Part shown: piece after piece, positions 1 to 64,000 of the stretch
Layout of the letters: each line of letters opens with the position of its first letter
Position numbering within the stretch: position 1 is the first letter of the stretch
NCBI RefSeq assembly: GCF_900109375.1
Contig: NZ_FOAB01000006.1
Location: forward strand, 186,001-250,000
DNA: 64,000 bases
Direction of reading: 5' to 3'
Source: Aquimarina amphilecti
Lineage (GTDB): Bacteria; Bacteroidota; Bacteroidia; Flavobacteriales; Flavobacteriaceae
Program-made: the position numbers and the translations under genes
Notes under the pieces: model-generated
Databases searched by the model: none
What the model was told of the DNA's origin: nothing
Seen by the model: only the letters and a program-made list of their open reading frames with translations

Positions 1-1
1 T

Positions 2-1414
2 AATAGATTAAAAGAATATATCTTAGAGAAAGATATACCTTCTATTCAGCAGAGTGTAAAAGATGGTAAACTATCATATGAGGAATTGACCAAATTCTAT
101 ATTTATCGAATTCGGAAGTTTGAGAGTAATAATGCTCTTTCTTTAAATGCTGTGATATCCCTAAATCCAAAAGTTATAAAACAAGCAAGAGCATTAGATA
201 AAATGGATAAAAACACCATTGATGCTAATTCAGTTTTTGGAATGCCAATTATATTGAAAGATAATATTGGTGCGAAAAATATGTATACAACTGCTGGGGC
301 TGTTGTGTTACAAAAGAATAAAACGGATAATGCTTTTATAACTAGACGTTTATTAGATCAAAATGCATTGATTTTAGGTAAAGCAAATCTTAGTGAATGG
401 GCATATTTCCTTTGTATTGGTTGTCCTGTTGGGTATAGTGCGATTGGAGGTCAAACTCTTAATCCATATGGTAGAATGGTTTTCGAAAGTGGAGGGTCAA
501 GTTCTGGCAGTGGTGTTGTTGTTGCTGCAAATTTTTGTGTTGCCGCAGTCGGAACAGAGACGAGTGGATCTATTTTATCACCTTCTAGTCAGAATTCTGT
601 TGTAGGTTTGAAGCCTACAATTGGAGTATTAAGCAGATCAGGTATTGTTCCTATATCTAGTACTTTGGATACTCCAGGGCCGATGACAAAGAGTGTGATA
701 GATAATGCTATTTTATTAGATGCAATGACGGGTAAGGATCTAAATGATTTGGCTTCTGTTTCTTCTGAAAAAGATTTTATGGAATTGATGAAAAACTCGA
801 CTGTTAAGGGAAAACGGTTTGGAGTTATTAAAACCTTTTTGAATGATTCTTTATATCTGCAGGCGATTGATAAGATTAAAATTGCAGGTGGAGAGATTAT
901 AGAAGTTGACCCGAAACAACCTCCATTACCAAGGTTTCTTAGTATTCTCAATGTAGACATGAAAAATGATCTTACAGAATATGTTGATTTATATGCAAGC
1001 AATAATATAAATATAAAGACTATAGAAGATGTAATGGCATTTAATTTAGAAGATACACTTACTAGAATTCCTTATGGGCAAGGCATATTTGAGGGAATTT
1101 TAAAAGACACTACTTCTTCAAAGGGTGTAAAAAAAATAAAAGAAGATCTTAAGGTTGCGGCTCGTGAATATTTTGATTCGCAGATTGATACATATAATCT
1201 AGATGTTATATTGTCCATAAATAACTATCATGCTGGTTATGCCGCCGTGGCTAAATATCCTGCTTTAACTGTACCTATGGGATATACGAATAAAGGCGAG
1301 CCCAAAGGGCTTACTTTTATTGCAAAACCTATGTTAGAAGATAATTTACTGCAATTGGGGTATGGGTATGAGTTAATTTCTAAAGAGCGTAATATCCCTG
1401 AAAAGTATAACTAA
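2..1414 (+). CDS. Amidase signature family protein (5' end outside window)
   Basis: The frame is open from base 2, so the true start lies upstream; about 470 residues are visible. Members hydrolyse amide bonds with a Ser-cisSer-Lys triad. Visible are the lysine in PIILKDNIG, the serine-rich GGSSSGSG loop with the cis-Ser, and the nucleophile block GTETSGSI followed by VVGLKPTIGVLSRSGIVPIS. That block looks more like secreted peptide-amidase-type enzymes (GTETDGSI) than GatA, which usually has GTDTGGSIR. GatA is also unlikely because no gatB or gatC is visible next to it. Substrate is unknown. The stop overlaps the convergent downstream gene by 4 bp. Confidence 0.9.
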   Translation, partial: NRLKEYILEKDIPSIQQSVKDGKLSYEELTKFYIYRIRKFESNNALSLNAVISLNPKVIKQARALDKMDKNTIDANSVFGMPIILKDNIGAKNMYTTAGAVVLQKNKTDNAFITRRLLDQNALILGKANLSEWAYFLCIGCPVGYSAIGGQTLNPYGRMVFESGGSSSGSGVVVAANFCVAAVGTETSGSILSPSSQNSVVGLKPTIGVLSRSGIVPISSTLDTPGPMTKSVIDNAILLDAMTGKDLNDLASVSSEKDFMELMKNSTVKGKRFGVIKTFLNDSLYLQAIDKIKIAGGEIIEVDPKQPPLPRFLSILNVDMKNDLTEYVDLYASNNINIKTIEDVMAFNLEDTLTRIPYGQGIFEGILKDTTSSKGVKKIKEDLKVAAREYFDSQIDTYNLDVILSINNYHAGYAAVAKYPALTVPMGYTNKGEPKGLTFIAKPMLEDNLLQLGYGYELISKERNIPEKYN

Positions 1415-2508
1415 TTGATCAGCGCATTAATTTTAATCCACAAATCATTATCAAAACTCGATGGACCAAGTAGTGATTCTCCAGAATCATCACCCATCCT
1501 TACAATTACTAGGTTTTGACTAGGAACTACATATAATTTTTGATCATTTTTCCCTAATCCAGCAATAAGATCTTCTGGTGCATCAGGCATTAATTCTCCA
1601 GGAAATTCAGTTTCAAATGCAGGTGCCCTAAAACTTGATTTACCATTTAACCACCATAAATATCCATATGATTTATTGTGGTTTTGAGAGGCAGTAGTCA
1701 TTTCTGTAAAATAGTTTTGATCAGTAAGAATTTGATTGCTATCCCAAGTTCCCTTGTTAAGATTAAGAAGACCAAAACGAGCCATACTTCTTGCTGTACT
1801 ATAATATATATTAGCATACCCTAGACGTATCCAAGCGCCAGTCATGCCAATTTTATTTTTTAACCTAGAATCAAAATAAGCGTTATATTCCATATTCGAT
1901 GCACCTGCAACAATATCTGAAAGTAATGTGTATGCAGCATTATGATAATACCAGAAACTTCCTGCTTCATTGAGGTATAGAAGACAATCAAAATCAGTAC
2001 AATTTTGATTAGAAATGTTATAATCTAAACCTGTTGTCATTGTCAGGTGATTTCTAATTGTGATATTACTTTGTTGATCATTAGTAATATCTGCCCACTC
2101 ATTACCTAAGTAGGAAGCAGAATTATGATCGATTTCAAGCAAACCTTCTTGTTGTGCTAATCCTACGGTAAAAGCCGTCAATGTTTTTCCTGCAGAGTAC
2201 CAGGGATTATTATCAGAAGCTGTGCCTCCATTAAAATATTTTTCAATTACAATTTTTCCGTTTTTGAGAATGATAAACGCTTTGGAGTTTTTTTCTTCAA
2301 GAAAATCATAAAGAGGTTGTTCTGCATTAACGTTCCATTCCAAGTCAATAATTGCAGTAGTATCCCATTCCTCAGAAGCAATTGGAGGAAAATATAAGTT
2401 GTCTTGATCTGGATTTGGTTCAACGCTAATAACTTCATCCGTAGCATCTGAACAAGAAAGTAAACTTATAGATAAAAAAAGTAGAAATAGAATGACTTTG
2501 TTTTTCAT
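1411..2508 (-). CDS. Serine hydrolase lipoprotein, beta-lactamase/class C family
   Basis: 365 residues. The N-terminus is a lipoprotein signal with lipobox LLSC (Cys19), so the protein is probably membrane anchored outside the cytoplasm. The class C beta-lactamase/PBP4*/esterase fold is indicated by S-A-G-K at residues 105-108 (nucleophile Ser and general-base Lys) and Y-H-N at 188-190 (the YxN motif). A glycine-rich stretch near the end may replace the KTG motif. Such proteins include D-aminopeptidases, esterases and 6-aminohexanoate-hydrolase-like enzymes; true beta-lactamase activity is not implied. It converges on the amidase with a 4-bp overlap. Confidence 0.85.
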   Translation of the reverse strand: MKNKVILFLLFLSISLLSCSDATDEVISVEPNPDQDNLYFPPIASEEWDTTAIIDLEWNVNAEQPLYDFLEEKNSKAFIILKNGKIVIEKYFNGGTASDNNPWYSAGKTLTAFTVGLAQQEGLLEIDHNSASYLGNEWADITNDQQSNITIRNHLTMTTGLDYNISNQNCTDFDCLLYLNEAGSFWYYHNAAYTLLSDIVAGASNMEYNAYFDSRLKNKIGMTGAWIRLGYANIYYSTARSMARFGLLNLNKGTWDSNQILTDQNYFTEMTTASQNHNKSYGYLWWLNGKSSFRAPAFETEFPGELMPDAPEDLIAGLGKNDQKLYVVPSQNLVIVRMGDDSGESLLGPSSFDNDLWIKINALIN

Positions 2509-2620
2509 AGCTTGGGGATTATGAACATTAGACTATACAATATACAAAAGGTTTAGTTTCCATTTTTTTAAGGGATTGACTTAATTATTAATTATGTACT
2601 AAAACTTTAGTTATTCATTG

Positions 2621-2628
2621 TATCTTTG
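2621..2628 (+). promoter_or_regulatory. Promoter -7 element of rimO
   Basis: TATCTTTG matches the Bacteroidetes sigma-ABfr -7 consensus TAnnTTTG. The rimO ATG follows 20 nt later, giving a leader of about 15 nt. No convincing TTG -33 box is seen at the usual spacing. Confidence 0.65.
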
Positions 2629-2648
2629 CACACCTTTATTCAGAAGAT

Positions 2649-3950
2649 ATGAGAACAAAGACTTTAAAAAAGAATAAGATCAATGTAGTTACATTGGGTT
2701 GTAGCAAGAATGTGTATGATAGTGAGGTTCTTATGGGACAACTAAAGGCCAACAATAAAGAAGTAGTTCATGAAGAAGAAGGAAATGTTGTTGTGATTAA
2801 CACTTGTGGTTTTATAGCAAATGCTAAAGAAGAATCTGTTAATACTATTTTAGAGTACGTACAGAAAAAAGATCAAGGTGTTGTAGATAAAGTTTTTGTT
2901 ACAGGTTGTTTATCAGAAAGATATAAGCCGGATTTACAAAAGGAAATTCCAGATGTTGATCAGTATTTTGGTACTACTGAGCTTCCCGGTTTATTAAAGG
3001 CTTTGGGAGCAGATTATAAACATGAACTTATAGGAGAAAGATTAACAACTACACCTAAAAACTATGCATATTTAAAAATTGCAGAGGGTTGTGATCGTCC
3101 TTGTTCCTTTTGTGCTATTCCATTAATGCGGGGTAAGCATAAGTCAACTCCTATAGAAGGATTAGTAACTGAAGCGGAGAAATTGGCTGCCAATGGAGTA
3201 AAAGAATTAGTATTGATTGCTCAGGATTTAACGTATTATGGGTTAGATTTATATAAGGAAAGAAAATTAGCAGATTTACTTCGCGCATTGGTAAAGGTTG
3301 ATGGAATAGAATGGATTCGATTACATTATGCATTTCCTACAGGATTTCCAATGGAAGTGTTAGAAGTAATGAGAAAGGAACCTAAGATCTGTAATTACAT
3401 AGATATTCCTTTACAGCATATAGCTGATCCTATTCTGAAATCAATGCGAAGAGGAACTACTAAGGCTAAAACTACAAAGCTCTTAAAAGAATTTAGAGCA
3501 GCTGTTCCGGAAATGACAATTCGTACGACTTTGATTGTCGGGTATCCTGGAGAAACACAAGAGGATTTCGAGACGTTAAGAGATTGGGTAAAAGAAATGC
3601 GTTTTGAGCGCTTAGGTTGTTTTACATATTCTCATGAAGAAAACACACATGCTTTTAATCTTGAAGATGATGTGCCAGAAGAAGTAAAAATGGACCGTGC
3701 CAATGAGATAATGGAGATACAGTCACAAATCTCTTGGGAATTAAATCAACAGAAGATAGGACAGGAGTTTAAAGTGGTTGTTGATCGTAAAGAAGGACAA
3801 TACTTTGTAGGTAGAACCGAGTTTGATTCTCCTGATGTTGATAACGAGGTTTTGATAGATGCTTCTAAGTTTTATCTAAAAACAGGAGAATATACAACTG
3901 TTAAGATATATGAAGCAGAGGATTTTGATTTATATGGAGAAGTTGTTTAA
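2649..3950 (+). CDS. rimO: Ribosomal protein S12 methylthiotransferase RimO
   Basis: 433 residues, the usual family length. RimO is a radical-SAM enzyme that methylthiolates an aspartate of ribosomal protein S12 in the cytosol. The N-terminal MTTase domain carries the three cysteines of the auxiliary Fe-S cluster (TLGCSKN near residue 18, INTCGF, TGCLSER). The radical-SAM motif CxxxCxxC is seen as CDRPCSFC, followed by the family block IPLMRGKHKS. The tail is a TRAM domain. TLGCSKN and the CSFCAIPLMRG context distinguish RimO from MiaB. It has its own promoter and seems monocistronic. Confidence 0.97.
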   Translation: MRTKTLKKNKINVVTLGCSKNVYDSEVLMGQLKANNKEVVHEEEGNVVVINTCGFIANAKEESVNTILEYVQKKDQGVVDKVFVTGCLSERYKPDLQKEIPDVDQYFGTTELPGLLKALGADYKHELIGERLTTTPKNYAYLKIAEGCDRPCSFCAIPLMRGKHKSTPIEGLVTEAEKLAANGVKELVLIAQDLTYYGLDLYKERKLADLLRALVKVDGIEWIRLHYAFPTGFPMEVLEVMRKEPKICNYIDIPLQHIADPILKSMRRGTTKAKTTKLLKEFRAAVPEMTIRTTLIVGYPGETQEDFETLRDWVKEMRFERLGCFTYSHEENTHAFNLEDDVPEEVKMDRANEIMEIQSQISWELNQQKIGQEFKVVVDRKEGQYFVGRTEFDSPDVDNEVLIDASKFYLKTGEYTTVKIYEAEDFDLYGEVV

Positions 3951-4202
3951 TTATTTATTTGTAATCGGTATCCAATATTATTTCCCTGGTTTCTCTTGAT
4001 TAATCCGTTATAATTAAAGTTAGTTTAGTAGTGATATTATCTATGTCTTTTATTACGATACTTTGGCGCGTTATATGCTAATAGTAGACTCAATTTTGTT
4101 TAGTATTCAATTTGCGGTATGTTTCAATATATTTTATTGATTTGCCTAAAAGTGAAGTATATTATAGACAGTAAGAACCAATTAAATTTACAGTTTAAAA
4201 CA

Positions 4203-4355
4203 AAAAAAAATCGAGGATACGATGATCCTCGATTTTGTTGCGTATACTCTTTAGATTTTTTGGCTAATTCTAATTTATAAGAGAACTTTATTACTTTATT
4301 TTATTAAGGGACAAAGTCTTATAGTAAACGCTATTTTTTTAATTTAATTTTATTC
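4203..4355 (-). ncRNA. Candidate structured small RNA (6S-like?) of about 150 nt
   Basis: A minus-strand -7 element (TACTTTTG, 4361-4368) lies just before a run ending in a strong intrinsic terminator with a 12-bp stem (4207-4218 with 4225-4236, 6-nt loop) and a U-tract. Between them, in minus orientation, GCGTTTACT (4323-4331) pairs with AGTATACGC (4240-4248) with one mismatch. Directly nested inside, 4313-4322 pairs with 4277-4289 (ATAAGA and CTTT halves, 3-nt bulge). A small TTAGA/TCTAA hairpin is possible on the 3' side. No reading frame fits. A closing stem, a 3'-side mini-hairpin and a terminal hairpin resemble 6S RNA, and a flavobacterial 6S family has been described, but identity is not shown. 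Ends are inferred. Confidence 0.5.
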
Positions 4356-4360
4356 GGGCG

Positions 4361-4368
4361 CAAAAGTA
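4361..4368 (-). promoter_or_regulatory. Promoter -7 element of the 4203-4355 RNA candidate
   Basis: Minus strand reads TACTTTTG followed by CGCCCG, an exact TAnnTTTG match with GC-rich initiation sequence. The -33 region is only loosely TTTCG-like. A dyad AGTTA-ACGC-TAACT at 4400-4413 sits just upstream and could bind a regulator. Confidence 0.6.
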
Positions 4369-4697
4369 TTTAAAAAAGAGATACGAAATTCTTAATTTTA
4401 GTTAACGCTAACTGCGTTTTTGAAATTGAAAGAAATAGTAGTTTAAGGTTTTCGTAACTCAATAAAGGTAAGGGTTGAGGTATTAATAATATAGTTGGAA
4501 AAAGTAAGGTTTGAATGTATTATTTTTAGGTTTTTATTGAAATAAGTACATTGCTGTTTTTCTTCAAAAAACTTTAAACTTAACAATTTGATAATATTGA
4601 GGTTTAAATATTATGTTTCATTGATTTTTGTGACGTGAAAACATGAATAGTTTGATTATAATGTATTTGTTTAGGTTGTAGTAGTTATTTGAAGATT

Positions 4698-4736
4698 AAA
4701 AAAAATAAACTAAAAGAGATCTGATTTTTTTAGTTT
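4698..4736 (-). terminator. Intrinsic terminator of the pirin gene
   Basis: AAACTAAAA at 4707-4715 pairs with TTTTAGTTT at 4728-4736. On the minus strand the stem is followed by an A then eight T. It lies about 75 bp past the pirin stop codon. Confidence 0.6.
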
Positions 4737-4809
4737 CAAACCTCCACCTTATTTAAGATATACGAACCATACTTTAAATAGTTTCAAAATAGTCCCATAT
4801 GTTTAGGGT

Positions 4810-5523
4810 TTAAAGCGTTATAGGAATTTCCATTAATAGTATTTTTGAAGATTCATTTGACGTGATTTGCAGTTGTTCAACATCCCAGATCCCTAGTCCA
4901 TCCCTCTTTTCTAATAAATTGTTTTCTAGAGATATATTTCCTTCTAGTATAAAAGCGTATACACCGTTTTTTTTGTCATTTAGCGTATATGTATGTGTAC
5001 TTCCTTTTTCTAATTTGCCTAAATGAAACCAAGCATTTTGATGAATCCATACACCATCATCTTCTTGATTAGGAGATAAAATCTGGTATAAGTTGTTTTT
5101 AATATCATTATCTCTAATGGTAATTTGATCATATCTAGGAGTAACGTTCTTTTGGTTTGGAGTAATCCATATTTGTAAGAATTTTACTTCCTTGTCAAGG
5201 TTCTTATTGTATTCACTATGAAATACACCGGTTCCGGCACTCATTACCTGAATATCTCCTTGTTTGATAACGGTTGTGTTTCCCATACTATCTTGATGTT
5301 CTAAATCACCTTCAAGTGGAATGGAAATGATTTCCATGTTATCATGAGGATGTTTTCCAAATCCTTTTCCTGCTGATACGGTATCGTCATTTAGTACTCT
5401 TAGAGCTCCAAAGCTCATTCTTTCTGGGTTGTAATAATTTCCAAAACTAAAAGTATGGTAAGAGTTTAACCAACCAAAATTGGCAGTTCCTCTAGTATCT
5501 GATTTATGGATGATCGTTTTCAT
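4810..5523 (-). CDS. Pirin family protein (YhhW-like bicupin)
   Basis: 237 residues, typical of short YhhW-type pirins, some of which have quercetin 2,3-dioxygenase activity. The N-terminal cupin has the family block (RGTANFGWLNSYHTFSFGNYY) and the metal-ligand region GKHPHDNMEIISIPLEG with HxH and Glu. A further His is in TGVFHSEYN. Cytosolic. An AraC-type regulator gene lies 96 bp upstream on the same strand and may control it. Physiological substrate unknown. Confidence 0.9.
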   Translation of the reverse strand: MKTIIHKSDTRGTANFGWLNSYHTFSFGNYYNPERMSFGALRVLNDDTVSAGKGFGKHPHDNMEIISIPLEGDLEHQDSMGNTTVIKQGDIQVMSAGTGVFHSEYNKNLDKEVKFLQIWITPNQKNVTPRYDQITIRDNDIKNNLYQILSPNQEDDGVWIHQNAWFHLGKLEKGSTHTYTLNDKKNGVYAFILEGNISLENNLLEKRDGLGIWDVEQLQITSNESSKILLMEIPITL

Positions 5524-5619
5524 AATGTATCCTTTCTTTATAATTCTTTTACAAAGGTGAGTTTTTATCTAAGGATTTAAAATATGAGAATACGGAGGAA
5601 TGTTGTAAAAATCCGACCT

Positions 5620-6486
5620 TTAGTGTTTTTGCTTAAAATTAGAGGGTGAAACTCCGGTGCATTTTTTAAAGAAATTACTAAAATTAGCTGGTTCATTAAA
5701 GCCAAGATTATATCCAATTTCTTTCGTTGTTTTATCAGAAAAGCTTAATAACCTTTTAGCAGCAATAATAATTCTAGATTGTAAATATTCTTTGGCTGTT
5801 TTGCCTATAAGGGATTTTATAGTTCTGTTTAAATGGTCTGGCGTAACATGCAGCGCTTTGGCATATTCATGTACTTTATGCCATTCGGAAAAATGCTTTT
5901 CTACTAGATTCTTAAATTCTTTAAGTATCATAGATCCTGCATGTAATTGCTGTGGATCTTTTGTGTGAATATCACAAATATTATTACTGTAGATCAAAAA
6001 AAGTTTTAATAGTGCTCCTATCATTTCTGATTTAAACTTAGTAATAGAATGGTGTGTTTCGAAAATCTGAGCACTATAAGAATTCAATTGTTTTAGTTGT
6101 TCTGCATTTAAAAGGAGAGGAGGAGTGTATCCATAGTCTTGAAAAAGGTTAATATCTTCTATAAAACGATAATCGATATCATTCTTTACTAAAAATTGTC
6201 TGGAAAATGTAATTACCCAACCATCAGGTTTTTGTGTTTCTCTAATTTGATGAACTTGTCCTGGGCTTAAAAAGAAAACTTGTCGATCTTTTAATAAAAA
6301 TTCATTAAAATCTATAATATGAATCCCTTGAGCTTTAGAGGTCAAAATGATAATATAAAAATCATGTCTGTGGGGTAAATCAACTTTGCCTGCTGATTTA
6401 TTATAAATGTCTTCCATTTTTTTGATGTCAAAAACTATTTGATTATTTCTTTCATCAATGAGTTTGTACGTCTTAATAGAAGTCAT
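5620..6486 (-). CDS. AraC family transcriptional regulator
   Basis: 288 residues. The N-terminal half is a cupin-like sensing domain (HRHDFYIIILTSKAQGIHIIDF with LSPGQVHQI). The C-terminal 100 residues form the double helix-turn-helix: HEYAKALHVTPDHLNRTIKSLIGKTAKEYLQ and the second helix GFNEPANFSNFFKKCTGVSPSNFK. It is encoded just upstream of the pirin gene on the same strand, so it probably regulates pirin or itself. Effector unknown. Confidence 0.93.
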   Translation of the reverse strand: MTSIKTYKLIDERNNQIVFDIKKMEDIYNKSAGKVDLPHRHDFYIIILTSKAQGIHIIDFNEFLLKDRQVFFLSPGQVHQIRETQKPDGWVITFSRQFLVKNDIDYRFIEDINLFQDYGYTPPLLLNAEQLKQLNSYSAQIFETHHSITKFKSEMIGALLKLFLIYSNNICDIHTKDPQQLHAGSMILKEFKNLVEKHFSEWHKVHEYAKALHVTPDHLNRTIKSLIGKTAKEYLQSRIIIAAKRLLSFSDKTTKEIGYNLGFNEPANFSNFFKKCTGVSPSNFKQKH

Positions 6487-6606
6487 TTTTTAATAGTAAG
6501 TAATTCTATTTGTTGTTAATATACGATCTATATAATCATAAATAGAATAATTTATAGTTAATTGGTTTTAATTATATAGAAAATACGCTAATCAAAAAGC
6601 ATTAAT

Positions 6607-6644
6607 AAAAAAAGGGAAAGCCTAATTTAGCTTTCCCTTTTTTT
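6607..6644 (-). terminator. Terminator of the small lipoprotein genes
   Basis: A 15-bp perfect stem (6607-6621 with 6630-6644, core GGGAAAGC/GCTTTCCC) with an 8-nt loop and A/T tracts on both sides. It lies after the two small minus-strand lipoprotein genes and before the AraC gene start. Symmetric, so it could work in both directions. Confidence 0.8.
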
Positions 6645-6687
6645 ATTAAAACCTACTCTTTTTTACTAAAAAAGAGATCTGTTATGA

Positions 6688-6864
6688 CTAGTTGTTACCG
6701 TCGATAATAATATCACCGTCAGTGTTTTCGTCATCTGTGTCATTTTCGTTGTCATTGTTATTGTTTTCTTCTTCATTGAAAACTTGACTTTCGATTGTTT
6801 CGTTTTCACAAGAAACGAATGTTGTAGCTAATGCGAATACTAATAAGAATGTAAATTTTTTCAT
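6688..6864 (-). CDS. Small acidic lipoprotein (58 aa)
   Basis: The protein starts MKKFTFLLVFALATTFVSC, a clear lipoprotein signal with lipobox FVSC (Cys19). The mature part is only 40 residues, almost all Asn, Asp and Glu (ENNNNDNENDTDDENTDG). The start of the mature part, CENETIESQVFNEEEN, resembles the next gene upstream (CEKSSIEEETFSEEND), so the two look like tandem paralogues. No known domain. It could bind cations or be an envelope-surface peptide, but function is not known. It shares the promoter at 7113-7120 with its neighbour and ends before a strong terminator. Confidence 0.7.
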   Translation of the reverse strand: MKKFTFLLVFALATTFVSCENETIESQVFNEEENNNNDNENDTDDENTDGDIIIDGNN

Positions 6865-6910
6865 TTTGATTTGTTTTATTATTTTAATTTTATTTTGAGG
6901 TATTATATTT

Positions 6911-7063
6911 TTAGTCTCCTAGTCCATGATTATCTTCTTCATGGATATGTACGATCTCTGGTTTATCATTTTCTTCACTAAATGTTTCTTCTTCAATTGA
7001 AGATTTTTCACAAGATGCAAGTGCGATAACTAGCATAAACAGAAATGGGATTTTTTTGATCAT
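6911..7063 (-). CDS. Small acidic lipoprotein (50 aa), paralogue of its neighbour
   Basis: It starts MIKKIPFLFMLVIALASC with lipobox ALASC (Cys18). The mature peptide of 33 residues is acidic with a His-containing tail (IVHIHEEDNHGLGD). It is first in a two-gene unit with the 58-residue lipoprotein, 46 bp apart, behind a consensus promoter. The shared pattern SCE-x3-IE-x3-F-x-EEN-D suggests duplication. The IHEED-NH tail could ligate a metal, which is only inference. Confidence 0.68.
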   Translation of the reverse strand: MIKKIPFLFMLVIALASCEKSSIEEETFSEENDKPEIVHIHEEDNHGLGD

Positions 7064-7112
7064 TTTAGTAAAAATTATTTATGTTTTTGTTCTACTTTTT
7101 CAAAATCGAGTG

Positions 7113-7120
7113 CAAATGTA
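7113..7120 (-). promoter_or_regulatory. Promoter -7 element of the two small lipoprotein genes
   Basis: Minus strand reads TACATTTG, matching TAnnTTTG, about 50 nt before the ATG of the first small lipoprotein. This supports expression of both micro-genes. Confidence 0.6.
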
Positions 7121-7552
7121 TTCAAAAAACTCAATGTAAATCATAAAATTATCTTAACAGCCCTTTGTTTACGGGCTTTATGGGGAAAACACGATGTTTA
7201 GTCTTCAACAAAAAAGAGAAAACATTCAATATTTAATATCGTATTGAAATGAATCTATAAATTATATGCAACTTTTAGATGTTTGTACTGAGAATGTAAT
7301 AAAAGAGCAAAAACCCTTAAGTTAACAATATGGTAATATTGAAGCCTTAAAATGAATTTAAATTATATTATTATCAATAAAATATGTATTTTAATAATTA
7401 TTTTTTAATAAAAGTTAATGTAGTTAAAGCTTTCATATGTATAAATTCCCCTTTTTTGTGTAGTTGTTAATCCTGAAATTTAGAAAACCTCGTTATTTGA
7501 ATATAATCATCTCAAATTAGTTGATTATGTATGTTATTTTATAGATTGTTTT
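7121..7552. other. AT-rich intergenic region
   Basis: No gene seen. At 7319-7352 there is a palindromic core CAATAT-GGTA-ATATTG inside a 23-base segment that is also present, with three differences, at about 4579-4601. Otherwise featureless. Confidence 0.5.
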
Positions 7553-8123
7553 CTATCGTTTCTCTTCTAAAATCATCATAATTTCATTTCTAACACTCGC
7601 TTTAATTGGAGGAGTGTTTGATTTGAGCAAGTCAATTGTATAAAAATATCCACCATATACATAAATAGTAGCATTAATATCTGCACCTAGATCAATTAAA
7701 AATCGTGTTATTTTCGGAAGATTTCTAGGGGCTTTCTGTCTCGACATTTCTACACCATTACTAGCTGCATAAATTAATAGCGTTGCTTTATGACCGTATT
7801 TTGATCTTTTAATGGTTAATTCTGGATATAAATTTACCAGCTTTTTTAATTCTTCGAAATTTCCATTAACAATAAAATTGACAGCTTTTTCAAAATTTTG
7901 ATCATAATAATCTTTTAGCTGTTCTATAGATTCTTAGTCCATATTCATTAGCAATGGTTATTCTGCAATCATTAATAGTTAGATTGAGTTGTTTTAATTG
8001 TTCTATAGGTGTACCTAGATGGTTTGGGTGGTAATTGTTTATTTCTCGAAAAATTACATATTGATTTTCTATAAAACCTTCAAAAATCTTATTAGCTATC
8101 TTATCTAAGTGATCCTTAATCAC
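7553..8123 (-). pseudogene. Ankyrin-repeat-like gene with a single frameshift
   Basis: Two overlapping minus-strand frames make one protein if one base is removed. The first starts at GTG 8123 and reads to NDCRITIANEYGL. Removing one A near 7934-7935 continues it as ESIEQLKDYYDQNFEKAVNFIVNGNFEELKKLV, then ATLLIYAASNGVE and TRFLIDLGADINATIYVYGG, which is recognisable ankyrin-type sequence (FLIDLGADINAT). The corrected product is about 190 residues. The C-terminus ends soon after one repeat, so it may also be truncated. An additional open but start-less minus frame at about 8173-8325 may be more debris. A sequencing error at the frameshift cannot be excluded. Confidence 0.65.
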
Positions 8124-8387
8124 CGGATAGGGTTCTGTTTGATATAGAAGATTACCATATAAAGATGTTATTTCAATGATATTTTATTGATTTTAGCAGC
8201 AGGAAAAAAGCCTCTAGTGTCTTTTGTAGCCCTGCTGCTTCATATATTTCAGTTTGCGATATGCCACTTTTGTATTCAATACTCTTTAATAAAGTATAAT
8301 AACTGTTAGAGTTATCTGCTTTTTAATTAGTTTCTGTAAGTTTAATTATTGTTTTTGCGCTTCTTTTTTTATAAGCTTAAAATTGTA

Positions 8388-11258
8388 TTAATCTTTTACA
8401 ACTTCGTTTTCTTCATTCAACAGTATCGGTGTTCCAAATCCAAGTTGTTCCAATTTTTTCAATTGAGTTTTGGCATCACCAACTACCAAATATATCATCT
8501 TGTTCGGGTCTAAGTATTGATCGGAAAGCTTTTTGATTTCTTCCACAGTCATATTATTTACAATGGCTTCACGTTTGGTAATATAATCTGTAGGGTATTG
8601 TAATGAACTAATATTGTTTAAAATATTCAGTTTAGCTCCCAAAGTTTCTGAAGCTCTAGCATTACTTTTAATTAGAGAGCTTTTTGTTATTTCTAGATCT
8701 TCATTATTATAATTCGGCCCATAGCTTTCTAATATTTCTTTTATTAAACTAGCAGATTCATAAGTAACATTAGATCTCACTCCACTGGAGATTAAAAAAG
8801 ATCCAAATGTAGGGGTACCCGAAAAACCAGAACGAATACCATACGTATATCCTTTACCTTCTCTTAACTGTTGCGTAAGTTGAGATGCGAATCCGCCACC
8901 ACCTAATCGGTAGTTCATGATACGTACTGGGTAATAGTTTTTATCCGTAGCGTTCATAGCAGGGTAACCAAAACGAAGCATAGATTGTTTTGCACCGGGA
9001 ACATCATAGAAATATACTTTTGATCTTTCAGGTGCTTTTGGAGTTAATAGATCTGGAAATAGAACGTCTCTAGGTGCCCATTTTTTATTAAGATCTGAAA
9101 GAAATGAAATAGCATTGTTTTTAGAGATATCACCTGCAATATGTAATTTAGTTACTGATGGAGAAATATTTGCAGTATAATATAGCTTCAGATCTTCTAT
9201 GGTAATCTTTTTTATAGAATTTTCGGTGCCCAAATTATTATGTGAAAGTATGTGGTCTTTTCCATAAATTAATTTAGCATACTCATTTCCGGCGATACTA
9301 CGCGGACTTGCTTTTTCTTGTTGTATTTGGCTTATAACACTTTGTTTAATTAATCCAAATTCTTTTTCATCCCATCTTGGTTCTAATAGAATTTCCTGAA
9401 TAAGTTTTACCGTTTTGTCATAGTTTTTAGAGAGTGTACTACCGCTAAGAACAATATTTTCATCTGTAGCATAGATATTTAAGATTGCTCCAAGACTTTC
9501 AATAGCATTTTCTAATTCTTCTGCTGTTTTGTTTTTTGTTCCTTTTAACATTAAATCAGCCAATAGGTTAGAAACTCCAACCTTATCAGCTTTTTCTAAG
9601 AGTAATCCACCTCTTATATTCATTCTGAATTGTACTAATGGAACTTCATCATTTTCGATACCATATACTTTTAGACCAGAAGTTAAATTATCCTCCCATA
9701 CTTCTGGAATAGTTACTTTTGGAGTATCTCCATATATTGGTTCTACTGATCTATCAAAACTAGAAGGTGTCTTTTCATAAGTAGCTGTAATACTCGAATC
9801 AAAGTTCTCTTCAGCACCTTCTACAATTTTTTCTTCTACTACTTCCGCTAATGTAGAGTTATTAAGAATCAGCTCCGTTTGTCCTACAGGAACAAAACTG
9901 GTAGCTACAAAATGTTTCTCTTTGATATACTTATTATATACTCGCATAATATCATCTGTAGTTACAGCAAGTATGTTTTTAATATCTTGATTTATAAAAC
10001 CTGGGTCACCAGCAAAGATTTCATATTGTGCTAATTGAAATCCTTTACCTAATACACTGGATAGACTATTATAAAAATTAGTTTCTAAACCTGCTTTTAT
10101 TCTATCTAGGTCTTCCTGAGAAATACCTTCTGTTTCGAATTTTGTAAAAGACTCTTGTATTGCTTTGTCGATTTCATTCAGGTTTACTTTTTCGAATCCT
10201 CTTACAATTAATCGGAATTGACCCGCTAATTCGGACCCGTAATGAAACATGGTAACATTAGGTGCTAGTTGTTTATCTTCCACAATTACCTTATTGAATG
10301 GAGCTTTTTTTCCTTCCGATAAATAACTAGATAATACATCTAATGCGTAAGAATCCGGATGGTATTGGTGTACTGCAGGCCACGTCATTGTTAGTTGAGG
10401 AAGTCTTGCGAAATTATCCTCATAGTATAATTTCTTAGTTTCAGTTAATGATGCAGGTTGTTTTTTTAGAGGTTTGATATCTTCCCCTTTTTTAATCTCA
10501 TCAAAATACTTGTGAACCCATTCTTTTGCCTGAGCCATATTGAAATCTCCGGCAACAGTTAGTGTTACATTATTGGGTACGTACCATTTGTTGTAAAAAT
10601 CTTTTACATCCTGTAGTGTAGCATTTTGGAGGTCTTCTAGAGACCCTATTACTTGCCAATTGTACGGGTGATTTTTTGGAAACATATTTTTATCAATCAC
10701 ATAAGATACGTGTCCATAAGGGCGATTATCTACACTTTGACGTTTTTCATTTTTTACCACTTGTTTTTCTTTAGCTAAAACAGGGTCGGTAACGGTGTTT
10801 ATAAAGAACCCCAGTTTGTCTGCTTCCGCCCAGATCATTTTTTCTAATGCATCTTTTGGTACTGTTTGAAAATAATTTGTACGGTCTCTACTAGTAGAGC
10901 CATTTGCTCCAGACCCTCCAATACGTGCACTCATTTTATCAAGTCCTCCTTTTCCAAGATTTTCTGACTCAAGGAATAATAGATGTTCAAATAGATGAGC
11001 AAAACCAGTTCTTCCTTCGATTTCTCTAGCAGAACCCACATGAGCTGTCAAAGCTACTGCAACTACAGGATCAGAGTGATCTAAATGAAAAATAACTTGT
11101 AAGCCATTATCTAAAGTGAATTTTTCGAAATCTACCTTAAATTCTTTTGTTTCTCCAGGCTGCTCAGTGTTTTCGTCGACAATAGTTGTATCTTTTTTAC
11201 AGGAAGTAAAGAGTCCTAAGGATAAAAATATGATTGATAGGGTTTTGACTGTTTTCAT
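8388..11258 (-). CDS. M16 (pitrilysin-type) zinc metallopeptidase lipoprotein, two-domain
   Basis: 956 residues. Signal peptide with lipobox FTSC (Cys20), so probably periplasm-facing and membrane anchored. The N-terminal M16 domain has the inverted zinc motif HxxEH as HLFEH (88-92) and the distal Glu in VVKNEKRQ. The second half is the inactive partner domain, with the family's RLGGGGFASQLTQQLREGKGYTYG block. The fused length is typical of Bacteroidetes M16 proteins. It is the last gene of a minus-strand run with trmL, 37 bp behind it. It likely degrades peptides in the periplasm. Confidence 0.95.
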   Translation of the reverse strand: MKTVKTLSIIFLSLGLFTSCKKDTTIVDENTEQPGETKEFKVDFEKFTLDNGLQVIFHLDHSDPVVAVALTAHVGSAREIEGRTGFAHLFEHLLFLESENLGKGGLDKMSARIGGSGANGSTSRDRTNYFQTVPKDALEKMIWAEADKLGFFINTVTDPVLAKEKQVVKNEKRQSVDNRPYGHVSYVIDKNMFPKNHPYNWQVIGSLEDLQNATLQDVKDFYNKWYVPNNVTLTVAGDFNMAQAKEWVHKYFDEIKKGEDIKPLKKQPASLTETKKLYYEDNFARLPQLTMTWPAVHQYHPDSYALDVLSSYLSEGKKAPFNKVIVEDKQLAPNVTMFHYGSELAGQFRLIVRGFEKVNLNEIDKAIQESFTKFETEGISQEDLDRIKAGLETNFYNSLSSVLGKGFQLAQYEIFAGDPGFINQDIKNILAVTTDDIMRVYNKYIKEKHFVATSFVPVGQTELILNNSTLAEVVEEKIVEGAEENFDSSITATYEKTPSSFDRSVEPIYGDTPKVTIPEVWEDNLTSGLKVYGIENDEVPLVQFRMNIRGGLLLEKADKVGVSNLLADLMLKGTKNKTAEELENAIESLGAILNIYATDENIVLSGSTLSKNYDKTVKLIQEILLEPRWDEKEFGLIKQSVISQIQQEKASPRSIAGNEYAKLIYGKDHILSHNNLGTENSIKKITIEDLKLYYTANISPSVTKLHIAGDISKNNAISFLSDLNKKWAPRDVLFPDLLTPKAPERSKVYFYDVPGAKQSMLRFGYPAMNATDKNYYPVRIMNYRLGGGGFASQLTQQLREGKGYTYGIRSGFSGTPTFGSFLISSGVRSNVTYESASLIKEILESYGPNYNNEDLEITKSSLIKSNARASETLGAKLNILNNISSLQYPTDYITKREAIVNNMTVEEIKKLSDQYLDPNKMIYLVVGDAKTQLKKLEQLGFGTPILLNEENEVVKD

Positions 11259-11295
11259 AATTGATGAATTGTTATGATTTTTGAAATAAGGTATA

Positions 11296-11751
11296 CTATG
11301 TGTTCAGGTTTCTAAGTCCTTCATATACTATAATACTAACAGCATTGGCAAGGTTTAAACTTCTGATATGTTTATCGAATATTGGTATTTTGTAAGTGTT
11401 ATCTGAATTAGCTTCTATAATTTCAGCGGGTAAACCAGCTGATTCTTTTCCAAAAATAAGAAACATATCATCTTCATAGTCAATAGACCAATGATCAGTT
11501 TTTCCGTGGCTAGAAAAAAACGCCATTTTCTTGCCTTTATTTATGGATAAGAACTCATCTATATTTTCATATATATTTAGTGAAATGTGTTTCCAATAAT
11601 CCAGACCAGCTCGTTTTAATCTCTTATCACTTAATTCGAAACCAAATGGTTTAACCAGATGTAAATTTGATCCCGATGCTAAACTTAATCGTCCAATATT
11701 TCCTGTATTGGTATGTATTTCGGGTTCTATAAGAACAATGTTATAAGCCAT
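11296..11751 (-). CDS. trmL: tRNA (cytidine(34)-2'-O)-methyltransferase, SpoU family
   Basis: About 151 residues from the internal ATG, chosen because the family starts directly with the strand MAYNIVLIEPEIHTNTGNIGR; an upstream ATG at 11784 would add 11 unrelated residues inside the previous gene. TrmL 2'-O-methylates the wobble base of tRNA-Leu isoacceptors using SAM. Visible SPOUT motifs are NTGNIGRL (motif 1), FLIFGKESAGLP (motif 2) and IPIFDKHIRSLNLANAVSIIVYE (motif 3, trefoil knot). It begins 1 nt after the stop of the upstream gene, so translation is probably coupled. Confidence 0.93.
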   Translation of the reverse strand: MAYNIVLIEPEIHTNTGNIGRLSLASGSNLHLVKPFGFELSDKRLKRAGLDYWKHISLNIYENIDEFLSINKGKKMAFFSSHGKTDHWSIDYEDDMFLIFGKESAGLPAEIIEANSDNTYKIPIFDKHIRSLNLANAVSIIVYEGLRNLNT

Positions 11752-11752
11752 T

Positions 11753-12469
11753 TTATAGTTTACGTTTAGGGGTATTTGATTCATTTAAAATTATAAGCTT
11801 TTGCCATATTTTTCTGCTCAATCCAGTTGTAAGTATTTCGATTTCATTTGCTGCCTGTACTACATTTTCATCTGGTAAACTTTGGGAATAAAGAGCGGCT
11901 ACTTTTCCTACCAATGCCATCGCTTCTGAACAATAATCTAAATACCGTTGAAGTTCAAACCTAGTAAAAGTTCGTTTAGGTGAGTTTTCTGTTGCCGATT
12001 CCGGTAGATCGGTTAGATTAGGATCTTTGGTAAGTTGATGCATGTCAATCACATGCGCTATACCTCGAAGTTCATTTAAAGCCCTAAGTGCTCGTTTAGT
12101 TTTTAGTCTGGATTCTAGAGTTACCAAAAAGAAAATTGCTGCGCCAATAAGTACTATATCATTAAATATAGCTTCCGACAAAGAAACAATATTTCCGAGT
12201 GTTGTATTTTTTATTTCTAAATCTACGTAGGTAATACTATAAATTAACCCTCCTAATCCGATAAGAATAACAAGATAAGCAAAAGCTCTCAATGCTAGAT
12301 TGGGTTTAGAAATCCAATCTATATTTTGCTTACTATCTAGTGTGATCTGTAGAAAATTATGACATACTTTTTTTAAACCTGAATTAGGAAATCTATCTTC
12401 AATACGTTTTTCTAACAAAGTAATCGTATCAATTATTTTTTCAGGTTTTAACTGTACATTTTTATCCAT
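11753..12469 (-). CDS. Unknown membrane protein with two TM helices
   Basis: 238 residues, family not recognised. The N-terminal 60 residues are polar, then two hydrophobic helices near residues 65-85 (LRAFAYLVILIGLGGLIYSI) and 104-122 (DIVLIGAAIFFLVTL), and a soluble helical C-terminus of about 110 residues. A conserved-looking segment is RFELQRYLDYCSEAMALVGKVAALYSQ. It lies 8 bp after the DinB-like gene and 1 bp before trmL, so it is part of their operon. Confidence 0.75.
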   Translation of the reverse strand: MDKNVQLKPEKIIDTITLLEKRIEDRFPNSGLKKVCHNFLQITLDSKQNIDWISKPNLALRAFAYLVILIGLGGLIYSITYVDLEIKNTTLGNIVSLSEAIFNDIVLIGAAIFFLVTLESRLKTKRALRALNELRGIAHVIDMHQLTKDPNLTDLPESATENSPKRTFTRFELQRYLDYCSEAMALVGKVAALYSQSLPDENVVQAANEIEILTTGLSRKIWQKLIILNESNTPKRKL

Positions 12470-12477
12470 TTACTTTG

Positions 12478-13128
12478 TTAAGCTGGAAGTCGTTTAATAA
12501 TAAATTTTATTTGGCCACGATGGTTTGATTCATGCTCACATACGTGAAACCACTTCGCATAATTATTAGTAGGCTGATTGCCAAAAAAAGGTTCAGATTT
12601 CATAATCCACTTATCGTCTCTTTTTGCAAATTCTTTTTTGGTAATTTCTCTAACTTCATTTAATGTTTGAAGATAATAATCAACAGAGTTTCCTTTGATT
12701 ATTTCCCTTCCTTTTTTACCAAGACCACTGGCGATATCCCATTCTTTTTTTATGTCATCATCCCATTTACCCCAAGAAATTTGATCAAAAGTATTAAGTT
12801 GATAGTATCTTTCTGTTGCAGCGAGATGCAATAACATAGCACCAATAGAATTAGATTGTTCATCAATCTGAAAATCTAATTGCTCCACAGTGAGATCCTT
12901 TACAGTTCTAATAACCCAAGCTCTCATCATAGTCATTGTAGATAATAGAGTACCAACTTGTGGGGAATATCCTTTTTGTGGTCCTACTAGATAGATATTA
13001 TCCGATGTGTCTATATTGGATGTTTCATTTGCGAAACTTATTAAAGGAGTCGCTGCAATACCAGCTGCTAATATTGATGATCCTTTAAGAAAATTTCTCC
13101 GAGTAGTAGTGTTTGGTACTTTTTTCAT
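12478..13128 (-). CDS. DinB-like protein with Tat signal
   Basis: 216 residues. The N-terminus TTRRNFLKGSSILAAGIAATPLISFA has the twin-arginine motif, so the protein is probably folded in the cytoplasm (perhaps with metal) and exported by Tat. The rest is a DinB/YfiT-type four-helix bundle: one His in MLLHLAATERYY and HxxxH in CEHESNHRGQIKF, forming the usual His triad for a divalent metal. DinB-fold proteins include thiol transferases; exported ones are less common. Gene order places it between the M3 peptidase and the two-TM protein. Confidence 0.85.
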   Translation of the reverse strand: MKKVPNTTTRRNFLKGSSILAAGIAATPLISFANETSNIDTSDNIYLVGPQKGYSPQVGTLLSTMTMMRAWVIRTVKDLTVEQLDFQIDEQSNSIGAMLLHLAATERYYQLNTFDQISWGKWDDDIKKEWDIASGLGKKGREIIKGNSVDYYLQTLNEVREITKKEFAKRDDKWIMKSEPFFGNQPTNNYAKWFHVCEHESNHRGQIKFIIKRLPA

Positions 13129-13172
13129 CTTTCTGCGTTTTTAATATTACTAGGGATAATTAAATACTAATT

Positions 13173-15341
13173 TTAGTTAGCTGTAACCGGAAAACCTCTA
13201 TCCTTCATTAAAGCTTCTATTTTTGCATCACGACCACGAAACAATCTATATGCCTCTGCTGGATCTATTGCATTTCTAGGAGCAAATAAATATTTAACTA
13301 ACTTAGAAGCCAGCTCCTTATCATAAAAGCCTCCTGGAGCTTCGGCAAAAGCTTCCGCAGCGTCTGAAGTAAGTACATCTGCCCACATATACCCGTAATA
13401 CGCTGTAGCATATCCTTCTCCGGAAAATACATGTCCAAAATGTGGAGTTCGATGACGCATTACTAATTCTTTAGGCATGTTTAAAGCTGTTAATGTTTCT
13501 CTTTCGAATTTATCAACATCGAGACCTGATGGATCCGCTAAATGAAACTTCATATCCATTAGAGCAGAAGCTAAATACTCTGTAGTGGCAAATCCTTGAT
13601 TAAAAGTAGCAGCTTTCTTTACCTTATTTATCAACTCTTTTGGCATAGGTTCACCAGTTTTATAATGTACTAAATAGTTGTCAATTACCTTATCTGTAGC
13701 CAACCATCTTTCTAATAGTTGCGACTGAAATTCTGTGTAATCACGAACACCACCATTTAATGTCGGATACCTTACTTCTGAAGAGAAAAAATGTAGGGCA
13801 TGACCAAATTCATGAAAAAATGTTTCTGCATCATCCCAAGATACTAAAACAGGTTCTCCAGGAGCCGGTTTTACAAAATTAGAATTATTGGACGCTAAGA
13901 CTGTTTTCTTACCGTCAAATGTAGTGTGACTTCTGTAAGTTGTTGCCCAAGCACCAGAACGTTTACCTGTTCTTGCAAATGGATCTAGATACCATAATCC
14001 GATATGCTCTCCAGAGGTTTTATCATTTACTTCCCATACATTTACATCTTCATGAAATACAGGGACACTACCTTCCGTAACAGGAGTGAACTTATAATTG
14101 AATAATTCTCCTGCAACAAAAAACATAGCTTCTCTTAGTTTTCCTAGTTGCAAGTATTGTTTTACTTCATCAGAATCGAGATCATATTTCTTTTTCCGAA
14201 CTTTTTCTGCATAATATCTATAATCCCAAGGCAGGATAGTGATATTATCTTTATTGGTATTAGCTACAGATTGCATATCCGCCACTTCTTCTTTTACTCG
14301 TCCGATAGCGGCTGGCCAAACTGCATTCATTAGTGTCATTGCATTCTCAGGATTTTTAGCCATTCTATTTTGTAACCGCCAATCCGCAAAATTGTTATAA
14401 CCTAGTAATCCTACACGTTCTTTCCTTAGTTTAAGGATTTTAGCAATATTATCATTATTATCTTTATCATCTCCATTGTCTCCTCTAGAATAATAGTTTT
14501 TCCAGACTTTTTCTCTAAGTTCTCTTTCTGTCGAGTACTTCAAAAACGGATCCATAGAAGATCTTGTATTGGTTATTGCATATTTGCCCTCCTGTCCTTT
14601 GTCTGTAGCCGCTTTAGCATATGCTTTGATCAATGGTTCCGATAAACCTCCCAGTTGATCTTTGGTTAAATATGTTGTGTATCCTTCTTCATCTGCTAAA
14701 ATATTATTCGAAAAATTCGTATACAGTTCAGATAATTCTTTATTGATCTCAGCATATCTTTTCTTTTTTTCTGGATCTAACTCTGCACCGTTCATAGCAA
14801 ATTGTTCATAGGTCAATTGAACTACTCGTTGTTGATCAGCTTCTAAAGGTTGTTTTTGAGCATTGTCATAAACTGCTTTAATTCGTTGAAACAACACTTC
14901 GTTTTGAGATATTTTAGATCGAAAATCGGATAATTCAGGAGCCATTTCCTTTTGAATCTTTCTAAACTCTGGAGACGACATATTACTACTTAGAATTCCA
15001 TAATATGTAAAAACTCTACTTAGTTCTTGTCCAGATTTTTCGAGTGGTATAATGGTATTGTCAAAAGTTGGAGTTTCAGAATTATTAGTGATAGCATCAA
15101 TGTCTTCTAGATTTAATTCCATTCCTTTTTCTAGAGCAGGTTTAATATCTGAAATACTCATTTTGTCAAAAGCAGGAGTACCTCCATAAGATCCTGTCCA
15201 TGTTTCCATTAATACATTTGGCGTATTTTTTTCTGGATTTGTGTTTTCCATGGTTTCTTTCTTTTTATTGCAACTGGTCATAAAAATTAACGAACAAACA
15301 GTTATAGCAAAAAGTATTTTAGAGATGTGTTGTGTATTCAT
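13173..15341 (-). CDS. M3 family peptidyl-dipeptidase lipoprotein (Dcp-like)
   Basis: About 722 residues. The upstream ATG at 15398 is rejected because a -7 promoter element overlaps it (15396-15403) and because the chosen start gives a lipoprotein signal (LIFMTSC). Zinc motif HEFGHALH sits near residues 509-516. The thimet-oligopeptidase/Dcp architecture is clear, with the C-terminal GYATAYYGYMWADVLTSDAAEAF block. Dcp enzymes remove C-terminal dipeptides. E. coli Dcp is not a lipoprotein; lipid-anchored versions fit peptide use in the Bacteroidetes periplasm. Confidence 0.94.
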   Translation of the reverse strand: MNTQHISKILFAITVCSLIFMTSCNKKKETMENTNPEKNTPNVLMETWTGSYGGTPAFDKMSISDIKPALEKGMELNLEDIDAITNNSETPTFDNTIIPLEKSGQELSRVFTYYGILSSNMSSPEFRKIQKEMAPELSDFRSKISQNEVLFQRIKAVYDNAQKQPLEADQQRVVQLTYEQFAMNGAELDPEKKKRYAEINKELSELYTNFSNNILADEEGYTTYLTKDQLGGLSEPLIKAYAKAATDKGQEGKYAITNTRSSMDPFLKYSTERELREKVWKNYYSRGDNGDDKDNNDNIAKILKLRKERVGLLGYNNFADWRLQNRMAKNPENAMTLMNAVWPAAIGRVKEEVADMQSVANTNKDNITILPWDYRYYAEKVRKKKYDLDSDEVKQYLQLGKLREAMFFVAGELFNYKFTPVTEGSVPVFHEDVNVWEVNDKTSGEHIGLWYLDPFARTGKRSGAWATTYRSHTTFDGKKTVLASNNSNFVKPAPGEPVLVSWDDAETFFHEFGHALHFFSSEVRYPTLNGGVRDYTEFQSQLLERWLATDKVIDNYLVHYKTGEPMPKELINKVKKAATFNQGFATTEYLASALMDMKFHLADPSGLDVDKFERETLTALNMPKELVMRHRTPHFGHVFSGEGYATAYYGYMWADVLTSDAAEAFAEAPGGFYDKELASKLVKYLFAPRNAIDPAEAYRLFRGRDAKIEALMKDRGFPVTAN

Positions 15342-15395
15342 CGAATTATTTGTTTTTGCAAGTTTTTCTATGATGTACTTATCTAGCTGATACAT

Positions 15396-15403
15396 CAAAG
15401 TTA
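15396..15403 (-). promoter_or_regulatory. Promoter -7 element of the M3 peptidase gene
   Basis: Minus strand reads TAACTTTG, matching TAnnTTTG. Expected transcription start is near 15389, giving a leader of about 48 nt to the ATG at 15341. This decides against the longer start at 15398. The element lies between the M14 and M3 genes. Confidence 0.6.
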
Positions 15404-15415
15404 TGTATCGATTAT

Positions 15416-17896
15416 CTAAAGTCTAAACTTATTATTATTGGTAAAGAAGATTGCATTTACAAAAAATAATTTTCCATTTTCCCAAAAAGATCTAAATAAT
15501 GGGTTGTCAACCATATAAATAATACTTCCACTACCCATTCTAGCTTCGCCAAAAACTAGTGAATTCTTAAGGCTCTTAAAAGCATTTTTACCAGAGAAAC
15601 CTGAAACACTTATAGGTTCTTTCATATAAGCAACGTTATATCCATCCTGCAAAAATTGATAAGAACTGCTGCCTAATTTTAGACTGAAATAAGTGTCTTC
15701 ATACCCAAATGCTAAAGGGTGGGAGGTGTCTACCTGAGTTTTGTAAATACTTCCAGTAATAAAGTCTTTAACACGTTCGCGCTCACGTTTATCATATGGT
15801 ATTAGGTTACCAATAGAGTCTTTCTTCTCTTGTTTGTTTTTATTACTCTTTAGGTCAAAACCATCTTTGTTAGCAAATGCATTTACGGCATTAGCTATCG
15901 CAATTACTTTTCCTCCACTACGAATCCATCCTTTTAATTTATCTAGAGAACTTTTATCCAAGTATCCTCCATAATATCCATTAGGAAGAATTAAGACATC
16001 GTATTTGTCTAAATCGACTCTTTTAAAATAATCTGTATCAATAGAAGTAATTGGATATTGTAGCTGTTGCTCAAAGAAATGCCAGATTTCTCCATAACTT
16101 AAAGATGAAGTGTAATCTCCTTTTAAAACTGCAATTTTTTGATTATTAATAAGTTTAACATCTGGCGAGCCAAAGTCCACTCCATTTGATGCAAAACTAG
16201 AAATAGTTGTATATAATTTTCGATTATGTTTATTAGCTATCGCTATAACTGTTTTATCATAATCTTTTGTCTTTCTATTATCACTTTTGGTAATAATTAG
16301 ACTTCCTTTCTTAAATTTCTCGTTGTTGTTTTCGAAATCTTTTTCACTAAATCGAACTCTAATTTTATTTTTCAGAAGGTCTGCTAGGAAATTTGCATCA
16401 TCTAAACTATTCCATTTTGCTATATATCCGGCTCCAGCAGAATTAGCAGTATTACTAATCTGTTTATTTTTTTTACTTCCATTAGCAGGGATTAATGAAG
16501 TAGAAGCAATTGCATCTAGTCCATAAGCATGAGGAATACTCCAAGCCGTTATGTCATATGTAAGAGGTTCACTCAATTTAGCATCCGGTTCAAATAATAC
16601 TTTTACCATTTTGCCTTTAGGTTGATCTGTGCTTACAACTAATGCTCCATTAGCATTGATACTTCCTTGTTTATTTTCTCTAAAATTAAAACCTGATATT
16701 TTAGCGTTATTGGTATATCCATATTTTATTTCATGTTTATCTAAGAGTCTGGTTAACGCATTGATTTTGTCAACTTCGCCATTTAGAACGTAGCTTTTAT
16801 ATTTTAACCCAGAGTTATTAAAAAATTTCTTGAATTCTGTATTGAGTTTTTCAGCATTTTTTGACGAAATCTCCACAGTAGATAAACCAGTTGTTGTATG
16901 GTGGGATGCTCGATCTTTTAATGTCAAAACATATCCTTCATCTGTTTGAATACCTAACCCAGCGCGTCCGTGCCCAGCTTGCTCGTAGGTCATCCCAATC
17001 GCTCCCATAAAAGTTGGATAAGTATCTCCATAACTTGGGTACAAAAGATCAAAACGTTCTTTGGTAAAGAATAACCATCCTTCTGCATCAAAATATCTCG
17101 CGTGATTTTTACCAATTTGTGTTTGAAAATCTCTTTGCCAAGGCGTTATAATTTCATGGAACGGTTCTGCTGCAGGAGCAAAATAATAAGGTTCATTAAT
17201 ACCTTGCTCATGGAAATCGACATGGACATGAGGCATCCACTTATTATATGCTGTTAGTCGGCTATAAGATTCTACCTGTGTTGCCCAAGCCCAATCTCTA
17301 TTAAGATCAAAAAGGTAATGATTAGGTCTTCCGCCAGGCCAAGGTTCGTTATGTTCTGAGGCATTCTGATCTGTGCTGTATGGTGTTGCTTTTGTTTGAT
17401 TATACCAGTTAGCATATCTATCTCGACCATCAGGATTTACACAAGGATCCATAATAACAACAGTATTGTTTAACCAATCTTTTTTAGTGGTAATCAATTC
17501 GTATATAGTTTTCATAGATGCTTCTGTACTAGAAGCTTCATTACCGTGTACATTATAACTAAGCCAAACTATAGCTATTTTTGGATTACTATTTCCAGCT
17601 GCAATACCTGTATTTTTAAGATGATCAAGCCTTATGTTTTCTATGTTTTTTTGATTTTCTGTGCTGGTTATAATTGCATAGGTTAAAGGCCTTCTTTCAT
17701 TTGTTTTTCCATAAGTGTGATAGGTAACTAGTTCTGAGTTAGAAGCTACGTGATTAAAGTAGTTAACAACATCTGCGTGACGTGTAAATTGGTCACCTAT
17801 TTCGTATCCTAAGAATTGTGCTGGAGATTTAACATTGTTTTGAGCGAATCCCCAACTTGTAGTAATTACAAATAGGGTTAAGAATATTTTTTTCAT
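15416..17896 (-). CDS. Secreted M14 zinc carboxypeptidase with C-terminal GATase-like domain
   Basis: 826 residues with a Sec signal peptide ending SWGFAQ. The M14 domain carries zinc ligands His117 and Glu120 in YNVHGNEASS, the DPCVNPDGRDRYANW loop and the third His in HVDFHEQG. After about 400 residues comes a second part with a class I glutamine-amidotransferase-like core (KYDVLILPNGYYGGYLDKSSLDKLKGWIRSGGKVIA), common in large Bacteroidetes M14 proteins. The catalytic Glu is probably in VEISSKN. It leads the minus-strand peptidase run (M14, M3, DinB-like, TM protein, trmL, M16). Confidence 0.93.
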   Translation of the reverse strand: MKKIFLTLFVITTSWGFAQNNVKSPAQFLGYEIGDQFTRHADVVNYFNHVASNSELVTYHTYGKTNERRPLTYAIITSTENQKNIENIRLDHLKNTGIAAGNSNPKIAIVWLSYNVHGNEASSTEASMKTIYELITTKKDWLNNTVVIMDPCVNPDGRDRYANWYNQTKATPYSTDQNASEHNEPWPGGRPNHYLFDLNRDWAWATQVESYSRLTAYNKWMPHVHVDFHEQGINEPYYFAPAAEPFHEIITPWQRDFQTQIGKNHARYFDAEGWLFFTKERFDLLYPSYGDTYPTFMGAIGMTYEQAGHGRAGLGIQTDEGYVLTLKDRASHHTTTGLSTVEISSKNAEKLNTEFKKFFNNSGLKYKSYVLNGEVDKINALTRLLDKHEIKYGYTNNAKISGFNFRENKQGSINANGALVVSTDQPKGKMVKVLFEPDAKLSEPLTYDITAWSIPHAYGLDAIASTSLIPANGSKKNKQISNTANSAGAGYIAKWNSLDDANFLADLLKNKIRVRFSEKDFENNNEKFKKGSLIITKSDNRKTKDYDKTVIAIANKHNRKLYTTISSFASNGVDFGSPDVKLINNQKIAVLKGDYTSSLSYGEIWHFFEQQLQYPITSIDTDYFKRVDLDKYDVLILPNGYYGGYLDKSSLDKLKGWIRSGGKVIAIANAVNAFANKDGFDLKSNKNKQEKKDSIGNLIPYDKRERERVKDFITGSIYKTQVDTSHPLAFGYEDTYFSLKLGSSSYQFLQDGYNVAYMKEPISVSGFSGKNAFKSLKNSLVFGEARMGSGSIIYMVDNPLFRSFWENGKLFFVNAIFFTNNNKFRL

Positions 17897-18112
17897 TGAT
17901 GAACTTTTAATTTTGGTAAAATACCGCCTTAAATTAAGGATATAAATTGTATTAACTAAAATTTAGGATTTGATATCACCATATTTATGAATTTATGTTA
18001 TTCCGAAATACTTAATATTTCTAAAGTAAAGTGACGGAATATTAAAAAAAATATAAAATAATAGATACAAAGACAATCTAATGTATATTTATCGATCAAA
18101 AAAGAAGACCCT

Positions 18113-19708
18113 ATGCCAAGTGACTGTATTCCGTTTAGAGTAACAAATTACTTTTCATCTTTTATTTGTGATTATTTAGACGAAAATCCTGAGCTTAAAG
18201 AGTTTTATCATAGGTTTCCTAATCTTGATAATTTTGAAGATCAGATTCTGGAGAAACAACAGTCGTTTTCGGCAGAAAATCGAAAAGTTCTTAAAGCAGC
18301 TTTATTTGCTCAATATACCAAAGTAAATATTTCCGAAACTACTCAAAATAATATTGATCTGTTGGATAAGGATACTACCTTTACAGTAACTACAGGTCAT
18401 CAATTAAATCTTTTTACCGGTCCTTTATATTTTTTGTATAAAATAGTTTCTGCTATTAATTTGGCTTCTGTCTTAAAGGAGGAGTATCCTACGTATAATT
18501 TTGTTCCTGTATATTGGATGGCTACAGAAGATCATGATTTTGAGGAAATCAATTATTTTAATTTTAAAGGAAAGAAAATCCAATGGAATCGAAAGGATGG
18601 AGGAGCTGTAGGGGTTTTTGATACAGAAGGATTGGATAAAGTTTTTGAAGTGTTTTCTTCGGAAATTGGATCGGGAAGAAATGCTGAACGATTAAAATCT
18701 CTTTTCCAGGAAGCTTATTTAAAGCATGAGAATCTTGCGGATGCTACTAGGTATTTGGCAAATGAATTGTTTGCAGAATACGGGTTGGTTATTGTTGATG
18801 GAGATGATAAAGATTTAAAACGTCTCTTCATTCCATATGTAGAAAGAGAGCTCGAGGAACAGATTTCATATAATAATGTATTGCCTAAAGCCGAAAAACT
18901 AGCTTCTAAGGGATATAAAATACAAGTTAATCCCAGAGAAATTAATCTGTTTTACCTTTCTGAAGGATTAAGAGAACGTATCATAGAAAAGGAAAATCGT
19001 TATTTTGTAAATGATACAGATATTGTTTGGACCAAAAGTGAGTTGTTACAAGAACTGTCGGAGTCCCCGGAGCGATTTAGTCCTAATGTTATGATGAGAC
19101 CACTTTATCAAGAAGTGATTTTACCTAACCTCTGTTATATTGGGGGAGGAGGTGAGCTTGCTTATTGGTTGGAATTAAAAGACTATTTTGATACTGTGAA
19201 AATACCATTTCCGATGCTGTTATTGCGTAATTCTGTATTAATGCAAACAACAAAACAAGGGCAGAAAATTAAAAAACTAGAAGTCTCTGATGAGGAATTG
19301 TTCTTGAAGCAACACGAATTGATTAATCGTAAAGTCAGGCAGATATCTAATATTGATATTAATTTTGATCCACAAAGATTACAGTTAAAGGAACAGTTCA
19401 AAGAGATGCATGAACTAGCAAATCAAACAGACGTGACTTTTTTGAATGCAGTAAAAGCTCAGGAGGTAAAACAATTGAAGGGATTGGATATGCTAGAAAA
19501 AAGATTACTAAAAGCACAGCGATTAAAGCTGAGCGATCACGTACAGCGATTGACAAGTATACAAAACGAATTGTTTCCTAATCAAAGTTTGCAAGAGCGA
19601 AATGTTAATTTCTCCGAAATGTATCTGGAGTACGGAGAAAATCTAATTCCAGAACTTATTAAACATTTGAACCCTTTATTAGGTGAGTTTGTTGTTTTGA
19701 AGCAATAA
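18113..19708 (+). CDS. bshC: Bacillithiol biosynthesis cysteine-adding enzyme BshC
   Basis: 531 residues, full length for BshC. It is thought to add cysteine to glucosaminyl-malate in the last step of bacillithiol synthesis. Family landmarks are VTTGHQLNLFTGPLYFLYKI, PVYWMATEDHDFEEIN, NVMMRPLYQEVILPNLCYIGGGGELAYWLELK and a C-terminal coiled coil (VKQLKGLDMLEKRLLKAQRLK). bshA and bshB are not in the window. Its presence makes bacillithiol the likely low-molecular-weight thiol here, relevant to the nearby redox operon. Confidence 0.95.
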   Translation: MPSDCIPFRVTNYFSSFICDYLDENPELKEFYHRFPNLDNFEDQILEKQQSFSAENRKVLKAALFAQYTKVNISETTQNNIDLLDKDTTFTVTTGHQLNLFTGPLYFLYKIVSAINLASVLKEEYPTYNFVPVYWMATEDHDFEEINYFNFKGKKIQWNRKDGGAVGVFDTEGLDKVFEVFSSEIGSGRNAERLKSLFQEAYLKHENLADATRYLANELFAEYGLVIVDGDDKDLKRLFIPYVERELEEQISYNNVLPKAEKLASKGYKIQVNPREINLFYLSEGLRERIIEKENRYFVNDTDIVWTKSELLQELSESPERFSPNVMMRPLYQEVILPNLCYIGGGGELAYWLELKDYFDTVKIPFPMLLLRNSVLMQTTKQGQKIKKLEVSDEELFLKQHELINRKVRQISNIDINFDPQRLQLKEQFKEMHELANQTDVTFLNAVKAQEVKQLKGLDMLEKRLLKAQRLKLSDHVQRLTSIQNELFPNQSLQERNVNFSEMYLEYGENLIPELIKHLNPLLGEFVVLKQ

Positions 19709-19763
19709 TTTTAGATCATGATTCTTGGTAACACTATTTTCTGTTATTTTTCAATACGATAGA

Positions 19764-20681
19764 TTAGATAAAATGAGGTAAAACATCGTTGCCAAGTTCT
19801 TCAATTACTATTTCTGCTGGTCTGGAACCATATTTTAGATTAATAATTACATGATTTACACAATTGTTTTCCAGAAGTTTTAAATGCTGTATGGCATACT
19901 CACTACCTGATTTAAACCCAAGATGAATCCCCTTAGGAGTAGCATTTTTTTCTTCTATTAAATCAATGTATAATGATTGCATATAAGGCTTCCAAGACTG
20001 TTTGTTTTTTTCTAAAGCGTGTGACCAATTTGTCATTGTTTGTTTTAGGAAATTAAAGTCTCTAGGGTAATAGAGCCAACCATCCGCATGTTCAGCAATC
20101 CAATCTAGAGATTGCCCAGAATGGCCAGTTACTAGCATTGATGTGCTATATTGAGATTTTGGTAATACATCAATTCTTCCATTAGTCTTTCCATAATACT
20201 TCGATTCGTAGATAGGAAACTCTTTTTGTAATGCTTTTATATAAAAAAAACTATCCCTAAATAATTCACTTTTGTTTTCTAGATTGTAGTTAAACGCAGG
20301 ATATTCAATTGGACGATCCCCAGAAGCTGTACCTAAGATTAATCGACCTTTTGAAAGTTGTTGTAAACTTTGTATAGATTTTGCAATATGTACTGGATGA
20401 CGAAGTGGTAAAATAATACTTCCTGTAGCTAATGAAATTGTTTTGGTATGATTCATTATATGAGTCATATATATCCAAGGGTCATATAATTGACCAGCAT
20501 CTCCAAAAGAAGGATCGTTAAAAGGTACATCTCTAAACCAGAGTGCTTTAAAGCCTAGTTCTTCTGCTCTTTTAGCAAGTTTTTCTTGATGCTCCATTTT
20601 TGGAACAGAACCGTTATAGGATTCTAAAGGAAAAACAAGTCCTAAAGTTAAGCGATCTTTTTGCGCTATTTTTTTAAGCAT
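19764..20681 (-). CDS. LLM class flavin-dependent oxidoreductase
   Basis: 305 residues, luciferase-like TIM-barrel. Visible: LTLGLVFPLESYNG at the start, AEELGFKALWFRDVPFNDPSFGDAGQLYDPW, and TGSIILPLRHPVHIAKSIQSLQQLSKGRLILGTASGDRP. LLM enzymes use FMN or F420; F420 is not expected here, so FMN is likely. Last gene of the five-gene minus-strand oxidoreductase operon, 6 bp after the SDR gene. Confidence 0.9.
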   Translation of the reverse strand: MLKKIAQKDRLTLGLVFPLESYNGSVPKMEHQEKLAKRAEELGFKALWFRDVPFNDPSFGDAGQLYDPWIYMTHIMNHTKTISLATGSIILPLRHPVHIAKSIQSLQQLSKGRLILGTASGDRPIEYPAFNYNLENKSELFRDSFFYIKALQKEFPIYESKYYGKTNGRIDVLPKSQYSTSMLVTGHSGQSLDWIAEHADGWLYYPRDFNFLKQTMTNWSHALEKNKQSWKPYMQSLYIDLIEEKNATPKGIHLGFKSGSEYAIQHLKLLENNCVNHVIINLKYGSRPAEIVIEELGNDVLPHFI

Positions 20682-20687
20682 ATTGAT

Positions 20688-21485
20688 TTACTTAGTTAAA
20701 ATTGAATTTGTGATTGAAATCAACTGATCAATTTTATTTTGATCATACGCATCTCCATGTGCTTTGGAAAAAAAACCTTTATCATTATCAAAATATTTAC
20801 CAGAATCATTGGAGTATTTATCAGAAGTAGCTAAGTCAAATAGTATGTCAACACCTTTTTCTGCGGGGGACCAATGGTTTCCATAGGCTTCTTTAACCAT
20901 TTTAGTGTTTAGTAATGAACCAGGGTTTACAGCTATTATATTTATATTATTGAACTCTTTTGCTAATTTAGTAGTCCACATGGTTAACGCTAATTTACTT
21001 TGAGCATATGCTTCTTGCTCCGAGAGATGACTTTTTCCTGATAGTGCATCTAAGGAAACAACAGATTGTGCTGCAGAGCTTAGGTTAATGATTCTGGGAG
21101 CTTTGCTTTTTTGGAGTAAGGTGATTAACTCCTCTGTTAATAAAAATGGAGCTAAATAATTTACTGCAAATCTAATATCTATTCCATCTTTATTATGTGT
21201 TGCAGGACTTTTAAATATTCCTGCATTATTTATAAGAACATCTATTTTAGAAACTTCTTGTTTGATTTTGGACGTCATTTCTTGTACGCTATTAAAATCA
21301 GAGAAGTCTCCTACAAAACCTATTATGTTCTCATTGTTTGTGATTTCTTTTATTTCAGTAACGGTACGTAATAGTTTTTCTGGATTTCTTCCATGTACAT
21401 AAATTGAGTGCCCAGAATTAGCTAATTTTATAGCTGTAAGTTTACCTATTCCGTCGGTACTTCCTGTGATAAAAATAGTTTTCAT
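20688..21485 (-). CDS. Short-chain dehydrogenase/reductase
   Basis: 265 residues. Rossmann motif TGSTDGIGK (TGxxxGIG) at the N-terminus, NNAGIF, catalytic Ser in INLSSAAQS and YAQSK (YxxxK). Probably NADP-dependent. Substrate unknown; the overall pattern (NYLAPFLLTEEL) is of the retinol-dehydrogenase-like classical SDRs common in redox-stress operons. Located between the cupin lipoprotein and the LLM oxidoreductase. Confidence 0.92.
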   Translation of the reverse strand: MKTIFITGSTDGIGKLTAIKLANSGHSIYVHGRNPEKLLRTVTEIKEITNNENIIGFVGDFSDFNSVQEMTSKIKQEVSKIDVLINNAGIFKSPATHNKDGIDIRFAVNYLAPFLLTEELITLLQKSKAPRIINLSSAAQSVVSLDALSGKSHLSEQEAYAQSKLALTMWTTKLAKEFNNINIIAVNPGSLLNTKMVKEAYGNHWSPAEKGVDILFDLATSDKYSNDSGKYFDNDKGFFSKAHGDAYDQNKIDQLISITNSILTK

Positions 21486-21537
21486 AGTGTTATATTAAAA
21501 TTCTATGTTTTTAAAGGCATGTGATTATATCCTACCG

Positions 21538-22410
21538 TTATTTTGTTTCTTCAATTTGGATGTTTCCATTGGTCCTCATATATAAAACAACTTCGTTGTT
21601 AGTATCGTTAGAAACTTTATGAATTGCATTATCTGTAGAACCAAAATAACTTCCAGAGTCTAAACCTTTTATTTCATTGGTTTTTGGTAAGGTGTAGTTT
21701 AATAGGCCTTTTATTATTACCGTGTGTACAATGGTCCCGTTAGTTTTTAATTCTCCATTAAAACCATTAGGTAATTTTATAAAAAGTCCTTTATGCTGAT
21801 CAATAGATTTGCTTTCCCAGAGAAAACTGATTTCTGCATCACTATTGGTAGTTATCCAATTGGTTGCATAATGATCCAGCCATATAATATTAGATCCATC
21901 TATGTTGATAGGCCTCTCGCCATTATCAAAAGCTTTGTCTATAGGTTTTACTAGATATGGACCTTTGTCTATTTCTACCAAGGCTATATTTTCTGTTCCT
22001 TTTGCAGAAGTAATATGCGATTCTCCTGCAGGTTGTGTCCAAAAACTACCAGGTTTCATCCACATATTTTCAGCTTTTGGATCATCGTTATGAATGGAAC
22101 CACTAATAACAATAGCTCTGTAAGTAACATTATGGATGTGTGGAGGAGAAGAAAATCCATCTATAAATTTAGCTAAAAATCCAGTTGGTACTTCTTTGTT
22201 CCGATCTCCCCAAATAGTTCCTGCTTCGGGGCTTTGATCACCACGAGCAGGATTTAATTTTTCCCACCGAATTTGTGAGCTTAGCAAAACTTTATTAGTT
22301 GGTTCTTTAATGCTTTCTGAAGTTGTTTTTTCTATTTGGTTTTCAGAATTACAACAAGAAATTACGGTACTGACAACTAAGATGACGAAAATTGTGATGA
22401 TCTTTCTCAT
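21538..22410 (-). CDS. Cupin lipoprotein, DUF4437-like
   Basis: About 290 residues from the ATG at 22410, chosen over 22458 because it gives a lipoprotein signal [19 protein letters not shown]; the longer version also runs into the upstream gene. Two cupin-like halves are visible: a metal-ligand-like stretch [16 protein letters not shown] and a second half [17 protein letters not shown]. Similar to DUF4437 proteins. Outside the cytoplasm, unlike the other operon members. Function unknown. Confidence 0.82.
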
Positions 22411-22450
22411 GATATTATTTTGGAAATAATTAAAGATTTCTAAATCATGT

Positions 22451-22741
22451 TTATGCAATGTGGCTCATTTCATTTAAGACAAATTCCTCTACAGCTCCAT
22501 CAGTAGCTTTCATATAAGCTGCCAAATGATCATTGTTCATGTGTTCTTGCCATAATGCTCTACTTTCCCAGTTTTCATAAAATAAGAATAAATTTGGGTT
22601 TTCATTATCTTGATGTAAATCATAATTAATACATCCTTTTTCTGCTCTAGTAATATCAATGAGCTTCAATAATTCGGATTTTACTAGGTCTCTTTTTTCT
22701 TCTTTAGCAAGTATTCTTGCAACTATAGTAAGTTTTTTCAT
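22451..22741 (-). CDS. ABM-domain quinol monooxygenase-like protein
   Basis: 96 residues, the size of a single antibiotic-biosynthesis-monooxygenase domain (YgiN/LsrG type). Motifs: [62 protein letters not shown], including the family pattern GCxxY and ENW. YgiN-type members act on quinols, in line with the nitroreductase next door and the HxlR-type regulator. 13 bp after the nitroreductase gene. Confidence 0.92.
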
Positions 22742-22754
22742 TGTATTAAGTTTT

Positions 22755-23354
22755 TTAGATAGTTTCTACGACTTGATTTATATTTCTTCTAGACTTAGGC
22801 CTTTTACTTGGTTGATTGTTATCTTCTGGATCTCTATATCCAATAGCAACTGCAACCATTGTATGATAATTTTCTAATTCTAATATAGTATTGTAATTGT
22901 CAGGTTCAATTCCTTCCATAGGTGTTGCGTCGATTTCCATTTCGGCGCAAGCACTTAAGAATACACCTAGCGAAAGATATAATTGATGCCCGAACCAAGA
23001 TTTAATTTGTTCTTCGGATTGTGGTTTGATGAATTCTTTAAAATAACCAACAGCACCAGTAGGTAATTCTTCTTCTATTTGTTTTTCGAAAAGAGAAATA
23101 TTGTCGATTCTACTAAAAACTACAACAGTGTCGCAGTCTATTACTTTACTCGCATTTAGCCAAGATACTTTAGAGAGTTGCTCTTTAGTTTTTTTATTGG
23201 ACACAAGTGTAAATTTCCAAGGTTGACTATTAATAGATGATGGACTTAAGTTTAAAATCTCTTTTAACTCATTAATTGTTTCTGAGTTTATTTTTTTATT
23301 TGGGTTATACTTTTTTGTTGTATAACGATTTTGCATTGAATTTAGGAAGCTCAT
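22755..23354 (-). CDS. NAD(P)H nitroreductase (NfsB-like)
   Basis: 199 residues, FMN-dependent nitroreductase fold. Family blocks: RYTTKKYNPNKKI at the start, LSPSSINSQPWKFTLV for FMN binding, and GVFLSACAEMEIDATPMEGIEP and AVAIGYRDPED later. Reduces nitroaromatics or quinones with two electrons. First gene of the operon, transcribed divergently from the HxlR-type regulator; its -7 box and transcription start lie next to a dyad operator candidate. Confidence 0.93.
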   Translation of the reverse strand: MSFLNSMQNRYTTKKYNPNKKINSETINELKEILNLSPSSINSQPWKFTLVSNKKTKEQLSKVSWLNASKVIDCDTVVVFSRIDNISLFEKQIEEELPTGAVGYFKEFIKPQSEEQIKSWFGHQLYLSLGVFLSACAEMEIDATPMEGIEPDNYNTILELENYHTMVAVAIGYRDPEDNNQPSKRPKSRRNINQVVETI

Positions 23355-23368
23355 AGGTTTTAATTTAT

Positions 23369-23387
23369 TGCTATAAAAATTATAGTA
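23369..23387. promoter_or_regulatory. Candidate HxlR/DUF24 operator
   Basis: TGCTAT-N7-ATAGTA, an imperfect inverted repeat with an embedded perfect CTATAA-AAA-TTATAG. It covers the expected transcription start of the nitroreductase operon, just downstream of its -7 box. It resembles the Bacillus YodB inverted repeat (TACTAT-N7-ATAGTA) as I remember it, differing at one base. A second palindrome AACTATAGTT lies at 23396-23405 between the two promoters. Confidence 0.5.
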
Positions 23388-23388
23388 G

Positions 23389-23419
23389 CAAAATTAACTA
23401 TAGTTCAATACCTTTGCAA
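23389..23419 (-). promoter_or_regulatory. Promoter of the nitroreductase operon
   Basis: Minus strand -7 element TAATTTTG at 23389-23396 with a TTG -33 element at 23417-23419, 20 nt apart. It faces and overlaps the promoter of the regulator gene. Confidence 0.6.
23409..23416 (+). promoter_or_regulatory. Promoter -7 element of the HxlR-type regulator
   Basis: TACCTTTG, an exact TAnnTTTG match, 31 nt before the ATG. It is next to the palindrome AACTATAGTT (23396-23405), so autoregulation is likely. Confidence 0.65.
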
Positions 23420-23447
23420 TAACGGTCAAAAAGGATAGTTTAAAATA

Positions 23448-23804
23448 ATGAAGGAGTCAGAGCATAAAATGTTAAAGTTTAATGGAAAGGAATACCCTTG
23501 TTGTGCAAGTTTAACCATGGGCATGATTGGTGGTAAATGGAAGACAGTAATTTTATTTCATTTGCTAAAAAAAACACTGCGATATAGTGAGTTAAGAAAG
23601 GAGATGCCAACGGTTACGGAGAGAACATTAAGTCTGCAATTAAAAGCATTAGAAGAAGATGGGTTAATCAATAGAAAAGTGTATACTTCTAAACCTCCTT
23701 TAAAAGTAGAATATTCGTTAACAGATTTTGGAAAAACTTTAACACCAATAATTGAATCTATAGCCAATTGGGGGGATTTTGTTCTGGAAAATTATTCGGA
23801 TTAG
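23448..23804 (+). CDS. HxlR/DUF24 family transcriptional regulator
   Basis: 118 residues, a winged-helix DNA-binding protein. Family motif MIGGKWKTVILFHLL, then LRYSELRKEMPTVTERTLSLQLKALEEDGLINRKVY and the wing VEYSLTDFGKTL. A Cys pair (Cys18-Cys19) sits just before the HTH, where DUF24 regulators such as YodB, CatR and HypR carry their redox-sensing cysteine. Encoded divergently from the nitroreductase operon, which it likely represses until quinones, diamide-like or other thiol-reactive electrophiles modify the cysteine. Confidence 0.93.
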   Translation: MKESEHKMLKFNGKEYPCCASLTMGMIGGKWKTVILFHLLKKTLRYSELRKEMPTVTERTLSLQLKALEEDGLINRKVYTSKPPLKVEYSLTDFGKTLTPIIESIANWGDFVLENYSD

Positions 23805-23806
23805 TC

Positions 23807-24250
23807 TTATATTTCGTTGGTTAATTCTTTTGAAAAATAGATTCTCTTATGTCCCATTGGGAAATCATTTATTTCTCCAATGGGTGTGTAATCATTTTTT
23901 AAATAAAAAGCTTCTGCCTGAAAATCAAATGTATCTAACATAGAAGTTTTTGACCCTTTTTCTCTTGCAATTTTTTCAGTGTGTTTTAAAAGTTGTGTTC
24001 CAATTCCTTTTTTTCTATATTCTTCTTTGACCCATAATATTTTAATTTCTAGGCCGTTCCAATATCCAATACCGGCTAAAATCCCTCCAATTTCATTTCC
24101 ATTTTTATCTTTAATTACAAATTCTAGAGGTGTCCATATGTCTGCAATAGCAGGAACTTGATTCAAATTATAGGTGTTAATTCCATCAACTATTGTTTTT
24201 ATGTTTTTTTTGTCGCAACCTTCAATAGTAAATTCTTTTTCTTTTTTCAT
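23807..24250 (-). CDS. GNAT family N-acetyltransferase
   Basis: 147 residues. The acetyl-CoA-binding motif A is EYRKKGIGTQLLKHTEKIAREKG (RxxGIG), followed by FDFQAEAFYLKNDYTPIGEI. Substrate unknown. It converges on the regulator gene with a gap of 2 bp. Confidence 0.9.
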   Translation of the reverse strand: MKKEKEFTIEGCDKKNIKTIVDGINTYNLNQVPAIADIWTPLEFVIKDKNGNEIGGILAGIGYWNGLEIKILWVKEEYRKKGIGTQLLKHTEKIAREKGSKTSMLDTFDFQAEAFYLKNDYTPIGEINDFPMGHKRIYFSKELTNEI

Positions 24251-24287
24251 TGTAATAATTATAAGTGGTATTCGTAATAGTTTTTCT

Positions 24288-24749
24288 TTATTTGTAACCT
24301 ATATCTTCAGATAGTAAAATTTTACTTTTAGCAAAGTTACCTGTTCCAAAAGCAATTTCTTTTCCCGCTTCATTATAAAGAGTAGATTGTGCGGTAAATA
24401 AACTCGGAGATTTATACTTTAATCTTCCAATAGCTTTAATCACTCCTTGATTCGCAGGTCTAATCAAGTTAATATTAAAAGAGGTGGTCAATACAAAAAC
24501 ATCTTTTACTATCGAGTTTACAGCGAAAAAAGCGGCATCATCCAACAGTTTAAAGTAAATGGATCCGTGAATAGCTCCTAGAGCGTGAAAATATTTTTCA
24601 GAAATTGTTAACCCGATTTCTGAGTATTCTTCGGATATCTTACAAGTTGTAGTATCAAATATCATAGTATTTACATTAGCTTGCAAATACATTTTTTCAA
24701 GTTTTTCAAAATGAGATTTATCCATTGGTATTTTCAAATAAACATTCAA
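24288..24749 (-). CDS. PaaI-like hotdog-fold thioesterase
   Basis: 153 residues. The hotdog signature is ALGAIHGSIYFKLLDDAAFFAVNSIV (HGG-like HGS with helix and Asp), then FNINLIRPANQGVIKAIGRLKYKSPSLFTAQSTLYNEAGKEIAFGTGNFA. Probably hydrolyses acyl-CoA or aryl-CoA. An alternative ATG at 24725 would give 145 residues. It precedes the GNAT gene on the same strand by 37 bp. Confidence 0.87.
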   Translation of the reverse strand: MNVYLKIPMDKSHFEKLEKMYLQANVNTMIFDTTTCKISEEYSEIGLTISEKYFHALGAIHGSIYFKLLDDAAFFAVNSIVKDVFVLTTSFNINLIRPANQGVIKAIGRLKYKSPSLFTAQSTLYNEAGKEIAFGTGNFAKSKILLSEDIGYK

Positions 24750-25066
24750 TTTTTATAAAAATAAGCCTTCATCATCATTATAAGGATTATCATAAATGTA
24801 GCATTATCTTACCTATTTTTTATCTTCTAAATTAGAATTTTTAAACATAGGCTAAATGTGTTAAATTAAATTAATTGGCGTGTGATTAATGGATATTCTT
24901 TTTTTTATAATTTTGGAAATGTAGTGTTACTATTGATTATTGAATTAAAATATAAATTAAGAGATGATGTTTTTAGGTGAATTTTTAAAGAGAAAAATGA
25001 TAGGTTTTTTATGACTTATATAATTTAAAATAGTCACAAACGTTATGAAAACAAACCTGAATCGTC
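24750..25066. other. Intergenic region between thioesterase and ThuA-like genes
   Basis: No gene seen. It contains one TAnnTTTG match on the plus strand (TAATTTTG at 24908-24915), about 150 nt before the ThuA-domain gene; whether it drives that gene is uncertain. Confidence 0.4.
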
Positions 25067-26086
25067 ATGAAAAAACAAACATTCTTAATACTCTTATTCT
25101 TTACTTCCATATTTAATTTGTCATCTCAGGATAAAGTTTTGGTGTTTACCAAAACCAATGGGTTTACCCATCCTTCTATTGGAGCTGGTGTTACTATGAT
25201 CACTAATTTAGGTGCTGCAAATGGCTTGTGGTCTACAGATCAAACAGATGACGCTAATGATTTCACTACAAGTAATTTAGCTCAATATAGTGCAGTAATA
25301 TGGTGTAATACTAGTGGAAATAATTTACTAAATGCTACACAAAGACAAGCTTTTGAAGATTTTATAGCTGCAGGCGGAGGTTTTTTGGGAATACATGCCG
25401 CTACCGATACCTATAGGGATCAAAGTTGGACATTCTACAATGAGTTGGTAGGAGGAATTGTACAAACCGGACCGAATCATACCAGTAATAATTTTAACGC
25501 TAACATGACTGTAGTAAATTCACATCCTTCAGTAGATTTTTTGGGTAACATTGGAGCTACTTGGAATAAATCTGAAGAATATTATTATTGGCGGAATAAT
25601 GGTGGACAACTATTCGGAGGCAATATAGACTTGTTAAAGGTAGAGTCAACTGGATCAAATGATTATGATGAAGCAAGACCAATTTCTTGGTATAAAGAAT
25701 ATGGAGGCGGACGATCTTTCTATACAGCATTGGGACATAACGCGAATGATTATACAAATAATACTAATTTTATAAAACATGTAGAAGAGGGAATAAAATA
25801 TGTGATCGGAAATACATTAAGTGTTGGTGGACCTGAAAGACAAATTTCCTTTCTGATTTCTCCGAATCCAGCAAATGAGGTGATTAGATTTTCTACTTCA
25901 GATGTAGTCAAAGCAAAATCATTAATGATTTATGATATTAATGGGCAGTTAGTATATCAAGGTAGTATACCATCAAATGTTGCTTCTACTGATATAAATA
26001 TCGAAAAATTATCTAATGGTTTGTATATAGGGAATGTTGTATCCGGTAAACAACAAACTAATTTTAAATTTATTAAAAGAAATTAA
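25067..26086 (+). CDS. ThuA-domain protein with T9SS C-terminal sorting domain
   Basis: 339 residues: a Sec signal (ending NLSSQ), a ThuA (trehalose-utilisation, GATase-like) domain of about 220 residues, and a T9SS type A C-terminal domain. ThuA landmarks are FTKTNGFTHPSI at the start, LNATQRQAFEDFIAAGGGFLGIHAATDT in the middle and RPISWYKEYGGGRSFYTALGHNANDY near its end. The tail has FLISPNPANEVIRF and LMIYDINGQLV, then FKFIKRN. Secreted to the surface by type IX secretion. ThuA proteins are linked to sugar (3-keto-glycoside) catabolism. The stop overlaps the convergent next gene by 4 bp. Confidence 0.92.
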   Translation: MKKQTFLILLFFTSIFNLSSQDKVLVFTKTNGFTHPSIGAGVTMITNLGAANGLWSTDQTDDANDFTTSNLAQYSAVIWCNTSGNNLLNATQRQAFEDFIAAGGGFLGIHAATDTYRDQSWTFYNELVGGIVQTGPNHTSNNFNANMTVVNSHPSVDFLGNIGATWNKSEEYYYWRNNGGQLFGGNIDLLKVESTGSNDYDEARPISWYKEYGGGRSFYTALGHNANDYTNNTNFIKHVEEGIKYVIGNTLSVGGPERQISFLISPNPANEVIRFSTSDVVKAKSLMIYDINGQLVYQGSIPSNVASTDINIEKLSNGLYIGNVVSGKQQTNFKFIKRN

Positions 26087-26628
26087 GGGATGATATAATT
26101 CCCTTTCCAGTTGTTGTTTTCTTTTTTAAAGGCAACTTTAATATGATTTGGTCTGGTTAATCGGAGGTATTCAATTCGCATTGGAATAAGTTTTATGGCA
26201 GAAAAATAATGTTTCCCTTCTAGGTAATTTATATCATCGGGGTTTTTGATCTCTACTCCTGGAGATAGCTCTGTGGTATAATCGTTTCTAGATTTTGAAG
26301 GGATTTGTTTCCAAATGGTTTCTAAAGATTGTTGATCATTTATGATTTCTGCTTTAGCTTTTATTGCAATTTGTAATAGACGATTTTGATCATAAAATAA
26401 AAGACTGACTCTATTGTTTGCTTGAATATTCGCGATTTTTTTAGATCTCTCATCTGTGTATACCATTAAGTTTAATTGATCATCAATATTTCTTAGAACA
26501 ACAGTTCTTAACCTAGGAGTGTTATTGAAATCAGATGTAGCTAAGGTGAAATACCTAAAAGCATGCTTATTGTTTGCCACAGCTGTCTTTAAGTCTGCGA
26601 CTATAGAAGAGAATATAATATCAGTCAT
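26083..26628 (-). CDS. Pyridoxamine 5'-phosphate oxidase family flavoprotein
   Basis: 181 residues with the FMN-binding split-barrel of PNPOx: FRYFTLATSDFNNTPRLRTVVLRN and LMVYTDERSKKIANIQANNRVSLLFYDQNRLLQIAIKAKAEI. The C-terminal signature of canonical PdxH is not obvious, so it is more likely of the Alr4036-like class than a true vitamin B6 oxidase. Cytosolic. Overlaps the ThuA gene by 4 bp at the stop codons. Confidence 0.87.
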   Translation of the reverse strand: MTDIIFSSIVADLKTAVANNKHAFRYFTLATSDFNNTPRLRTVVLRNIDDQLNLMVYTDERSKKIANIQANNRVSLLFYDQNRLLQIAIKAKAEIINDQQSLETIWKQIPSKSRNDYTTELSPGVEIKNPDDINYLEGKHYFSAIKLIPMRIEYLRLTRPNHIKVAFKKENNNWKGNYIIP

Positions 26629-26713
26629 TGGTTATTGGTTTTAACAGATGTTTTAAAGTTAATCAATTTGTTAATGTAAGCTCAAAAAACAGAACTCTAA
26701 TATTTTCTTTAAT

Positions 26714-27493
26714 TTATTTAGTTTTCCAAACTTCTTTTTCCATCCATGAAATACTTGTGCTTAATATTTCTTTATATTCACATGCTTTTAGGTGAGTATT
26801 ACCTTTGGCTTCTACGAAAGTAATATTGCATCCTAATGCTTTAGCTTCTGCAATTCGTTTTCTAACTTTTTTTATTGGAAAGAATTTGTCTTTTGTTCCT
26901 TGTATAACATAAATAGGAATATCTAGTTTTTCTTCTACTCTACAGCTTGATCCCATTAATATCATGGCAGAAAAAATATCTGGGTAGTCTTTAGCATATT
27001 GCCATCCAGCTATAGCTCCATTGCTATAACCTACAAGTACAATTTTATTTGGGTCAATTGGCCAGTTTTCTTTTGCTAGATCTATGAAATCTAAAATTCT
27101 TTTTTCAAGATAGTCTAATGTCCAGGTTCTCCAGGCGCCCGATGGACTAAAAATAAAACCTCCAGCATCCTGTAACCCTGGAGTTACAAGACAGTTATTA
27201 AATTTTGTGTAGTTTTTGCTTCCAACACCACCGTGTAGAACAATGAATAATGGAACTTTTTGTCCCTCATTAATTTGTGGAATAGTAAGGTCATATTTCC
27301 ATTCTGATTCTTTGTCATTTACTTTTATTGTATTGATTAGGTTCCCGGGAGTTAGCGGGATTTTTTTAAAAGATTCAGAGTCAATACTACTAAGGTAATT
27401 AGTATTTCCTCGAGTGTCAAGTCCACTTTTACAAGAAATACTTAAAATAAAAAGGAGAAAGTAAAAAAGACGATATAAAATTGAAGATTTCAT
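26714..27493 (-). CDS. Alpha/beta hydrolase lipoprotein, esterase/PHB-depolymerase-like
   Basis: 259 residues with a lipoprotein signal (LSISC). The fold motifs are PLFIVLHGGVGSKNY (oxyanion region), the nucleophile elbow GYSNG in IVLVGYSNGAIAGWQYAKDYPDIF, the acid region VIQGTKDKFFPI and a late His in KGNTHLKACEYKEI. Probably an esterase of the LpqC/poly(3-hydroxybutyrate) depolymerase type. Not obviously in an operon. Confidence 0.85.
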   Translation of the reverse strand: MKSSILYRLFYFLLFILSISCKSGLDTRGNTNYLSSIDSESFKKIPLTPGNLINTIKVNDKESEWKYDLTIPQINEGQKVPLFIVLHGGVGSKNYTKFNNCLVTPGLQDAGGFIFSPSGAWRTWTLDYLEKRILDFIDLAKENWPIDPNKIVLVGYSNGAIAGWQYAKDYPDIFSAMILMGSSCRVEEKLDIPIYVIQGTKDKFFPIKKVRKRIAEAKALGCNITFVEAKGNTHLKACEYKEILSTSISWMEKEVWKTK

Positions 27494-27616
27494 AGTTTTT
27501 CTATAAATATACTAAGTATGTCTGTATTTTTTTTGAGAATTGATAGGGTGTTTGTAAAATAACAGTCTAAGTTGAAAAATATCTCAGTTAGGATTTCGAG
27601 GGTTGTAATTTAATTT

Positions 27617-27624
27617 TATTTTTG
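27617..27624 (+). promoter_or_regulatory. Promoter -7 element immediately before the guaA start codon
   Basis: TATTTTTG, an exact TAnnTTTG match, ending 3 nt before the guaA ATG. If used, transcription would begin at or just inside the start codon and the mRNA would be leaderless. No other consensus box is seen upstream. Confidence 0.4.
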
Positions 27625-27627
27625 CCT

Positions 27628-29160
27628 ATGCAAAATAACAAGGTACTTATTTTAGATTTCGGATCACAAGTAACACAACTTATAGGACGCCGAGTAAGAG
27701 AACTAAATATTTATTCAGAAATACATCCGTACAATAAACCTCCAGAAAATATCGCCGAATATAATGCTGTAATTTTGTCTGGTAGTCCACTTTCGGTAAG
27801 AGGAGATGATGTTGCGCATCCAGATCTATCAGAGATACAGGGTAAAAAACCATTATTAGGTATTTGTTATGGAGCTCAATATTTAGCACACTTTGGTGGT
27901 GGTCGTGTAGCAGAATCTAATACAAGAGAGTATGGTAGAGCAAACTTGTCATATATAGGCAAAAATGAATTATTTCAAAATATTTCTGAAGGGTCTCAGG
28001 TTTGGATGAGTCATAGTGATACGATTAAGGAATTACCAGCTAAAGCAACTCTTTTGGCGAGCACCCAAGATGTAGAAAATGCAGCATTTAAGATTGATGG
28101 AGAAGAAACGTATGCGATTCAATTCCATCCCGAAGTATATCATTCTAAGGATGGTACGCAACTTTTAGAGAACTTTTTAGTAAACATAGCAGGTGTTGCT
28201 CAGGATTGGACTCCTGATTCTTTTGTAGAAGAAACGGTGAAAAACCTAAAAGAACAATTAGGAAATGATAAAGTAGTTTTGGGATTAAGTGGAGGAGTGG
28301 ATTCTACCGTAGCGGCAGTGTTGCTTCATAAGGCAATCGGAAGCAATCTTCATTGTATTTTTGTTAATAATGGATTACTCCGAAAAAATGAATTTACATC
28401 TGTACTAAAACAGTATGAAGGTATGGGGCTTAATGTAAAAGGAGTAGATGCTTCGGCACGCTTTTTGGAAGCTCTAGCAGGTGAAAGTGATCCAGAAGGG
28501 AAAAGAAAAATAATAGGTAGAGTATTTATAGAAGTTTTTGATGATGAAGCAAACCAAATAGAAGATGCTAAATGGTTAGCACAAGGAACTATATATCCTG
28601 ATGTAATTGAGTCTGTTTCTGTTAATGGAGGTCCATCTGCTACGATTAAATCTCATCATAATGTAGGTGGTTTGCCTGATTTTATGAAATTGAAAATTGT
28701 TGAGCCTCTAAAAATGTTATTTAAGGATGAGGTAAGAAGAGTTGGAGCGTCAATGGGACTTGAATCAGATTTGTTAGGAAGGCATCCATTTCCAGGGCCT
28801 GGATTAGCAATTCGTATTTTAGGAGACATTACTCCAGAAAAAGTTAGTATTTTGCAAGAGGTTGATGCTATTTTTATAAATGGATTGAAAGACAATGGAC
28901 TTTATGATAAGGTATGGCAAGCTGGAGCAATTTTGTTACCAGTACAGAGTGTCGGTGTTATGGGAGATGAGCGTACCTATGAAAAATGTGTAGCATTAAG
29001 AGCAGTAGAAAGTACTGATGGGATGACTGCTGATTGGGTAAATCTTCCATATGAATTTTTGCAAAAAACATCTAATGAAATAATAAATAAGGTAAAAGGC
29101 GTTAATAGAGTAGTATATGATATCAGTTCGAAACCGCCTGCAACTATAGAGTGGGAGTAA
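27628..29160 (+). CDS. guaA: GMP synthase (glutamine-hydrolysing)
   Basis: 510 residues from the ATG at 27628; the upstream TTG is rejected since the family starts about 5 residues before ILDFGSQ. Converts XMP to GMP. Class I GATase domain with Cys80 in [11 protein letters not shown] and FHPEVYHS carrying the His and Glu. ATP pyrophosphatase P-loop [16 protein letters not shown] follows, then the dimerisation domain with [16 protein letters not shown] and the XMP-binding tail [11 protein letters not shown]. guaB lies about 25 kb away in the window. A LysM protein gene follows closely. Confidence 0.97.
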
Positions 29161-29220
29161 TATATTTTATATATTGACACTTTGATTCGTGAAGAATCAG
29201 ATCCATTAAAATTAAATCGA

Positions 29221-31383
29221 ATGAAAAAAATATTGTTGTTCTTTTTTGTGCTTTTTATTACCAGTATTGGTTTTGCTCAGCAGTATAAAAGTCATAAAGT
29301 TGTTCAAGGAGAAAATGTGTATAGAATTGCGAAGCGATATAATACAACTCCAGAAGCAATTTATAAAATAAATCCAACTTCTAAAGAAGGGATTAAGGAA
29401 GGGCAAATCCTTGCTATTCCTGTAACTAATGATAATGAATATCAAATTCATGTAGTAGCGGAAGGAGATACTGTATTTAACCTTTCACAAAAGTATAATA
29501 CTACTCAAGAAGCAATTTATAATTTAAACCCTGATGCAATAAACGGGATTAATCTTGGGCAGATATTAAGAGTTGCGATATTAGAGAAACCTAAGGAAGA
29601 GAATACACCGACAGAAAATGTAAGTGATCCCGTTCTGGATAGTATCAAGCCATTGGAGGAGATACGTCAAATAGTTCGTTTTAAAACTCATAAGGTTAGA
29701 AGAAAAGAAACTTTATATGGAATTGCTAAAAAATATGATATTACTATAGATGATATAAAAAAGCATAACAAAAGATTGTATTCTGAACAGGTTCGAAAAA
29801 GGGATAGAATTAGAATACCTGTATATGCCGAAAAAGCTGTAGTAGAAACAGAAGTTCCAAAAGATACTTTGAGCAGTAGAGTTTCTACAACTACTAAATA
29901 TGTAGTGCAGCCAAAAGATACTAGATATAGAATTGCTAGAAGACACGGTATTACTGTTGGAGAGTTAGATCAACTAAACCCAGAAATGGATCCTAATTTT
30001 CCCATCGGAATGGAGATTGTGGTACCAACGACCATATTTGTTCCTCTAAAAGAGATTATTGATTCAGATTTTGAATTGTACGAAGTGCAACCAAAAGAGA
30101 CTGTATATAGCATTCTTAAAAGAACTGAAATTTCTTCAGATTCTTTATTTAATATGAACCCATACTTGAGAGATGGTCTGAAAGCGGGTATGGTGATTAC
30201 ATTACCTAAGAGAGGTGAGGTAGATTCTCTTGCAATTGATTTTCCAGAGAAGAAAATAGTTCCGTTAGAGAATATGCTTTCAAATTTTAAAATGAAAAAA
30301 CTTGCTGTAATGTTACCATTTGGTTTAGATACATTAAATCTGAATGAAAGACAGCAGACAGAGGATTTTTTGAAAAGCAGAAAAGCAAGAGGAACAAGGG
30401 TCGCTTTAGATTTTTATAAAGGAGTTCAGATCGCAGTAGATTCAGCTAAAAGTAGAGGGTTAAGTATTGATTTAACTGTTTTTGATACTGAAAAGAACAA
30501 TAACAAGAGTCATATAAAACAATTAATTGATCAAAACAATTTTGATGAAATGGATGTTGTAATTGGACCACTTTATCAGGCTAATGTAGAAACTGTTGCT
30601 GCTGAATTAAAAAAGTATGATACTCCAGTAATTTCTCCAATTTCGAATAGAGAATCAAAGTTGTACAGTAATTTTTTCCAAACAATACCGACAGACATAA
30701 TGCTTCAGGATAAACTGATTAATTATGTAGCTAAGGATTCTACCGATAAAAATATCGTTATTATTGTGCAGCAAGGGAAAAAGAAACATGAAGAAATAAA
30801 AAATAAGTTGATTGCTAAATTTCCTGAAGCAAAGATTGCAAGAATAGAAGAAGGGAATTATGTGTATGAAGTGCATCTTAATAAGGTGTTGGCAAAAAAC
30901 AAACCAAATTGGGTGTTTTTAGAATCGGATGATGTAGCTATGATAAGTAACGTTACGCCTTTACTTAATGCTAAGGCAGAAAGCCATCAAATTACTTTAT
31001 TCACTACTGATAAGAACAATGCTTTTGATGATGATAATATTAAAAATGAATATTTGTCTAAATTACATTTGCATTACCCCTCTATTGATAAGGAGTTTGA
31101 TAATTACGATGAAACCAGAATGACTCCGTTTGTTGCGAGATATAAAAAACAATATGGAACTATCCCTAGCAAATATGCAGTGAGAGGTTTTGATATTACA
31201 TATGATATCTTAATGCGTTTAGGTTCTGCAGATGATTTATACCATGCAGCAACTTTTGAAGGTACAACGGAGTATGTTGAAAATAAATTTAATTACGCTA
31301 AAAAGCTTTTAGGAGGCTATTATAACAAAGCTTCTTATATTATTAAATTTGATGATGAATTGAAGCTTACAGTGATAGAATAA
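29221..31383 (+). CDS. Multi-LysM protein with periplasmic-binding-like domain
   Basis: 720 residues. The start at 29221 is chosen because it gives a normal signal peptide (LFITSIGFAQ). Five LysM-type repeats lie in roughly the first 340 residues (e.g. HKVVQGENVYRIAKRYNTTPEAIYKINP, HVVAEGDTVFNLSQKYNTTQEAIYNLNP, HKVRRKETLYGIAKKYDIT, YVVQPKDTRYRIARRHGIT, YEVQPKETVYSILKR). The remaining half resembles a type I periplasmic-binding/LppC-like fold (KLAVMLPFG; DVVIGPLYQANVETVAAELKKYDTPVISPIS). Likely a peptidoglycan-binding envelope protein. Only 60 bp after guaA. Confidence 0.88.
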   Translation: MKKILLFFFVLFITSIGFAQQYKSHKVVQGENVYRIAKRYNTTPEAIYKINPTSKEGIKEGQILAIPVTNDNEYQIHVVAEGDTVFNLSQKYNTTQEAIYNLNPDAINGINLGQILRVAILEKPKEENTPTENVSDPVLDSIKPLEEIRQIVRFKTHKVRRKETLYGIAKKYDITIDDIKKHNKRLYSEQVRKRDRIRIPVYAEKAVVETEVPKDTLSSRVSTTTKYVVQPKDTRYRIARRHGITVGELDQLNPEMDPNFPIGMEIVVPTTIFVPLKEIIDSDFELYEVQPKETVYSILKRTEISSDSLFNMNPYLRDGLKAGMVITLPKRGEVDSLAIDFPEKKIVPLENMLSNFKMKKLAVMLPFGLDTLNLNERQQTEDFLKSRKARGTRVALDFYKGVQIAVDSAKSRGLSIDLTVFDTEKNNNKSHIKQLIDQNNFDEMDVVIGPLYQANVETVAAELKKYDTPVISPISNRESKLYSNFFQTIPTDIMLQDKLINYVAKDSTDKNIVIIVQQGKKKHEEIKNKLIAKFPEAKIARIEEGNYVYEVHLNKVLAKNKPNWVFLESDDVAMISNVTPLLNAKAESHQITLFTTDKNNAFDDDNIKNEYLSKLHLHYPSIDKEFDNYDETRMTPFVARYKKQYGTIPSKYAVRGFDITYDILMRLGSADDLYHAATFEGTTEYVENKFNYAKKLLGGYYNKASYIIKFDDELKLTVIE

Positions 31384-31755
31384 AATTTATTTTATCAATA
31401 ATTAATTTTAAAGCTGATTTTAAAATCATTTTTTTTATTTTTAGATTCTGAACTTTATTGTTTTTTAATATAAAAACAGTATTAGAAAGTGAATTTTAGT
31501 GAAGACTTTAAGGTGATTTAAAGTCATGGTATGGAAATTGATATACAAATTATATACAATTTTGATAGACTAAAGTAAATTCGAAATTTTGGAAAAATTG
31601 TTTCGATTGGGATAGATATAAATATGAATTGTATATCTGAAAATTAATAAAGATTATTTGAGCAAAAATTATCAATACTTAGCCCCGTATTGTATATTTT
31701 AGATACTTAAATACAAGAAAACAACAACTATTAGCCGGGCATAATTATTGCAATT
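31384..31755. other. Intergenic region with a weak terminator and a dyad
   Basis: No gene seen. GATTTTAAAATC at 31416-31427 followed by eight or more T is a weak terminator for the LysM gene. At 31504-31525 GACTTTAA-N6-TTAAAGTC is a perfect 8-bp dyad of unknown role. No clear promoter for the DUF922 gene is recognised. Confidence 0.45.
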
Positions 31756-32289
31756 ATGGGTAAATTTTTTACTATTCTCTTAGTTTTAGTTTTTGCTAAT
31801 CATGGATATGTAGAGCGTTTTTCTTATGCAGAAAAGAGTAAGTTAGATTGGTCAGATTTTAGGGGAGAACCTAAAGTCGATAGCAGTTTTGATGCTAGTG
31901 TCAATACAGGAATAACTTATCAATGGTCTATAAGTAAGGATTATGGGAAAATTGAATTAAAATATGAAGTGGACAGCTTTTGTTATCCCTCACTATCGTG
32001 GGTGAAAAAAGGTCAGTCCACTAAATACTTATTGCTTCACGAACAATTGCATTTTGATGTATCTGAATTGCATGCCAGAATTATGCGCAAAAAATTGAAA
32101 GAGTATAAGCCGGGTAAGAATGTCCGTAAGGATCTTAATAAGATGTACAAAAGAGTAGAGCGGATGCGGATTAATATGCAAGAACAATATGATTTAGAAA
32201 CAGATCATTCAAAAAATAAAACAAATCAGAAAAAATGGGAAAAGAAGGTGAAGAATTTAATGTGGTATTATAGAGCTTACGCAAAATAA
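31756..32289 (+). CDS. DUF922-type putative zinc protease
   Basis: 177 residues with a hydrophobic N-terminus (FFTILLVLVFA). The zinc motif HExxH is visible as HEQLHF (His95, Glu96, His99), followed by SELHARIM. The preceding LDWSDFRGEP is the usual start of the DUF922 domain. Usual length. Followed 22 bp later by a DUF3820 gene. Substrate unknown. Confidence 0.8.
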   Translation: MGKFFTILLVLVFANHGYVERFSYAEKSKLDWSDFRGEPKVDSSFDASVNTGITYQWSISKDYGKIELKYEVDSFCYPSLSWVKKGQSTKYLLLHEQLHFDVSELHARIMRKKLKEYKPGKNVRKDLNKMYKRVERMRINMQEQYDLETDHSKNKTNQKKWEKKVKNLMWYYRAYAK

Positions 32290-32311
32290 ACTTACGCTTA
32301 CTTAACCGTTT

Positions 32312-32536
32312 ATGGATCTTCAATCCCAGAAAGATTTTTTAGTTAAACTTGCCAATACCAAAATGCCTTTTGGTAAATATAAAGACAGATATCTTATTGA
32401 CTTGCCAGAACATTATATTGTTTGGTATCACAATAAAGGGTTTCCAAAAGGTACTCTAGGTAGACAGATGCAGACTGTTTATGAACTTAAGTTAAATGGT
32501 CTGGAGTATTTAATAAGAAATATTAGAAAACTTTAA
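32312..32536 (+). CDS. DUF3820 family protein
   Basis: 74 residues, full length. Sequence pattern MPFGKYKDRYLIDLPEHYIVWYHNKGFPKGTLGRQM is the conserved DUF3820 core. Some members were described as putative quorum-sensing regulatory factors, without solid evidence known to me. Ends before a strong bidirectional terminator shared with lysA. Confidence 0.87.
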   Translation: MDLQSQKDFLVKLANTKMPFGKYKDRYLIDLPEHYIVWYHNKGFPKGTLGRQMQTVYELKLNGLEYLIRNIRKL

Positions 32537-32554
32537 TAGAATTATAGAAAAAGC

Positions 32555-32591
32555 AAAAAATGCAACAAGTATATATTTTGTTGCATTTTTT
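32555..32591. terminator. Bidirectional terminator between DUF3820 gene and lysA
   Basis: A 14-bp perfect stem (32555-32568 with 32578-32591; core TGCAACAA/TTGTTGCA) with A and T tracts on the two sides. It lies between convergent genes and should serve both. Confidence 0.85.
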
Positions 32592-32612
32592 GGTAAAAGA
32601 TTAAATAGTTTT

Positions 32613-33845
32613 TTATGAAGCAGGTACTTCGACTTTATTAAATATATCTATGTCTATCTGATTTTTAGTAATGTCATCAAAAGTTTCACGTTTGCGAATC
32701 AAATGTGCCTTATTATTATGCCAAAGCACTTCTGCTGGACGAAAACGAGAGTTGTAGTTGCTTGCCATAGAAAAACAATAAGCACCTGCGTTTTTAAATG
32801 CAAGTATATCGCCTTCAGTAATTTCTAATATTCTTCTGTTAGTAGCGAAGGTGTCTGTTTCGCAAATATATCCTACAATAGAATAGAAGCGCTCTCTCCC
32901 TTTAGGGTTGGATACATTTATAATTCCATGATATGAATCATAAAACATAGGTCTTATTAAATGATTAAAACCACTGTCAATTCCTGCAAAAACTGTAGAA
33001 GTTGTTTGTTTTACTACATTAACTTTTGCAAGAAAATATCCGGCTTCACTAACTAGAAACTTTCCTGGTTCAAAACCTAAAATAAGTTCTTTTCCATATT
33101 CTTTACAAAAGGTGTTGAAACGTTTTGTTAGCTTTTCACCAAATTCTTCAATATTAGTTTCAATATCACCTTCTTTATAGGGAACTTTAAAACCACTTCC
33201 GAAATCTATAAAATCTAAGTTTTTGAAGTTTTTAGCGGTTTCAAAAAGAATTTCGCTTGCATATAGAAATACATCAACATCAAGAATATCACTACCTGTA
33301 TGCATATGAATACCATTAATATTCATCCCTGTATTCTCTACAATTCTTAGGATGTGTGGGATTTGATGAATAGAAATTCCAAATTTACTGTCGATATGAC
33401 CTACAGAGATTTTACTGTTTCCTCCAGCCATAACATGTGGATTGATTCTAATACAAACAGGTACATCTGGATGTTTTGTTCCGAATTGCTCTAGTATAGA
33501 TAAATTGTCAATATTTATCTGTACACCCATTTCAGAAACCTTTTCAATCTCTTCTAGCGAAACTCCATTAGGAGTAAATATAATATTAGCCGGTTCTACT
33601 CCTGCTAATAATCCTAATTTAACTTCTTGAATAGATACAGTATCTAATCCAGCACCTAATGAATTCATTAGTTTTAAAATCGCAAGATTAGACAATGCCT
33701 TGACTGCGTAGTTAAGTTTTACATGTTTCACCTGTTTAAAAGCACCTGTAAGGCGTTCATATTGTGAAACAATTTTTTCGGAGTCATAAACATATATAGG
33801 ACTCCCAAACTCTTCTGCGATTGCTAATAAATTTGCGTTTTCCAT
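32613..33845 (-). CDS. lysA: Diaminopimelate decarboxylase
   Basis: 410 residues. Decarboxylates meso-diaminopimelate to lysine, the last step of lysine synthesis. PLP lysine is in NYAVKALSN (Lys49). The alanine-racemase-like barrel has GAGLDTVSIQEVKLGLLAGV, MHTGSDI, FEPGKFLVSEAGYFLAKV, and the C-terminal YICETDTFATNR with the active-site Cys and AYCFSMASNYNSRFRPAEVL. The ICETDTF tail is the DAPDC-type pattern rather than ornithine decarboxylase. Confidence 0.95.
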   Translation of the reverse strand: MENANLLAIAEEFGSPIYVYDSEKIVSQYERLTGAFKQVKHVKLNYAVKALSNLAILKLMNSLGAGLDTVSIQEVKLGLLAGVEPANIIFTPNGVSLEEIEKVSEMGVQINIDNLSILEQFGTKHPDVPVCIRINPHVMAGGNSKISVGHIDSKFGISIHQIPHILRIVENTGMNINGIHMHTGSDILDVDVFLYASEILFETAKNFKNLDFIDFGSGFKVPYKEGDIETNIEEFGEKLTKRFNTFCKEYGKELILGFEPGKFLVSEAGYFLAKVNVVKQTTSTVFAGIDSGFNHLIRPMFYDSYHGIINVSNPKGRERFYSIVGYICETDTFATNRRILEITEGDILAFKNAGAYCFSMASNYNSRFRPAEVLWHNNKAHLIRKRETFDDITKNQIDIDIFNKVEVPAS

Positions 33846-34022
33846 GGTAATTAAATTAAGCTTACGAAATTACTATTTTTACTATAAATTTCCTCTAAGC
33901 GCCGCGTAATTAGTATAAAATTATGTAAACCTAAAAAAAATGAGCTTCAAATAACGAATTTTTGATTTTTGAACAGATATCGTACATCTAGTAGTTCTTT
34001 ATTTAGTATTTTTAATAAAAAA

Positions 34023-34658
34023 ATGTTAGCACTTTTTCCTTTACAATTAGTTGTGTATCCTGGCGAACGATTACCTCTTCATATTTTTGAAAAGAGATAT
34101 CAACAGTTGATATCTGATTGTGAAGAAGAAGGTATCTCGTTTGGCGTTCCAACCTTTATAGACAAAAAGCTAGAATATGGCACGGAAGTTACTTTGCAAA
34201 AAGTAGAAAAAAGATATCCAGATGGAGGAAGTGATGTAGTTTGTTTAGGGGCGAGAGTGTTTAGAATTGAAAGTTTTTATCCTCAACTTCCAGGTAAACT
34301 ATATGCAGGAGGAGAGGTGCAATATTTAGAGGATGATGAAAATGGGATAGAGGAACTACAAGAAGAGTTATTAAAAAATATAGCAATTTTATATGTGGAA
34401 CTGACTATAGAAAAGCCCCCGTTATTTAATATTCCATTCGTAAGTTATCAAGTGGCTCATAAAGTTGGCTTAGCATTACACCAAGAGTATCATTTATTAA
34501 AGTTAAGAAGTGAATTAGAGCGACTTAATTATCTCATCGGACACCTTAAAATTACCATTCCTGTAGTGCGAGAAATGAATAGAGCTAAAGAAGTAATTAA
34601 GATGAATGGACACTTCAAGAATTTTGACCCTTTAGATTTTGAAGATTTTAAATTATAA
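34023..34658 (+). CDS. LON peptidase substrate-binding-domain protein
   Basis: 211 residues from the ATG at 34023; the upstream TTG at 33969 would add 18 polar residues not typical of the family. The domain starts LALFPLQLVVYPGERLPLHIFEKRYQQLISDCEEEGISFGV, the usual N-domain of Lon. The ATPase and protease domains are absent, so this is a stand-alone LON-N protein. Function unknown, perhaps binding unfolded substrates. Confidence 0.9.
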   Translation: MLALFPLQLVVYPGERLPLHIFEKRYQQLISDCEEEGISFGVPTFIDKKLEYGTEVTLQKVEKRYPDGGSDVVCLGARVFRIESFYPQLPGKLYAGGEVQYLEDDENGIEELQEELLKNIAILYVELTIEKPPLFNIPFVSYQVAHKVGLALHQEYHLLKLRSELERLNYLIGHLKITIPVVREMNRAKEVIKMNGHFKNFDPLDFEDFKL

Positions 34659-34749
34659 GCTATCGTAATTCGAATTCAGCGAATTTTTAATGCTATTTTT
34701 TGGGATAATGAGAGAGGTCTCTTGATATAACTTTTTTTACCAGAAAAGA

Positions 34750-34781
34750 TTGGCACAGTAACTTCACTTTTCATATTTTTG
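34750..34781 (+). promoter_or_regulatory. Promoter of sucC
   Basis: TTG at 34750-34752 and TATTTTTG at 34774-34781, 21 nt apart, fitting the Bacteroidetes -33/-7 consensus. ATG follows about 32 nt later. Confidence 0.7.
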
Positions 34782-34813
34782 AAACTCCTATTCAAAAGGC
34801 AAAAAATAAGACT

Positions 34814-36007
34814 ATGAACTTACACGAATATCAGGGTAAAGAGATATTAAGTAGCTTTGGTGTGCGCATCCAGCGAGGTATTGTTGCACAGAATGCTAAA
34901 GAAGCAGTTGCTGCTGCAAAACAATTAACTGCAGAAACAGGTACTGGATGGCATGTAATTAAGGCCCAAGTGCACGCAGGTGGTCGAGGAAAAGGTGGTG
35001 GTGTGAAACTAGCTAAAAATCTTCAGGAAGTTGAAGATATAGCAGGACAGATCATCGGAATGAATTTGATAACTCCACAAACTTCTGCTGAAGGAAAAAA
35101 AGTACACCAAGTATTAGTTGCAGAGGATGTATATTATCCAGGTGATAGTGAACCAGACGAATTTTATATTTCTGTATTATTGAATCGTACTACTGGACGA
35201 AATATGGTTATGTATTCTACAGAAGGTGGAATGGATATCGAAACGGTTGCAGAGGAAACTCCACATTTAATATTTACAGAAGAAATTGATCCTTCTGTAG
35301 GGTTATTACCTTTTCAGGCAAGACGTGTTGCTTTTAACTTAGGATTAAGCGGTGGTGCATTTAAAGAGATGACTAAATTTGTAAAAGCATTATATACTGC
35401 TTATGTAAAATCTGATTCTTCTATGTTTGAGATCAATCCTGTTTTAAAAACAAGTGATGACAAGATCATGGCAGTTGATGCTAAGGTAACAATTGATGAT
35501 AACGCATTATATCGCCATAAGAACTATGTGGATATGAGAGATATTCGTGAAGAAAATCCAATCGAGGTTGAAGCGAATGAAGTTGGACTTAATTATGTGG
35601 ATCTTGATGGTAATGTTGGATGTATGGTAAATGGTGCCGGTCTTGCAATGGCGACAATGGATTTGATCAAACAAGCTGGTGGAGAACCTGCTAACTTCCT
35701 TGATGTAGGAGGTACAGCAGATGCTAAACGTGTAGAAGAAGCTTTTAGAATTATCCTTAAGGATACTAACGTAAAAGCAATTTTGATAAACATATTTGGA
35801 GGAATTGTTCGTTGTGATAGAGTAGCTCAAGGAGTAGTTGATGCCTATAAGAATATGGGGGATGCTATTAATGTACCTATCATCGTTCGTTTACAAGGGA
35901 CAAATGCAGATATTGCTAAAGAATTAATAGATAATAGCGGATTAGATGTGCAGAGTGCTGTGCAATTCCAAGAAGCTGCTGATAAAGTACAAGCTGTATT
36001 AGCATAA
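34814..36007 (+). CDS. sucC: Succinyl-CoA synthetase subunit beta (ADP-forming)
   Basis: 397 residues. Partner of SucD in the TCA cycle. ATP-grasp start MNLHEYQGKEILSSFGV; KAQVHAGGRGKGGGVKLAKN is the nucleotide-binding loop; NPVLKTSDDKIMAVDAKVTIDDNALYRH and VGCMVNGAGLAMATMDLIKQAGGEPANFLDVGG are family signatures; IFGGIVRCD at the end. sucD is not adjacent, unlike the E. coli operon; it must lie elsewhere. Followed by a strong terminator. Confidence 0.97.
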   Translation: MNLHEYQGKEILSSFGVRIQRGIVAQNAKEAVAAAKQLTAETGTGWHVIKAQVHAGGRGKGGGVKLAKNLQEVEDIAGQIIGMNLITPQTSAEGKKVHQVLVAEDVYYPGDSEPDEFYISVLLNRTTGRNMVMYSTEGGMDIETVAEETPHLIFTEEIDPSVGLLPFQARRVAFNLGLSGGAFKEMTKFVKALYTAYVKSDSSMFEINPVLKTSDDKIMAVDAKVTIDDNALYRHKNYVDMRDIREENPIEVEANEVGLNYVDLDGNVGCMVNGAGLAMATMDLIKQAGGEPANFLDVGGTADAKRVEEAFRIILKDTNVKAILINIFGGIVRCDRVAQGVVDAYKNMGDAINVPIIVRLQGTNADIAKELIDNSGLDVQSAVQFQEAADKVQAVLA

Positions 36008-36036
36008 TAATATCTAAATTAATTACAAGGTATTTT

Positions 36037-36070
36037 GAAGCGATCCATCATTTGGATCGCTTCTTTTTTT
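36037..36070 (+). terminator. Intrinsic terminator of sucC
   Basis: GAAGCGATCC (36037-36046) pairs with GGATCGCTTC (36054-36063), 7-nt loop, then seven T. Confidence 0.9.
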
Positions 36071-36086
36071 AGCTAAAACTTATATT

Positions 36087-36593
36087 ATGGATAAAAAAGT
36101 AGAAAAAATCGTTCTAAAGTTAGATATGAAACCACATCCTGAAGGAGGGTTTTATAAGGAGACGTACAGAAGTACAGGAGTTATTCCTAAAGATACTTTA
36201 GAAGAAGGTTTCTCAGGAGATAGGAACTATTGTACAGGTATTTATTTCTTATTGACATCAAAGAATTTTTCGGCTTTTCATAAAATAAAGCAAGATGAGA
36301 TGTGGCATTATTATGTAGGGAGTTCGTTATATGTACATGTAATAACTCCTAATGGGAAGTATACCAAATATACTGTAGGGATGAATTTAGATGAAGGGGA
36401 ATCACCGCAATTGGTTGTTCCTGCTAATAGTTGGTTTGCGTCAAGTGTAAAAGATGATGAAGGGTATTCTTTTGTTGGATGTACCGTATCTCCAGGATTT
36501 GATTTTGAGGATTTTGAATTGGCACAAAGGAGCTTTTTAATAAACCAATATCCGGATCATTTGGATATAATTTCGGAATACACGCGTCAATAA
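36087..36593 (+). CDS. Cupin protein, DUF985 family
   Basis: 168 residues, a single cupin. Landmarks: MKPHPEGGFYKETYRS at the start, GIYFLLTSKNFSAFHKIKQDEMWHYYVGSSLYVHVI (His and Glu metal ligands), and VVPANSWFASSVKDDEGYSFVGCTVSPGFDFEDFEL at the C-terminus. The last phrase is strongly conserved in the family. Biochemical role unknown. A weak hairpin with T tract (36612-36632) follows. Confidence 0.92.
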   Translation: MDKKVEKIVLKLDMKPHPEGGFYKETYRSTGVIPKDTLEEGFSGDRNYCTGIYFLLTSKNFSAFHKIKQDEMWHYYVGSSLYVHVITPNGKYTKYTVGMNLDEGESPQLVVPANSWFASSVKDDEGYSFVGCTVSPGFDFEDFELAQRSFLINQYPDHLDIISEYTRQ

Positions 36594-36825
36594 ATTTATA
36601 AAACTATTAATAAAATCTTTTTTTAAGATTTTGATTGTTAAATAGTCTGATTTTAAATTAGAAGAAAACACTAATTAAAACTATTGAAAGGACTAATATT
36701 TATGTACTTTTATTTAATTGCGATAAAATTGGACATAACAAGTTTTTCTGGATATGAATGAAATAATTACTTGATATGTTTTTTGTAGCAATCAAAAGAA
36801 TATTATAAATACAAGAAATAAAACT

Positions 36826-37332
36826 ATGATACCTGAAATAGAGAAATCTTTAAATGACCAAGTACAATATGAAGCTAAAGCATCTGCTCAATATCTTTCA
36901 ATGGCTTGTTGGGCTGATGTAAACGGTTACAATGGGATAGCAGATTTTTTTTATACTCAGTCAGAAGAGGAGCGTGTGCATATGACTAAGTTAGTTAAGT
37001 TTATTAACGAAAGAAATGGAGAAGCAGTAATTCCTGCTATCGATAAACCAAGGAATGATTTTAAGTCTTTAAGAGAATTGTTTGAAATTTTCTTAGAAAG
37101 CGAGGAGTTTGTTACTGCTCAGATTAACAATGTTATTTTTCAATGTCTAGAGCATAAAGATTATAATGTACATAATTTTATGCAATGGTATGTGGCGGAG
37201 CAATTAGAGGAGGAGGCTGTGGCAAGAACGTTATTAGATAAGTTAAAAATTATCGGTGATGATAAATCAGGGCACTATTTATTCGATAGAGATATCAATA
37301 CTTTTCAGATAAGTAATTCACAACAAGAGTAG
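36826..37332 (+). CDS. ftnA: Ferritin (non-heme, FtnA type)
   Basis: 168 residues, iron-storage ferritin with a 24-meric cage expected. Ferroxidase residues aligned to E. coli FtnA with an offset of one: Glu16, Glu49, His52, Glu93, Gln126 and Glu129, in YEAKAS, SEEERVHMTKL, LESEEF and AEQLEEE. It is ferritin rather than bacterioferritin because of the EHMTKL-like core and lack of the heme Met pattern. Followed by a terminator and a Cys/Lys-rich microprotein gene. Confidence 0.95.
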   Translation: MIPEIEKSLNDQVQYEAKASAQYLSMACWADVNGYNGIADFFYTQSEEERVHMTKLVKFINERNGEAVIPAIDKPRNDFKSLRELFEIFLESEEFVTAQINNVIFQCLEHKDYNVHNFMQWYVAEQLEEEAVARTLLDKLKIIGDDKSGHYLFDRDINTFQISNSQQE

Positions 37333-37370
37333 GTAACTAACTTGTTGTTAATAAGTCACTAAATAAAAAT

Positions 37371-37400
37371 AAAAGATTCTTTTTTTGAGAGTCTTTTTTT
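37371..37400 (+). terminator. Intrinsic terminator of ftnA
   Basis: AAGATTC pairs with GAGTCTT (one G-U) with flanking A and T tracts at 37371-37400. It lies just before the next promoter. Confidence 0.65.
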
Positions 37401-37402
37401 TA

Positions 37403-37410
37403 TATTTTTG
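37403..37410 (+). promoter_or_regulatory. Promoter -7 element of the Cys/Lys-rich microprotein gene
   Basis: TATTTTTG matches TAnnTTTG, 34 nt before the GTG start at 37445. It shows the small gene is transcribed separately from ferritin. Confidence 0.6.
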
Positions 37411-37444
37411 TGCTTTATTTAGATTCAATAAAAATTAAATAATA

Positions 37445-37588
37445 GTGCAAAGTTCGGATATACCATCTTTATATTCTCCTTGTGCTTCATTAAATTGTGA
37501 AGTGAGTTGTGGAGGAAAAAAGAAGAAGTGTTGTAAAAAATATAAGAAAAAAGGGAAATCTAATTGTAAGAGATGCCCTAAGCTTTAA
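37445..37588 (+). CDS. Cysteine- and lysine-rich microprotein (47 aa)
   Basis: GTG start; the in-frame stop is three codons upstream, so no other canonical start exists. The protein has eight cysteines (13, 18, 22, 29, 30, 41, 44 pattern plus the CC pair counted twice is seven; exact list: 13, 18, 22, 29, 30, 41, 44, i.e. seven). Key pieces: PCASLNCEVSCGGKKKKCC, then KKYKKKGKSNCKRCP. It is strongly basic, like a small metal- or nucleic-acid-binding protein. It lies directly after ferritin with its own promoter and terminator. I believe similar short proteins occur in other Flavobacteriaceae, but no function is known to me. A role in metal handling is only inference. Confidence 0.65.
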   Translation: MQSSDIPSLYSPCASLNCEVSCGGKKKKCCKKYKKKGKSNCKRCPKL

Positions 37589-37622
37589 GCTGCCTTAAAG
37601 TATAAATTGAATAAATTCTATT

Positions 37623-37655
37623 AAGCACGCTATTGCGTGCTTTTTATTTTTTTAA
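37623..37655 (+). terminator. Terminator of the microprotein gene
   Basis: AAGCACGC (37623-37630) pairs with GCGTGCTT (37635-37642), 4-nt loop, followed by a T-rich tract. Confidence 0.85.
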
Positions 37656-37734
37656 AAAGCATATTCATAGTAGGTGAAATCTTATTCAAGATAAAATAGA
37701 ATTAAAAATATAAAACTAAAAGATTGATAGATCC

Positions 37735-37764
37735 TTGGGATTTAGCTAATCTTTTTTAGATTTG
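37735..37764 (+). promoter_or_regulatory. Promoter of the YARHG-domain gene
   Basis: TTG at 37735-37737 and TAGATTTG at 37757-37764, 19 nt apart, a textbook match. Transcription would start near 37770, which rules out the start at 37762 and supports 37816. Confidence 0.7.
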
Positions 37765-37815
37765 TATTTCTCCCCAAGTTTAAATTTAACTAACCTGCAT
37801 ACAACTAGATTTTTT

Positions 37816-38580
37816 ATGATTAGATATGTAGTATTACTCTGTATGTTTATTACCATTGTAATGAATGCACAGGAAAGTGAGTTTGATGAATTACTTGATT
37901 TATTTGAAGAACCTAATAAACAAATTCCAGTTGATCAGGCGTTGAAATATTTTGATTTTAAATCTACGGAAAGAGCAGATGCTTTATTAACGGGAGAAAT
38001 AGTTGTCAAGACAAGTAACTATGTCATTTTATCAACTGTAATGAATTGTAATGTTGGAGTAAGTTGCGAGCAATCATCTATAACTTCATTTACTACCCTT
38101 GGTGATAGAATTAATACTATTGCTTTTGAGAGAAAAATAGCAGATTGTTCTTTTGATGACTCACGAACATCGGTTTTTGTGTCTAGTAACTTGTTGGTGT
38201 TTAAGGAGGTTAGAGAAAAATTGGATTGTATAGGGGATGGTAAGCAAATAGGAATAAAAATGTGGTTAGAATTTCAACCAATAAAAGGAGATGGTACGTT
38301 CTCTAAACCATATACAGATCTAAAAGCGATAGAAAGAGAGAATTATATATATTCTCATCGAATTTTTACAGTAGATGAGTTAAATGATAAAACTGAAGAA
38401 GAATTAGCAGTTATTAAAAATGAGATTTTTGCTTCTCATGGATATATGTTTACCAAAAAGAAATGGCAAGATTATTTTGAATCAAAATCTTGGTACATGC
38501 CTTCTGAAACTGATGCTGCTGATAAGTTAACAGCTATAGAAAAGAAAAATATAGAATTAATTTTAAGTCTTAAACAATGA
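37816..38580 (+). CDS. Secreted YARHG-domain protein
   Basis: 254 residues with a Sec signal (LLCMFITIVMNAQ). The C-terminal 70 residues are a YARHG domain: IKNEIFASHGYMFTKKKWQDYFESKSWYMP. This domain is thought to be extracellular. The middle has several Cys (NCNVGVSCEQ, ADCSF, KLDCIG), possibly disulphide bonded outside the cytoplasm. Stop codon overlaps the start of the next gene (ATGA), so the two are co-translated. Confidence 0.87.
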   Translation: MIRYVVLLCMFITIVMNAQESEFDELLDLFEEPNKQIPVDQALKYFDFKSTERADALLTGEIVVKTSNYVILSTVMNCNVGVSCEQSSITSFTTLGDRINTIAFERKIADCSFDDSRTSVFVSSNLLVFKEVREKLDCIGDGKQIGIKMWLEFQPIKGDGTFSKPYTDLKAIERENYIYSHRIFTVDELNDKTEEELAVIKNEIFASHGYMFTKKKWQDYFESKSWYMPSETDAADKLTAIEKKNIELILSLKQ

Positions 38581-39338
38581 GGGTGTTTCTGTTGTTTTCT
38601 TTCCTGTTTTGTTCTTTAACATCTTTTGGTCAGACAAGAACAATTCATGTTTTTGTTGCGCTTTGTGATAATGTAAATCAAGGAATTGTTCCTGTACCAC
38701 AAAAAATAGGGAATGGTCAGGATCCTAAAAATAATCTTTATTGGGGAGCAGGATATGGTGTGAAAACATTCTTTAAAGTTAAAACAAAAGATTGGCAACT
38801 AGTTAGAACTATAGCACCTAAAGACTTTCATGTCTTAGAAAGATTACTATTTAAACACGTTAGTAAAGATGTGTATATGTTGGCTGACGCTTATGATGGA
38901 GCCGAAATTAAACAAAGTATAGAACATTTTTTGAGATCATCTAATGGTCAGATACCTGCACAAATAAAAGAAAAAGATAAGATTTTAAATTTTGGAGGAG
39001 GAGCTGATTTGTTAGCATATGTTGGACATGATGGTTTAATGGATTTTAATGTAAATATTACCTATAAAGAATCTGTTTCTAAACCTAAAGATGTTATGAT
39101 CCTAGCTTGTTATAGTAAAAGTTATTTTTCTCCAGAAATAGAGAAAGCTAATGCGAATCCGGTATTATGGACAACTCATCTGATGGCTCCGGAGGCTTAT
39201 ACATTGAAGGCGGCAATAGACGGATGGATGAGAAATGAATCTGGCAAACAGATTGATGAAAGAGCTGCGCAATCATATCATAAATATCAAAAATGTGGTA
39301 TTAGAGGAGCTAGGAATTTATTTACAACTGGTTTTTAG
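38577..39338 (+). CDS. Secreted protein of unknown family with a His-Gly/Ala-Cys dyad
   Basis: 253 residues, Sec signal (SLTSFGQ), no family recognised. Two hydrophobic strands end in candidate catalytic residues: LLAYVGHDGLMDF (His151) and VMILACYSKSYF (Cys178). This order and context resemble the His and Cys of clan CD (caspase-like) peptidases, but similarity is only local. Another conserved-looking part is MLADAYDGAEIKQSIEHFLR. The C-terminus GARNLF-TTGF is unusual. Translationally coupled (ATGA) to the YARHG gene upstream, suggesting the two work together. A non-enzymatic role is equally possible. Confidence 0.7.
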   Translation: MRVFLLFSFLFCSLTSFGQTRTIHVFVALCDNVNQGIVPVPQKIGNGQDPKNNLYWGAGYGVKTFFKVKTKDWQLVRTIAPKDFHVLERLLFKHVSKDVYMLADAYDGAEIKQSIEHFLRSSNGQIPAQIKEKDKILNFGGGADLLAYVGHDGLMDFNVNITYKESVSKPKDVMILACYSKSYFSPEIEKANANPVLWTTHLMAPEAYTLKAAIDGWMRNESGKQIDERAAQSYHKYQKCGIRGARNLFTTGF

Positions 39339-39551
39339 GTTGTATATTATTAGTTCAATTTTAATTTTTCTTTATACTATAAACCACCAAAAGTGTTTCC
39401 CTTTTTTCAGGGGATTGGTTCTTATCTATTAGTTTTATTTTTGGATATAATAGGGAGGAAGATGTTTTGATTTTTAACAATACTCTTTTTTTTGCCTATA
39501 TTTCTAATGTGAATATAATTACTCTATATTCATTTTTATATCTAAACAACA

Positions 39552-41870
39552 ATGGCTGACAATCAAAAGTATATTAATGATTTGCTTGAAAAAATAGCAA
39601 TTCTATCTAATAAACAAGAGGTCTTTCGGAGAGAAATACTAAACCTTAAAAATGAAGTTCTCCGTTTTAAAAACGAAGAAGGACAAAGGGAACCTCAGGT
39701 ATTAGAAGATAAGATAACTACTCCTATTATTGAACCTAATTTAGAAGAGGTAAAAGATACAGTCGAAATAAAAGAACCTCTACCCCAAAAAGAACCAGAA
39801 TTATCTTTTTCCCAGTCTAAGATAAAACAGATTGTAAAACCTAAAGGAAAATCTAATTTAGAAAAGTTTATTGGAGAGAATCTTATAAGTAAAATAGGAG
39901 TTATTATTCTAATTATAGGAGTTGCAATTGGTGCAAAATATTCTATAGATAATGAGTTAATAAGTCCTTTGACAAGAATTATATTAGGATACCTTACCGG
40001 AATCGGTTTGATTGCTGTGGGAATGAAGTTAAAAAAGAAGTATGAGAATTTTAGTGCTGTTTTAGTTAGTGGAGCGATGGCTATCTTATATTTCATTACT
40101 TTTCTTGCCTATAGCTTATATGGCCTAATACCACAATTGTTTACATTTGGATTGATGGTAGTATTTACGATTTTCACTGTATTTGCAGCCGTGCAATATA
40201 ATAAACAGGTTATTGCGCATATCGGATTAGTAGGTGCTTATGCGGTTCCGTTTTTATTGAGTGACGGATCAGGAAAAGTAGCTGTTTTGTTTAGTTATAT
40301 GGCAATTATTAATGTCGGAATCTTAATCATATCATTTAAGAAATACTGGAAACCTTTATATTATTCATCTTTCATACTTACTTGGTTGATTTATTTTAGT
40401 TGGTATGCAATTGATTATGAAACGGATATTCATTTTGGATTGGCATTTACTTTTTTATTGGTGTTTTTTGCTACATTTTATTTCATGTTTCTTGTATATA
40501 AATTGAGTAGAAAAGAAAAATTCGGTACAGGTGATGTTATACTCCAATTGATTAATGCATTTGTTTTTTATGGAATTGGATTTTCGATGTTAAGTGATCA
40601 TGATATTGGATCACAGTTATTAGGAGTTTTTACTTTAGCAAATGCTGTAATACATTTTGTAGTAAGTGTTGTTATCTATAAGCTCAAATTAGCAGATCGT
40701 AATTTGTTTTATTTTACATCTGGGATGGTATTGGTTTTTATCAGTATTTCGTTTCCAGTGCAGTTAGACGGAAATTGGGTTACCTTGCTTTGGGCAGCTG
40801 AAGCAGCTTTACTGTTTTGGATAGGAAGGACTAAAAAAGTGCCTATTTATGAAAAATTAGCTTATCCAGTTATAGCCTTAACATTTTTTAGTTTAATTCA
40901 AGATTGGTGGATGTATTATGCAGAGTATGCTTATATGTCTGGTACTGATGAAATTTCGGTAATTCCGTTTTTTAATATTTCGGTACTTACCTCATTATTA
41001 TGTGCAGCTTCTTTTGGATATATTCTCTTTTTACATCGTAGCAAAAATTATCCTTTTCCATGGTTAAAATATAAGACTTGGTATCAGTTAATTTCTCTTT
41101 GGATTTCAGCTATGTTTTTATTTGTTCTGTATATGACCTTTTTCTTAGAGATTATTGATTATTGGAACGGTTTAGAGAGTAATCAAGAAGATTTTATGGG
41201 AATTTGGTTAATTAATTACACTTTAGCTTTCTTATCAATTTTATCTCTTGTGAATATTAAGAGGATTAAGAATGTGGTTTTCGGTTATATCAATATGGTG
41301 CTTAATATGTTTGCATTACTGATGTTTTTAACGACGGGATTATATATTTTAAGTGAGTTACGAGAAAGCTATTTGGATCCAATACTTTTAGAATCTGGTG
41401 AGGCAGGGTCGTATCATATCAGTATTAGATATATTTCTTTAGCTTTTTGCACTTTGTTATTGATTGCTTGCTATAGATACGTAAGAGAGAAATTTTTTAA
41501 AGGTACTTTTAAAATAGCTTTTGATGTTGTTTTACAGATTGCTGTAATCTGGTTGTTGAGTAGTGAATTAATCCATTGGTTAGATATAGCTGGTTATACA
41601 TCTTCAGATAAATTAGGGCTAAGTATTCTTTGGGGAATATATTCTTTGCTATTGATCGTTTTTGGATTTTGGAAGAAAATAAAGCATATGCGAATAATAG
41701 CTTTTATACTTTTTGGAGTTACACTTATAAAATTGTTTTTATATGATATTGCACATTTAAATACAATATCTAAAACAATTGTATTTGTATCACTAGGTTT
41801 ATTATTGCTTATTATTTCTTTCTTATATAATAAATACAAACATATTATTACGGATGAAGTTAAAGATTAA
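39552..41870 (+). CDS. DUF2339 polytopic membrane protein
   Basis: 772 residues. The first 45 residues are a coiled coil (YINDLLEKIAILSNKQEVFRREILNLKNEV), then an acidic linker, then about 20 membrane helices from residue 115 on. The family start LEKFIGENLISKIGVIILIIGVAIGAKYSID is clear. DUF2339 proteins are of unknown function. The 3' end overlaps the DUF3999 gene by 17 bp, a pairing also known in other bacteria. Confidence 0.9.
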   Translation: MADNQKYINDLLEKIAILSNKQEVFRREILNLKNEVLRFKNEEGQREPQVLEDKITTPIIEPNLEEVKDTVEIKEPLPQKEPELSFSQSKIKQIVKPKGKSNLEKFIGENLISKIGVIILIIGVAIGAKYSIDNELISPLTRIILGYLTGIGLIAVGMKLKKKYENFSAVLVSGAMAILYFITFLAYSLYGLIPQLFTFGLMVVFTIFTVFAAVQYNKQVIAHIGLVGAYAVPFLLSDGSGKVAVLFSYMAIINVGILIISFKKYWKPLYYSSFILTWLIYFSWYAIDYETDIHFGLAFTFLLVFFATFYFMFLVYKLSRKEKFGTGDVILQLINAFVFYGIGFSMLSDHDIGSQLLGVFTLANAVIHFVVSVVIYKLKLADRNLFYFTSGMVLVFISISFPVQLDGNWVTLLWAAEAALLFWIGRTKKVPIYEKLAYPVIALTFFSLIQDWWMYYAEYAYMSGTDEISVIPFFNISVLTSLLCAASFGYILFLHRSKNYPFPWLKYKTWYQLISLWISAMFLFVLYMTFFLEIIDYWNGLESNQEDFMGIWLINYTLAFLSILSLVNIKRIKNVVFGYINMVLNMFALLMFLTTGLYILSELRESYLDPILLESGEAGSYHISIRYISLAFCTLLLIACYRYVREKFFKGTFKIAFDVVLQIAVIWLLSSELIHWLDIAGYTSSDKLGLSILWGIYSLLLIVFGFWKKIKHMRIIAFILFGVTLIKLFLYDIAHLNTISKTIVFVSLGLLLLIISFLYNKYKHIITDEVKD

Positions 41871-43080
41871 TATTGTACAATGGCTATTGTTTTTAGTTTG
41901 TTTACAAACTTATGCACAGATTGATAAGTATGCTTACAAAAGAGAATTATTGGATGTGTCAGATGATTGGCATGCTATCGTATTGCCAGATGCGATTTTT
42001 AAAAATGTATCTTCTGATCTTTCGGATATAAGAATTTATGGTATAACCAAAGAGACGGATACTGTAGAGGCTCCATATCTTTTAGAACAAAAGAAGCCTA
42101 AAATATCAAGTAAAAATATCGGATTCAAATATGTTAATAAATCGACTACGAATAAAGGTTCATTTATCACTTTTAAAGTTACGTTAGACGCAGTTATCAA
42201 TCAAGTTCAGTTATCTTTTGAACAAGATAATTTTGATAGATTAATAAAAGTCGAAGGGAGTCAAAACCTTAAAGATTGGTATACTGTAGTAGATGATTAT
42301 CGTGTATTATCTGTAAAAAATGAATTGACGGAATACTCGTTTACAACGCTAAAGTTTCCTGATTCTAAATACACATATTATAGAGTTTTTGTTAAAGGGA
42401 AAGATGCACCAGATGTAAAAAAGGCTGAGATTACCTTAAAAGAAAAACAAGAAGGTAGCTACAAGAGATTTACTGTTAAAGCAATAAAAACTATAGAACA
42501 AAATAAAAGTACTATACTAACTATTGATTTAGATACACCAGTTCCTGTAAGTTATATGAAAATAAAGGCAAATAATACTTTTGATTATTACAGACCTTTT
42601 CGTGTTACCTATCTTAGAGACAGTATTCATAGAGAAAGTGGATGGAAATATGATTATCAGCATATGACTTCAGGGATTCTAAATTCTATAGAGGAAAACG
42701 AATTTAACTTTTATAGTACAATTACTAATAAGATAAAAATAGTTGTTAATAATCAGGATAATGAACCGTTAGATATTGATGAGGTTTTAATTAAAGGCTT
42801 TGATTATGAGTTAATCACCAGATTTAATACTTCCGCAAACTATTTTTTGACATATGGTAATAAGGGGATAAGTAAACCATCTTATGATCTTCAATATATG
42901 ACAGAAAGAGTTCCGGAAAAATTAGTAAAACTAAAGTTAGGAGCAGAACAAATAATTCCCAAAAATGAAAAGGAAACAATAGAACCTCTGTTTGAAAATA
43001 AAATTTGGTTATGGGGTATAATGCTTGTTATTATTGGTTTGTTAGGAGGTTTTACACTAATGATGATGAAGAAAAAGTAA
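41854..43080 (+). CDS. DUF3999 protein
   Basis: 408 residues: a Sec signal (FLVCLQTYAQ), an exported beta-rich region (YKRELLDVSDDWHAIVLPDAIFKNVSSDLSDIRIYG is the family hallmark), and a single C-terminal TM helix (WLWGIMLVIIGLLGGFTLMMM) with a basic tail. Encoded with the DUF2339 gene (17-bp overlap), so they probably form a membrane complex. Function unknown. Confidence 0.88.
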   Translation: MKLKINIVQWLLFLVCLQTYAQIDKYAYKRELLDVSDDWHAIVLPDAIFKNVSSDLSDIRIYGITKETDTVEAPYLLEQKKPKISSKNIGFKYVNKSTTNKGSFITFKVTLDAVINQVQLSFEQDNFDRLIKVEGSQNLKDWYTVVDDYRVLSVKNELTEYSFTTLKFPDSKYTYYRVFVKGKDAPDVKKAEITLKEKQEGSYKRFTVKAIKTIEQNKSTILTIDLDTPVPVSYMKIKANNTFDYYRPFRVTYLRDSIHRESGWKYDYQHMTSGILNSIEENEFNFYSTITNKIKIVVNNQDNEPLDIDEVLIKGFDYELITRFNTSANYFLTYGNKGISKPSYDLQYMTERVPEKLVKLKLGAEQIIPKNEKETIEPLFENKIWLWGIMLVIIGLLGGFTLMMMKKK

Positions 43081-43156
43081 TTCTTTCAAAATGTTTGTCC
43101 AAATATTTATAATCATTTCGTCATAGAATCATATAAACCATAAATAAATATATAGT

Positions 43157-43504
43157 ATGAAACAATTTATGTTCCTTTTTAAAGGTGGAGACGACGTTTG
43201 GGATGCAAAATCCGAAGAAGAACAAAATGCACACATGGAAAAGTGGATGCAATGGATTGGGCAAATGGCGGAAGAAGAAAAATATGTTGGAGGAGAACGT
43301 CTTTATCCGGCTGTAAAAACAATTCATCCTGGAGGCACAAAAGTTACTGACAGATCTTTTGCTGAGGCTAAAGAATTAGTTGGAGGTTATATTACAGTAT
43401 TTGCTAATACATTAGATGAAGCTACAGAAATGGCAAAAGGATGTCCAGGATTACAATGGGAATCATCGGTAGAAGTTAGAGAAGTTTGGCCAGAAGATGT
43501 TTAA
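43157..43504 (+). CDS. YCII-related (DGPF-type) protein 1
   Basis: 115 residues, ferredoxin-like YCII fold. FLFKGGDDVWD at the start and KVTDRSFAEAKELVGGYITVFANTLDEATEMAKGCPGL in the core, where DRSFAE stands for the DGPF(A/T)E box. Such proteins are regular neighbours of ECF42-type sigma factors. It is followed 15 bp later by a paralogue of the same length. Confidence 0.92.
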   Translation: MKQFMFLFKGGDDVWDAKSEEEQNAHMEKWMQWIGQMAEEEKYVGGERLYPAVKTIHPGGTKVTDRSFAEAKELVGGYITVFANTLDEATEMAKGCPGLQWESSVEVREVWPEDV

Positions 43505-43519
43505 TTTGAAAGGTAGAAG

Positions 43520-43864
43520 ATGAAAGAGTTTTTGATGCTAATTAGAGGTGGGCAAGAAAAATATGACTCAGTATCTCCTAGTGAAATGCAAAAGCATATG
43601 GAACACTGGCAACAATGGATGAGTGGATTAGCTAAGGAAGAGAGATTGTTAGGGGGACAGCCATTGCTAAAAGAAGGGAATACGATAACAGAAGGAGGAA
43701 ACAAAGTTATAGATCGACCATTTGCAGAAGGTAAAGAATTGGTGGGAGGATATCTTCTCATAAAGGCAGATTCCTTAGATCAAGCAACTATGATGGCTAA
43801 AGGTTGTCCAAGTTTTGAATATGATTGTAGTGTAGAAATTCGTGAAATCGCTCCATTAGCATAA
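43520..43864 (+). CDS. YCII-related (DGPF-type) protein 2
   Basis: 114 residues, a tandem paralogue of the previous gene. FLMLIRGGQEKYDSVSPSEMQKHMEHWQQWM, KVIDRPFAEGKELVGGYLLIKADSLDQATMMAKGCPSF. DRPF is again the DGPF box. It ends 9 bp before the sigma factor start, so the three genes form an operon. Confidence 0.93.
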   Translation: MKEFLMLIRGGQEKYDSVSPSEMQKHMEHWQQWMSGLAKEERLLGGQPLLKEGNTITEGGNKVIDRPFAEGKELVGGYLLIKADSLDQATMMAKGCPSFEYDCSVEIREIAPLA

Positions 43865-43873
43865 TAATCAACA

Positions 43874-45151
43874 TTGGAATCTGAAGATCATATAGATAAT
43901 ACTTTAAACCATCTTTTTAGGCAAGAATCTGGAAAGATGGTTGCTGTTTTGATTAAAATTTTTGGCACTGAGAATATTGAAATGGCAGAAGATGTAGTAC
44001 AAGATGCCTTAGTAAGTGCTTTAGAAACTTGGAAGTATAGAGGTATACCGGATAACCCCAAGGCTTGGTTATATAGAACAGCAAGAAATAAAGCAATTGA
44101 TATTTTAAGAAGGAATAAGCATAGTAAAACCATTGACTTCTCTGATCCCGAACGTAAATTGTTGACTTCAGAATATACATTAGTGAGCACCGTGGATAAC
44201 CTATGGAAAGAACAGTATATACAAGACGATTTTTTAGCAATGATGTATGCCTCCTGTCATCCAGATATTTCTCCAGAGAATCAAATTACTTTTATCCTAA
44301 AATCTCTATGTGGTTTTAGTACGAAAGAAGTTGCTAGATCCTTTTTAACATCAGAAGATACTATTTCTAAAAGGTTATATCGCACTAAAGAGTATTTTAG
44401 AAAACATAAGATATACCCCAAAATACCATTACAGGAAGAAATTATTGATAAAACTAAAACGGTATTAAGTACTATATATTTAATTTTTAATGAAGGCTAT
44501 AATGCTACACACGGTGATAAATTAGTAAGAAAAGATGTTATTTCTCAGGCTATGTGGTTGTGTAAGTCATTATTAGATAATGAACGAACACAATTATCAG
44601 AAGTATATGCACTGATGGCATTAATGTTATTTCATACAGCTCGTATCGATAGTCGTATTAGTAGTTGCGGAGATTTAATTCTTTTGTCAGATCAGGATAG
44701 AGGTTTATGGAGTAAAGAATTGATAGGTAAAGGGAATGATTATTTAAATCAATCAGCTTTTGGGGAATCCTTATCTACCTATCATCTTGAAGCGGCTATT
44801 GCATATCAACATTGTATTTCTGTTAGTTATGAAAAAACCAATTGGAAAGAAATATTAAGTTACTATGATTTGCTTTTAAAAAAGGATAATGATCCAATTG
44901 TTTTTTTAAATAGATGTTTAGTGGTTTTAGAGCTTTTTGGGGCAGAAGAAGCATTAAATACTATTAAAAAACTAGAAGATCATAAAATCGTAGGCGCTTA
45001 TTACCTCTATTATGCAATCCTAGGAGAAATATACGAACGTTTGATAGACCCAAATAGAGCCGTAGGTTATTATCAGAAAGCTATAAAGCTTACGCAATCA
45101 AAACCTGAACAACGTTTGTTAAAACGAAAAATAGCTAGGGTTTTAAACTAA
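43874..45151 (+). CDS. ECF42-like RNA polymerase sigma factor with C-terminal extension
   Basis: 425 residues, more than twice a normal ECF sigma factor. Starts at TTG; the in-frame stop (43865) is only nine bases before it and no ATG fits. Region 2 is MAEDVVQDALVSALETWKYRGIPDNPKAWLYRTARNKAIDILRR, region 4 is TFILKSLCGFSTKEVARSFLTSEDTISKRLYRTKEYF. The C-terminal 230 residues are a TPR-like, DUF6596-type extension (LSTIYLIFNEGYNATHGDKLVRKDVISQAMWLCKSLL) with repeats near the end (GAYYLYYAILGEIYERLIDPNRAVGYYQKAIKL). ECF42 members need this extension for activity and lack a classical anti-sigma factor, and they usually neighbour DGPF genes as here. Confidence 0.92.
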   Translation: MESEDHIDNTLNHLFRQESGKMVAVLIKIFGTENIEMAEDVVQDALVSALETWKYRGIPDNPKAWLYRTARNKAIDILRRNKHSKTIDFSDPERKLLTSEYTLVSTVDNLWKEQYIQDDFLAMMYASCHPDISPENQITFILKSLCGFSTKEVARSFLTSEDTISKRLYRTKEYFRKHKIYPKIPLQEEIIDKTKTVLSTIYLIFNEGYNATHGDKLVRKDVISQAMWLCKSLLDNERTQLSEVYALMALMLFHTARIDSRISSCGDLILLSDQDRGLWSKELIGKGNDYLNQSAFGESLSTYHLEAAIAYQHCISVSYEKTNWKEILSYYDLLLKKDNDPIVFLNRCLVVLELFGAEEALNTIKKLEDHKIVGAYYLYYAILGEIYERLIDPNRAVGYYQKAIKLTQSKPEQRLLKRKIARVLN

Positions 45152-45172
45152 TTAGATAGTATCTCTAATGTT

Positions 45173-46108
45173 TTATTGACAATTCTTCATAGATTCATAA
45201 TACGCACGATACTCATCATAACTTACTTTTTTTCGACCTTTATCTAATACAATAGTGCTTTGGTTAGAGAATTCTGAGTAAAGGATTTTCTTTTTCGGAA
45301 ATCCTTCTATGACTATTTCAAAATAACTGCTACCGGAAATTTTATTGGTGTCAATTTCTATATTAAATTTACCATCGTAATCCGAAAACGCATACGCACA
45401 AGAATTATCTGATAATTGTAATCTCACTACTGCAATAGGCACAACGGAACCATCAGACTTTTTTATGCTACCTTCAATTGGTTGGATACTTGCTTCATTG
45501 GTCGGAGTTGCAGAAACTTGATATGTAGTGTTAGCTTCGATTTGTTCTGTAGTGTTCCCAGACAAATCTTCAATTGTCCAATTGTCTAATTTCTTACCTT
45601 TCTTATAAGCTCCCTTTACAATAACACCTGATGCATCTTGTCTCCAATAATCACCGTGTTTTTTTCCATTTTTATAGTTAATTTTTTCCTTAGAACCACT
45701 TTTGGTAACATTCCATAGACCTACTTTTTCTCCTTTTTCATAATACCCTTCTTCAGTAAAAGTAAAACCATTATCAGAATTATAGTAATAACCATTTCTT
45801 TCATTGTCATCGTAGTTTTCTACCATAGATAGGTCTAAAACTCCCTTTTTTCTAAAAACCAAAAAATGAACCCATTCTCCATGTTTTTTGCCTTTTTTAT
45901 ATTGGATTTTATGTATACCAATAAGTTTTTTATCCTTAAACTCTCTTACATAATATTTGCCGTCAAGTTCATTTTCTTTATTAATTTCTAGCAATTCATC
46001 ATACTCATTTTTACTAAGTTCTATATATCCACCTTGTATAGGAGTTTGTCCTTTGACCATAAAAGAAAATAATAATGCCAAAGTGAAGATAATGTGTGAA
46101 TTTTTCAT
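45173..46108 (-). CDS. MORN-repeat secreted protein with carboxypeptidase-regulatory-like domain
   Basis: 311 residues, Sec signal (FMVKGQ). Residues 30-180 have MORN-like repeats with the pattern YKKGKKHGEW, YEKGEKVGLW, YKNGKKHGDYW, YKKGKKLDNW. The C-terminal part (AVVRLQLSDNSCAYAFSDYDGKFNIEI) resembles a carboxypeptidase-regulatory/beta-sandwich domain. Common in Bacteroidetes envelopes; function unknown. Its 5' region (46109-46350) is long and may hold an attenuator or small RNA. Confidence 0.82.
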   Translation of the reverse strand: MKNSHIIFTLALLFSFMVKGQTPIQGGYIELSKNEYDELLEINKENELDGKYYVREFKDKKLIGIHKIQYKKGKKHGEWVHFLVFRKKGVLDLSMVENYDDNERNGYYYNSDNGFTFTEEGYYEKGEKVGLWNVTKSGSKEKINYKNGKKHGDYWRQDASGVIVKGAYKKGKKLDNWTIEDLSGNTTEQIEANTTYQVSATPTNEASIQPIEGSIKKSDGSVVPIAVVRLQLSDNSCAYAFSDYDGKFNIEIDTNKISGSSYFEIVIEGFPKKKILYSEFSNQSTIVLDKGRKKVSYDEYRAYYESMKNCQ

Positions 46109-46470
46109 CTTTATTACTGATTGTATTTGTTTAATTTAATTTCCCCAAACTATTCAACTAAAGTTAAGTTATTTTTGCTGTTTTTCAAATAACGTATAGT
46201 ATACGGAGCTTTTTCTTATTATAGATCAAAGACAATACCAATTTGTTACCCGTTTTTAAATAGCTTAAAAAAAAAATAAAGGTTAGAACTAACCTGATAC
46301 ATAATTGTTTTTTATGGCCTCAATTGATATCTAATAAACAATCAAAGGTATTACCGTAAATGAGATATGATTATTATTTGTAGCTTTACCATTGAAGACA
46401 TGCCAGTTTGTAAAATTTTTATGTGGCATCATCTTTGTAATCTAATAAATAATTAATATAAATTTTTACA
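46109..46470. other. Intergenic region between divergent MORN-type and cold-shock genes
   Basis: Contains a minus-strand -7 element (TACCTTTG at 46343-46350) and a minus-strand terminator-like hairpin (46264-46295), together a small-RNA or attenuated-leader candidate. Just before cspA are the inverted repeat ATGCCA-N18-TGGCAT (46400-46429) and the -7-like CATCTTTG (46430-46437). No protein-coding frame seen. Confidence 0.5.
46264..46337 (-). ncRNA. Possible short RNA or attenuated leader upstream of the MORN-type gene
   Basis: TACCTTTG on the minus strand at 46343-46350 is followed, about 45 nt after the expected start, by a palindrome AGGTTAG-CTAACCT (46280-46295, 2-nt centre) and then a T-rich tract (46264-46277) in minus orientation. 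That is a minimal promoter-to-terminator unit of about 70 nt, 160 nt before the MORN-type gene. Could be attenuation of that gene or a stand-alone RNA. Confidence 0.3.
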
Positions 46471-46662
46471 ATGAACAAAGGAACAGTAAAGTTCTTTAAT
46501 GATGCCAAAGGTTTTGGTTTCATTACAGAAGAAGGTTCGAACAAAGAACATTTTGTACACATTTCAGGATTAGTAGATGAAATTCGAGAAGGTGATGCAG
46601 TAGAGTTTGATCTACAAGAAGGAAAAAAGGGGTTAAACGCAGTAAATGTAAAAGTAATCTAA
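46471..46662 (+). CDS. cspA: Cold-shock protein (CspA family)
   Basis: 63 residues, one cold-shock OB-fold. RNP1 is KGFGFITEE and RNP2 is HFVHISGL, with MNKGTVKFFNDAKGFGFI the family start. Binds single-stranded RNA/DNA as an RNA chaperone. The 30-nt leader after the -7-like element is short, so long cold-responsive leader control as in E. coli is not evident. A strong terminator follows 26 bp after the stop. Confidence 0.95.
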   Translation: MNKGTVKFFNDAKGFGFITEEGSNKEHFVHISGLVDEIREGDAVEFDLQEGKKGLNAVNVKVI

Positions 46663-46688
46663 TACATACTACATAACTTTTTTAATCA

Positions 46689-46718
46689 ATAAGCCTATCA
46701 ATTTTGATAGGCTTATTT
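46689..46718 (+). terminator. Terminator of cspA
   Basis: A 13-bp perfect stem (46689-46701 with 46704-46716; core GCCTATCAA/TTGATAGGC), a 2-nt centre, and a downstream T-rich stretch. Confidence 0.8.
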
Positions 46719-47128
46719 ATTTACGAAGTTTAAACAATGGTAAAATGTAATGTAATCATGATTCTGAAATAATGTTTGAATACTAGTCGATTACTGTTAT
46801 ATCCCTACTTGCTTATCTTCTTATAGCGTATCCGCAAGAAGCAGGTAGGTCTTTCATAAAGTTCATCATAAGCTTAAAATTCAATCTAAAGTGTGTTTGT
46901 AAAAATTTCATAGTTTCTTCCCTTTTATTATATAACGTTTGTTTAAAGATGATACCCTACCACCAGAATGATGATCTTGTTATAGTATTTTATAATAAGA
47001 TTGGAAACATCAATGCTTATAGTGTCGATTAAGAGATGTTAATGATTATTGAAAAGTGTAATAATTTTTTATTGAGTGTAACATTTTATGACGAATTGCA
47101 TCAAAGAGGAAATCAAAAACAAAACATT
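46719..47128. other. Intergenic region with an 11-bp hairpin
   Basis: No gene seen. CCTACTTGCTT (46804-46814) and AAGCAGGTAGG (46839-46849) form an 11-bp stem with one G-U pair and a 24-nt loop. Its role is unknown. No exact TAnnTTTG promoter is recognised before the hydrolase/sigma operon, which would fit an ECF-dependent promoter. Confidence 0.4.
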
Positions 47129-47968
47129 ATGAAAAGTCTAAAAATTACGATTGCCTTTTTCTTACTCTTTAATTTTGCATTTAGTCAAGCTCCAGCAATT
47201 ACTATTGACATATCCGGAAGCGGTACACCAGTTTTATTCTTACCTGGTTTTACTACACCTGGTTCAGTTTGGGATGAAACCGTCGCTAATTTAAACGGAA
47301 ATCATCAAAACTATTTAGTATCCTATGCAGGATTTGATGGTAATGCACCTATTGCTATGCCTTGGTATGACACTATAAAAAAAGAATTGATAGCTTATGT
47401 TAATGAAAAAAAGTTAACAGATGTAATCATTATTGGTCATAGTATGGGAGGTAATTTAGCAATTGATATAGCAGCTTCTTTACCAGATTCAATAAAAAGT
47501 TTAATTCTTATTGATTCAATACCTTGTATGCGTGAGTTAATGATGCCTGGTGTTACAGAAGCTCAGATCCAATACGATAGCTCTTATAATAAACAAATGT
47601 TATCTATGAATAAGGAACAGTTTAATCAAACTGCTACGATGATGGCGCAAAATATGACTAATAAAAAAGAGAAGGTAAATACCTTGTTAAATTGGATACT
47701 AAAAGCGGATCGAGAGACGTATGTATACGGGTATACTGATTTGTTAAAACTAGATCTTAGAAAATCACTAGATAAAGTAACAGCAAAAACTTTAATCATA
47801 GGAGCAGCTTTCCCAACTATTGAAACCGCAAAAACCAATTATGAAAAACAATATAAAGATTTGCCTAATAAGCATATAGAAATGATATCGGATAGTAAGC
47901 ATTTCATTATGTTTGATCAGCCAGAATTACTTTATGAAAAGATAAATGGATTTTTAAATAATGGGTAG
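47129..47968 (+). CDS. Secreted alpha/beta hydrolase
   Basis: 279 residues from the ATG at 47129, chosen because it gives a Sec signal (AFFLLFNFAFSQAPA) and the frame upstream (from 47036) is not signal-like. Alpha/beta fold with LPGFTTPGSVWDE (oxyanion region), nucleophile IIIGHSMGGNLAIDIA and late His in SDSKHFIMFDQPELL. Likely an exported esterase. It overlaps the ECF sigma factor gene by 8 bp. Confidence 0.88.
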   Translation: MKSLKITIAFFLLFNFAFSQAPAITIDISGSGTPVLFLPGFTTPGSVWDETVANLNGNHQNYLVSYAGFDGNAPIAMPWYDTIKKELIAYVNEKKLTDVIIIGHSMGGNLAIDIAASLPDSIKSLILIDSIPCMRELMMPGVTEAQIQYDSSYNKQMLSMNKEQFNQTATMMAQNMTNKKEKVNTLLNWILKADRETYVYGYTDLLKLDLRKSLDKVTAKTLIIGAAFPTIETAKTNYEKQYKDLPNKHIEMISDSKHFIMFDQPELLYEKINGFLNNG

Positions 47969-48455
47969 AGATAAACGACAATTTTTTGAAATTATTTATA
48001 CTGATTGTTATCCGATGGTATTACAGATGTGTTTAGGTTATATGAAAGGAGATCAAAATTTAGCTTATGATCTAGCACAAGATGTATTTATAAATATTTG
48101 GAATGCAATGGATAATTTCAAAGGTAAATCTGCTCATAAAACGTGGGTATATAGGATTACGGTTAATACATGTTTACAATACATTAGAAAAGAGAAAAAT
48201 AAAAAAAAGATACCTATTGATGCAGTTGAGCATATGGTTGCAGAAGAAGTTAATGAAGTTAATTCTGATGAACATAAGAGTTTGTATACTGCAATAGGTA
48301 AACTAGAAGAAATAGATCGATTATTGATTATGATGGTCTTAGAAGGACAGGATTATGATAGTATTTCCGAAATAATGGGAATAAAACCAACTAATGTAAG
48401 AGTGAAGATTCATAGGGTAAAAAAGAGATTGAAAAAAATATTAGATCATGAGTAA
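47961..48455 (+). CDS. ECF RNA polymerase sigma factor
   Basis: 164 residues, a minimal ECF sigma factor. Region 2 is LAYDLAQDVFINIWNAMDNFKGKSAHKTWVYRITVNTCLQYIRKEK; region 4 is LLIMMVLEGQDYDSISEIMGIKPTNVRVKIHRVKKRLKKIL. It overlaps both its neighbours by 8 bp, so the hydrolase, sigma factor and membrane protein are translated as one unit. The following membrane protein probably acts as its anti-sigma factor or sensor partner. Confidence 0.95.
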   Translation: MGRDKRQFFEIIYTDCYPMVLQMCLGYMKGDQNLAYDLAQDVFINIWNAMDNFKGKSAHKTWVYRITVNTCLQYIRKEKNKKKIPIDAVEHMVAEEVNEVNSDEHKSLYTAIGKLEEIDRLLIMMVLEGQDYDSISEIMGIKPTNVRVKIHRVKKRLKKILDHE

Positions 48456-49050
48456 TGAGTTTGAAGCATTGCAGAGTCAATGGCAGAAGAGTAAAAATAA
48501 TATAAAGGGAAATTCACCCAATTCAGAGGAAATGTTCTCTTTGATAAGTAAAAAGAAAAGTTGGAGTACCCGCTTTCATTATGGAAACATAATTATTCTA
48601 TCATTGGTTTTGATTGGAATAATGTCTTTTTTCTATTTTGTGGCACCAGTTCAAGAGTTATTAAGTAGAGTAGGGGCTGGATTTATGATAGGAGGATTGT
48701 TTATAAGAATCCTAATCGAGTTTATAAGTGTATCAAAGGCGAAAAAGATTAATATGGTGGATGATGCTTTGCAAACTACTAATGATACTATTGCGTTCTA
48801 TAATTTTAGAAAAAAGATTCACGGACCAATAACTATAGGGATAATAGTTTTATATACACTTGGTTTTTATATGATTACTCCAGAATTTAGTTTGTATTTC
48901 GAAACATGGCAAATGGTTTTGATTGATATATCTTATATTATTGGCGCTATAATTCCTTATTTGGCCGTTAGAAAAAACATAAAGAAAGAAATAAATGTTT
49001 TATTAGAAATTATTGAGTTAAAGAGAGCGATCATAGGAGAGGTTAGTTAA
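48448..49050 (+). CDS. Membrane protein, putative anti-sigma/sensor partner of the ECF factor
   Basis: 200 residues. A short cytosolic N-terminus (MSNEFEALQSQWQKSKNNIKG) of the type seen before Bacteroidetes ECF anti-sigma-like proteins, then about four TM helices (e.g. IIILSLVLIGIMSFFYFV, AGFMIGGLFIRILIEFI, ITIGIIVLYTLGFYMI, WQMVLIDISYIIGAIIPYLAV). The C-terminus is polar. No known anti-sigma domain such as ZAS is evident, so the anti-sigma role is inferred only from position. Confidence 0.72.
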   Translation: MSNEFEALQSQWQKSKNNIKGNSPNSEEMFSLISKKKSWSTRFHYGNIIILSLVLIGIMSFFYFVAPVQELLSRVGAGFMIGGLFIRILIEFISVSKAKKINMVDDALQTTNDTIAFYNFRKKIHGPITIGIIVLYTLGFYMITPEFSLYFETWQMVLIDISYIIGAIIPYLAVRKNIKKEINVLLEIIELKRAIIGEVS

Positions 49051-49062
49051 TATATTAGTAGA

Positions 49063-50145
49063 TTAATTTATTAGATAAATAAGTCGACCATCCATATGGT
49101 CGGCTACTTTTCCGTAAGCAATTAGAGAAGCTCCAATGGTCCAACGTTTGGATTTTCCAATGCTGTACCAAAATGAATATCGTTGATATAACCAATTACT
49201 CTGAATGTTTTTTGGGCGAGTTATATAAAATCCTAATTGTTGTAAGAAATAGAAACTACCAATGGAGAAATGATGCCCAGCCGTAATTGAAGATGAAAAA
49301 GCAGAATCATTAATCCCTTGTTGTGTTGCAATCTCTTGATCAGAAAAATCATACCAAAGTTCTATACCAGCATTTAACCCATTGATTCCAGATACTGGTC
49401 GTAACATTCCACCTGTAAATCCAATCAAAAGGTGATTAGAAGCTTCAGCTTCTCTGTCAGAAGACCTTAAACTGACAAATGATCCTAAATAATAATCAAT
49501 AGAAGTGTCATAAGATTTTAAGGATTTTGGTTTTCTTTTTAATTCAATATTATTTATGATTTTATCGACCCCAATAGAAAAAGTCGGGAAATTCATTCCT
49601 TTGTTTGGCTGTTTTTGCCCTCCGTTAGAAATATGATTGTAACTTAAGGATGCGTTGATTGCATAATTATTATTAATATGATAGTTAAGATTAAGAGATA
49701 GTGCTAAATAGAAACTAAGATGAGTGCTGAATAATAAGTTTTCAGGATTTGTATCTTGATCGAATATTCGATCAAGATAAGTTACTCCCACCGATCCTCT
49801 TAGCGAAAATTTTAAAGGACCTTTGTATGTGAAATATGGTTCAACAAAGTATATTAGGTTATATGAATCACCAAGTATATCAGGATTCGCATAATTAAAA
49901 TAAGCAAATGCAAAACCGGATTTACCATAGCAGAAACAAGTTTTCCAAGCTTTGTCGCTTGTTTTTAGCCAGCTATATTCTAATTGTAATCCATAAGGAT
50001 TTGTTTGGGAAATTGATTTTAATTCAGGTGAGTGCGCTATAATGAACCCGTAATGAGATTTTGCACCAATAAAAGTAGGATTCATTTGTGCTAACATCGA
50101 AGTCTGAATCAATATTATAAATAAGATTGTATCGATCTTTTTCAT
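49063..50145 (-). CDS. PagL-like acyloxyacyl hydrolase (outer membrane)
   Basis: 360 residues with a Sec signal (QTSMLAQ). Predicted beta-barrel with alternating aromatic strands. The PagL-type catalytic patch HxSN is visible as SYNHISNGGQKQPNKGMNFP, as in lipid A 3-O-deacylases (His-Ser). Such enzymes trim lipid A acyl chains. It is longer than E. coli-type PagL (about 185 residues), with a second barrel half. Activity not shown. Stop codon lies 13 bp from the convergent membrane protein. Confidence 0.78.
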   Translation of the reverse strand: MKKIDTILFIILIQTSMLAQMNPTFIGAKSHYGFIIAHSPELKSISQTNPYGLQLEYSWLKTSDKAWKTCFCYGKSGFAFAYFNYANPDILGDSYNLIYFVEPYFTYKGPLKFSLRGSVGVTYLDRIFDQDTNPENLLFSTHLSFYLALSLNLNYHINNNYAINASLSYNHISNGGQKQPNKGMNFPTFSIGVDKIINNIELKRKPKSLKSYDTSIDYYLGSFVSLRSSDREAEASNHLLIGFTGGMLRPVSGINGLNAGIELWYDFSDQEIATQQGINDSAFSSSITAGHHFSIGSFYFLQQLGFYITRPKNIQSNWLYQRYSFWYSIGKSKRWTIGASLIAYGKVADHMDGRLIYLIN

Positions 50146-50305
50146 TGCTAATCAGTGTGTTATTAAATTTACTGAAAATTATTTCGGGTTGAAATTGAAA
50201 TATAATTTTTATTCTATTCTTAATAAGAAAACCGATATTAACTAAGAAGATTACTTACAATTATTTAGTACATTAGTAAGGAACTATAGTATATAAGATA
50301 ATAAC

Positions 50306-51058
50306 TTGAAACCAATCACAACCATTGATGATGTCATCGCTTCTTTAGATGATATTATTAAAGTATCACAGGTCGAAAATGATTCTTTAGGATATTTTGC
50401 GGCATTATATCGAAGAGTAACCATTAAAGTTAAAGAAGGAATTGAAAATGATTTTTTTGATAATGGGCCTAGAATGGCAAAGCTTGATGTAGTTTTTGCT
50501 AGTAGATATCTAGAGGCGTATTTTTCATACAAGGATGATGAGATAATAACAATTTCTTGGCAAATAGCATTTGATTTATCTACAGATTATTGGCCTATAG
50601 TATTACAACATTTATTGATTGGGATGAATGCTCATATTAACTTAGATTTAGGTATAGCAGCTGCCGAAGTTTCCCAAGGAACAAATATTGAAAATCTTAA
50701 AGGAGATTTTGATAAGATCAATGAGATTCTATCATCATTAGTAATAGAGGTTCAAAATGATTTAGCGAGTATTTGGCCAACTCTTAAAAAAATTCTTAGT
50801 TTGACTAGTGAATTTGATGATTTTTTGGTTGATTTTAGCATGGAATTGGCAAGGGATGGAGCTTGGGAATTTGCTAGAAAAATTAATAGCGCTCCAGATG
50901 ATGAGTTAGTACAGTTGATTGAAGAAAGAGATCTTAAAGTAGCAAGTAAGGCTTCAATTATAACAGACCCAGGTTTAATAGCAAATATTATTTTAGGTGT
51001 TATTAGAATAGGTGAGCGTGGTTCAGTTGGGAATAAGATTAAGGATTTAATTTCATAA
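50306..51058 (+). CDS. DUF5995 family protein
   Basis: 250 residues, TTG start because the in-frame stop lies at 50294 and no ATG fits. The family core is MAKLDVVFASRYLEAYFSYKD and IVLQHLLIGMNAHINLDLGIAAAEV. All-alpha, cytosolic, no known function. It stands alone, with about 160 bp to the divergent PagL-like gene. Followed by the intergenic region with a 28-bp palindrome. Confidence 0.87.
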   Translation: MKPITTIDDVIASLDDIIKVSQVENDSLGYFAALYRRVTIKVKEGIENDFFDNGPRMAKLDVVFASRYLEAYFSYKDDEIITISWQIAFDLSTDYWPIVLQHLLIGMNAHINLDLGIAAAEVSQGTNIENLKGDFDKINEILSSLVIEVQNDLASIWPTLKKILSLTSEFDDFLVDFSMELARDGAWEFARKINSAPDDELVQLIEERDLKVASKASIITDPGLIANIILGVIRIGERGSVGNKIKDLIS

Positions 51059-51423
51059 AATAAGAGGATTATTAAAGATAAAAGATGAGATTTTTGGTTT
51101 TAAAAATACTAATATGTCTTTTTTTGTATAAATAATTGAGGAAAAAGACTTGATTTTCAAGTTTTTTGTTTCTAAAACATCTTAAATTTTTCTTATGTTT
51201 TAATATTTTAGTTAAAAAAATGCGATAAAAGTAACGCAAACGTTTGCGTTACTTTATTTATGTAATCCCTTATTAAATCTTTGGTTAAAGGATTTTAGTT
51301 TTAGGTTATCCGTAAAAAAAGAACACATAAATAGAATATTCAATATAGTTTACTTTGTTTATTTAATAAGTTGATGAATCCATTCTTAATTTAGTAACAT
51401 AATCATTAACTAAATTTAACACT
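51059..51423. other. Intergenic region upstream of GH16 with a 28-bp palindrome
   Basis: No gene seen. It holds the perfect palindrome at 51228-51255. No exact TAnnTTTG -7 element is visible between it and the GH16 start. Confidence 0.6.
51228..51255. promoter_or_regulatory. Perfect 28-bp palindrome, LacI-family-type operator candidate
   Basis: Both 14-bp halves match exactly around a central CG (51241/51242). The inner 16 bases, ACGCAAACGTTTGCGT (51234-51249), match the idealised PurR/LacI-family consensus as I recall it. It lies 168 bp before the GH16 glycanase gene. It is not a good terminator since the halves abut without a loop and no T-run follows. Confidence 0.6.
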
Positions 51424-52314
51424 ATGAGAATGTTTGTCAAGTTTTTTGGAGTTTTGTTATTCATTTTTTTCTCATCGGCCTGCGAAACAGAAGAGTTGGC
51501 AATAGAGGAAGCTACTGATTTAGAAAATATAGATGAAATAGATGCCAAAGCCGGACCTTGGGTAAGGCAGTTTACTGATAATTTTAATTCCAACGGTAAT
51601 TTAAACCAATGGGAAAGAACGCATAACAGAGCCGACTATAATTCAAGTATTTGTAATTACAGGAACTGGAACTCGGAAATTGCTAGTTTAGATGGTAGTA
51701 GTTGTTTACGTCTTCAAGCTTATAAAAAGAGCAACAATAATTATGAATCAGGTCATGTTAAGTCTTATTTTAACTTTCATCCCGGAAATAACGAAGAGTA
51801 TAGAGTGATATCAAGAATTAAGTTGTTAGCGAAGAATGGTAATAATTATAAGGGTTTTTCAGAAACATATGGTGCTTGGCCAGCTTTCTGGACAGTTAAT
51901 GAAACAAATTGGCCTACACGAGGAGAGAGCGATATTATGGAAGGATATTCTTTTGGTAACAACGCTAGATTTGCTAGTAATTTGTTTTACGGAGTAAATA
52001 CTTCTCAAAATCAACTAGGTACAAGTGCAGAAAGAGGATATAATTTAGGAGAAGGTTGGCATACTTATGAACAGAGGTGGAGCAATAGAAATGGATGGGT
52101 TACTGTTCAAATATATGTAGACGGTAATAGAGTCGCTAATTATAACAATAATGTTGATAATGACTTGAAACTTCAAAATTTTAAAAATCATAATATTATA
52201 CTGAATCTAAATATTGGATCTAATACTGGTATTTTCGATAATTCTAGAATTAATATTTACTGGAATACCTATATGTATGTAGATTATGTGCGTGTGGATA
52301 AAAGAACTATTTAA
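51424..52314 (+). CDS. GH16 family glycoside hydrolase lipoprotein
   Basis: 296 residues, lipoprotein signal (FFSSAC, Cys20), so it should be anchored in an outer or inner membrane. Catalytic motif ExDxxE as ESDIME (Glu168, Asp170, Glu173), preceded by AWPAFWTVNETNWPTRG. GH16 enzymes act on beta-1,3(4)-glucans, agar, carrageenan or related polymers; this one is laminarinase/beta-glucanase-like but the exact substrate is unclear. A LacI-type palindrome upstream suggests sugar-dependent control. Ends 40 bp before a strong terminator. No SusC/SusD pair nearby. Confidence 0.9.
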   Translation: MRMFVKFFGVLLFIFFSSACETEELAIEEATDLENIDEIDAKAGPWVRQFTDNFNSNGNLNQWERTHNRADYNSSICNYRNWNSEIASLDGSSCLRLQAYKKSNNNYESGHVKSYFNFHPGNNEEYRVISRIKLLAKNGNNYKGFSETYGAWPAFWTVNETNWPTRGESDIMEGYSFGNNARFASNLFYGVNTSQNQLGTSAERGYNLGEGWHTYEQRWSNRNGWVTVQIYVDGNRVANYNNNVDNDLKLQNFKNHNIILNLNIGSNTGIFDNSRINIYWNTYMYVDYVRVDKRTI

Positions 52315-52354
52315 AGGATTACAATAGAAATTACATCTTGATTAAATCATAATT

Positions 52355-52388
52355 AGCTGTCTCGGTATTTTGGAGACAGCTTTTTTTA
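52355..52388 (+). terminator. Terminator of the GH16 gene
   Basis: AGCTGTCTC (52355-52363) pairs with GAGACAGCT (52373-52381), 9-nt loop, then a run of T. Confidence 0.9.
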
Positions 52389-52418
52389 TAGAAATGATTT
52401 AATTGAATTTTTATATAT

Positions 52419-52577
52419 CAAAAAAGCCTAAAAAATATATACCACTTGGTTTCGAGTACTTCCACTATTGTCAAAAATGCATACAATTACATTTATTTAG
52501 ATTCTTTTAACTCTCGGTTCTGACTGGCCCGTACTCAAATAGAGAGTTTTTGGTTTTTAGAATTTTTAGGCTTTTTG
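52419..52577. repeat. Possible miniature element or structured RNA bounded by inverted repeats
   Basis: CAAAAAAGCCTAAAAA (52419-52435 region) is the reverse complement, with one extra A, of TTTTTAGGCTTTTTG (52563-52577). Inside, AACTCTC/GAGAGTT and GAGTAC/GTACTC could form further stems. No ORF or promoter. It could be a decayed MITE-like element or a folded RNA; no target-site duplication is obvious. Confidence 0.4.
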
Positions 52578-52762
52578 TTTAGTATTGAATTTGGCTAACT
52601 CTAATAAATTAAGAATTTCAATATTGTTTTTTCAAAAGTACTGTAAGTAATAATTCATAGAAAGAGTTAAAGGACTGGTTTTTATAGGGGTTTGTTACCC
52701 TTTGTTATTAAATATATCTTTACTTCACTCAATTAAGCATAGAATAAATAAAAACCTGTCTA

Positions 52763-53272
52763 ATGAATCATCAGTTAATGATCAATAATCTATTAAGAAA
52801 TCAAAAAGTTTTTGAAGAATTATTTATGGGTATTCCAAGTGAAGAATATCTATGGAAAGACAAGCCAAACCGTTGGTGTTTATTAGAAATAGTTTGCCAT
52901 CTGTATGATGAGGAAAGAGAAGATTTTAGAAAAAGAACTAGGCATATTTTAGAAACCCCTAATAAAAGATTTGCACCAATTGACCCTGAAGGTTGGGTGA
53001 TAGATAGAAGATATATAAAGCAAGAGTATGATTCTATGTTAAATGATTTTTTAAAGGAAAGAAAAGCATCCATTAACTGGTTGAATTCTTTGATAAATCC
53101 AAATTGGAATAATGTGACTATTCATAAGGACTTTGGAGAAATGAGTGCGCAACAATTCCTTGCTAATTGGTTAGCACATGATTATTTACATTTTAGACAA
53201 GTAACTAGGTTGAAATTAGATTACGTAAAGCATATGTCCCGAGAAAATTTTTCTTATGCTGAAGGATATTGA
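52763..53272 (+). CDS. DinB family protein
   Basis: 169 residues, full-length DinB fold. The metal-binding His triad is in IVCHLYDEE and NWLAHDYLHFRQ. Unlike the Tat-exported DinB-like protein, this one is cytosolic (no signal). Probably a metal-dependent thiol/hydrolase-type enzyme, given that DinB family members use bacillithiol in some bacteria. Stands alone, converging on the PAP2 phosphatase. Confidence 0.9.
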   Translation: MNHQLMINNLLRNQKVFEELFMGIPSEEYLWKDKPNRWCLLEIVCHLYDEEREDFRKRTRHILETPNKRFAPIDPEGWVIDRRYIKQEYDSMLNDFLKERKASINWLNSLINPNWNNVTIHKDFGEMSAQQFLANWLAHDYLHFRQVTRLKLDYVKHMSRENFSYAEGY

Positions 53273-53281
53273 ATTTAGTAT

Positions 53282-54055
53282 CTAAAAAGATTTAGAAAAG
53301 TATAATCCAACACTGTCACCGGTAAATTGAGGAGCAAATGCAATGTCATCATCACTCTTAAAAGGGTTCCAAGAGATTAGGTGTTCATAATGATAGACTA
53401 ACCTTGTTGTCAAAATTCCTATTCCAGCTCCTACAAGAACATCAGATAGATAGTGCTTGTTATTCATCATTCTTAAACTACCTGTAGTAATAGCAAAGAT
53501 ATATCCACTATATGCTAATAACGGGCTACTATCTATGAACTCTTCATATAACACAGCGGCAGATACAAAAGCCATCGACGTATGTCCTGATGGAAATGAA
53601 TTTAATTTAGTAGGATCTCCCGGTCGCTCTTTATCCACTTCTTGTTTTAAAATTGTGGTAGCGGCACTCGTAACTACAGAAGAAATTAATAAGTTTTTTG
53701 TTTGATCAAACCAATGATTTCTAGATTTTACCCCAAAAATATCCGCAGCATACATTTGAAGAATAGGAGCATACCTGGTATAATCATCAATATTTAAATA
53801 AAAATTGTCACCTGCGTAACCTCTTATATCACTTTGTAGTGATTTTTCAAAATCACTAGTAGATAGAAGAATTCCAGATGCAATTAATGTGAATGGAATC
53901 ACCCTTTTAGTGAATAAATTTCTTTTAGATTTCTTACGTTCAGTTTGTTTAGATCTCTTAAACTGAACTTTAGTAGGAGGCAGCTCCGTAAATTGAGCAT
54001 TGGTAATATTTACGCATAGGCTTACCAATAGTAATAGGTTAATACTAATCTTCAT
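53282..54055 (-). CDS. PAP2 family phosphatase
   Basis: 257 residues with an N-terminal signal/TM segment (LLLLVSLCVNITNAQ). The PAP2 motifs are visible: KQEVDKERP (KxxxxxxRP), SFPSGHTSM (PSGH) and RMMNNKHYLSDVLVG (SRxxxxxHxxxD-type, with Leu-Arg in place of Ser-Arg). Hydrolyses lipid pyrophosphates or phosphatidate. Probably periplasmic and membrane associated. Function beyond that unknown. Confidence 0.9.
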   Translation of the reverse strand: MKISINLLLLVSLCVNITNAQFTELPPTKVQFKRSKQTERKKSKRNLFTKRVIPFTLIASGILLSTSDFEKSLQSDIRGYAGDNFYLNIDDYTRYAPILQMYAADIFGVKSRNHWFDQTKNLLISSVVTSAATTILKQEVDKERPGDPTKLNSFPSGHTSMAFVSAAVLYEEFIDSSPLLAYSGYIFAITTGSLRMMNNKHYLSDVLVGAGIGILTTRLVYHYEHLISWNPFKSDDDIAFAPQFTGDSVGLYFSKSF

Positions 54056-54332
54056 AGGATATTTTTTAGGGCACTTAATAGATTTGGGATCTAAAGCAAC
54101 GAAATATACTATTTTAATATTAAAAAAATGTTAAAACAAGTGAAGCTATTATTAATTTTTTGAATTGATTTTTATAAGTATAGGATTTGTAATTAATTTA
54201 AATACAGTGTTTAATGATGTTTAGAGGAGTTTTTCTAAAGTAATTATACAAGAGCTTGGCTTCAAAAAACGTAACAAATAAACAAATCATATATTACCTA
54301 TTGACTTTTATAGGATTCCTTTAAAAAAGACT

Positions 54333-54340
54333 TATATTTG
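54333..54340 (+). promoter_or_regulatory. Promoter -7 element of guaB
   Basis: TATATTTG matches TAnnTTTG, 23 nt before the ATG. No -33 TTG at ideal spacing; a TTGAC is 29 nt upstream. Confidence 0.6.
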
Positions 54341-54363
54341 CACGCAATTAAATCTTAATTGCG

Positions 54364-55836
54364 ATGACAGCACACGAATCCAAAATCGTTGGAGAAGGAC
54401 TTACATACGACGACGTACTTTTAGTCCCTGCATTTTCTGAAATACTACCACGAGAAGTAAGCATTAAAACAAAATTTACGAGAAATATTACGATTAACGT
54501 TCCTATAGTTTCTGCAGCTATGGATACTGTTACAGAAAGTCGTATGGCAATTGCTATGGCGCAAGAAGGAGGGATAGGTGTATTGCATAAAAACATGACC
54601 ATCCAGGAACAGGCGATGAAAGTCCGAAAGGTGAAAAGAGCAGAAAGCGGGATGATCATTGATCCTGTAACATTACCATTAGATGCAAAAGTAGTTGATG
54701 CTAAAAACAATATGCGTGAACATAGCATTGGGGGTATTCCTATAGTTGATGATAATAATAAGTTGTTAGGAATAGTTACGAATAGGGATTTACGTTTTGA
54801 AAAAAATAATGAAAGACCTATATCGGAAGTAATGACTAGTGAAAATCTTGTTACTGTAGGAGAAGGAACATCACTACAGGAAGCTGAAGTGATATTACAG
54901 GATAATAAGATTGAAAAGTTACCAGTTGTTAATCAGGATAATACATTAGTTGGTTTAATAACTTTTAGAGATATTACAAAGTTAACACTAAAACCAAGTG
55001 CTAATAAAGATAGTTTAGGGCGACTTCGAGTTGCAGCTGCTATTGGAGTAACAGGTGATGCAGTAGATCGAGCAGCCGCTTTAGTTGGTGCAGGAGTAGA
55101 TGCAGTAGTCATTGATACAGCTCACGGACATACTAAAGGAGTAGTAGCAGTTTTAAAAGAAGTAAAAAATAAATTTCCGGAATTAGATGTAATTGTTGGG
55201 AATATAGCAACAGGAGAGGCGGCTAAATATTTAGTAGAAGCAGGAGCAGATGCAGTAAAAGTTGGGATTGGACCAGGGTCTATTTGTACAACTAGAGTTG
55301 TTGCTGGAGTAGGATTTCCACAGTTTTCCGCTGTTTTAGAGGTTGCTTCAGCAATTAAAGGATCTGGTGTTCCGGTAATAGCGGATGGCGGAATTAGATA
55401 TACAGGAGATATTCCTAAAGCGATTGCTGCAGGAGCGGATACGGTTATGTTAGGTTCTCTATTAGCAGGTACAAAAGAATCTCCTGGCGAAACAATTATT
55501 TACGAAGGAAGAAAGTTTAAATCCTATCGAGGAATGGGATCTGTCGAAGCAATGAAGAAAGGATCAAAAGATCGTTATTTCCAAGATGTAGAAGATGATA
55601 TTAAAAAATTGGTTCCCGAAGGAATTGTTGGACGTGTGGCATATAAAGGAGAGTTGTATGAAAGTATTCATCAATTCGTAGGTGGATTACGTGCAGGTAT
55701 GGGATATTGTGGATCTAAAGATATCAGAACTCTACAGGATACAGGACGTTTTGTGAAAATTACAGCAAGTGGAATCCACGAGAGTCACCCTCATGATGTG
55801 ACTATTACTAAAGAAGCTCCTAATTATAGTAGGTAA
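54364..55836 (+). CDS. guaB: IMP dehydrogenase
   Basis: 490 residues. NAD-dependent conversion of IMP to XMP, first committed step of GMP synthesis, feeding guaA. N-terminus [18 protein letters not shown], two CBS domains (residues about 95-205) with [10 protein letters not shown], catalytic Cys loop [15 protein letters not shown], the flap after [15 protein letters not shown], and [17 protein letters not shown] at the end. Stands alone between its promoter and a strong terminator. Confidence 0.97.
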
Positions 55837-55860
55837 ATAGCTTTTAATTTAAATAGATAA

Positions 55861-55897
55861 AAAAAACGCTTCAAAATTATTTGAAGCGTTTTTTTTT
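55861..55897. terminator. Bidirectional terminator between guaB and the Skp/OmpH gene
   Basis: AACGCTTCAAA (55865-55875) pairs with TTTGAAGCGTT (55880-55890), 4-nt loop, with A and T tracts on both sides. The neighbouring genes converge here. Confidence 0.88.
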
Positions 55898-55917
55898 ACG
55901 AGTACAAATATCTAAGA

Positions 55918-56424
55918 TTACTGTACCGGGATTCCTAATTTTGTCATTACAGTTTTTGTGAGATCGAATTTTGGATCTACATAAGCTAACCCACTACTTG
56001 TAATTGTTAGTACTTGCGTGTATCCTTCAGCTTTAGCAACTTCTTCTAGTACTTTACCTATTTTAGTGTATAAAGGTTGTAGTAATTTATTCTGTTCTAA
56101 TTGTACTAATTGTGAACCATTTTGACGAAATTTAGCAATGTCGTTTTCTAAATTAATAATCTCCTCTTGCTTTGTTTTCTTCATTGGTTCTGTCATTGCA
56201 GCAACACCATCTTGATAAGCTTTTACTTTTGCTTGATACTCATCTACTTTTACTTTTAGATCAGCTTCTAACTTAGTATTGTAAGCTTTAAGGTCTTCCT
56301 GTACTTTTGTGAGTTCAGGCATTTTAGATAGAATAAAATCACTATCAATAGTTCCTACTTTCGATTGTGCTATTGTTTGGGCACTTATAAATAATACTAA
56401 TATTGGAAATAATATGTTTTTCAT
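55918..56424 (-). CDS. OmpH/Skp-like periplasmic chaperone
   Basis: 168 residues with a Sec signal (FISAQTIAQ). Skp fold: KVGTIDSDFILSKMPELTKVQEDLKAYNTKLEADLKVKVDEYQAKVKAYQDG, a long coiled coil with the turn, and the end KIGKVLEEVAKAEGYTQVLTITSSGLAYVDPKFDLTKTVM. Probably holds outer-membrane proteins during assembly. A -7 element is in place (56462-56469). Confidence 0.9.
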   Translation of the reverse strand: MKNILFPILVLFISAQTIAQSKVGTIDSDFILSKMPELTKVQEDLKAYNTKLEADLKVKVDEYQAKVKAYQDGVAAMTEPMKKTKQEEIINLENDIAKFRQNGSQLVQLEQNKLLQPLYTKIGKVLEEVAKAEGYTQVLTITSSGLAYVDPKFDLTKTVMTKLGIPVQ

Positions 56425-56461
56425 TATAACTTTTTCTTTAATTTTTGATTTAGAATTTTTG

Positions 56462-56469
56462 CAAATATA
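56462..56469 (-). promoter_or_regulatory. Promoter -7 element of the Skp/OmpH gene
   Basis: Minus strand reads TATATTTG, matching TAnnTTTG, about 38 nt before the ATG. Confidence 0.6.
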
Positions 56470-56516
56470 TAAGGTCTAAGGCAATATACGTGCCAAGACA
56501 AAAAAAAATAAAAAAT

Positions 56517-56756
56517 CTATTCTTCAAACAATTGTCCACGATGTGGTTTTAAGGCATCTCTTACTTTTTTCATTTCAGAATCAGTTACTATCATATAAGC
56601 AATACAGTGTAGTTCATTAATGTCTTGATATCCTGTAGTTTTAATAGATAGCTCTTCGGAAACAATATATTCATTAAGATGAATTACGTGATGTTGTGCT
56701 GTTTTGCTTGCGACAGGACCTCTGAAGTCCCAAATAAGTTTTAATTTTCTTTCCAA
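56517..56756 (-). CDS. Small conserved-looking protein of unknown function (79 aa)
   Basis: 79 residues, no signal or TM. Starts MERKLKLIWDFRGPVASKTAQHHVIHLNEYI and includes ELHCIAYMIV and ALKPHRGQLFEE. Two His pairs and one Cys. The compact composition and codon use look like a real gene rather than a shadow, and it sits in a run of minus-strand genes. I do not recognise the family. Confidence 0.6.
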   Translation of the reverse strand: MERKLKLIWDFRGPVASKTAQHHVIHLNEYIVSEELSIKTTGYQDINELHCIAYMIVTDSEMKKVRDALKPHRGQLFEE

Positions 56757-56926
56757 ATTTTATAGTTAAGGTTATTGTAAAGTATGTGTTTTTAGGTTTT
56801 GAAAACGCTTTTTTTTAACTTAATATATTCGTATTGGTCCAATATGTTGGCAATATATGCAGAACACTAAAATTTTAAAAGCTATTTAATACTATATTAC
56901 GGTTATGATTCGTTAGAATAAAGAGC

Positions 56927-56956
56927 TTGTAAAACGCTTTAATATTGTTATTTTTG
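56927..56956 (+). promoter_or_regulatory. Promoter of the PpiC/SurA-type operon
   Basis: TTG at 56927-56929 and TATTTTTG at 56949-56956, 19 nt apart, a near-ideal match. Transcription would start near 56963, so the ATG at 56987 is the start rather than 56945. Confidence 0.75.
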
Positions 56957-56986
56957 TCCGATTTGGGACTTTATTTAGAGAGAACT

Positions 56987-58945
56987 ATGCACAAAAAATC
57001 TATCTTATTGTTTTTAACAGTCATCTTTTGTACCATAATGTATGGTCAACAAAAAGACGCTGTATTACTTACTATTAATAACTCACCAGTATATAGGTCA
57101 GAATTTAAAAGAGTATATCTTAAAAATATTGATCTTGTAAAAGATGAATCCCAAAAAGATATTGATGAATATCTAGAGCTTTTTATTAATTATAAATTAA
57201 AGTTAGAAGAAGCTAAGGAACAAGGTCTTGATAAAAAGGAATCTTACATTAAAGAACTTGAAGGGTATAAAAAACAACTTTCTTCTGGCTATCTTACAGA
57301 TATGAAGGCTTCTGATGCTTTAGTAAAAGAAGCGTACGATCGTTTACAAGAAAGAGTAAATGCTAGTCATATTTTGGTGCAAGTAAAACCTAATGCATCA
57401 CCAAAAGATACGTTGGCGGCATATCAAAGAATAATAGAAGCAAGAAATAAAATTATTAAAGGAGCTGATTTTAAAGAAACTGCTATTCAGTACAGTCAGG
57501 ATCCTTCTGCTAAAAAAAATGGAGGTGATTTAGGTTGGTTTTCAGCGTTTAGAATGGTGTACCCTTTTGAACAAGCAGCTTTTACTACTCCAGTAGGAGA
57601 TGTTTCAGAACCTTTTAAAACTCGTTTTGGATATCACATAGTAAAGGTAAATGAGAAAGAAAAATCTTTAGGAGAAGTTACGGTTGCTCATATTATGGTT
57701 GCTTTTAATAAGGATAGAACAGAAAATCAGGCAGAAGAAAGAATTAATGAAATAAGGACACAACTTAAAACAGATGCTTCTTTTGAATCTTTAGCAAAAC
57801 AATATAGTGATGATCGTAACACGGCCGTGAACGGCGGTAAAATTAATCGATTTGGACGAGGAGCATTAAATTCGGAAGATTTTGAGAAAGTAGCTTTTGC
57901 TTTACAATCTACTGGAGAATTATCAAAACCTGTAAAAACAAAGTATGGGTGGCACCTTATAAAGTTGTTAGAAAAACATCCACCAAAAACTTTTGATGAG
58001 TTAAAAGGAGAACTTACTCAGAGAATTAAAAAAGATAGTAGATCTCAGCTGATAACAAAATCATTTATAAATTCTCTTAAAGAGAAATATGGTTTAAAAA
58101 GAAATGAAGAAGCGATATCTTATTTCCAAAAGAACGTACCGGCAACAATATTTAATGAAAAATGGGAGATACCAACTGAAGATAAGAATCTTACTAAGAC
58201 TGTATTTTTAATAGGAAAAGAAAGTTTTTCTTATTTAGATTTCGCAAAGTTTTTGCAACAGAAAGCAACTCGTAAGACCAGTACAAAAGATGTTTCTTTG
58301 TTTGTAGAGAATGTTTATGATAATTATGAATCGGCTAAACTACTCCAGTATTATGAGGAACATTTAGAGTCAGATAATCAGGATTTTGCCAATGTGATTT
58401 CAGAATATAGAGATGGGTTGTTATTATTCGATCTTATGGAATCCAAGATATGGAACGCTGCTAAAGATGATTCTATTGGACTTCAAAAATTTTATACATC
58501 TAGAAAAGATACCTATATAAAAGATGAAAGTTATAAGGTAATAAAGGCTTCTTCTTCGAATAAGGAGTTGATAAACAAAGTGAAAGTACAAATTGAAAAA
58601 AGTAACGCTATTGAAGATATTAAAAAAGAAGTAAATATCTCTGATACTAATATGGTGCTTTTTACAGAAGAAGAATTAACTAAAAATACAGACAAGTTAA
58701 CGGATAAATTTTCTGGACAAAAAGAGCAGATTGTTGTTGTCGAGGAAGATGATTATATAACCTTGATCAAGGTCGTAGAAGTACTTCCTTCTAGAATTAA
58801 AACTTTTGAAGAAACAAAAGGTAAAGTTATCAATGATTTTCAAGAAGATTTAGAAAAGAAATGGTTGAGTGAGCTTAGGAAAAAATATTCTATAGAGTTA
58901 AATAAAAAGACTTTAAAACAAATTAAAAAAGAATTAGCTATATAG
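56987..58945 (+). CDS. Periplasmic peptidyl-prolyl isomerase with two rotamase domains (SurA/PpiC-like)
   Basis: 652 residues with a Sec signal (FCTIMYGQ). An N-terminal SurA-like helical region, then two parvulin (PpiC) domains: first at ASHILVQVKPNASPKDT to EPFKTRFGYHIVKV, second at VAHIMVAFNKDRTE to KPVKTKYGWHLIKL. The last 250 residues are helical. Likely a chaperone/PPIase for outer-membrane proteins. Start of an operon: the next gene follows directly at 58946 after the stop. Confidence 0.93.
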   Translation: MHKKSILLFLTVIFCTIMYGQQKDAVLLTINNSPVYRSEFKRVYLKNIDLVKDESQKDIDEYLELFINYKLKLEEAKEQGLDKKESYIKELEGYKKQLSSGYLTDMKASDALVKEAYDRLQERVNASHILVQVKPNASPKDTLAAYQRIIEARNKIIKGADFKETAIQYSQDPSAKKNGGDLGWFSAFRMVYPFEQAAFTTPVGDVSEPFKTRFGYHIVKVNEKEKSLGEVTVAHIMVAFNKDRTENQAEERINEIRTQLKTDASFESLAKQYSDDRNTAVNGGKINRFGRGALNSEDFEKVAFALQSTGELSKPVKTKYGWHLIKLLEKHPPKTFDELKGELTQRIKKDSRSQLITKSFINSLKEKYGLKRNEEAISYFQKNVPATIFNEKWEIPTEDKNLTKTVFLIGKESFSYLDFAKFLQQKATRKTSTKDVSLFVENVYDNYESAKLLQYYEEHLESDNQDFANVISEYRDGLLLFDLMESKIWNAAKDDSIGLQKFYTSRKDTYIKDESYKVIKASSSNKELINKVKVQIEKSNAIEDIKKEVNISDTNMVLFTEEELTKNTDKLTDKFSGQKEQIVVVEEDDYITLIKVVEVLPSRIKTFEETKGKVINDFQEDLEKKWLSELRKKYSIELNKKTLKQIKKELAI

Positions 58946-59794
58946 ATGAGGTTTATCTTTAATATAATATTACTTTTTGTGTTAGCCTCTTGTGGGAATA
59001 TAAACCGAAATGCGAACAAAGAGGTAGTCGCAAGAGTTAATGAAACATACTTATATAAAGACGATATAAAAGATCTTGTTCCAAAGGGAACAGCTATAGA
59101 GGATAGTACTAACATAGTAAATAATTATATTAATATCTGGGCAACTAGACAGTTGTTTATTGATCAATCAAAAAGAAATCTTACGGAAGCAGAACTTCAG
59201 GAATTTGATAATCTAGTAGAGGATTATAAAAGTACTTTATATATCAATGCTTATAAAGATGCTGTGATCAATAAATCCATTAACATGGAGATTACCAAAG
59301 ATGATATGACATCTTATTATTCAGAAAATTTAGAAAATTTTATTCTTAATGAAGAGTTGGTAAAGCTACGTTACTTACATTTGCCACCTGATTATAAAAA
59401 TATTGTTGCAACGCAAACACGTTTTAATCGTTTTAATGAAGAGGATCTTGATGAACTGCTTAGTAAAAAAATAGAGTTTGCCACGTTTTCCTTTAATGAT
59501 TCTGTTTGGGTTCAGTTTGATCAAGTATTAAATAAAATACCTGTTCTTAAGAATCAAGATAGAAATAAGATTTTAAAAGATGGTAAATATGTGCAGTTGC
59601 GTGACTCTTTAGGAGTATATATGATTAAAATTAAAGAAGTGCTTAAGAAAAAAGAAACAGCACCTTTAGATTATATAAAACCGACAATAAGGCAAATCAT
59701 ATTGAATAAAAGAAAGCGGGAGCTGATAAAAAAATTAGAAAAGGATATCACGAAAGATGCAATTAAAAACAAACAATTTGAAATATACAATTAA
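58946..59794 (+). CDS. SurA-like lipoprotein without a recognisable rotamase domain
   Basis: 282 residues with a lipoprotein signal (LFVLASCG, lipobox ASC). An N-terminal SurA-type segment (VVARVNETYLYKDDI) precedes helices. The parvulin motif is not visible, so it probably serves as a chaperone only. Its 3' end overlaps the next gene by 38 bp. It lies between two PPIase genes, and all three likely act together on outer-membrane proteins. Confidence 0.8.
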   Translation: MRFIFNIILLFVLASCGNINRNANKEVVARVNETYLYKDDIKDLVPKGTAIEDSTNIVNNYINIWATRQLFIDQSKRNLTEAELQEFDNLVEDYKSTLYINAYKDAVINKSINMEITKDDMTSYYSENLENFILNEELVKLRYLHLPPDYKNIVATQTRFNRFNEEDLDELLSKKIEFATFSFNDSVWVQFDQVLNKIPVLKNQDRNKILKDGKYVQLRDSLGVYMIKIKEVLKKKETAPLDYIKPTIRQIILNKRKRELIKKLEKDITKDAIKNKQFEIYN

Positions 59795-61208
59795 GAATAC
59801 TATTTGTATAGCTGTATTGCTATTATGTAGCACCGGTGCTCAGATCTATGCTCAGGAGATTATTGAAGATGTAAAAAAGGAAGTTGAGACAAAGAAAGAT
59901 TCTGTAAATCCATTCCAAAGAATTAAGATTGATGGAGTTGCCGCTGTAATAGGAGAATATGTAATATTGGAAAGTGATATTACGATTGCTTACCAGCAAT
60001 TGATAAGCGAAGGAGTTTCTGCGGGAGATGTTAGTCGTTGTGAATTAGCAGGAAGTTTGTTTGAAAACAAATTATATGCACACCACGCAGTACAAGATAG
60101 TGTTATCGTAACAGATGCTGAGGTGAATTCGATGGTTGATCAGCAATTGAGTTATATGACAAGAGAGCTTGGAACTCTGGATAAAGTTTTAAAATTCTAT
60201 AGAAAAGAAAGTGAAGAGGATTTTAGAAAAGAACTTTTTGAAATTAATAAGGGAAATAGACTTGCAGAACAAATGCGTTCTAAAATAGTAGAAGATGTAG
60301 AGATTACACCGGAAGAAGTGAGAGAGTTTTTTGATGAAATTCCAGAAGCTGAAAGACCTCTTTTTGGAACGGAATTAGAACTTGCTCAGATAGTAATAGA
60401 TCCAAAAATACCAGATGAAGAAGAGCAAAAAGTAATCGATAGGTTAAAACAGTTTAGAACGGATATTGTAGAGAATGGTAGTAGTTTTGCAACCAAAGCA
60501 GTTTTATACTCTCAAGATCCAGGATCGAAATCAAAAGGAGGAAAATATACATTAAATAGACAAACACCTTTTGCTAAAGAATTTAAAGATGTTGCTTTTA
60601 GTTTGCAGGTAGGAGAAGTTAGTGAACCTTTTAAGACAGATTTTGGTTGGCATATTATACAATTGGATAAAATTAGAGGAGAAGAAATTGATGTAAGGCA
60701 TATTTTATTGATTCCGGATGTTACTAGAGAAAGTGTTGATGTAGCACAAAAACTTGTTGATTCGGTTCGTACTGCAGTAGTTTCTGGGAATATCGGTTTT
60801 AAAGAAGCTGCTAGGAAATTTAGTGACGAAAAAGAAACTAAGGAAGATGGAGGACAATTACTAAATCCTACAACAGGGGATACACGTTTTGAACTTACCA
60901 AAATTGATCCTATATTGTACGATCAAGTATCAAAATTAAAAACGAATGAAGTTTCGTTAGTAATTCCAGACCAAGATCGTCAAGGACGTAAAAAATTTAA
61001 ATTGATTACTGTACTAAATCGTTTTGATGAGCATATAGCAGATTATTCTAAAGATTATTTAAAAATACAGGAGCTAGCACTTAGAAAAAAGCAAATAGAG
61101 GCAATAAGAGCTTGGCAGGAAGAAAAAATTAATGATACCTATATAAAAATTAATGGAGAGTACAGAGACTGTGAGTATAGCGGTAACTGGTTAAAAAAAG
61201 AAAAATAA
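59757..61208 (+). CDS. SurA-like peptidyl-prolyl isomerase
   Basis: 483 residues with an N-terminal signal (CIAVLLLCSTGAQIYAQ). SurA N-domain VAAVIGEYVILESDITIAYQQLISEG, then two parvulin domains: ELAQIVIDPKIPDEEEQKV to SEPFKTDFGWHIIQL, and VRHILLIPDVTRESVDVA. Length and order fit SurA (E. coli 428 residues). It overlaps the lipoprotein gene by 38 bp and is followed 1 bp later by a MoxR gene. Confidence 0.92.
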   Translation: MQLKTNNLKYTIKNTICIAVLLLCSTGAQIYAQEIIEDVKKEVETKKDSVNPFQRIKIDGVAAVIGEYVILESDITIAYQQLISEGVSAGDVSRCELAGSLFENKLYAHHAVQDSVIVTDAEVNSMVDQQLSYMTRELGTLDKVLKFYRKESEEDFRKELFEINKGNRLAEQMRSKIVEDVEITPEEVREFFDEIPEAERPLFGTELELAQIVIDPKIPDEEEQKVIDRLKQFRTDIVENGSSFATKAVLYSQDPGSKSKGGKYTLNRQTPFAKEFKDVAFSLQVGEVSEPFKTDFGWHIIQLDKIRGEEIDVRHILLIPDVTRESVDVAQKLVDSVRTAVVSGNIGFKEAARKFSDEKETKEDGGQLLNPTTGDTRFELTKIDPILYDQVSKLKTNEVSLVIPDQDRQGRKKFKLITVLNRFDEHIADYSKDYLKIQELALRKKQIEAIRAWQEEKINDTYIKINGEYRDCEYSGNWLKKEK

Positions 61209-61209
61209 T

Positions 61210-62163
61210 ATGTCTGACGTTGCAGCAGTAGAAAAACTGGTAAGCAAACATACCGAACTCAAAAAAGAAATAGCTAAAATAATCATAGGTCAGGAAGAAG
61301 TAATCGATCAGATACTAATTTCTGTATTTTCTGGAGGTCATGCCTTATTGATAGGTGTTCCTGGATTGGCAAAAACGTTAATGGTAAATACCATTTCCAA
61401 AGCTCTAGGATTGGATTTTAAGAGAATTCAGTTTACTCCTGACTTAATGCCAAGTGATATATTAGGAAGTGAAATCTTAGATGAATCTAGACATTTTAAA
61501 TTTATAAAAGGCCCTATATTTTCTAACATTATTTTAGCAGATGAAATAAATAGGACTCCTCCAAAAACACAGGCAGCTTTATTAGAAGCAATGCAGGAAA
61601 GAGCAGTGACTGTTGCCGGTCATCACTATAAATTAGATTTACCATATTTTGTTTTAGCTACGCAAAACCCAATTGAGCAAGAAGGTACCTATCCTTTGCC
61701 AGAAGCACAATTAGATAGGTTTATGTTTGCCATAGAATTGAAATACCCTAGTTTCCAAGAAGAGGTAGAAGTTGTAAAAAGTACCACTGGAGATACTTCG
61801 GTAACGATTAATTCTTTATTTACAGCACAAGAAATTATAGATTTCCAACAATTAATTCGTCGTATTCCTGTAGCTGATAATGTGGTGGAATATGCTGTTT
61901 CCATGGTTTCTAAAACAAGACCTAATGGAGAATCTGCAACAGACTTAGTAAAAAGTTATATAGATTGGGGTGCAGGTCCAAGAGCATCACAAAATCTAAT
62001 TCTAGCCGCAAAAGCAAATGCTGCTGTAAAAGGTAAATTTTCTCCTGATATAGAAGATGTGCAAGCGGTAGCAATGGGGATTTTACGTCATCGTATGATT
62101 AAAAACTACAAAGCAGAAGCAGAAGGAGTAAGTATAGAGGATATTATTCAAAGCTTATTTTAA
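61210..62163 (+). CDS. MoxR-type AAA ATPase
   Basis: 317 residues. Walker A GVPGLAKT, Walker B LADEINR, sensor and arginine regions ATQNPIEQEGTYPLPEAQLDRFMF. MoxR ATPases act as chaperones in assembly of protein complexes and often pair with VWA-domain partners; none is visible here, only the PPIase genes. Gap of 1 bp behind surA-like gene. Last gene of the operon, with a terminator after it. Confidence 0.93.
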   Translation: MSDVAAVEKLVSKHTELKKEIAKIIIGQEEVIDQILISVFSGGHALLIGVPGLAKTLMVNTISKALGLDFKRIQFTPDLMPSDILGSEILDESRHFKFIKGPIFSNIILADEINRTPPKTQAALLEAMQERAVTVAGHHYKLDLPYFVLATQNPIEQEGTYPLPEAQLDRFMFAIELKYPSFQEEVEVVKSTTGDTSVTINSLFTAQEIIDFQQLIRRIPVADNVVEYAVSMVSKTRPNGESATDLVKSYIDWGAGPRASQNLILAAKANAAVKGKFSPDIEDVQAVAMGILRHRMIKNYKAEAEGVSIEDIIQSLF

Positions 62164-62616
62164 GAATCAAGTTAATCTCTTGGTTTCAGAAAAGTCATTT
62201 TTACAATACTATTTATCGAAATAAAAAAGAAAAGCCCATTTAAGTAGGAAATGGGCTTTATACAATTATGAATGATTGAATTTTTTGGTAATGAATACTT
62301 GGGGAAAATCATCACCAGATATCTTCAATTTCAGTGCGCGAAAATAATAGAATAAGGGGAAATAACCCCGTTTTTAACATTTCTTTAATCCTCTTTTAAG
62401 GGTTTGTAAAGAAATCATAAAGACTGATTTGAAATATTTTAACCTTAATCAAGTCCTAGGAACTAGTTGTAAGTACTTGTGCTGTGTTTTACCTGCGTGT
62501 TGTCTATCCTTTTTTTTGATATTTTTCATCTAATAATTAAACCTTTTTGATTTATATGAGTCTTAGTATTGAACGTTCATTAAAAATATAGTTGAATAAT
62601 TAAGAAAAATAGATAG
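62164..62616. other. Intergenic region after the MoxR gene
   Basis: No gene seen. Holds the operon terminator (62229-62262), a second hairpin GGGG-N6-CCCC near 62356-62369 followed by GTTTTT, a 9-bp dyad ATTTCTTTA/TAAAGAAAT (62379-62415), and a palindrome TGAACGTTCA (62570-62579), 37 bp before the next gene. Confidence 0.5.
62229..62262 (+). terminator. Terminator of the SurA-MoxR operon
   Basis: AAAGCCCATTT (62231-62241) pairs with AAATGGGCTTT (62249-62259), 7-nt loop, followed by T-rich sequence; 66 bp after the moxR stop. Confidence 0.85.
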
Positions 62617-63099
62617 ATGAAAAATAGTATAACCTACATAATGATTTTGTTTCTGGGAGCTTTGACGATGTCGGCTCAATCAGAAGACATGAAAGATAGA
62701 AGAACAGATCGTAAGGAAAGAATGGAGTTAAGAAAAGAATTTAATGAAAGCTTATCGGATGATCAAAAAGCTCAATTAGATTCTCAGAGAGAATTACATA
62801 AAGAGCATAAAAAGGTTTTTAAAGAAACATATACAGAAGAACAGTTACAGATTGTGAAAAATGAGGACCTTTCTAGAAAAGGGAAGCATAAAGCTTTAAA
62901 CCCTACATTAAGTGATCAGCAGAAGGCATTAAAGAAGACTCAAAAAGAGGAAATGAAAGCTGCAAAAACTAAGTTTGAAGCTTCTCTTAGTGAAGAGCAG
63001 TTAAAGAAATATGAGGAAGTAAAAAAGAAAGGTCACAGAAAAGGAAAAAGAGGACGTAAAGGACATAACGGAAAAAAAGAAGATAAAGAAGAGAATTAA
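62617..63099 (+). CDS. Spy/CpxP-like charged exported protein
   Basis: 160 residues with a Sec signal (LGALTMSAQ). Highly charged, helical, with repeated SDDQKAQLDS, TEEQLQIVKN, SDQQKALKKT and SEEQLKKYEE units resembling the LTxxQ repeats of Spy/CpxP chaperones. The tail is a basic Gly/His/Lys stretch (GHRKGKRGRKGHNGKK). Possibly a periplasmic stress chaperone; the TGAACGTTCA palindrome upstream may bind its regulator. Confidence 0.8.
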   Translation: MKNSITYIMILFLGALTMSAQSEDMKDRRTDRKERMELRKEFNESLSDDQKAQLDSQRELHKEHKKVFKETYTEEQLQIVKNEDLSRKGKHKALNPTLSDQQKALKKTQKEEMKAAKTKFEASLSEEQLKKYEEVKKKGHRKGKRGRKGHNGKKEDKEEN

Positions 63100-63728
63100 A
63101 TTTAGTTTATTTTGTGTAGAAAGGGTGAAGTTGATAAAACTTCACTCTTTTTGTGTTTTTATGTTAAAAATGATTGTTTTTGAATCAATAACTTAATAAT
63201 TTACTACAACGTTTTCGTAATTCTTAAAGAAGGCTATTAAAATATTAGATGTTTTTTTATGTGATTGCCATTTTAGTAGTTCCAAAATTGATAATTTATA
63301 CAATTACAAGTGATATTTTTTTCAAAAATGCAAAAACGGGTTATTAGGGGTATTCATTTAATAAAATCCTTTAAAATTCGTATTTTCGTCAGACTTTTCA
63401 ATACGTATTATAAAGCAGTATTGCTCTCGATATAGATATAATAAAAAAGGTGTAAATCTAAGTTACAGAAGCTCAGGATGTTGTTTCTTAATGAAGAATA
63501 TATCTTTACTATGATTGTATGAAATTATAGTGATATTTTTTGAAAAATTGAGTTAAATAAGAATGTTGAAAAGATGTAAGGACTACCATAATTTCACTAC
63601 CTAATGTATAGCTTGTCATTATGTAATAATATAAATATAATAGGGCTTTTTCTATTATTGACAAGTAGGAGAAATTTATCGTTTTCCAAACATTTATATT
63701 AAACCAGGAAAGAATTCTATTACGTACT
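63100..63728. other. Intergenic region upstream of acnB
   Basis: No gene seen over 629 bp. Contains a terminator for the previous gene (63120-63152, GGTGAAGTT/AACTTCACT) and a near-consensus TATTTTCG at 63381-63388. A minus-strand frame at 63509-63736 overlaps the acnB start and has no gene-like features. Confidence 0.5.
63120..63152 (+). terminator. Terminator of the Spy-like gene
   Basis: AAGGGTGAAGTT pairs with AACTTCACTCTT (one G-U) around a 4-nt loop, then a T-rich run. Confidence 0.75.
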
Positions 63729-64000
63729 ATGAACACTTACAATGATTATATCAGGGAGATCGAAGAAAGGAAATCCCTTGGGTTACACCCTAAGCCAATC
63801 GATGGAGCTGAGTTATTAAGCGAAATTATCGCCCAAATTAAAGATGACAATAATGCACATCGTGATGACTCCCTTAACTTTTTCATCTATAATGTTTTAC
63901 CAGGAACTACAAGCGCTGCTGGTGTAAAAGCTCAGTTTTTAAAAGAAATCATTTTAGGTAAAGAAGTAGTTACAGAGATTACTCCTGCTTTTGCTTTTGA
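63729..64000 (+). CDS. acnB: Aconitate hydratase B, 5' part (cut by window end)
   Basis: Only the first 90 codons are present. The N-terminus is MNTYNDYIREIEERKSLGLHPKPIDGAELLSEIIAQIKD, then FFIYNVLPGTTSAAGVKAQFLKEIILGKEVVTEITPAFAF, which is the helical HEAT-like N-terminal domain of AcnB (2-methylisocitrate dehydratase/aconitase). Cytosolic TCA-cycle enzyme that needs a 4Fe-4S cluster. The start is the first ATG after AT-rich DNA. Catalytic Cys residues lie beyond the window. Confidence 0.9.
   Translation, partial: MNTYNDYIREIEERKSLGLHPKPIDGAELLSEIIAQIKDDNNAHRDDSLNFFIYNVLPGTTSAAGVKAQFLKEIILGKEVVTEITPAFAF

Follow-up and report, generated by a model that had tools for sequence, protein, structure and literature searches.

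What does an intergenic region encode when a promoter and an intrinsic terminator frame a sequence with no open reading frame (ORF)? The question is raised by a locus of Aquimarina amphilecti (assembly GCF_900109375.1, contig NZ_FOAB01000006.1, positions 186,001-250,000 of the forward strand; this whole stretch of 64,000 nt is called the window), for which a reading made from the sequence alone had put forward a structured small RNA on the minus strand, possibly of the 6S type. The candidate is faced by a gene that we take to be rimO, the name given in that sequence-only reading (Table 1).

Table 1. Features of the rimO-side locus and of a second unit of the same design, in window coordinates
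Feature	Position	Strand	Remark
rimO	2649-3950	plus	Pfam UPF0004, Radical_SAM, TRAM_2; faces the RNA
Predicted small RNA, ~150 nt	4203-4356	minus	ends deduced from the -7 box (5') and the terminator (3')
Intrinsic terminator, 12-bp stem then T-run	4207-4236	minus	terminator prediction
P1 closing helix, GCGU (4331-4328) with ACGC (4243-4240)	4240-4331	minus	invariant, 9/9 distinct homologs
Hairpin B (CUCU/AGAG), loop GAAUUAGCCAAAAA at 4270-4257	4247-4283	minus	CUCU/AGAG 100% paired
Hairpin A, 8 bp, AACUUUGU/AUAAAGUU	4284-4318	minus	98.6% of cells paired, no covariation
Promoter, T-run and -7 box TACTTTTG	4361-4377 (box 4368-4361)	minus	TA[CT]TTTTG in 10/10 homologs
Operator-like dyad AATATTATCAAATTGTTAA	4580-4598	minus	-7 box 230 bp further on; mean pairwise identity 0.971 over ten homologs
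Pirin gene	4810-5523	minus	
AraC-family gene	5620-6486	minus	
Two tiny predicted lipoproteins, 50 and 58 aa	6688-7063	minus	second unit of the same design
Dyad (7340-7322, one mismatch) and -7 box TACATTTG (7120-7113) of the second unit	7113-7340	minus	220 bp apart

A conserved unit from promoter to terminator

The -7 element that had been claimed is present on the minus strand, and it follows the consensus TAnnTTTG that the accessible part of one study places at -12 to -5 (PMC9723704). By itself such a box is weak evidence, since the two strands of the window together have 93 copies of TAnnTTTG; with a T-run before it and a C after it, it is found at two places in the window, i.e., the small RNA promoter and 7129. 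The claimed 12-bp terminator is also in place, and two terminator-like sites were found between 3500 and 5600, against 0.6 expected from shuffles. Likewise, none of ten homologs has an ORF of more than 8 codons lying wholly inside the transcript, in agreement with the absence of an ORF first noted for these 165 bp.

The comparison of homologous regions beside rimO, which had been suggested as a check, was the right test, and it opened a wider locus. By DNA search, full-length homologs were found in 6 of 55 other genomes, with 87-92% identity. A covariance model of the RNA core (R1), from which promoter and terminator were left out, recognises the RNA in 10 of 66 Aquimarina genomes, the own genome included, each time with at least 83.6 bits; three matches at 24-31.6 bits (L042, L043, L044) were set aside. 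The promoter and the terminator, which lie outside this model, are found in all ten R1-positive genomes. Over 299 genomes of the family, R1 run under strict filters found the own genome alone. A pattern search gave 12 matches, 7 in Aquimarina and 5 elsewhere, the latter having no R1 match at the site. Among the ten genomes, mean pairwise identity reaches 0.878 for the RNA (0.893 in its 5' half, 0.881 in hairpin B with P1, 0.841 in the terminator), 0.924 for the promoter and 0.971 for the dyad, which lies upstream of the RNA at all ten loci. The interval between dyad and promoter is at 0.653, and the background is lower, with 0.519 and 0.475 at the fourfold-degenerate sites of rimO and pirin and 0.42 in the 30 nt downstream of the RNA. 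These alignments show strong constraint from end to end of the ORF-less unit in the ten-genome clade of the window. Promoter, RNA and terminator are kept together in 10 of 66 genomes between diverged flanks, which upholds at this level the structured minus-strand small RNA first proposed. The marks of an independent small RNA gene are thus found together in the sequence (a promoter, no ORF, an intrinsic terminator and conservation above background), and we consider it very probable that the locus holds a real, conserved RNA gene on the minus strand.

In the ten carrier genomes, the gene order is AraC-family gene, pirin, nitroreductase (in nine of the ten), RNA, then rimO facing the RNA. The nitroreductase gene follows pirin in the nine other carriers and is absent from the window genome (4599-4809), where dyad, promoter and RNA persist. 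rimO stands beside the site in all 28 genomes examined, i.e., 26 having the dyad-promoter module described below, plus G012 and G015, where about 100 nt lead from the nitroreductase to the next gene and the module is completely absent. An ortholog of the AraC-family gene was found in 17 genomes (57 searched), 7 of them without a strong R1 match; reading these seven loci revealed diverged versions at the same place in G060, G059 and G056. In G060 and G059, the diverged version carries GTTAGCCAAAAA and a terminator of different sequence, and in G060 and G056 the element comes after tiny lipoprotein genes (MIKK...).

Two connections of the locus to its neighbours were considered and put aside. 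The RNA as leader of a downstream signal-peptide gene (cl18) was rejected, because an intact cl18 ORF is called in only 4 of the 10 window-clade genomes while the RNA is present in all 10 (in G006, cl18 gives an additional tblastn match at 49% identity). An action of the neighbouring AraC protein on the dyad is disfavoured, because 13 module-bearing genomes have no AraC ortholog (E 1e-40, 57 genomes searched).

Predicted fold and the 6S question

With its terminator, the RNA folds in silico at -29.1 kcal/mol (z -4.63), a value equalled by none of 200 shuffles, and two homologs give z values of -3.12 and -3.61. The stems drawn in the sequence-only reading stood in part. The outer GCGU/ACGC pairs of the closing stem GCGTTTACT/AGTATACGC are found in all nine distinct homolog sequences, but its inner four pairs form in 66.7% of cells; similarly, the inner part of the nested 10-bp helix forms in 98.4% of cells, but the outer part in 58.5%, with its G-C pair in one of nine. 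Comparison favours a fold made of P1 (GCGU/ACGC), the 8-bp hairpin A, hairpin B (CUCU/AGAG) and the terminator, the loop of hairpin B being common to lipoprotein 3' UTRs and to other sites preceding terminators. Beside rimO, conservation is strong but compensatory changes are absent among close homologs: in the core stems of the ten, no pair has changes on both sides, and the structure is therefore not proven by these homologs. A closing helix of changing sequence draws its support only from more distant relatives (see below).

The 6S-type identity first suggested did not survive. What the RNA has in common with such molecules is a similar length, a closing helix and a terminal hairpin, and 6S-Flavo (RF01685), as described in the accessible part of PMC2864571, is also a flavobacterial small RNA of similar size. 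However, the single RF01685 match of the own genome, at 105.7 bits, sits on another contig (G000:C4:21839-21958, i.e., L001 1501-1620), and between 4100 and 4500, beside rimO, there is no 6S match up to E 10. The fold differs as well: P1, two hairpins and a terminator take the place of the single long hairpin with a central, open-promoter-like bulge that is the hallmark of 6S RNA. We regard the 6S reading as extremely improbable. More generally, the Rfam search that had been recommended gave no match at gathering level in the window, with the site below every threshold. A RAGATH-27 (RF03100) match at 4382-4466 on the minus strand (33.7 bits against a gathering score of 76.1, in one of nine homolog loci) was taken as chance, and an SdsR_RyeB match at the element of G009 (26.1 bits against 38, one of nine loci) is below threshold.

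A dyad-promoter module with and without lipoprotein genes

The 15-base core of the dyad, TTAYCAAATTGTTAA, occurs once in the own genome. When at most one mismatch is allowed, 42 of 57 genus genomes have a match, and a reversed control pattern also matches often; what speaks for a module is how narrowly the spacing is held, and not how many dyads there are. Indeed, 13 of the 30 dyad loci that we read have a TAnnTTTG box 230-233 bp further on, and all 13 then present lipoprotein ORFs, the loop motif, or both (an ORF in L164). Such pairing is missing in the other 17, among which a box at 227 leads to nothing in one locus, while isolated matches turn up in two others, TTAGCC at +117 in the first and a signal-peptide-like one at +804 in the second. 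Counting only boxes located 205-250 bp from the dyad with at most three mismatches (G070 is left out, as is the second operon of G065, at a contig end), 34 modules show a spacing of 230-233 bp in 25 cases, at the rimO site, and of 220-221 bp in 9 cases, at the second operon. The two classes lie about one DNA helical turn apart, which suggests that the helix face matters.

At the rimO site, 25 genomes have the dyad, the promoter 230-233 bp on and then a transcription unit, and 24 of these 25 units end in a hairpin with a conserved UUAGCC loop followed by a terminator. The loop motif is also found in G070 and reads UAGUUAGCC in G059; in G019, dyad, promoter and three lipoproteins are present and the loop motif was not found. 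The tiny lipoproteins of the second operon in the window have no Pfam match, and NCBIfam matches only far below cut-offs. The 3' UTR of this operon has a variant loop (AGCA, AACC or ATCC) in 7 of 10 genomes, and the loop is lost in the window, G026 and G064.

What the rimO-site unit carries varies. No ORF is present in 15 genomes (the window clade of ten, G002, G004, G020, G025 and G059), and lipoprotein ORFs are present in 11 (G027, G030, G017, G023, G063, G060, G068, G056, G019, G070 and G072), related species having one to three MIKK-type lipoproteins there. Dyad, promoter, 3' hairpin and terminator are kept in both states. In G002 and G004, ATG ATC AAA AAA TAG, where a stop comes right behind the beginning of the lipoprotein, forms a MIKK-stop remnant joined to the usual 3' element; we read it as an ORF deletion. 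A tree of rimO from 28 genomes requires 6 changes to account for the no-ORF state, of which well-supported branches force at least 3. Such a tree counts changes of ORF state and not their direction, and we infer repeated loss of the ORF and not gain elsewhere. The sequences thus indicate that the RNA probably descends from a lipoprotein unit that lost its coding part.

A descendant of this kind could also be a functionless, decaying remnant, and the repeated absence of the ORF at the rimO site, together with the lack of the whole module in G012 and G015, goes in that direction. We nonetheless judge simple decay very improbable, identity being far above that of fourfold sites and flanks across RNA, promoter and dyad.

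The 3' element across lineages and beyond the genus

From lineage to lineage, the elements allow a closing helix whose sequence changes (AAAUAG/CUAUUU, UAAUAG/CUAUUA, AUAACA/UGUUAU, UACUGCG/CGCGGUA and others), after which come the inner stem and the loop; the terminator sequence is not the same in distant relatives. In an arm-swap test on 13 non-redundant elements (15 minus the near copies G002 and G027), the native mean was -7.95 against -6.44 kcal/mol for permuted arms, 92 of 20,000 permutations being as good. The native arms were no better than swaps for G063, G056 and G070, and in G004, G030, G056 and G070 the best duplex is not P1 and uses sequence further 3', so that the test is not one of P1 alone.

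A MAFFT alignment of the elements with their terminators gave no consensus structure, and a hand-chosen alignment of six elements from outside the window clade was used instead to build a second model (R2). It scores 46.5-66.4 bits on G002, G027, G023 and G060, which are not in its seed, and 37.7 and 35.2 bits on G020 and G068. It correctly locates 9 of the 10 window-clade RNAs (G009 is missed), but only with E values of 0.08-0.87 per genome, among chance matches of like score. Over 397 family genomes, R2 gave matches in 12 other genomes (29.5-36.4 bits), of which two, L200 and L205, have by eye a loop-like string before a terminator and the other ten do not. The loop hairpin and the terminator of the ORF-less RNA are positioned as in lipoprotein units of the same site, a trait of 3'-UTR-derived small RNAs; such RNAs are made from an existing mRNA, whereas in the window clade no ORF stands between promoter and hairpin.

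The loop string itself is also found outside the genus. TTTGARTTAGCCAAAA has 16 occurrences in 14 of 299 family genomes, against 4 for the reversed control. An intrinsic terminator follows directly in 10 of the 16 exact matches when one stem mismatch is allowed (8 under a stricter rule); for random positions taken from the same loci, the figure is 70 of 4000. Of the six matches without a terminator, at least five are in or near open frames. The ten pre-terminator contexts comprise four histidine kinase-response regulator genes (called by Pfam in L214 and by likeness of sequence in the other three), two SusD-like genes, two large proteins without Pfam match, one DUF4890 protein below its cut-off and one context with no clear gene. 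Some are orthologous loci, and independent contexts therefore number about six. In L214, L183, L223, L225 and L226, a histidine kinase-response regulator gene is followed by the loop string (GAG/GAATTAGCCAAAA) and then by an intrinsic terminator; L214 is the site of the own genome (G000:C14:54815-54830), and the others belong to further genomes of the family.

One explanation is that the loop hairpin acts in cis on termination or 3'-end protection, the ORF-less transcript being mainly its carrier or a by-product. The motif does stand directly before terminators in several gene contexts, and it stays at the 3' end whatever the cargo. We find this unlikely, given that conservation is just as high in the 5' half of the ORF-less RNA (0.893), a long way from its 3' end, as in the hairpin (0.881), and that the unit is kept without an ORF in ten genomes, where a by-product should decay. 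A bolder proposal is that Flavobacteriaceae use a hitherto undescribed 3'-end code, UUUGARUUAGCCAAAA immediately ahead of intrinsic terminators, with a dedicated reader, RNA-binding protein or RNA, for which the ORF-less Aquimarina unit would be a sponge. We advance it as speculative and more doubtful than not. If true, this code would mark the mRNAs of tiny envelope lipoproteins, SusD-like proteins, a hybrid histidine kinase and others, and an operator-controlled unit of Aquimarina would have repeatedly shed its lipoprotein ORF to become a non-coding sponge for the reader. In the portion of the open-licence literature that was covered, nothing was found on this RNA or on a UUAGCC motif.

A possible trans partner

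The explanation that we favour as a whole, at about even chances, is a stand-alone regulatory RNA which comes from a lipoprotein unit and shares a trans partner with other transcripts. Loss of the lipoprotein ORF from the dyad-promoter-hairpin-terminator unit would have left a stand-alone small RNA gene. A regulator bound at the dyad would drive both this RNA and the tiny-lipoprotein operon at 6.7-7.3 kb. Through its loop, GAAUUAGCCAAAAA, hairpin B would be recognised in trans by an RNA-binding protein or another RNA; other mRNAs with this loop at their 3' ends would be recognised by the same partner, for which the ORF-less RNA would compete as a sponge. The shared-partner step is tentative; we see it as plausible on sequence grounds while being slightly more inclined to doubt it than to accept it. 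Moreover, in the window, G026 and G064 the lipoprotein operon has lost the loop from its 3' UTR, which excludes competition between RNA and operon there, and the absent or variant loops of these 3' UTRs weaken the sponge idea for that pair.

Alternatively, the molecule could be a classical trans-acting small RNA whose conserved single-stranded parts pair with translation-start regions of targets, as GibS and FopS do. Such a role would fit a ~150-nt transcript with its own promoter and terminator; the parts able to pair would be its 5' third or the loops CCCUUAAUAAAAUAAAG and GAAUUAGCCAAAAA, the loops and the 5' part being invariant, and the accessible parts of PMC7366714 and PMC11697453 provide a precedent in the phylum. 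Yet pairing with the tiny-lipoprotein mRNAs is unsupported in all ten genomes, where 10-60 of 60 shuffles are as good in each, and this role does not predict that the loop recurs before the terminators of unrelated genes. We rate it as rather unlikely.

Relation to known small RNAs

A regulatory RNA derived from a lipoprotein unit would have relatives in kind. Small RNAs from mRNA 3' ends, including sponges such as SroC, have been reviewed (PMC9438474), and as in that review, so far as its accessible part goes, the 3' end of a coding unit with its terminator would serve here as an RNA. The reviewed RNAs are cut from, or start inside, an mRNA that is still coding, whereas in Aquimarina the coding part is gone, the unit's own promoter would make the RNA, and ORF-less and ORF-bearing versions coexist in sister species. 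In Bacteroides thetaiotaomicron, GibS, the FopS family and the RNA-binding protein RbpB have been reported (PMC7366714, PMC11697453); from the accessible parts of these reports, these small RNAs resemble ours as independent Bacteroidota genes ending in an intrinsic terminator, and one FopS member is moreover derived from a 3' UTR. FopS RNAs are set apart by their description, in those parts, as a single-stranded 5' stretch plus a terminator hairpin, without P1 and loop hairpin; Rfam gives no match at the site, the comparison with GibS and FopS being otherwise by description only. The Rfp small RNAs of the same bacterial family, one of which, Rfp18 of Flavobacterium psychrophilum, affects protease mRNA levels, are likewise intergenic and structured, according to the accessible part of PMC9723704 and by description only.

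The interest of the locus is threefold. The recurring loop may be a family-wide 3'-end signal, in a phylum where RbpB works with small RNAs in Bacteroides (accessible parts of PMC7366714 and PMC11697453). An operator-like site is held about 230 bp from a promoter, or one helical turn less, while the intervening sequence diverges. Finally, the same promoter-hairpin-terminator unit with and without a coding part, at one syntenic site, constitutes a natural experiment in which what the RNA does can be told apart from what the protein does. The coding parts found there are themselves diverse: a MIKK-type lipoprotein of 153-156 aa with a fibronectin type III domain is encoded in L164 (G072, 1783-2241) and L128 (G070, 1000-1467), and in L151 (G019, 1783-2373) three near-identical tiny lipoprotein genes stand in tandem behind one dyad-promoter unit.
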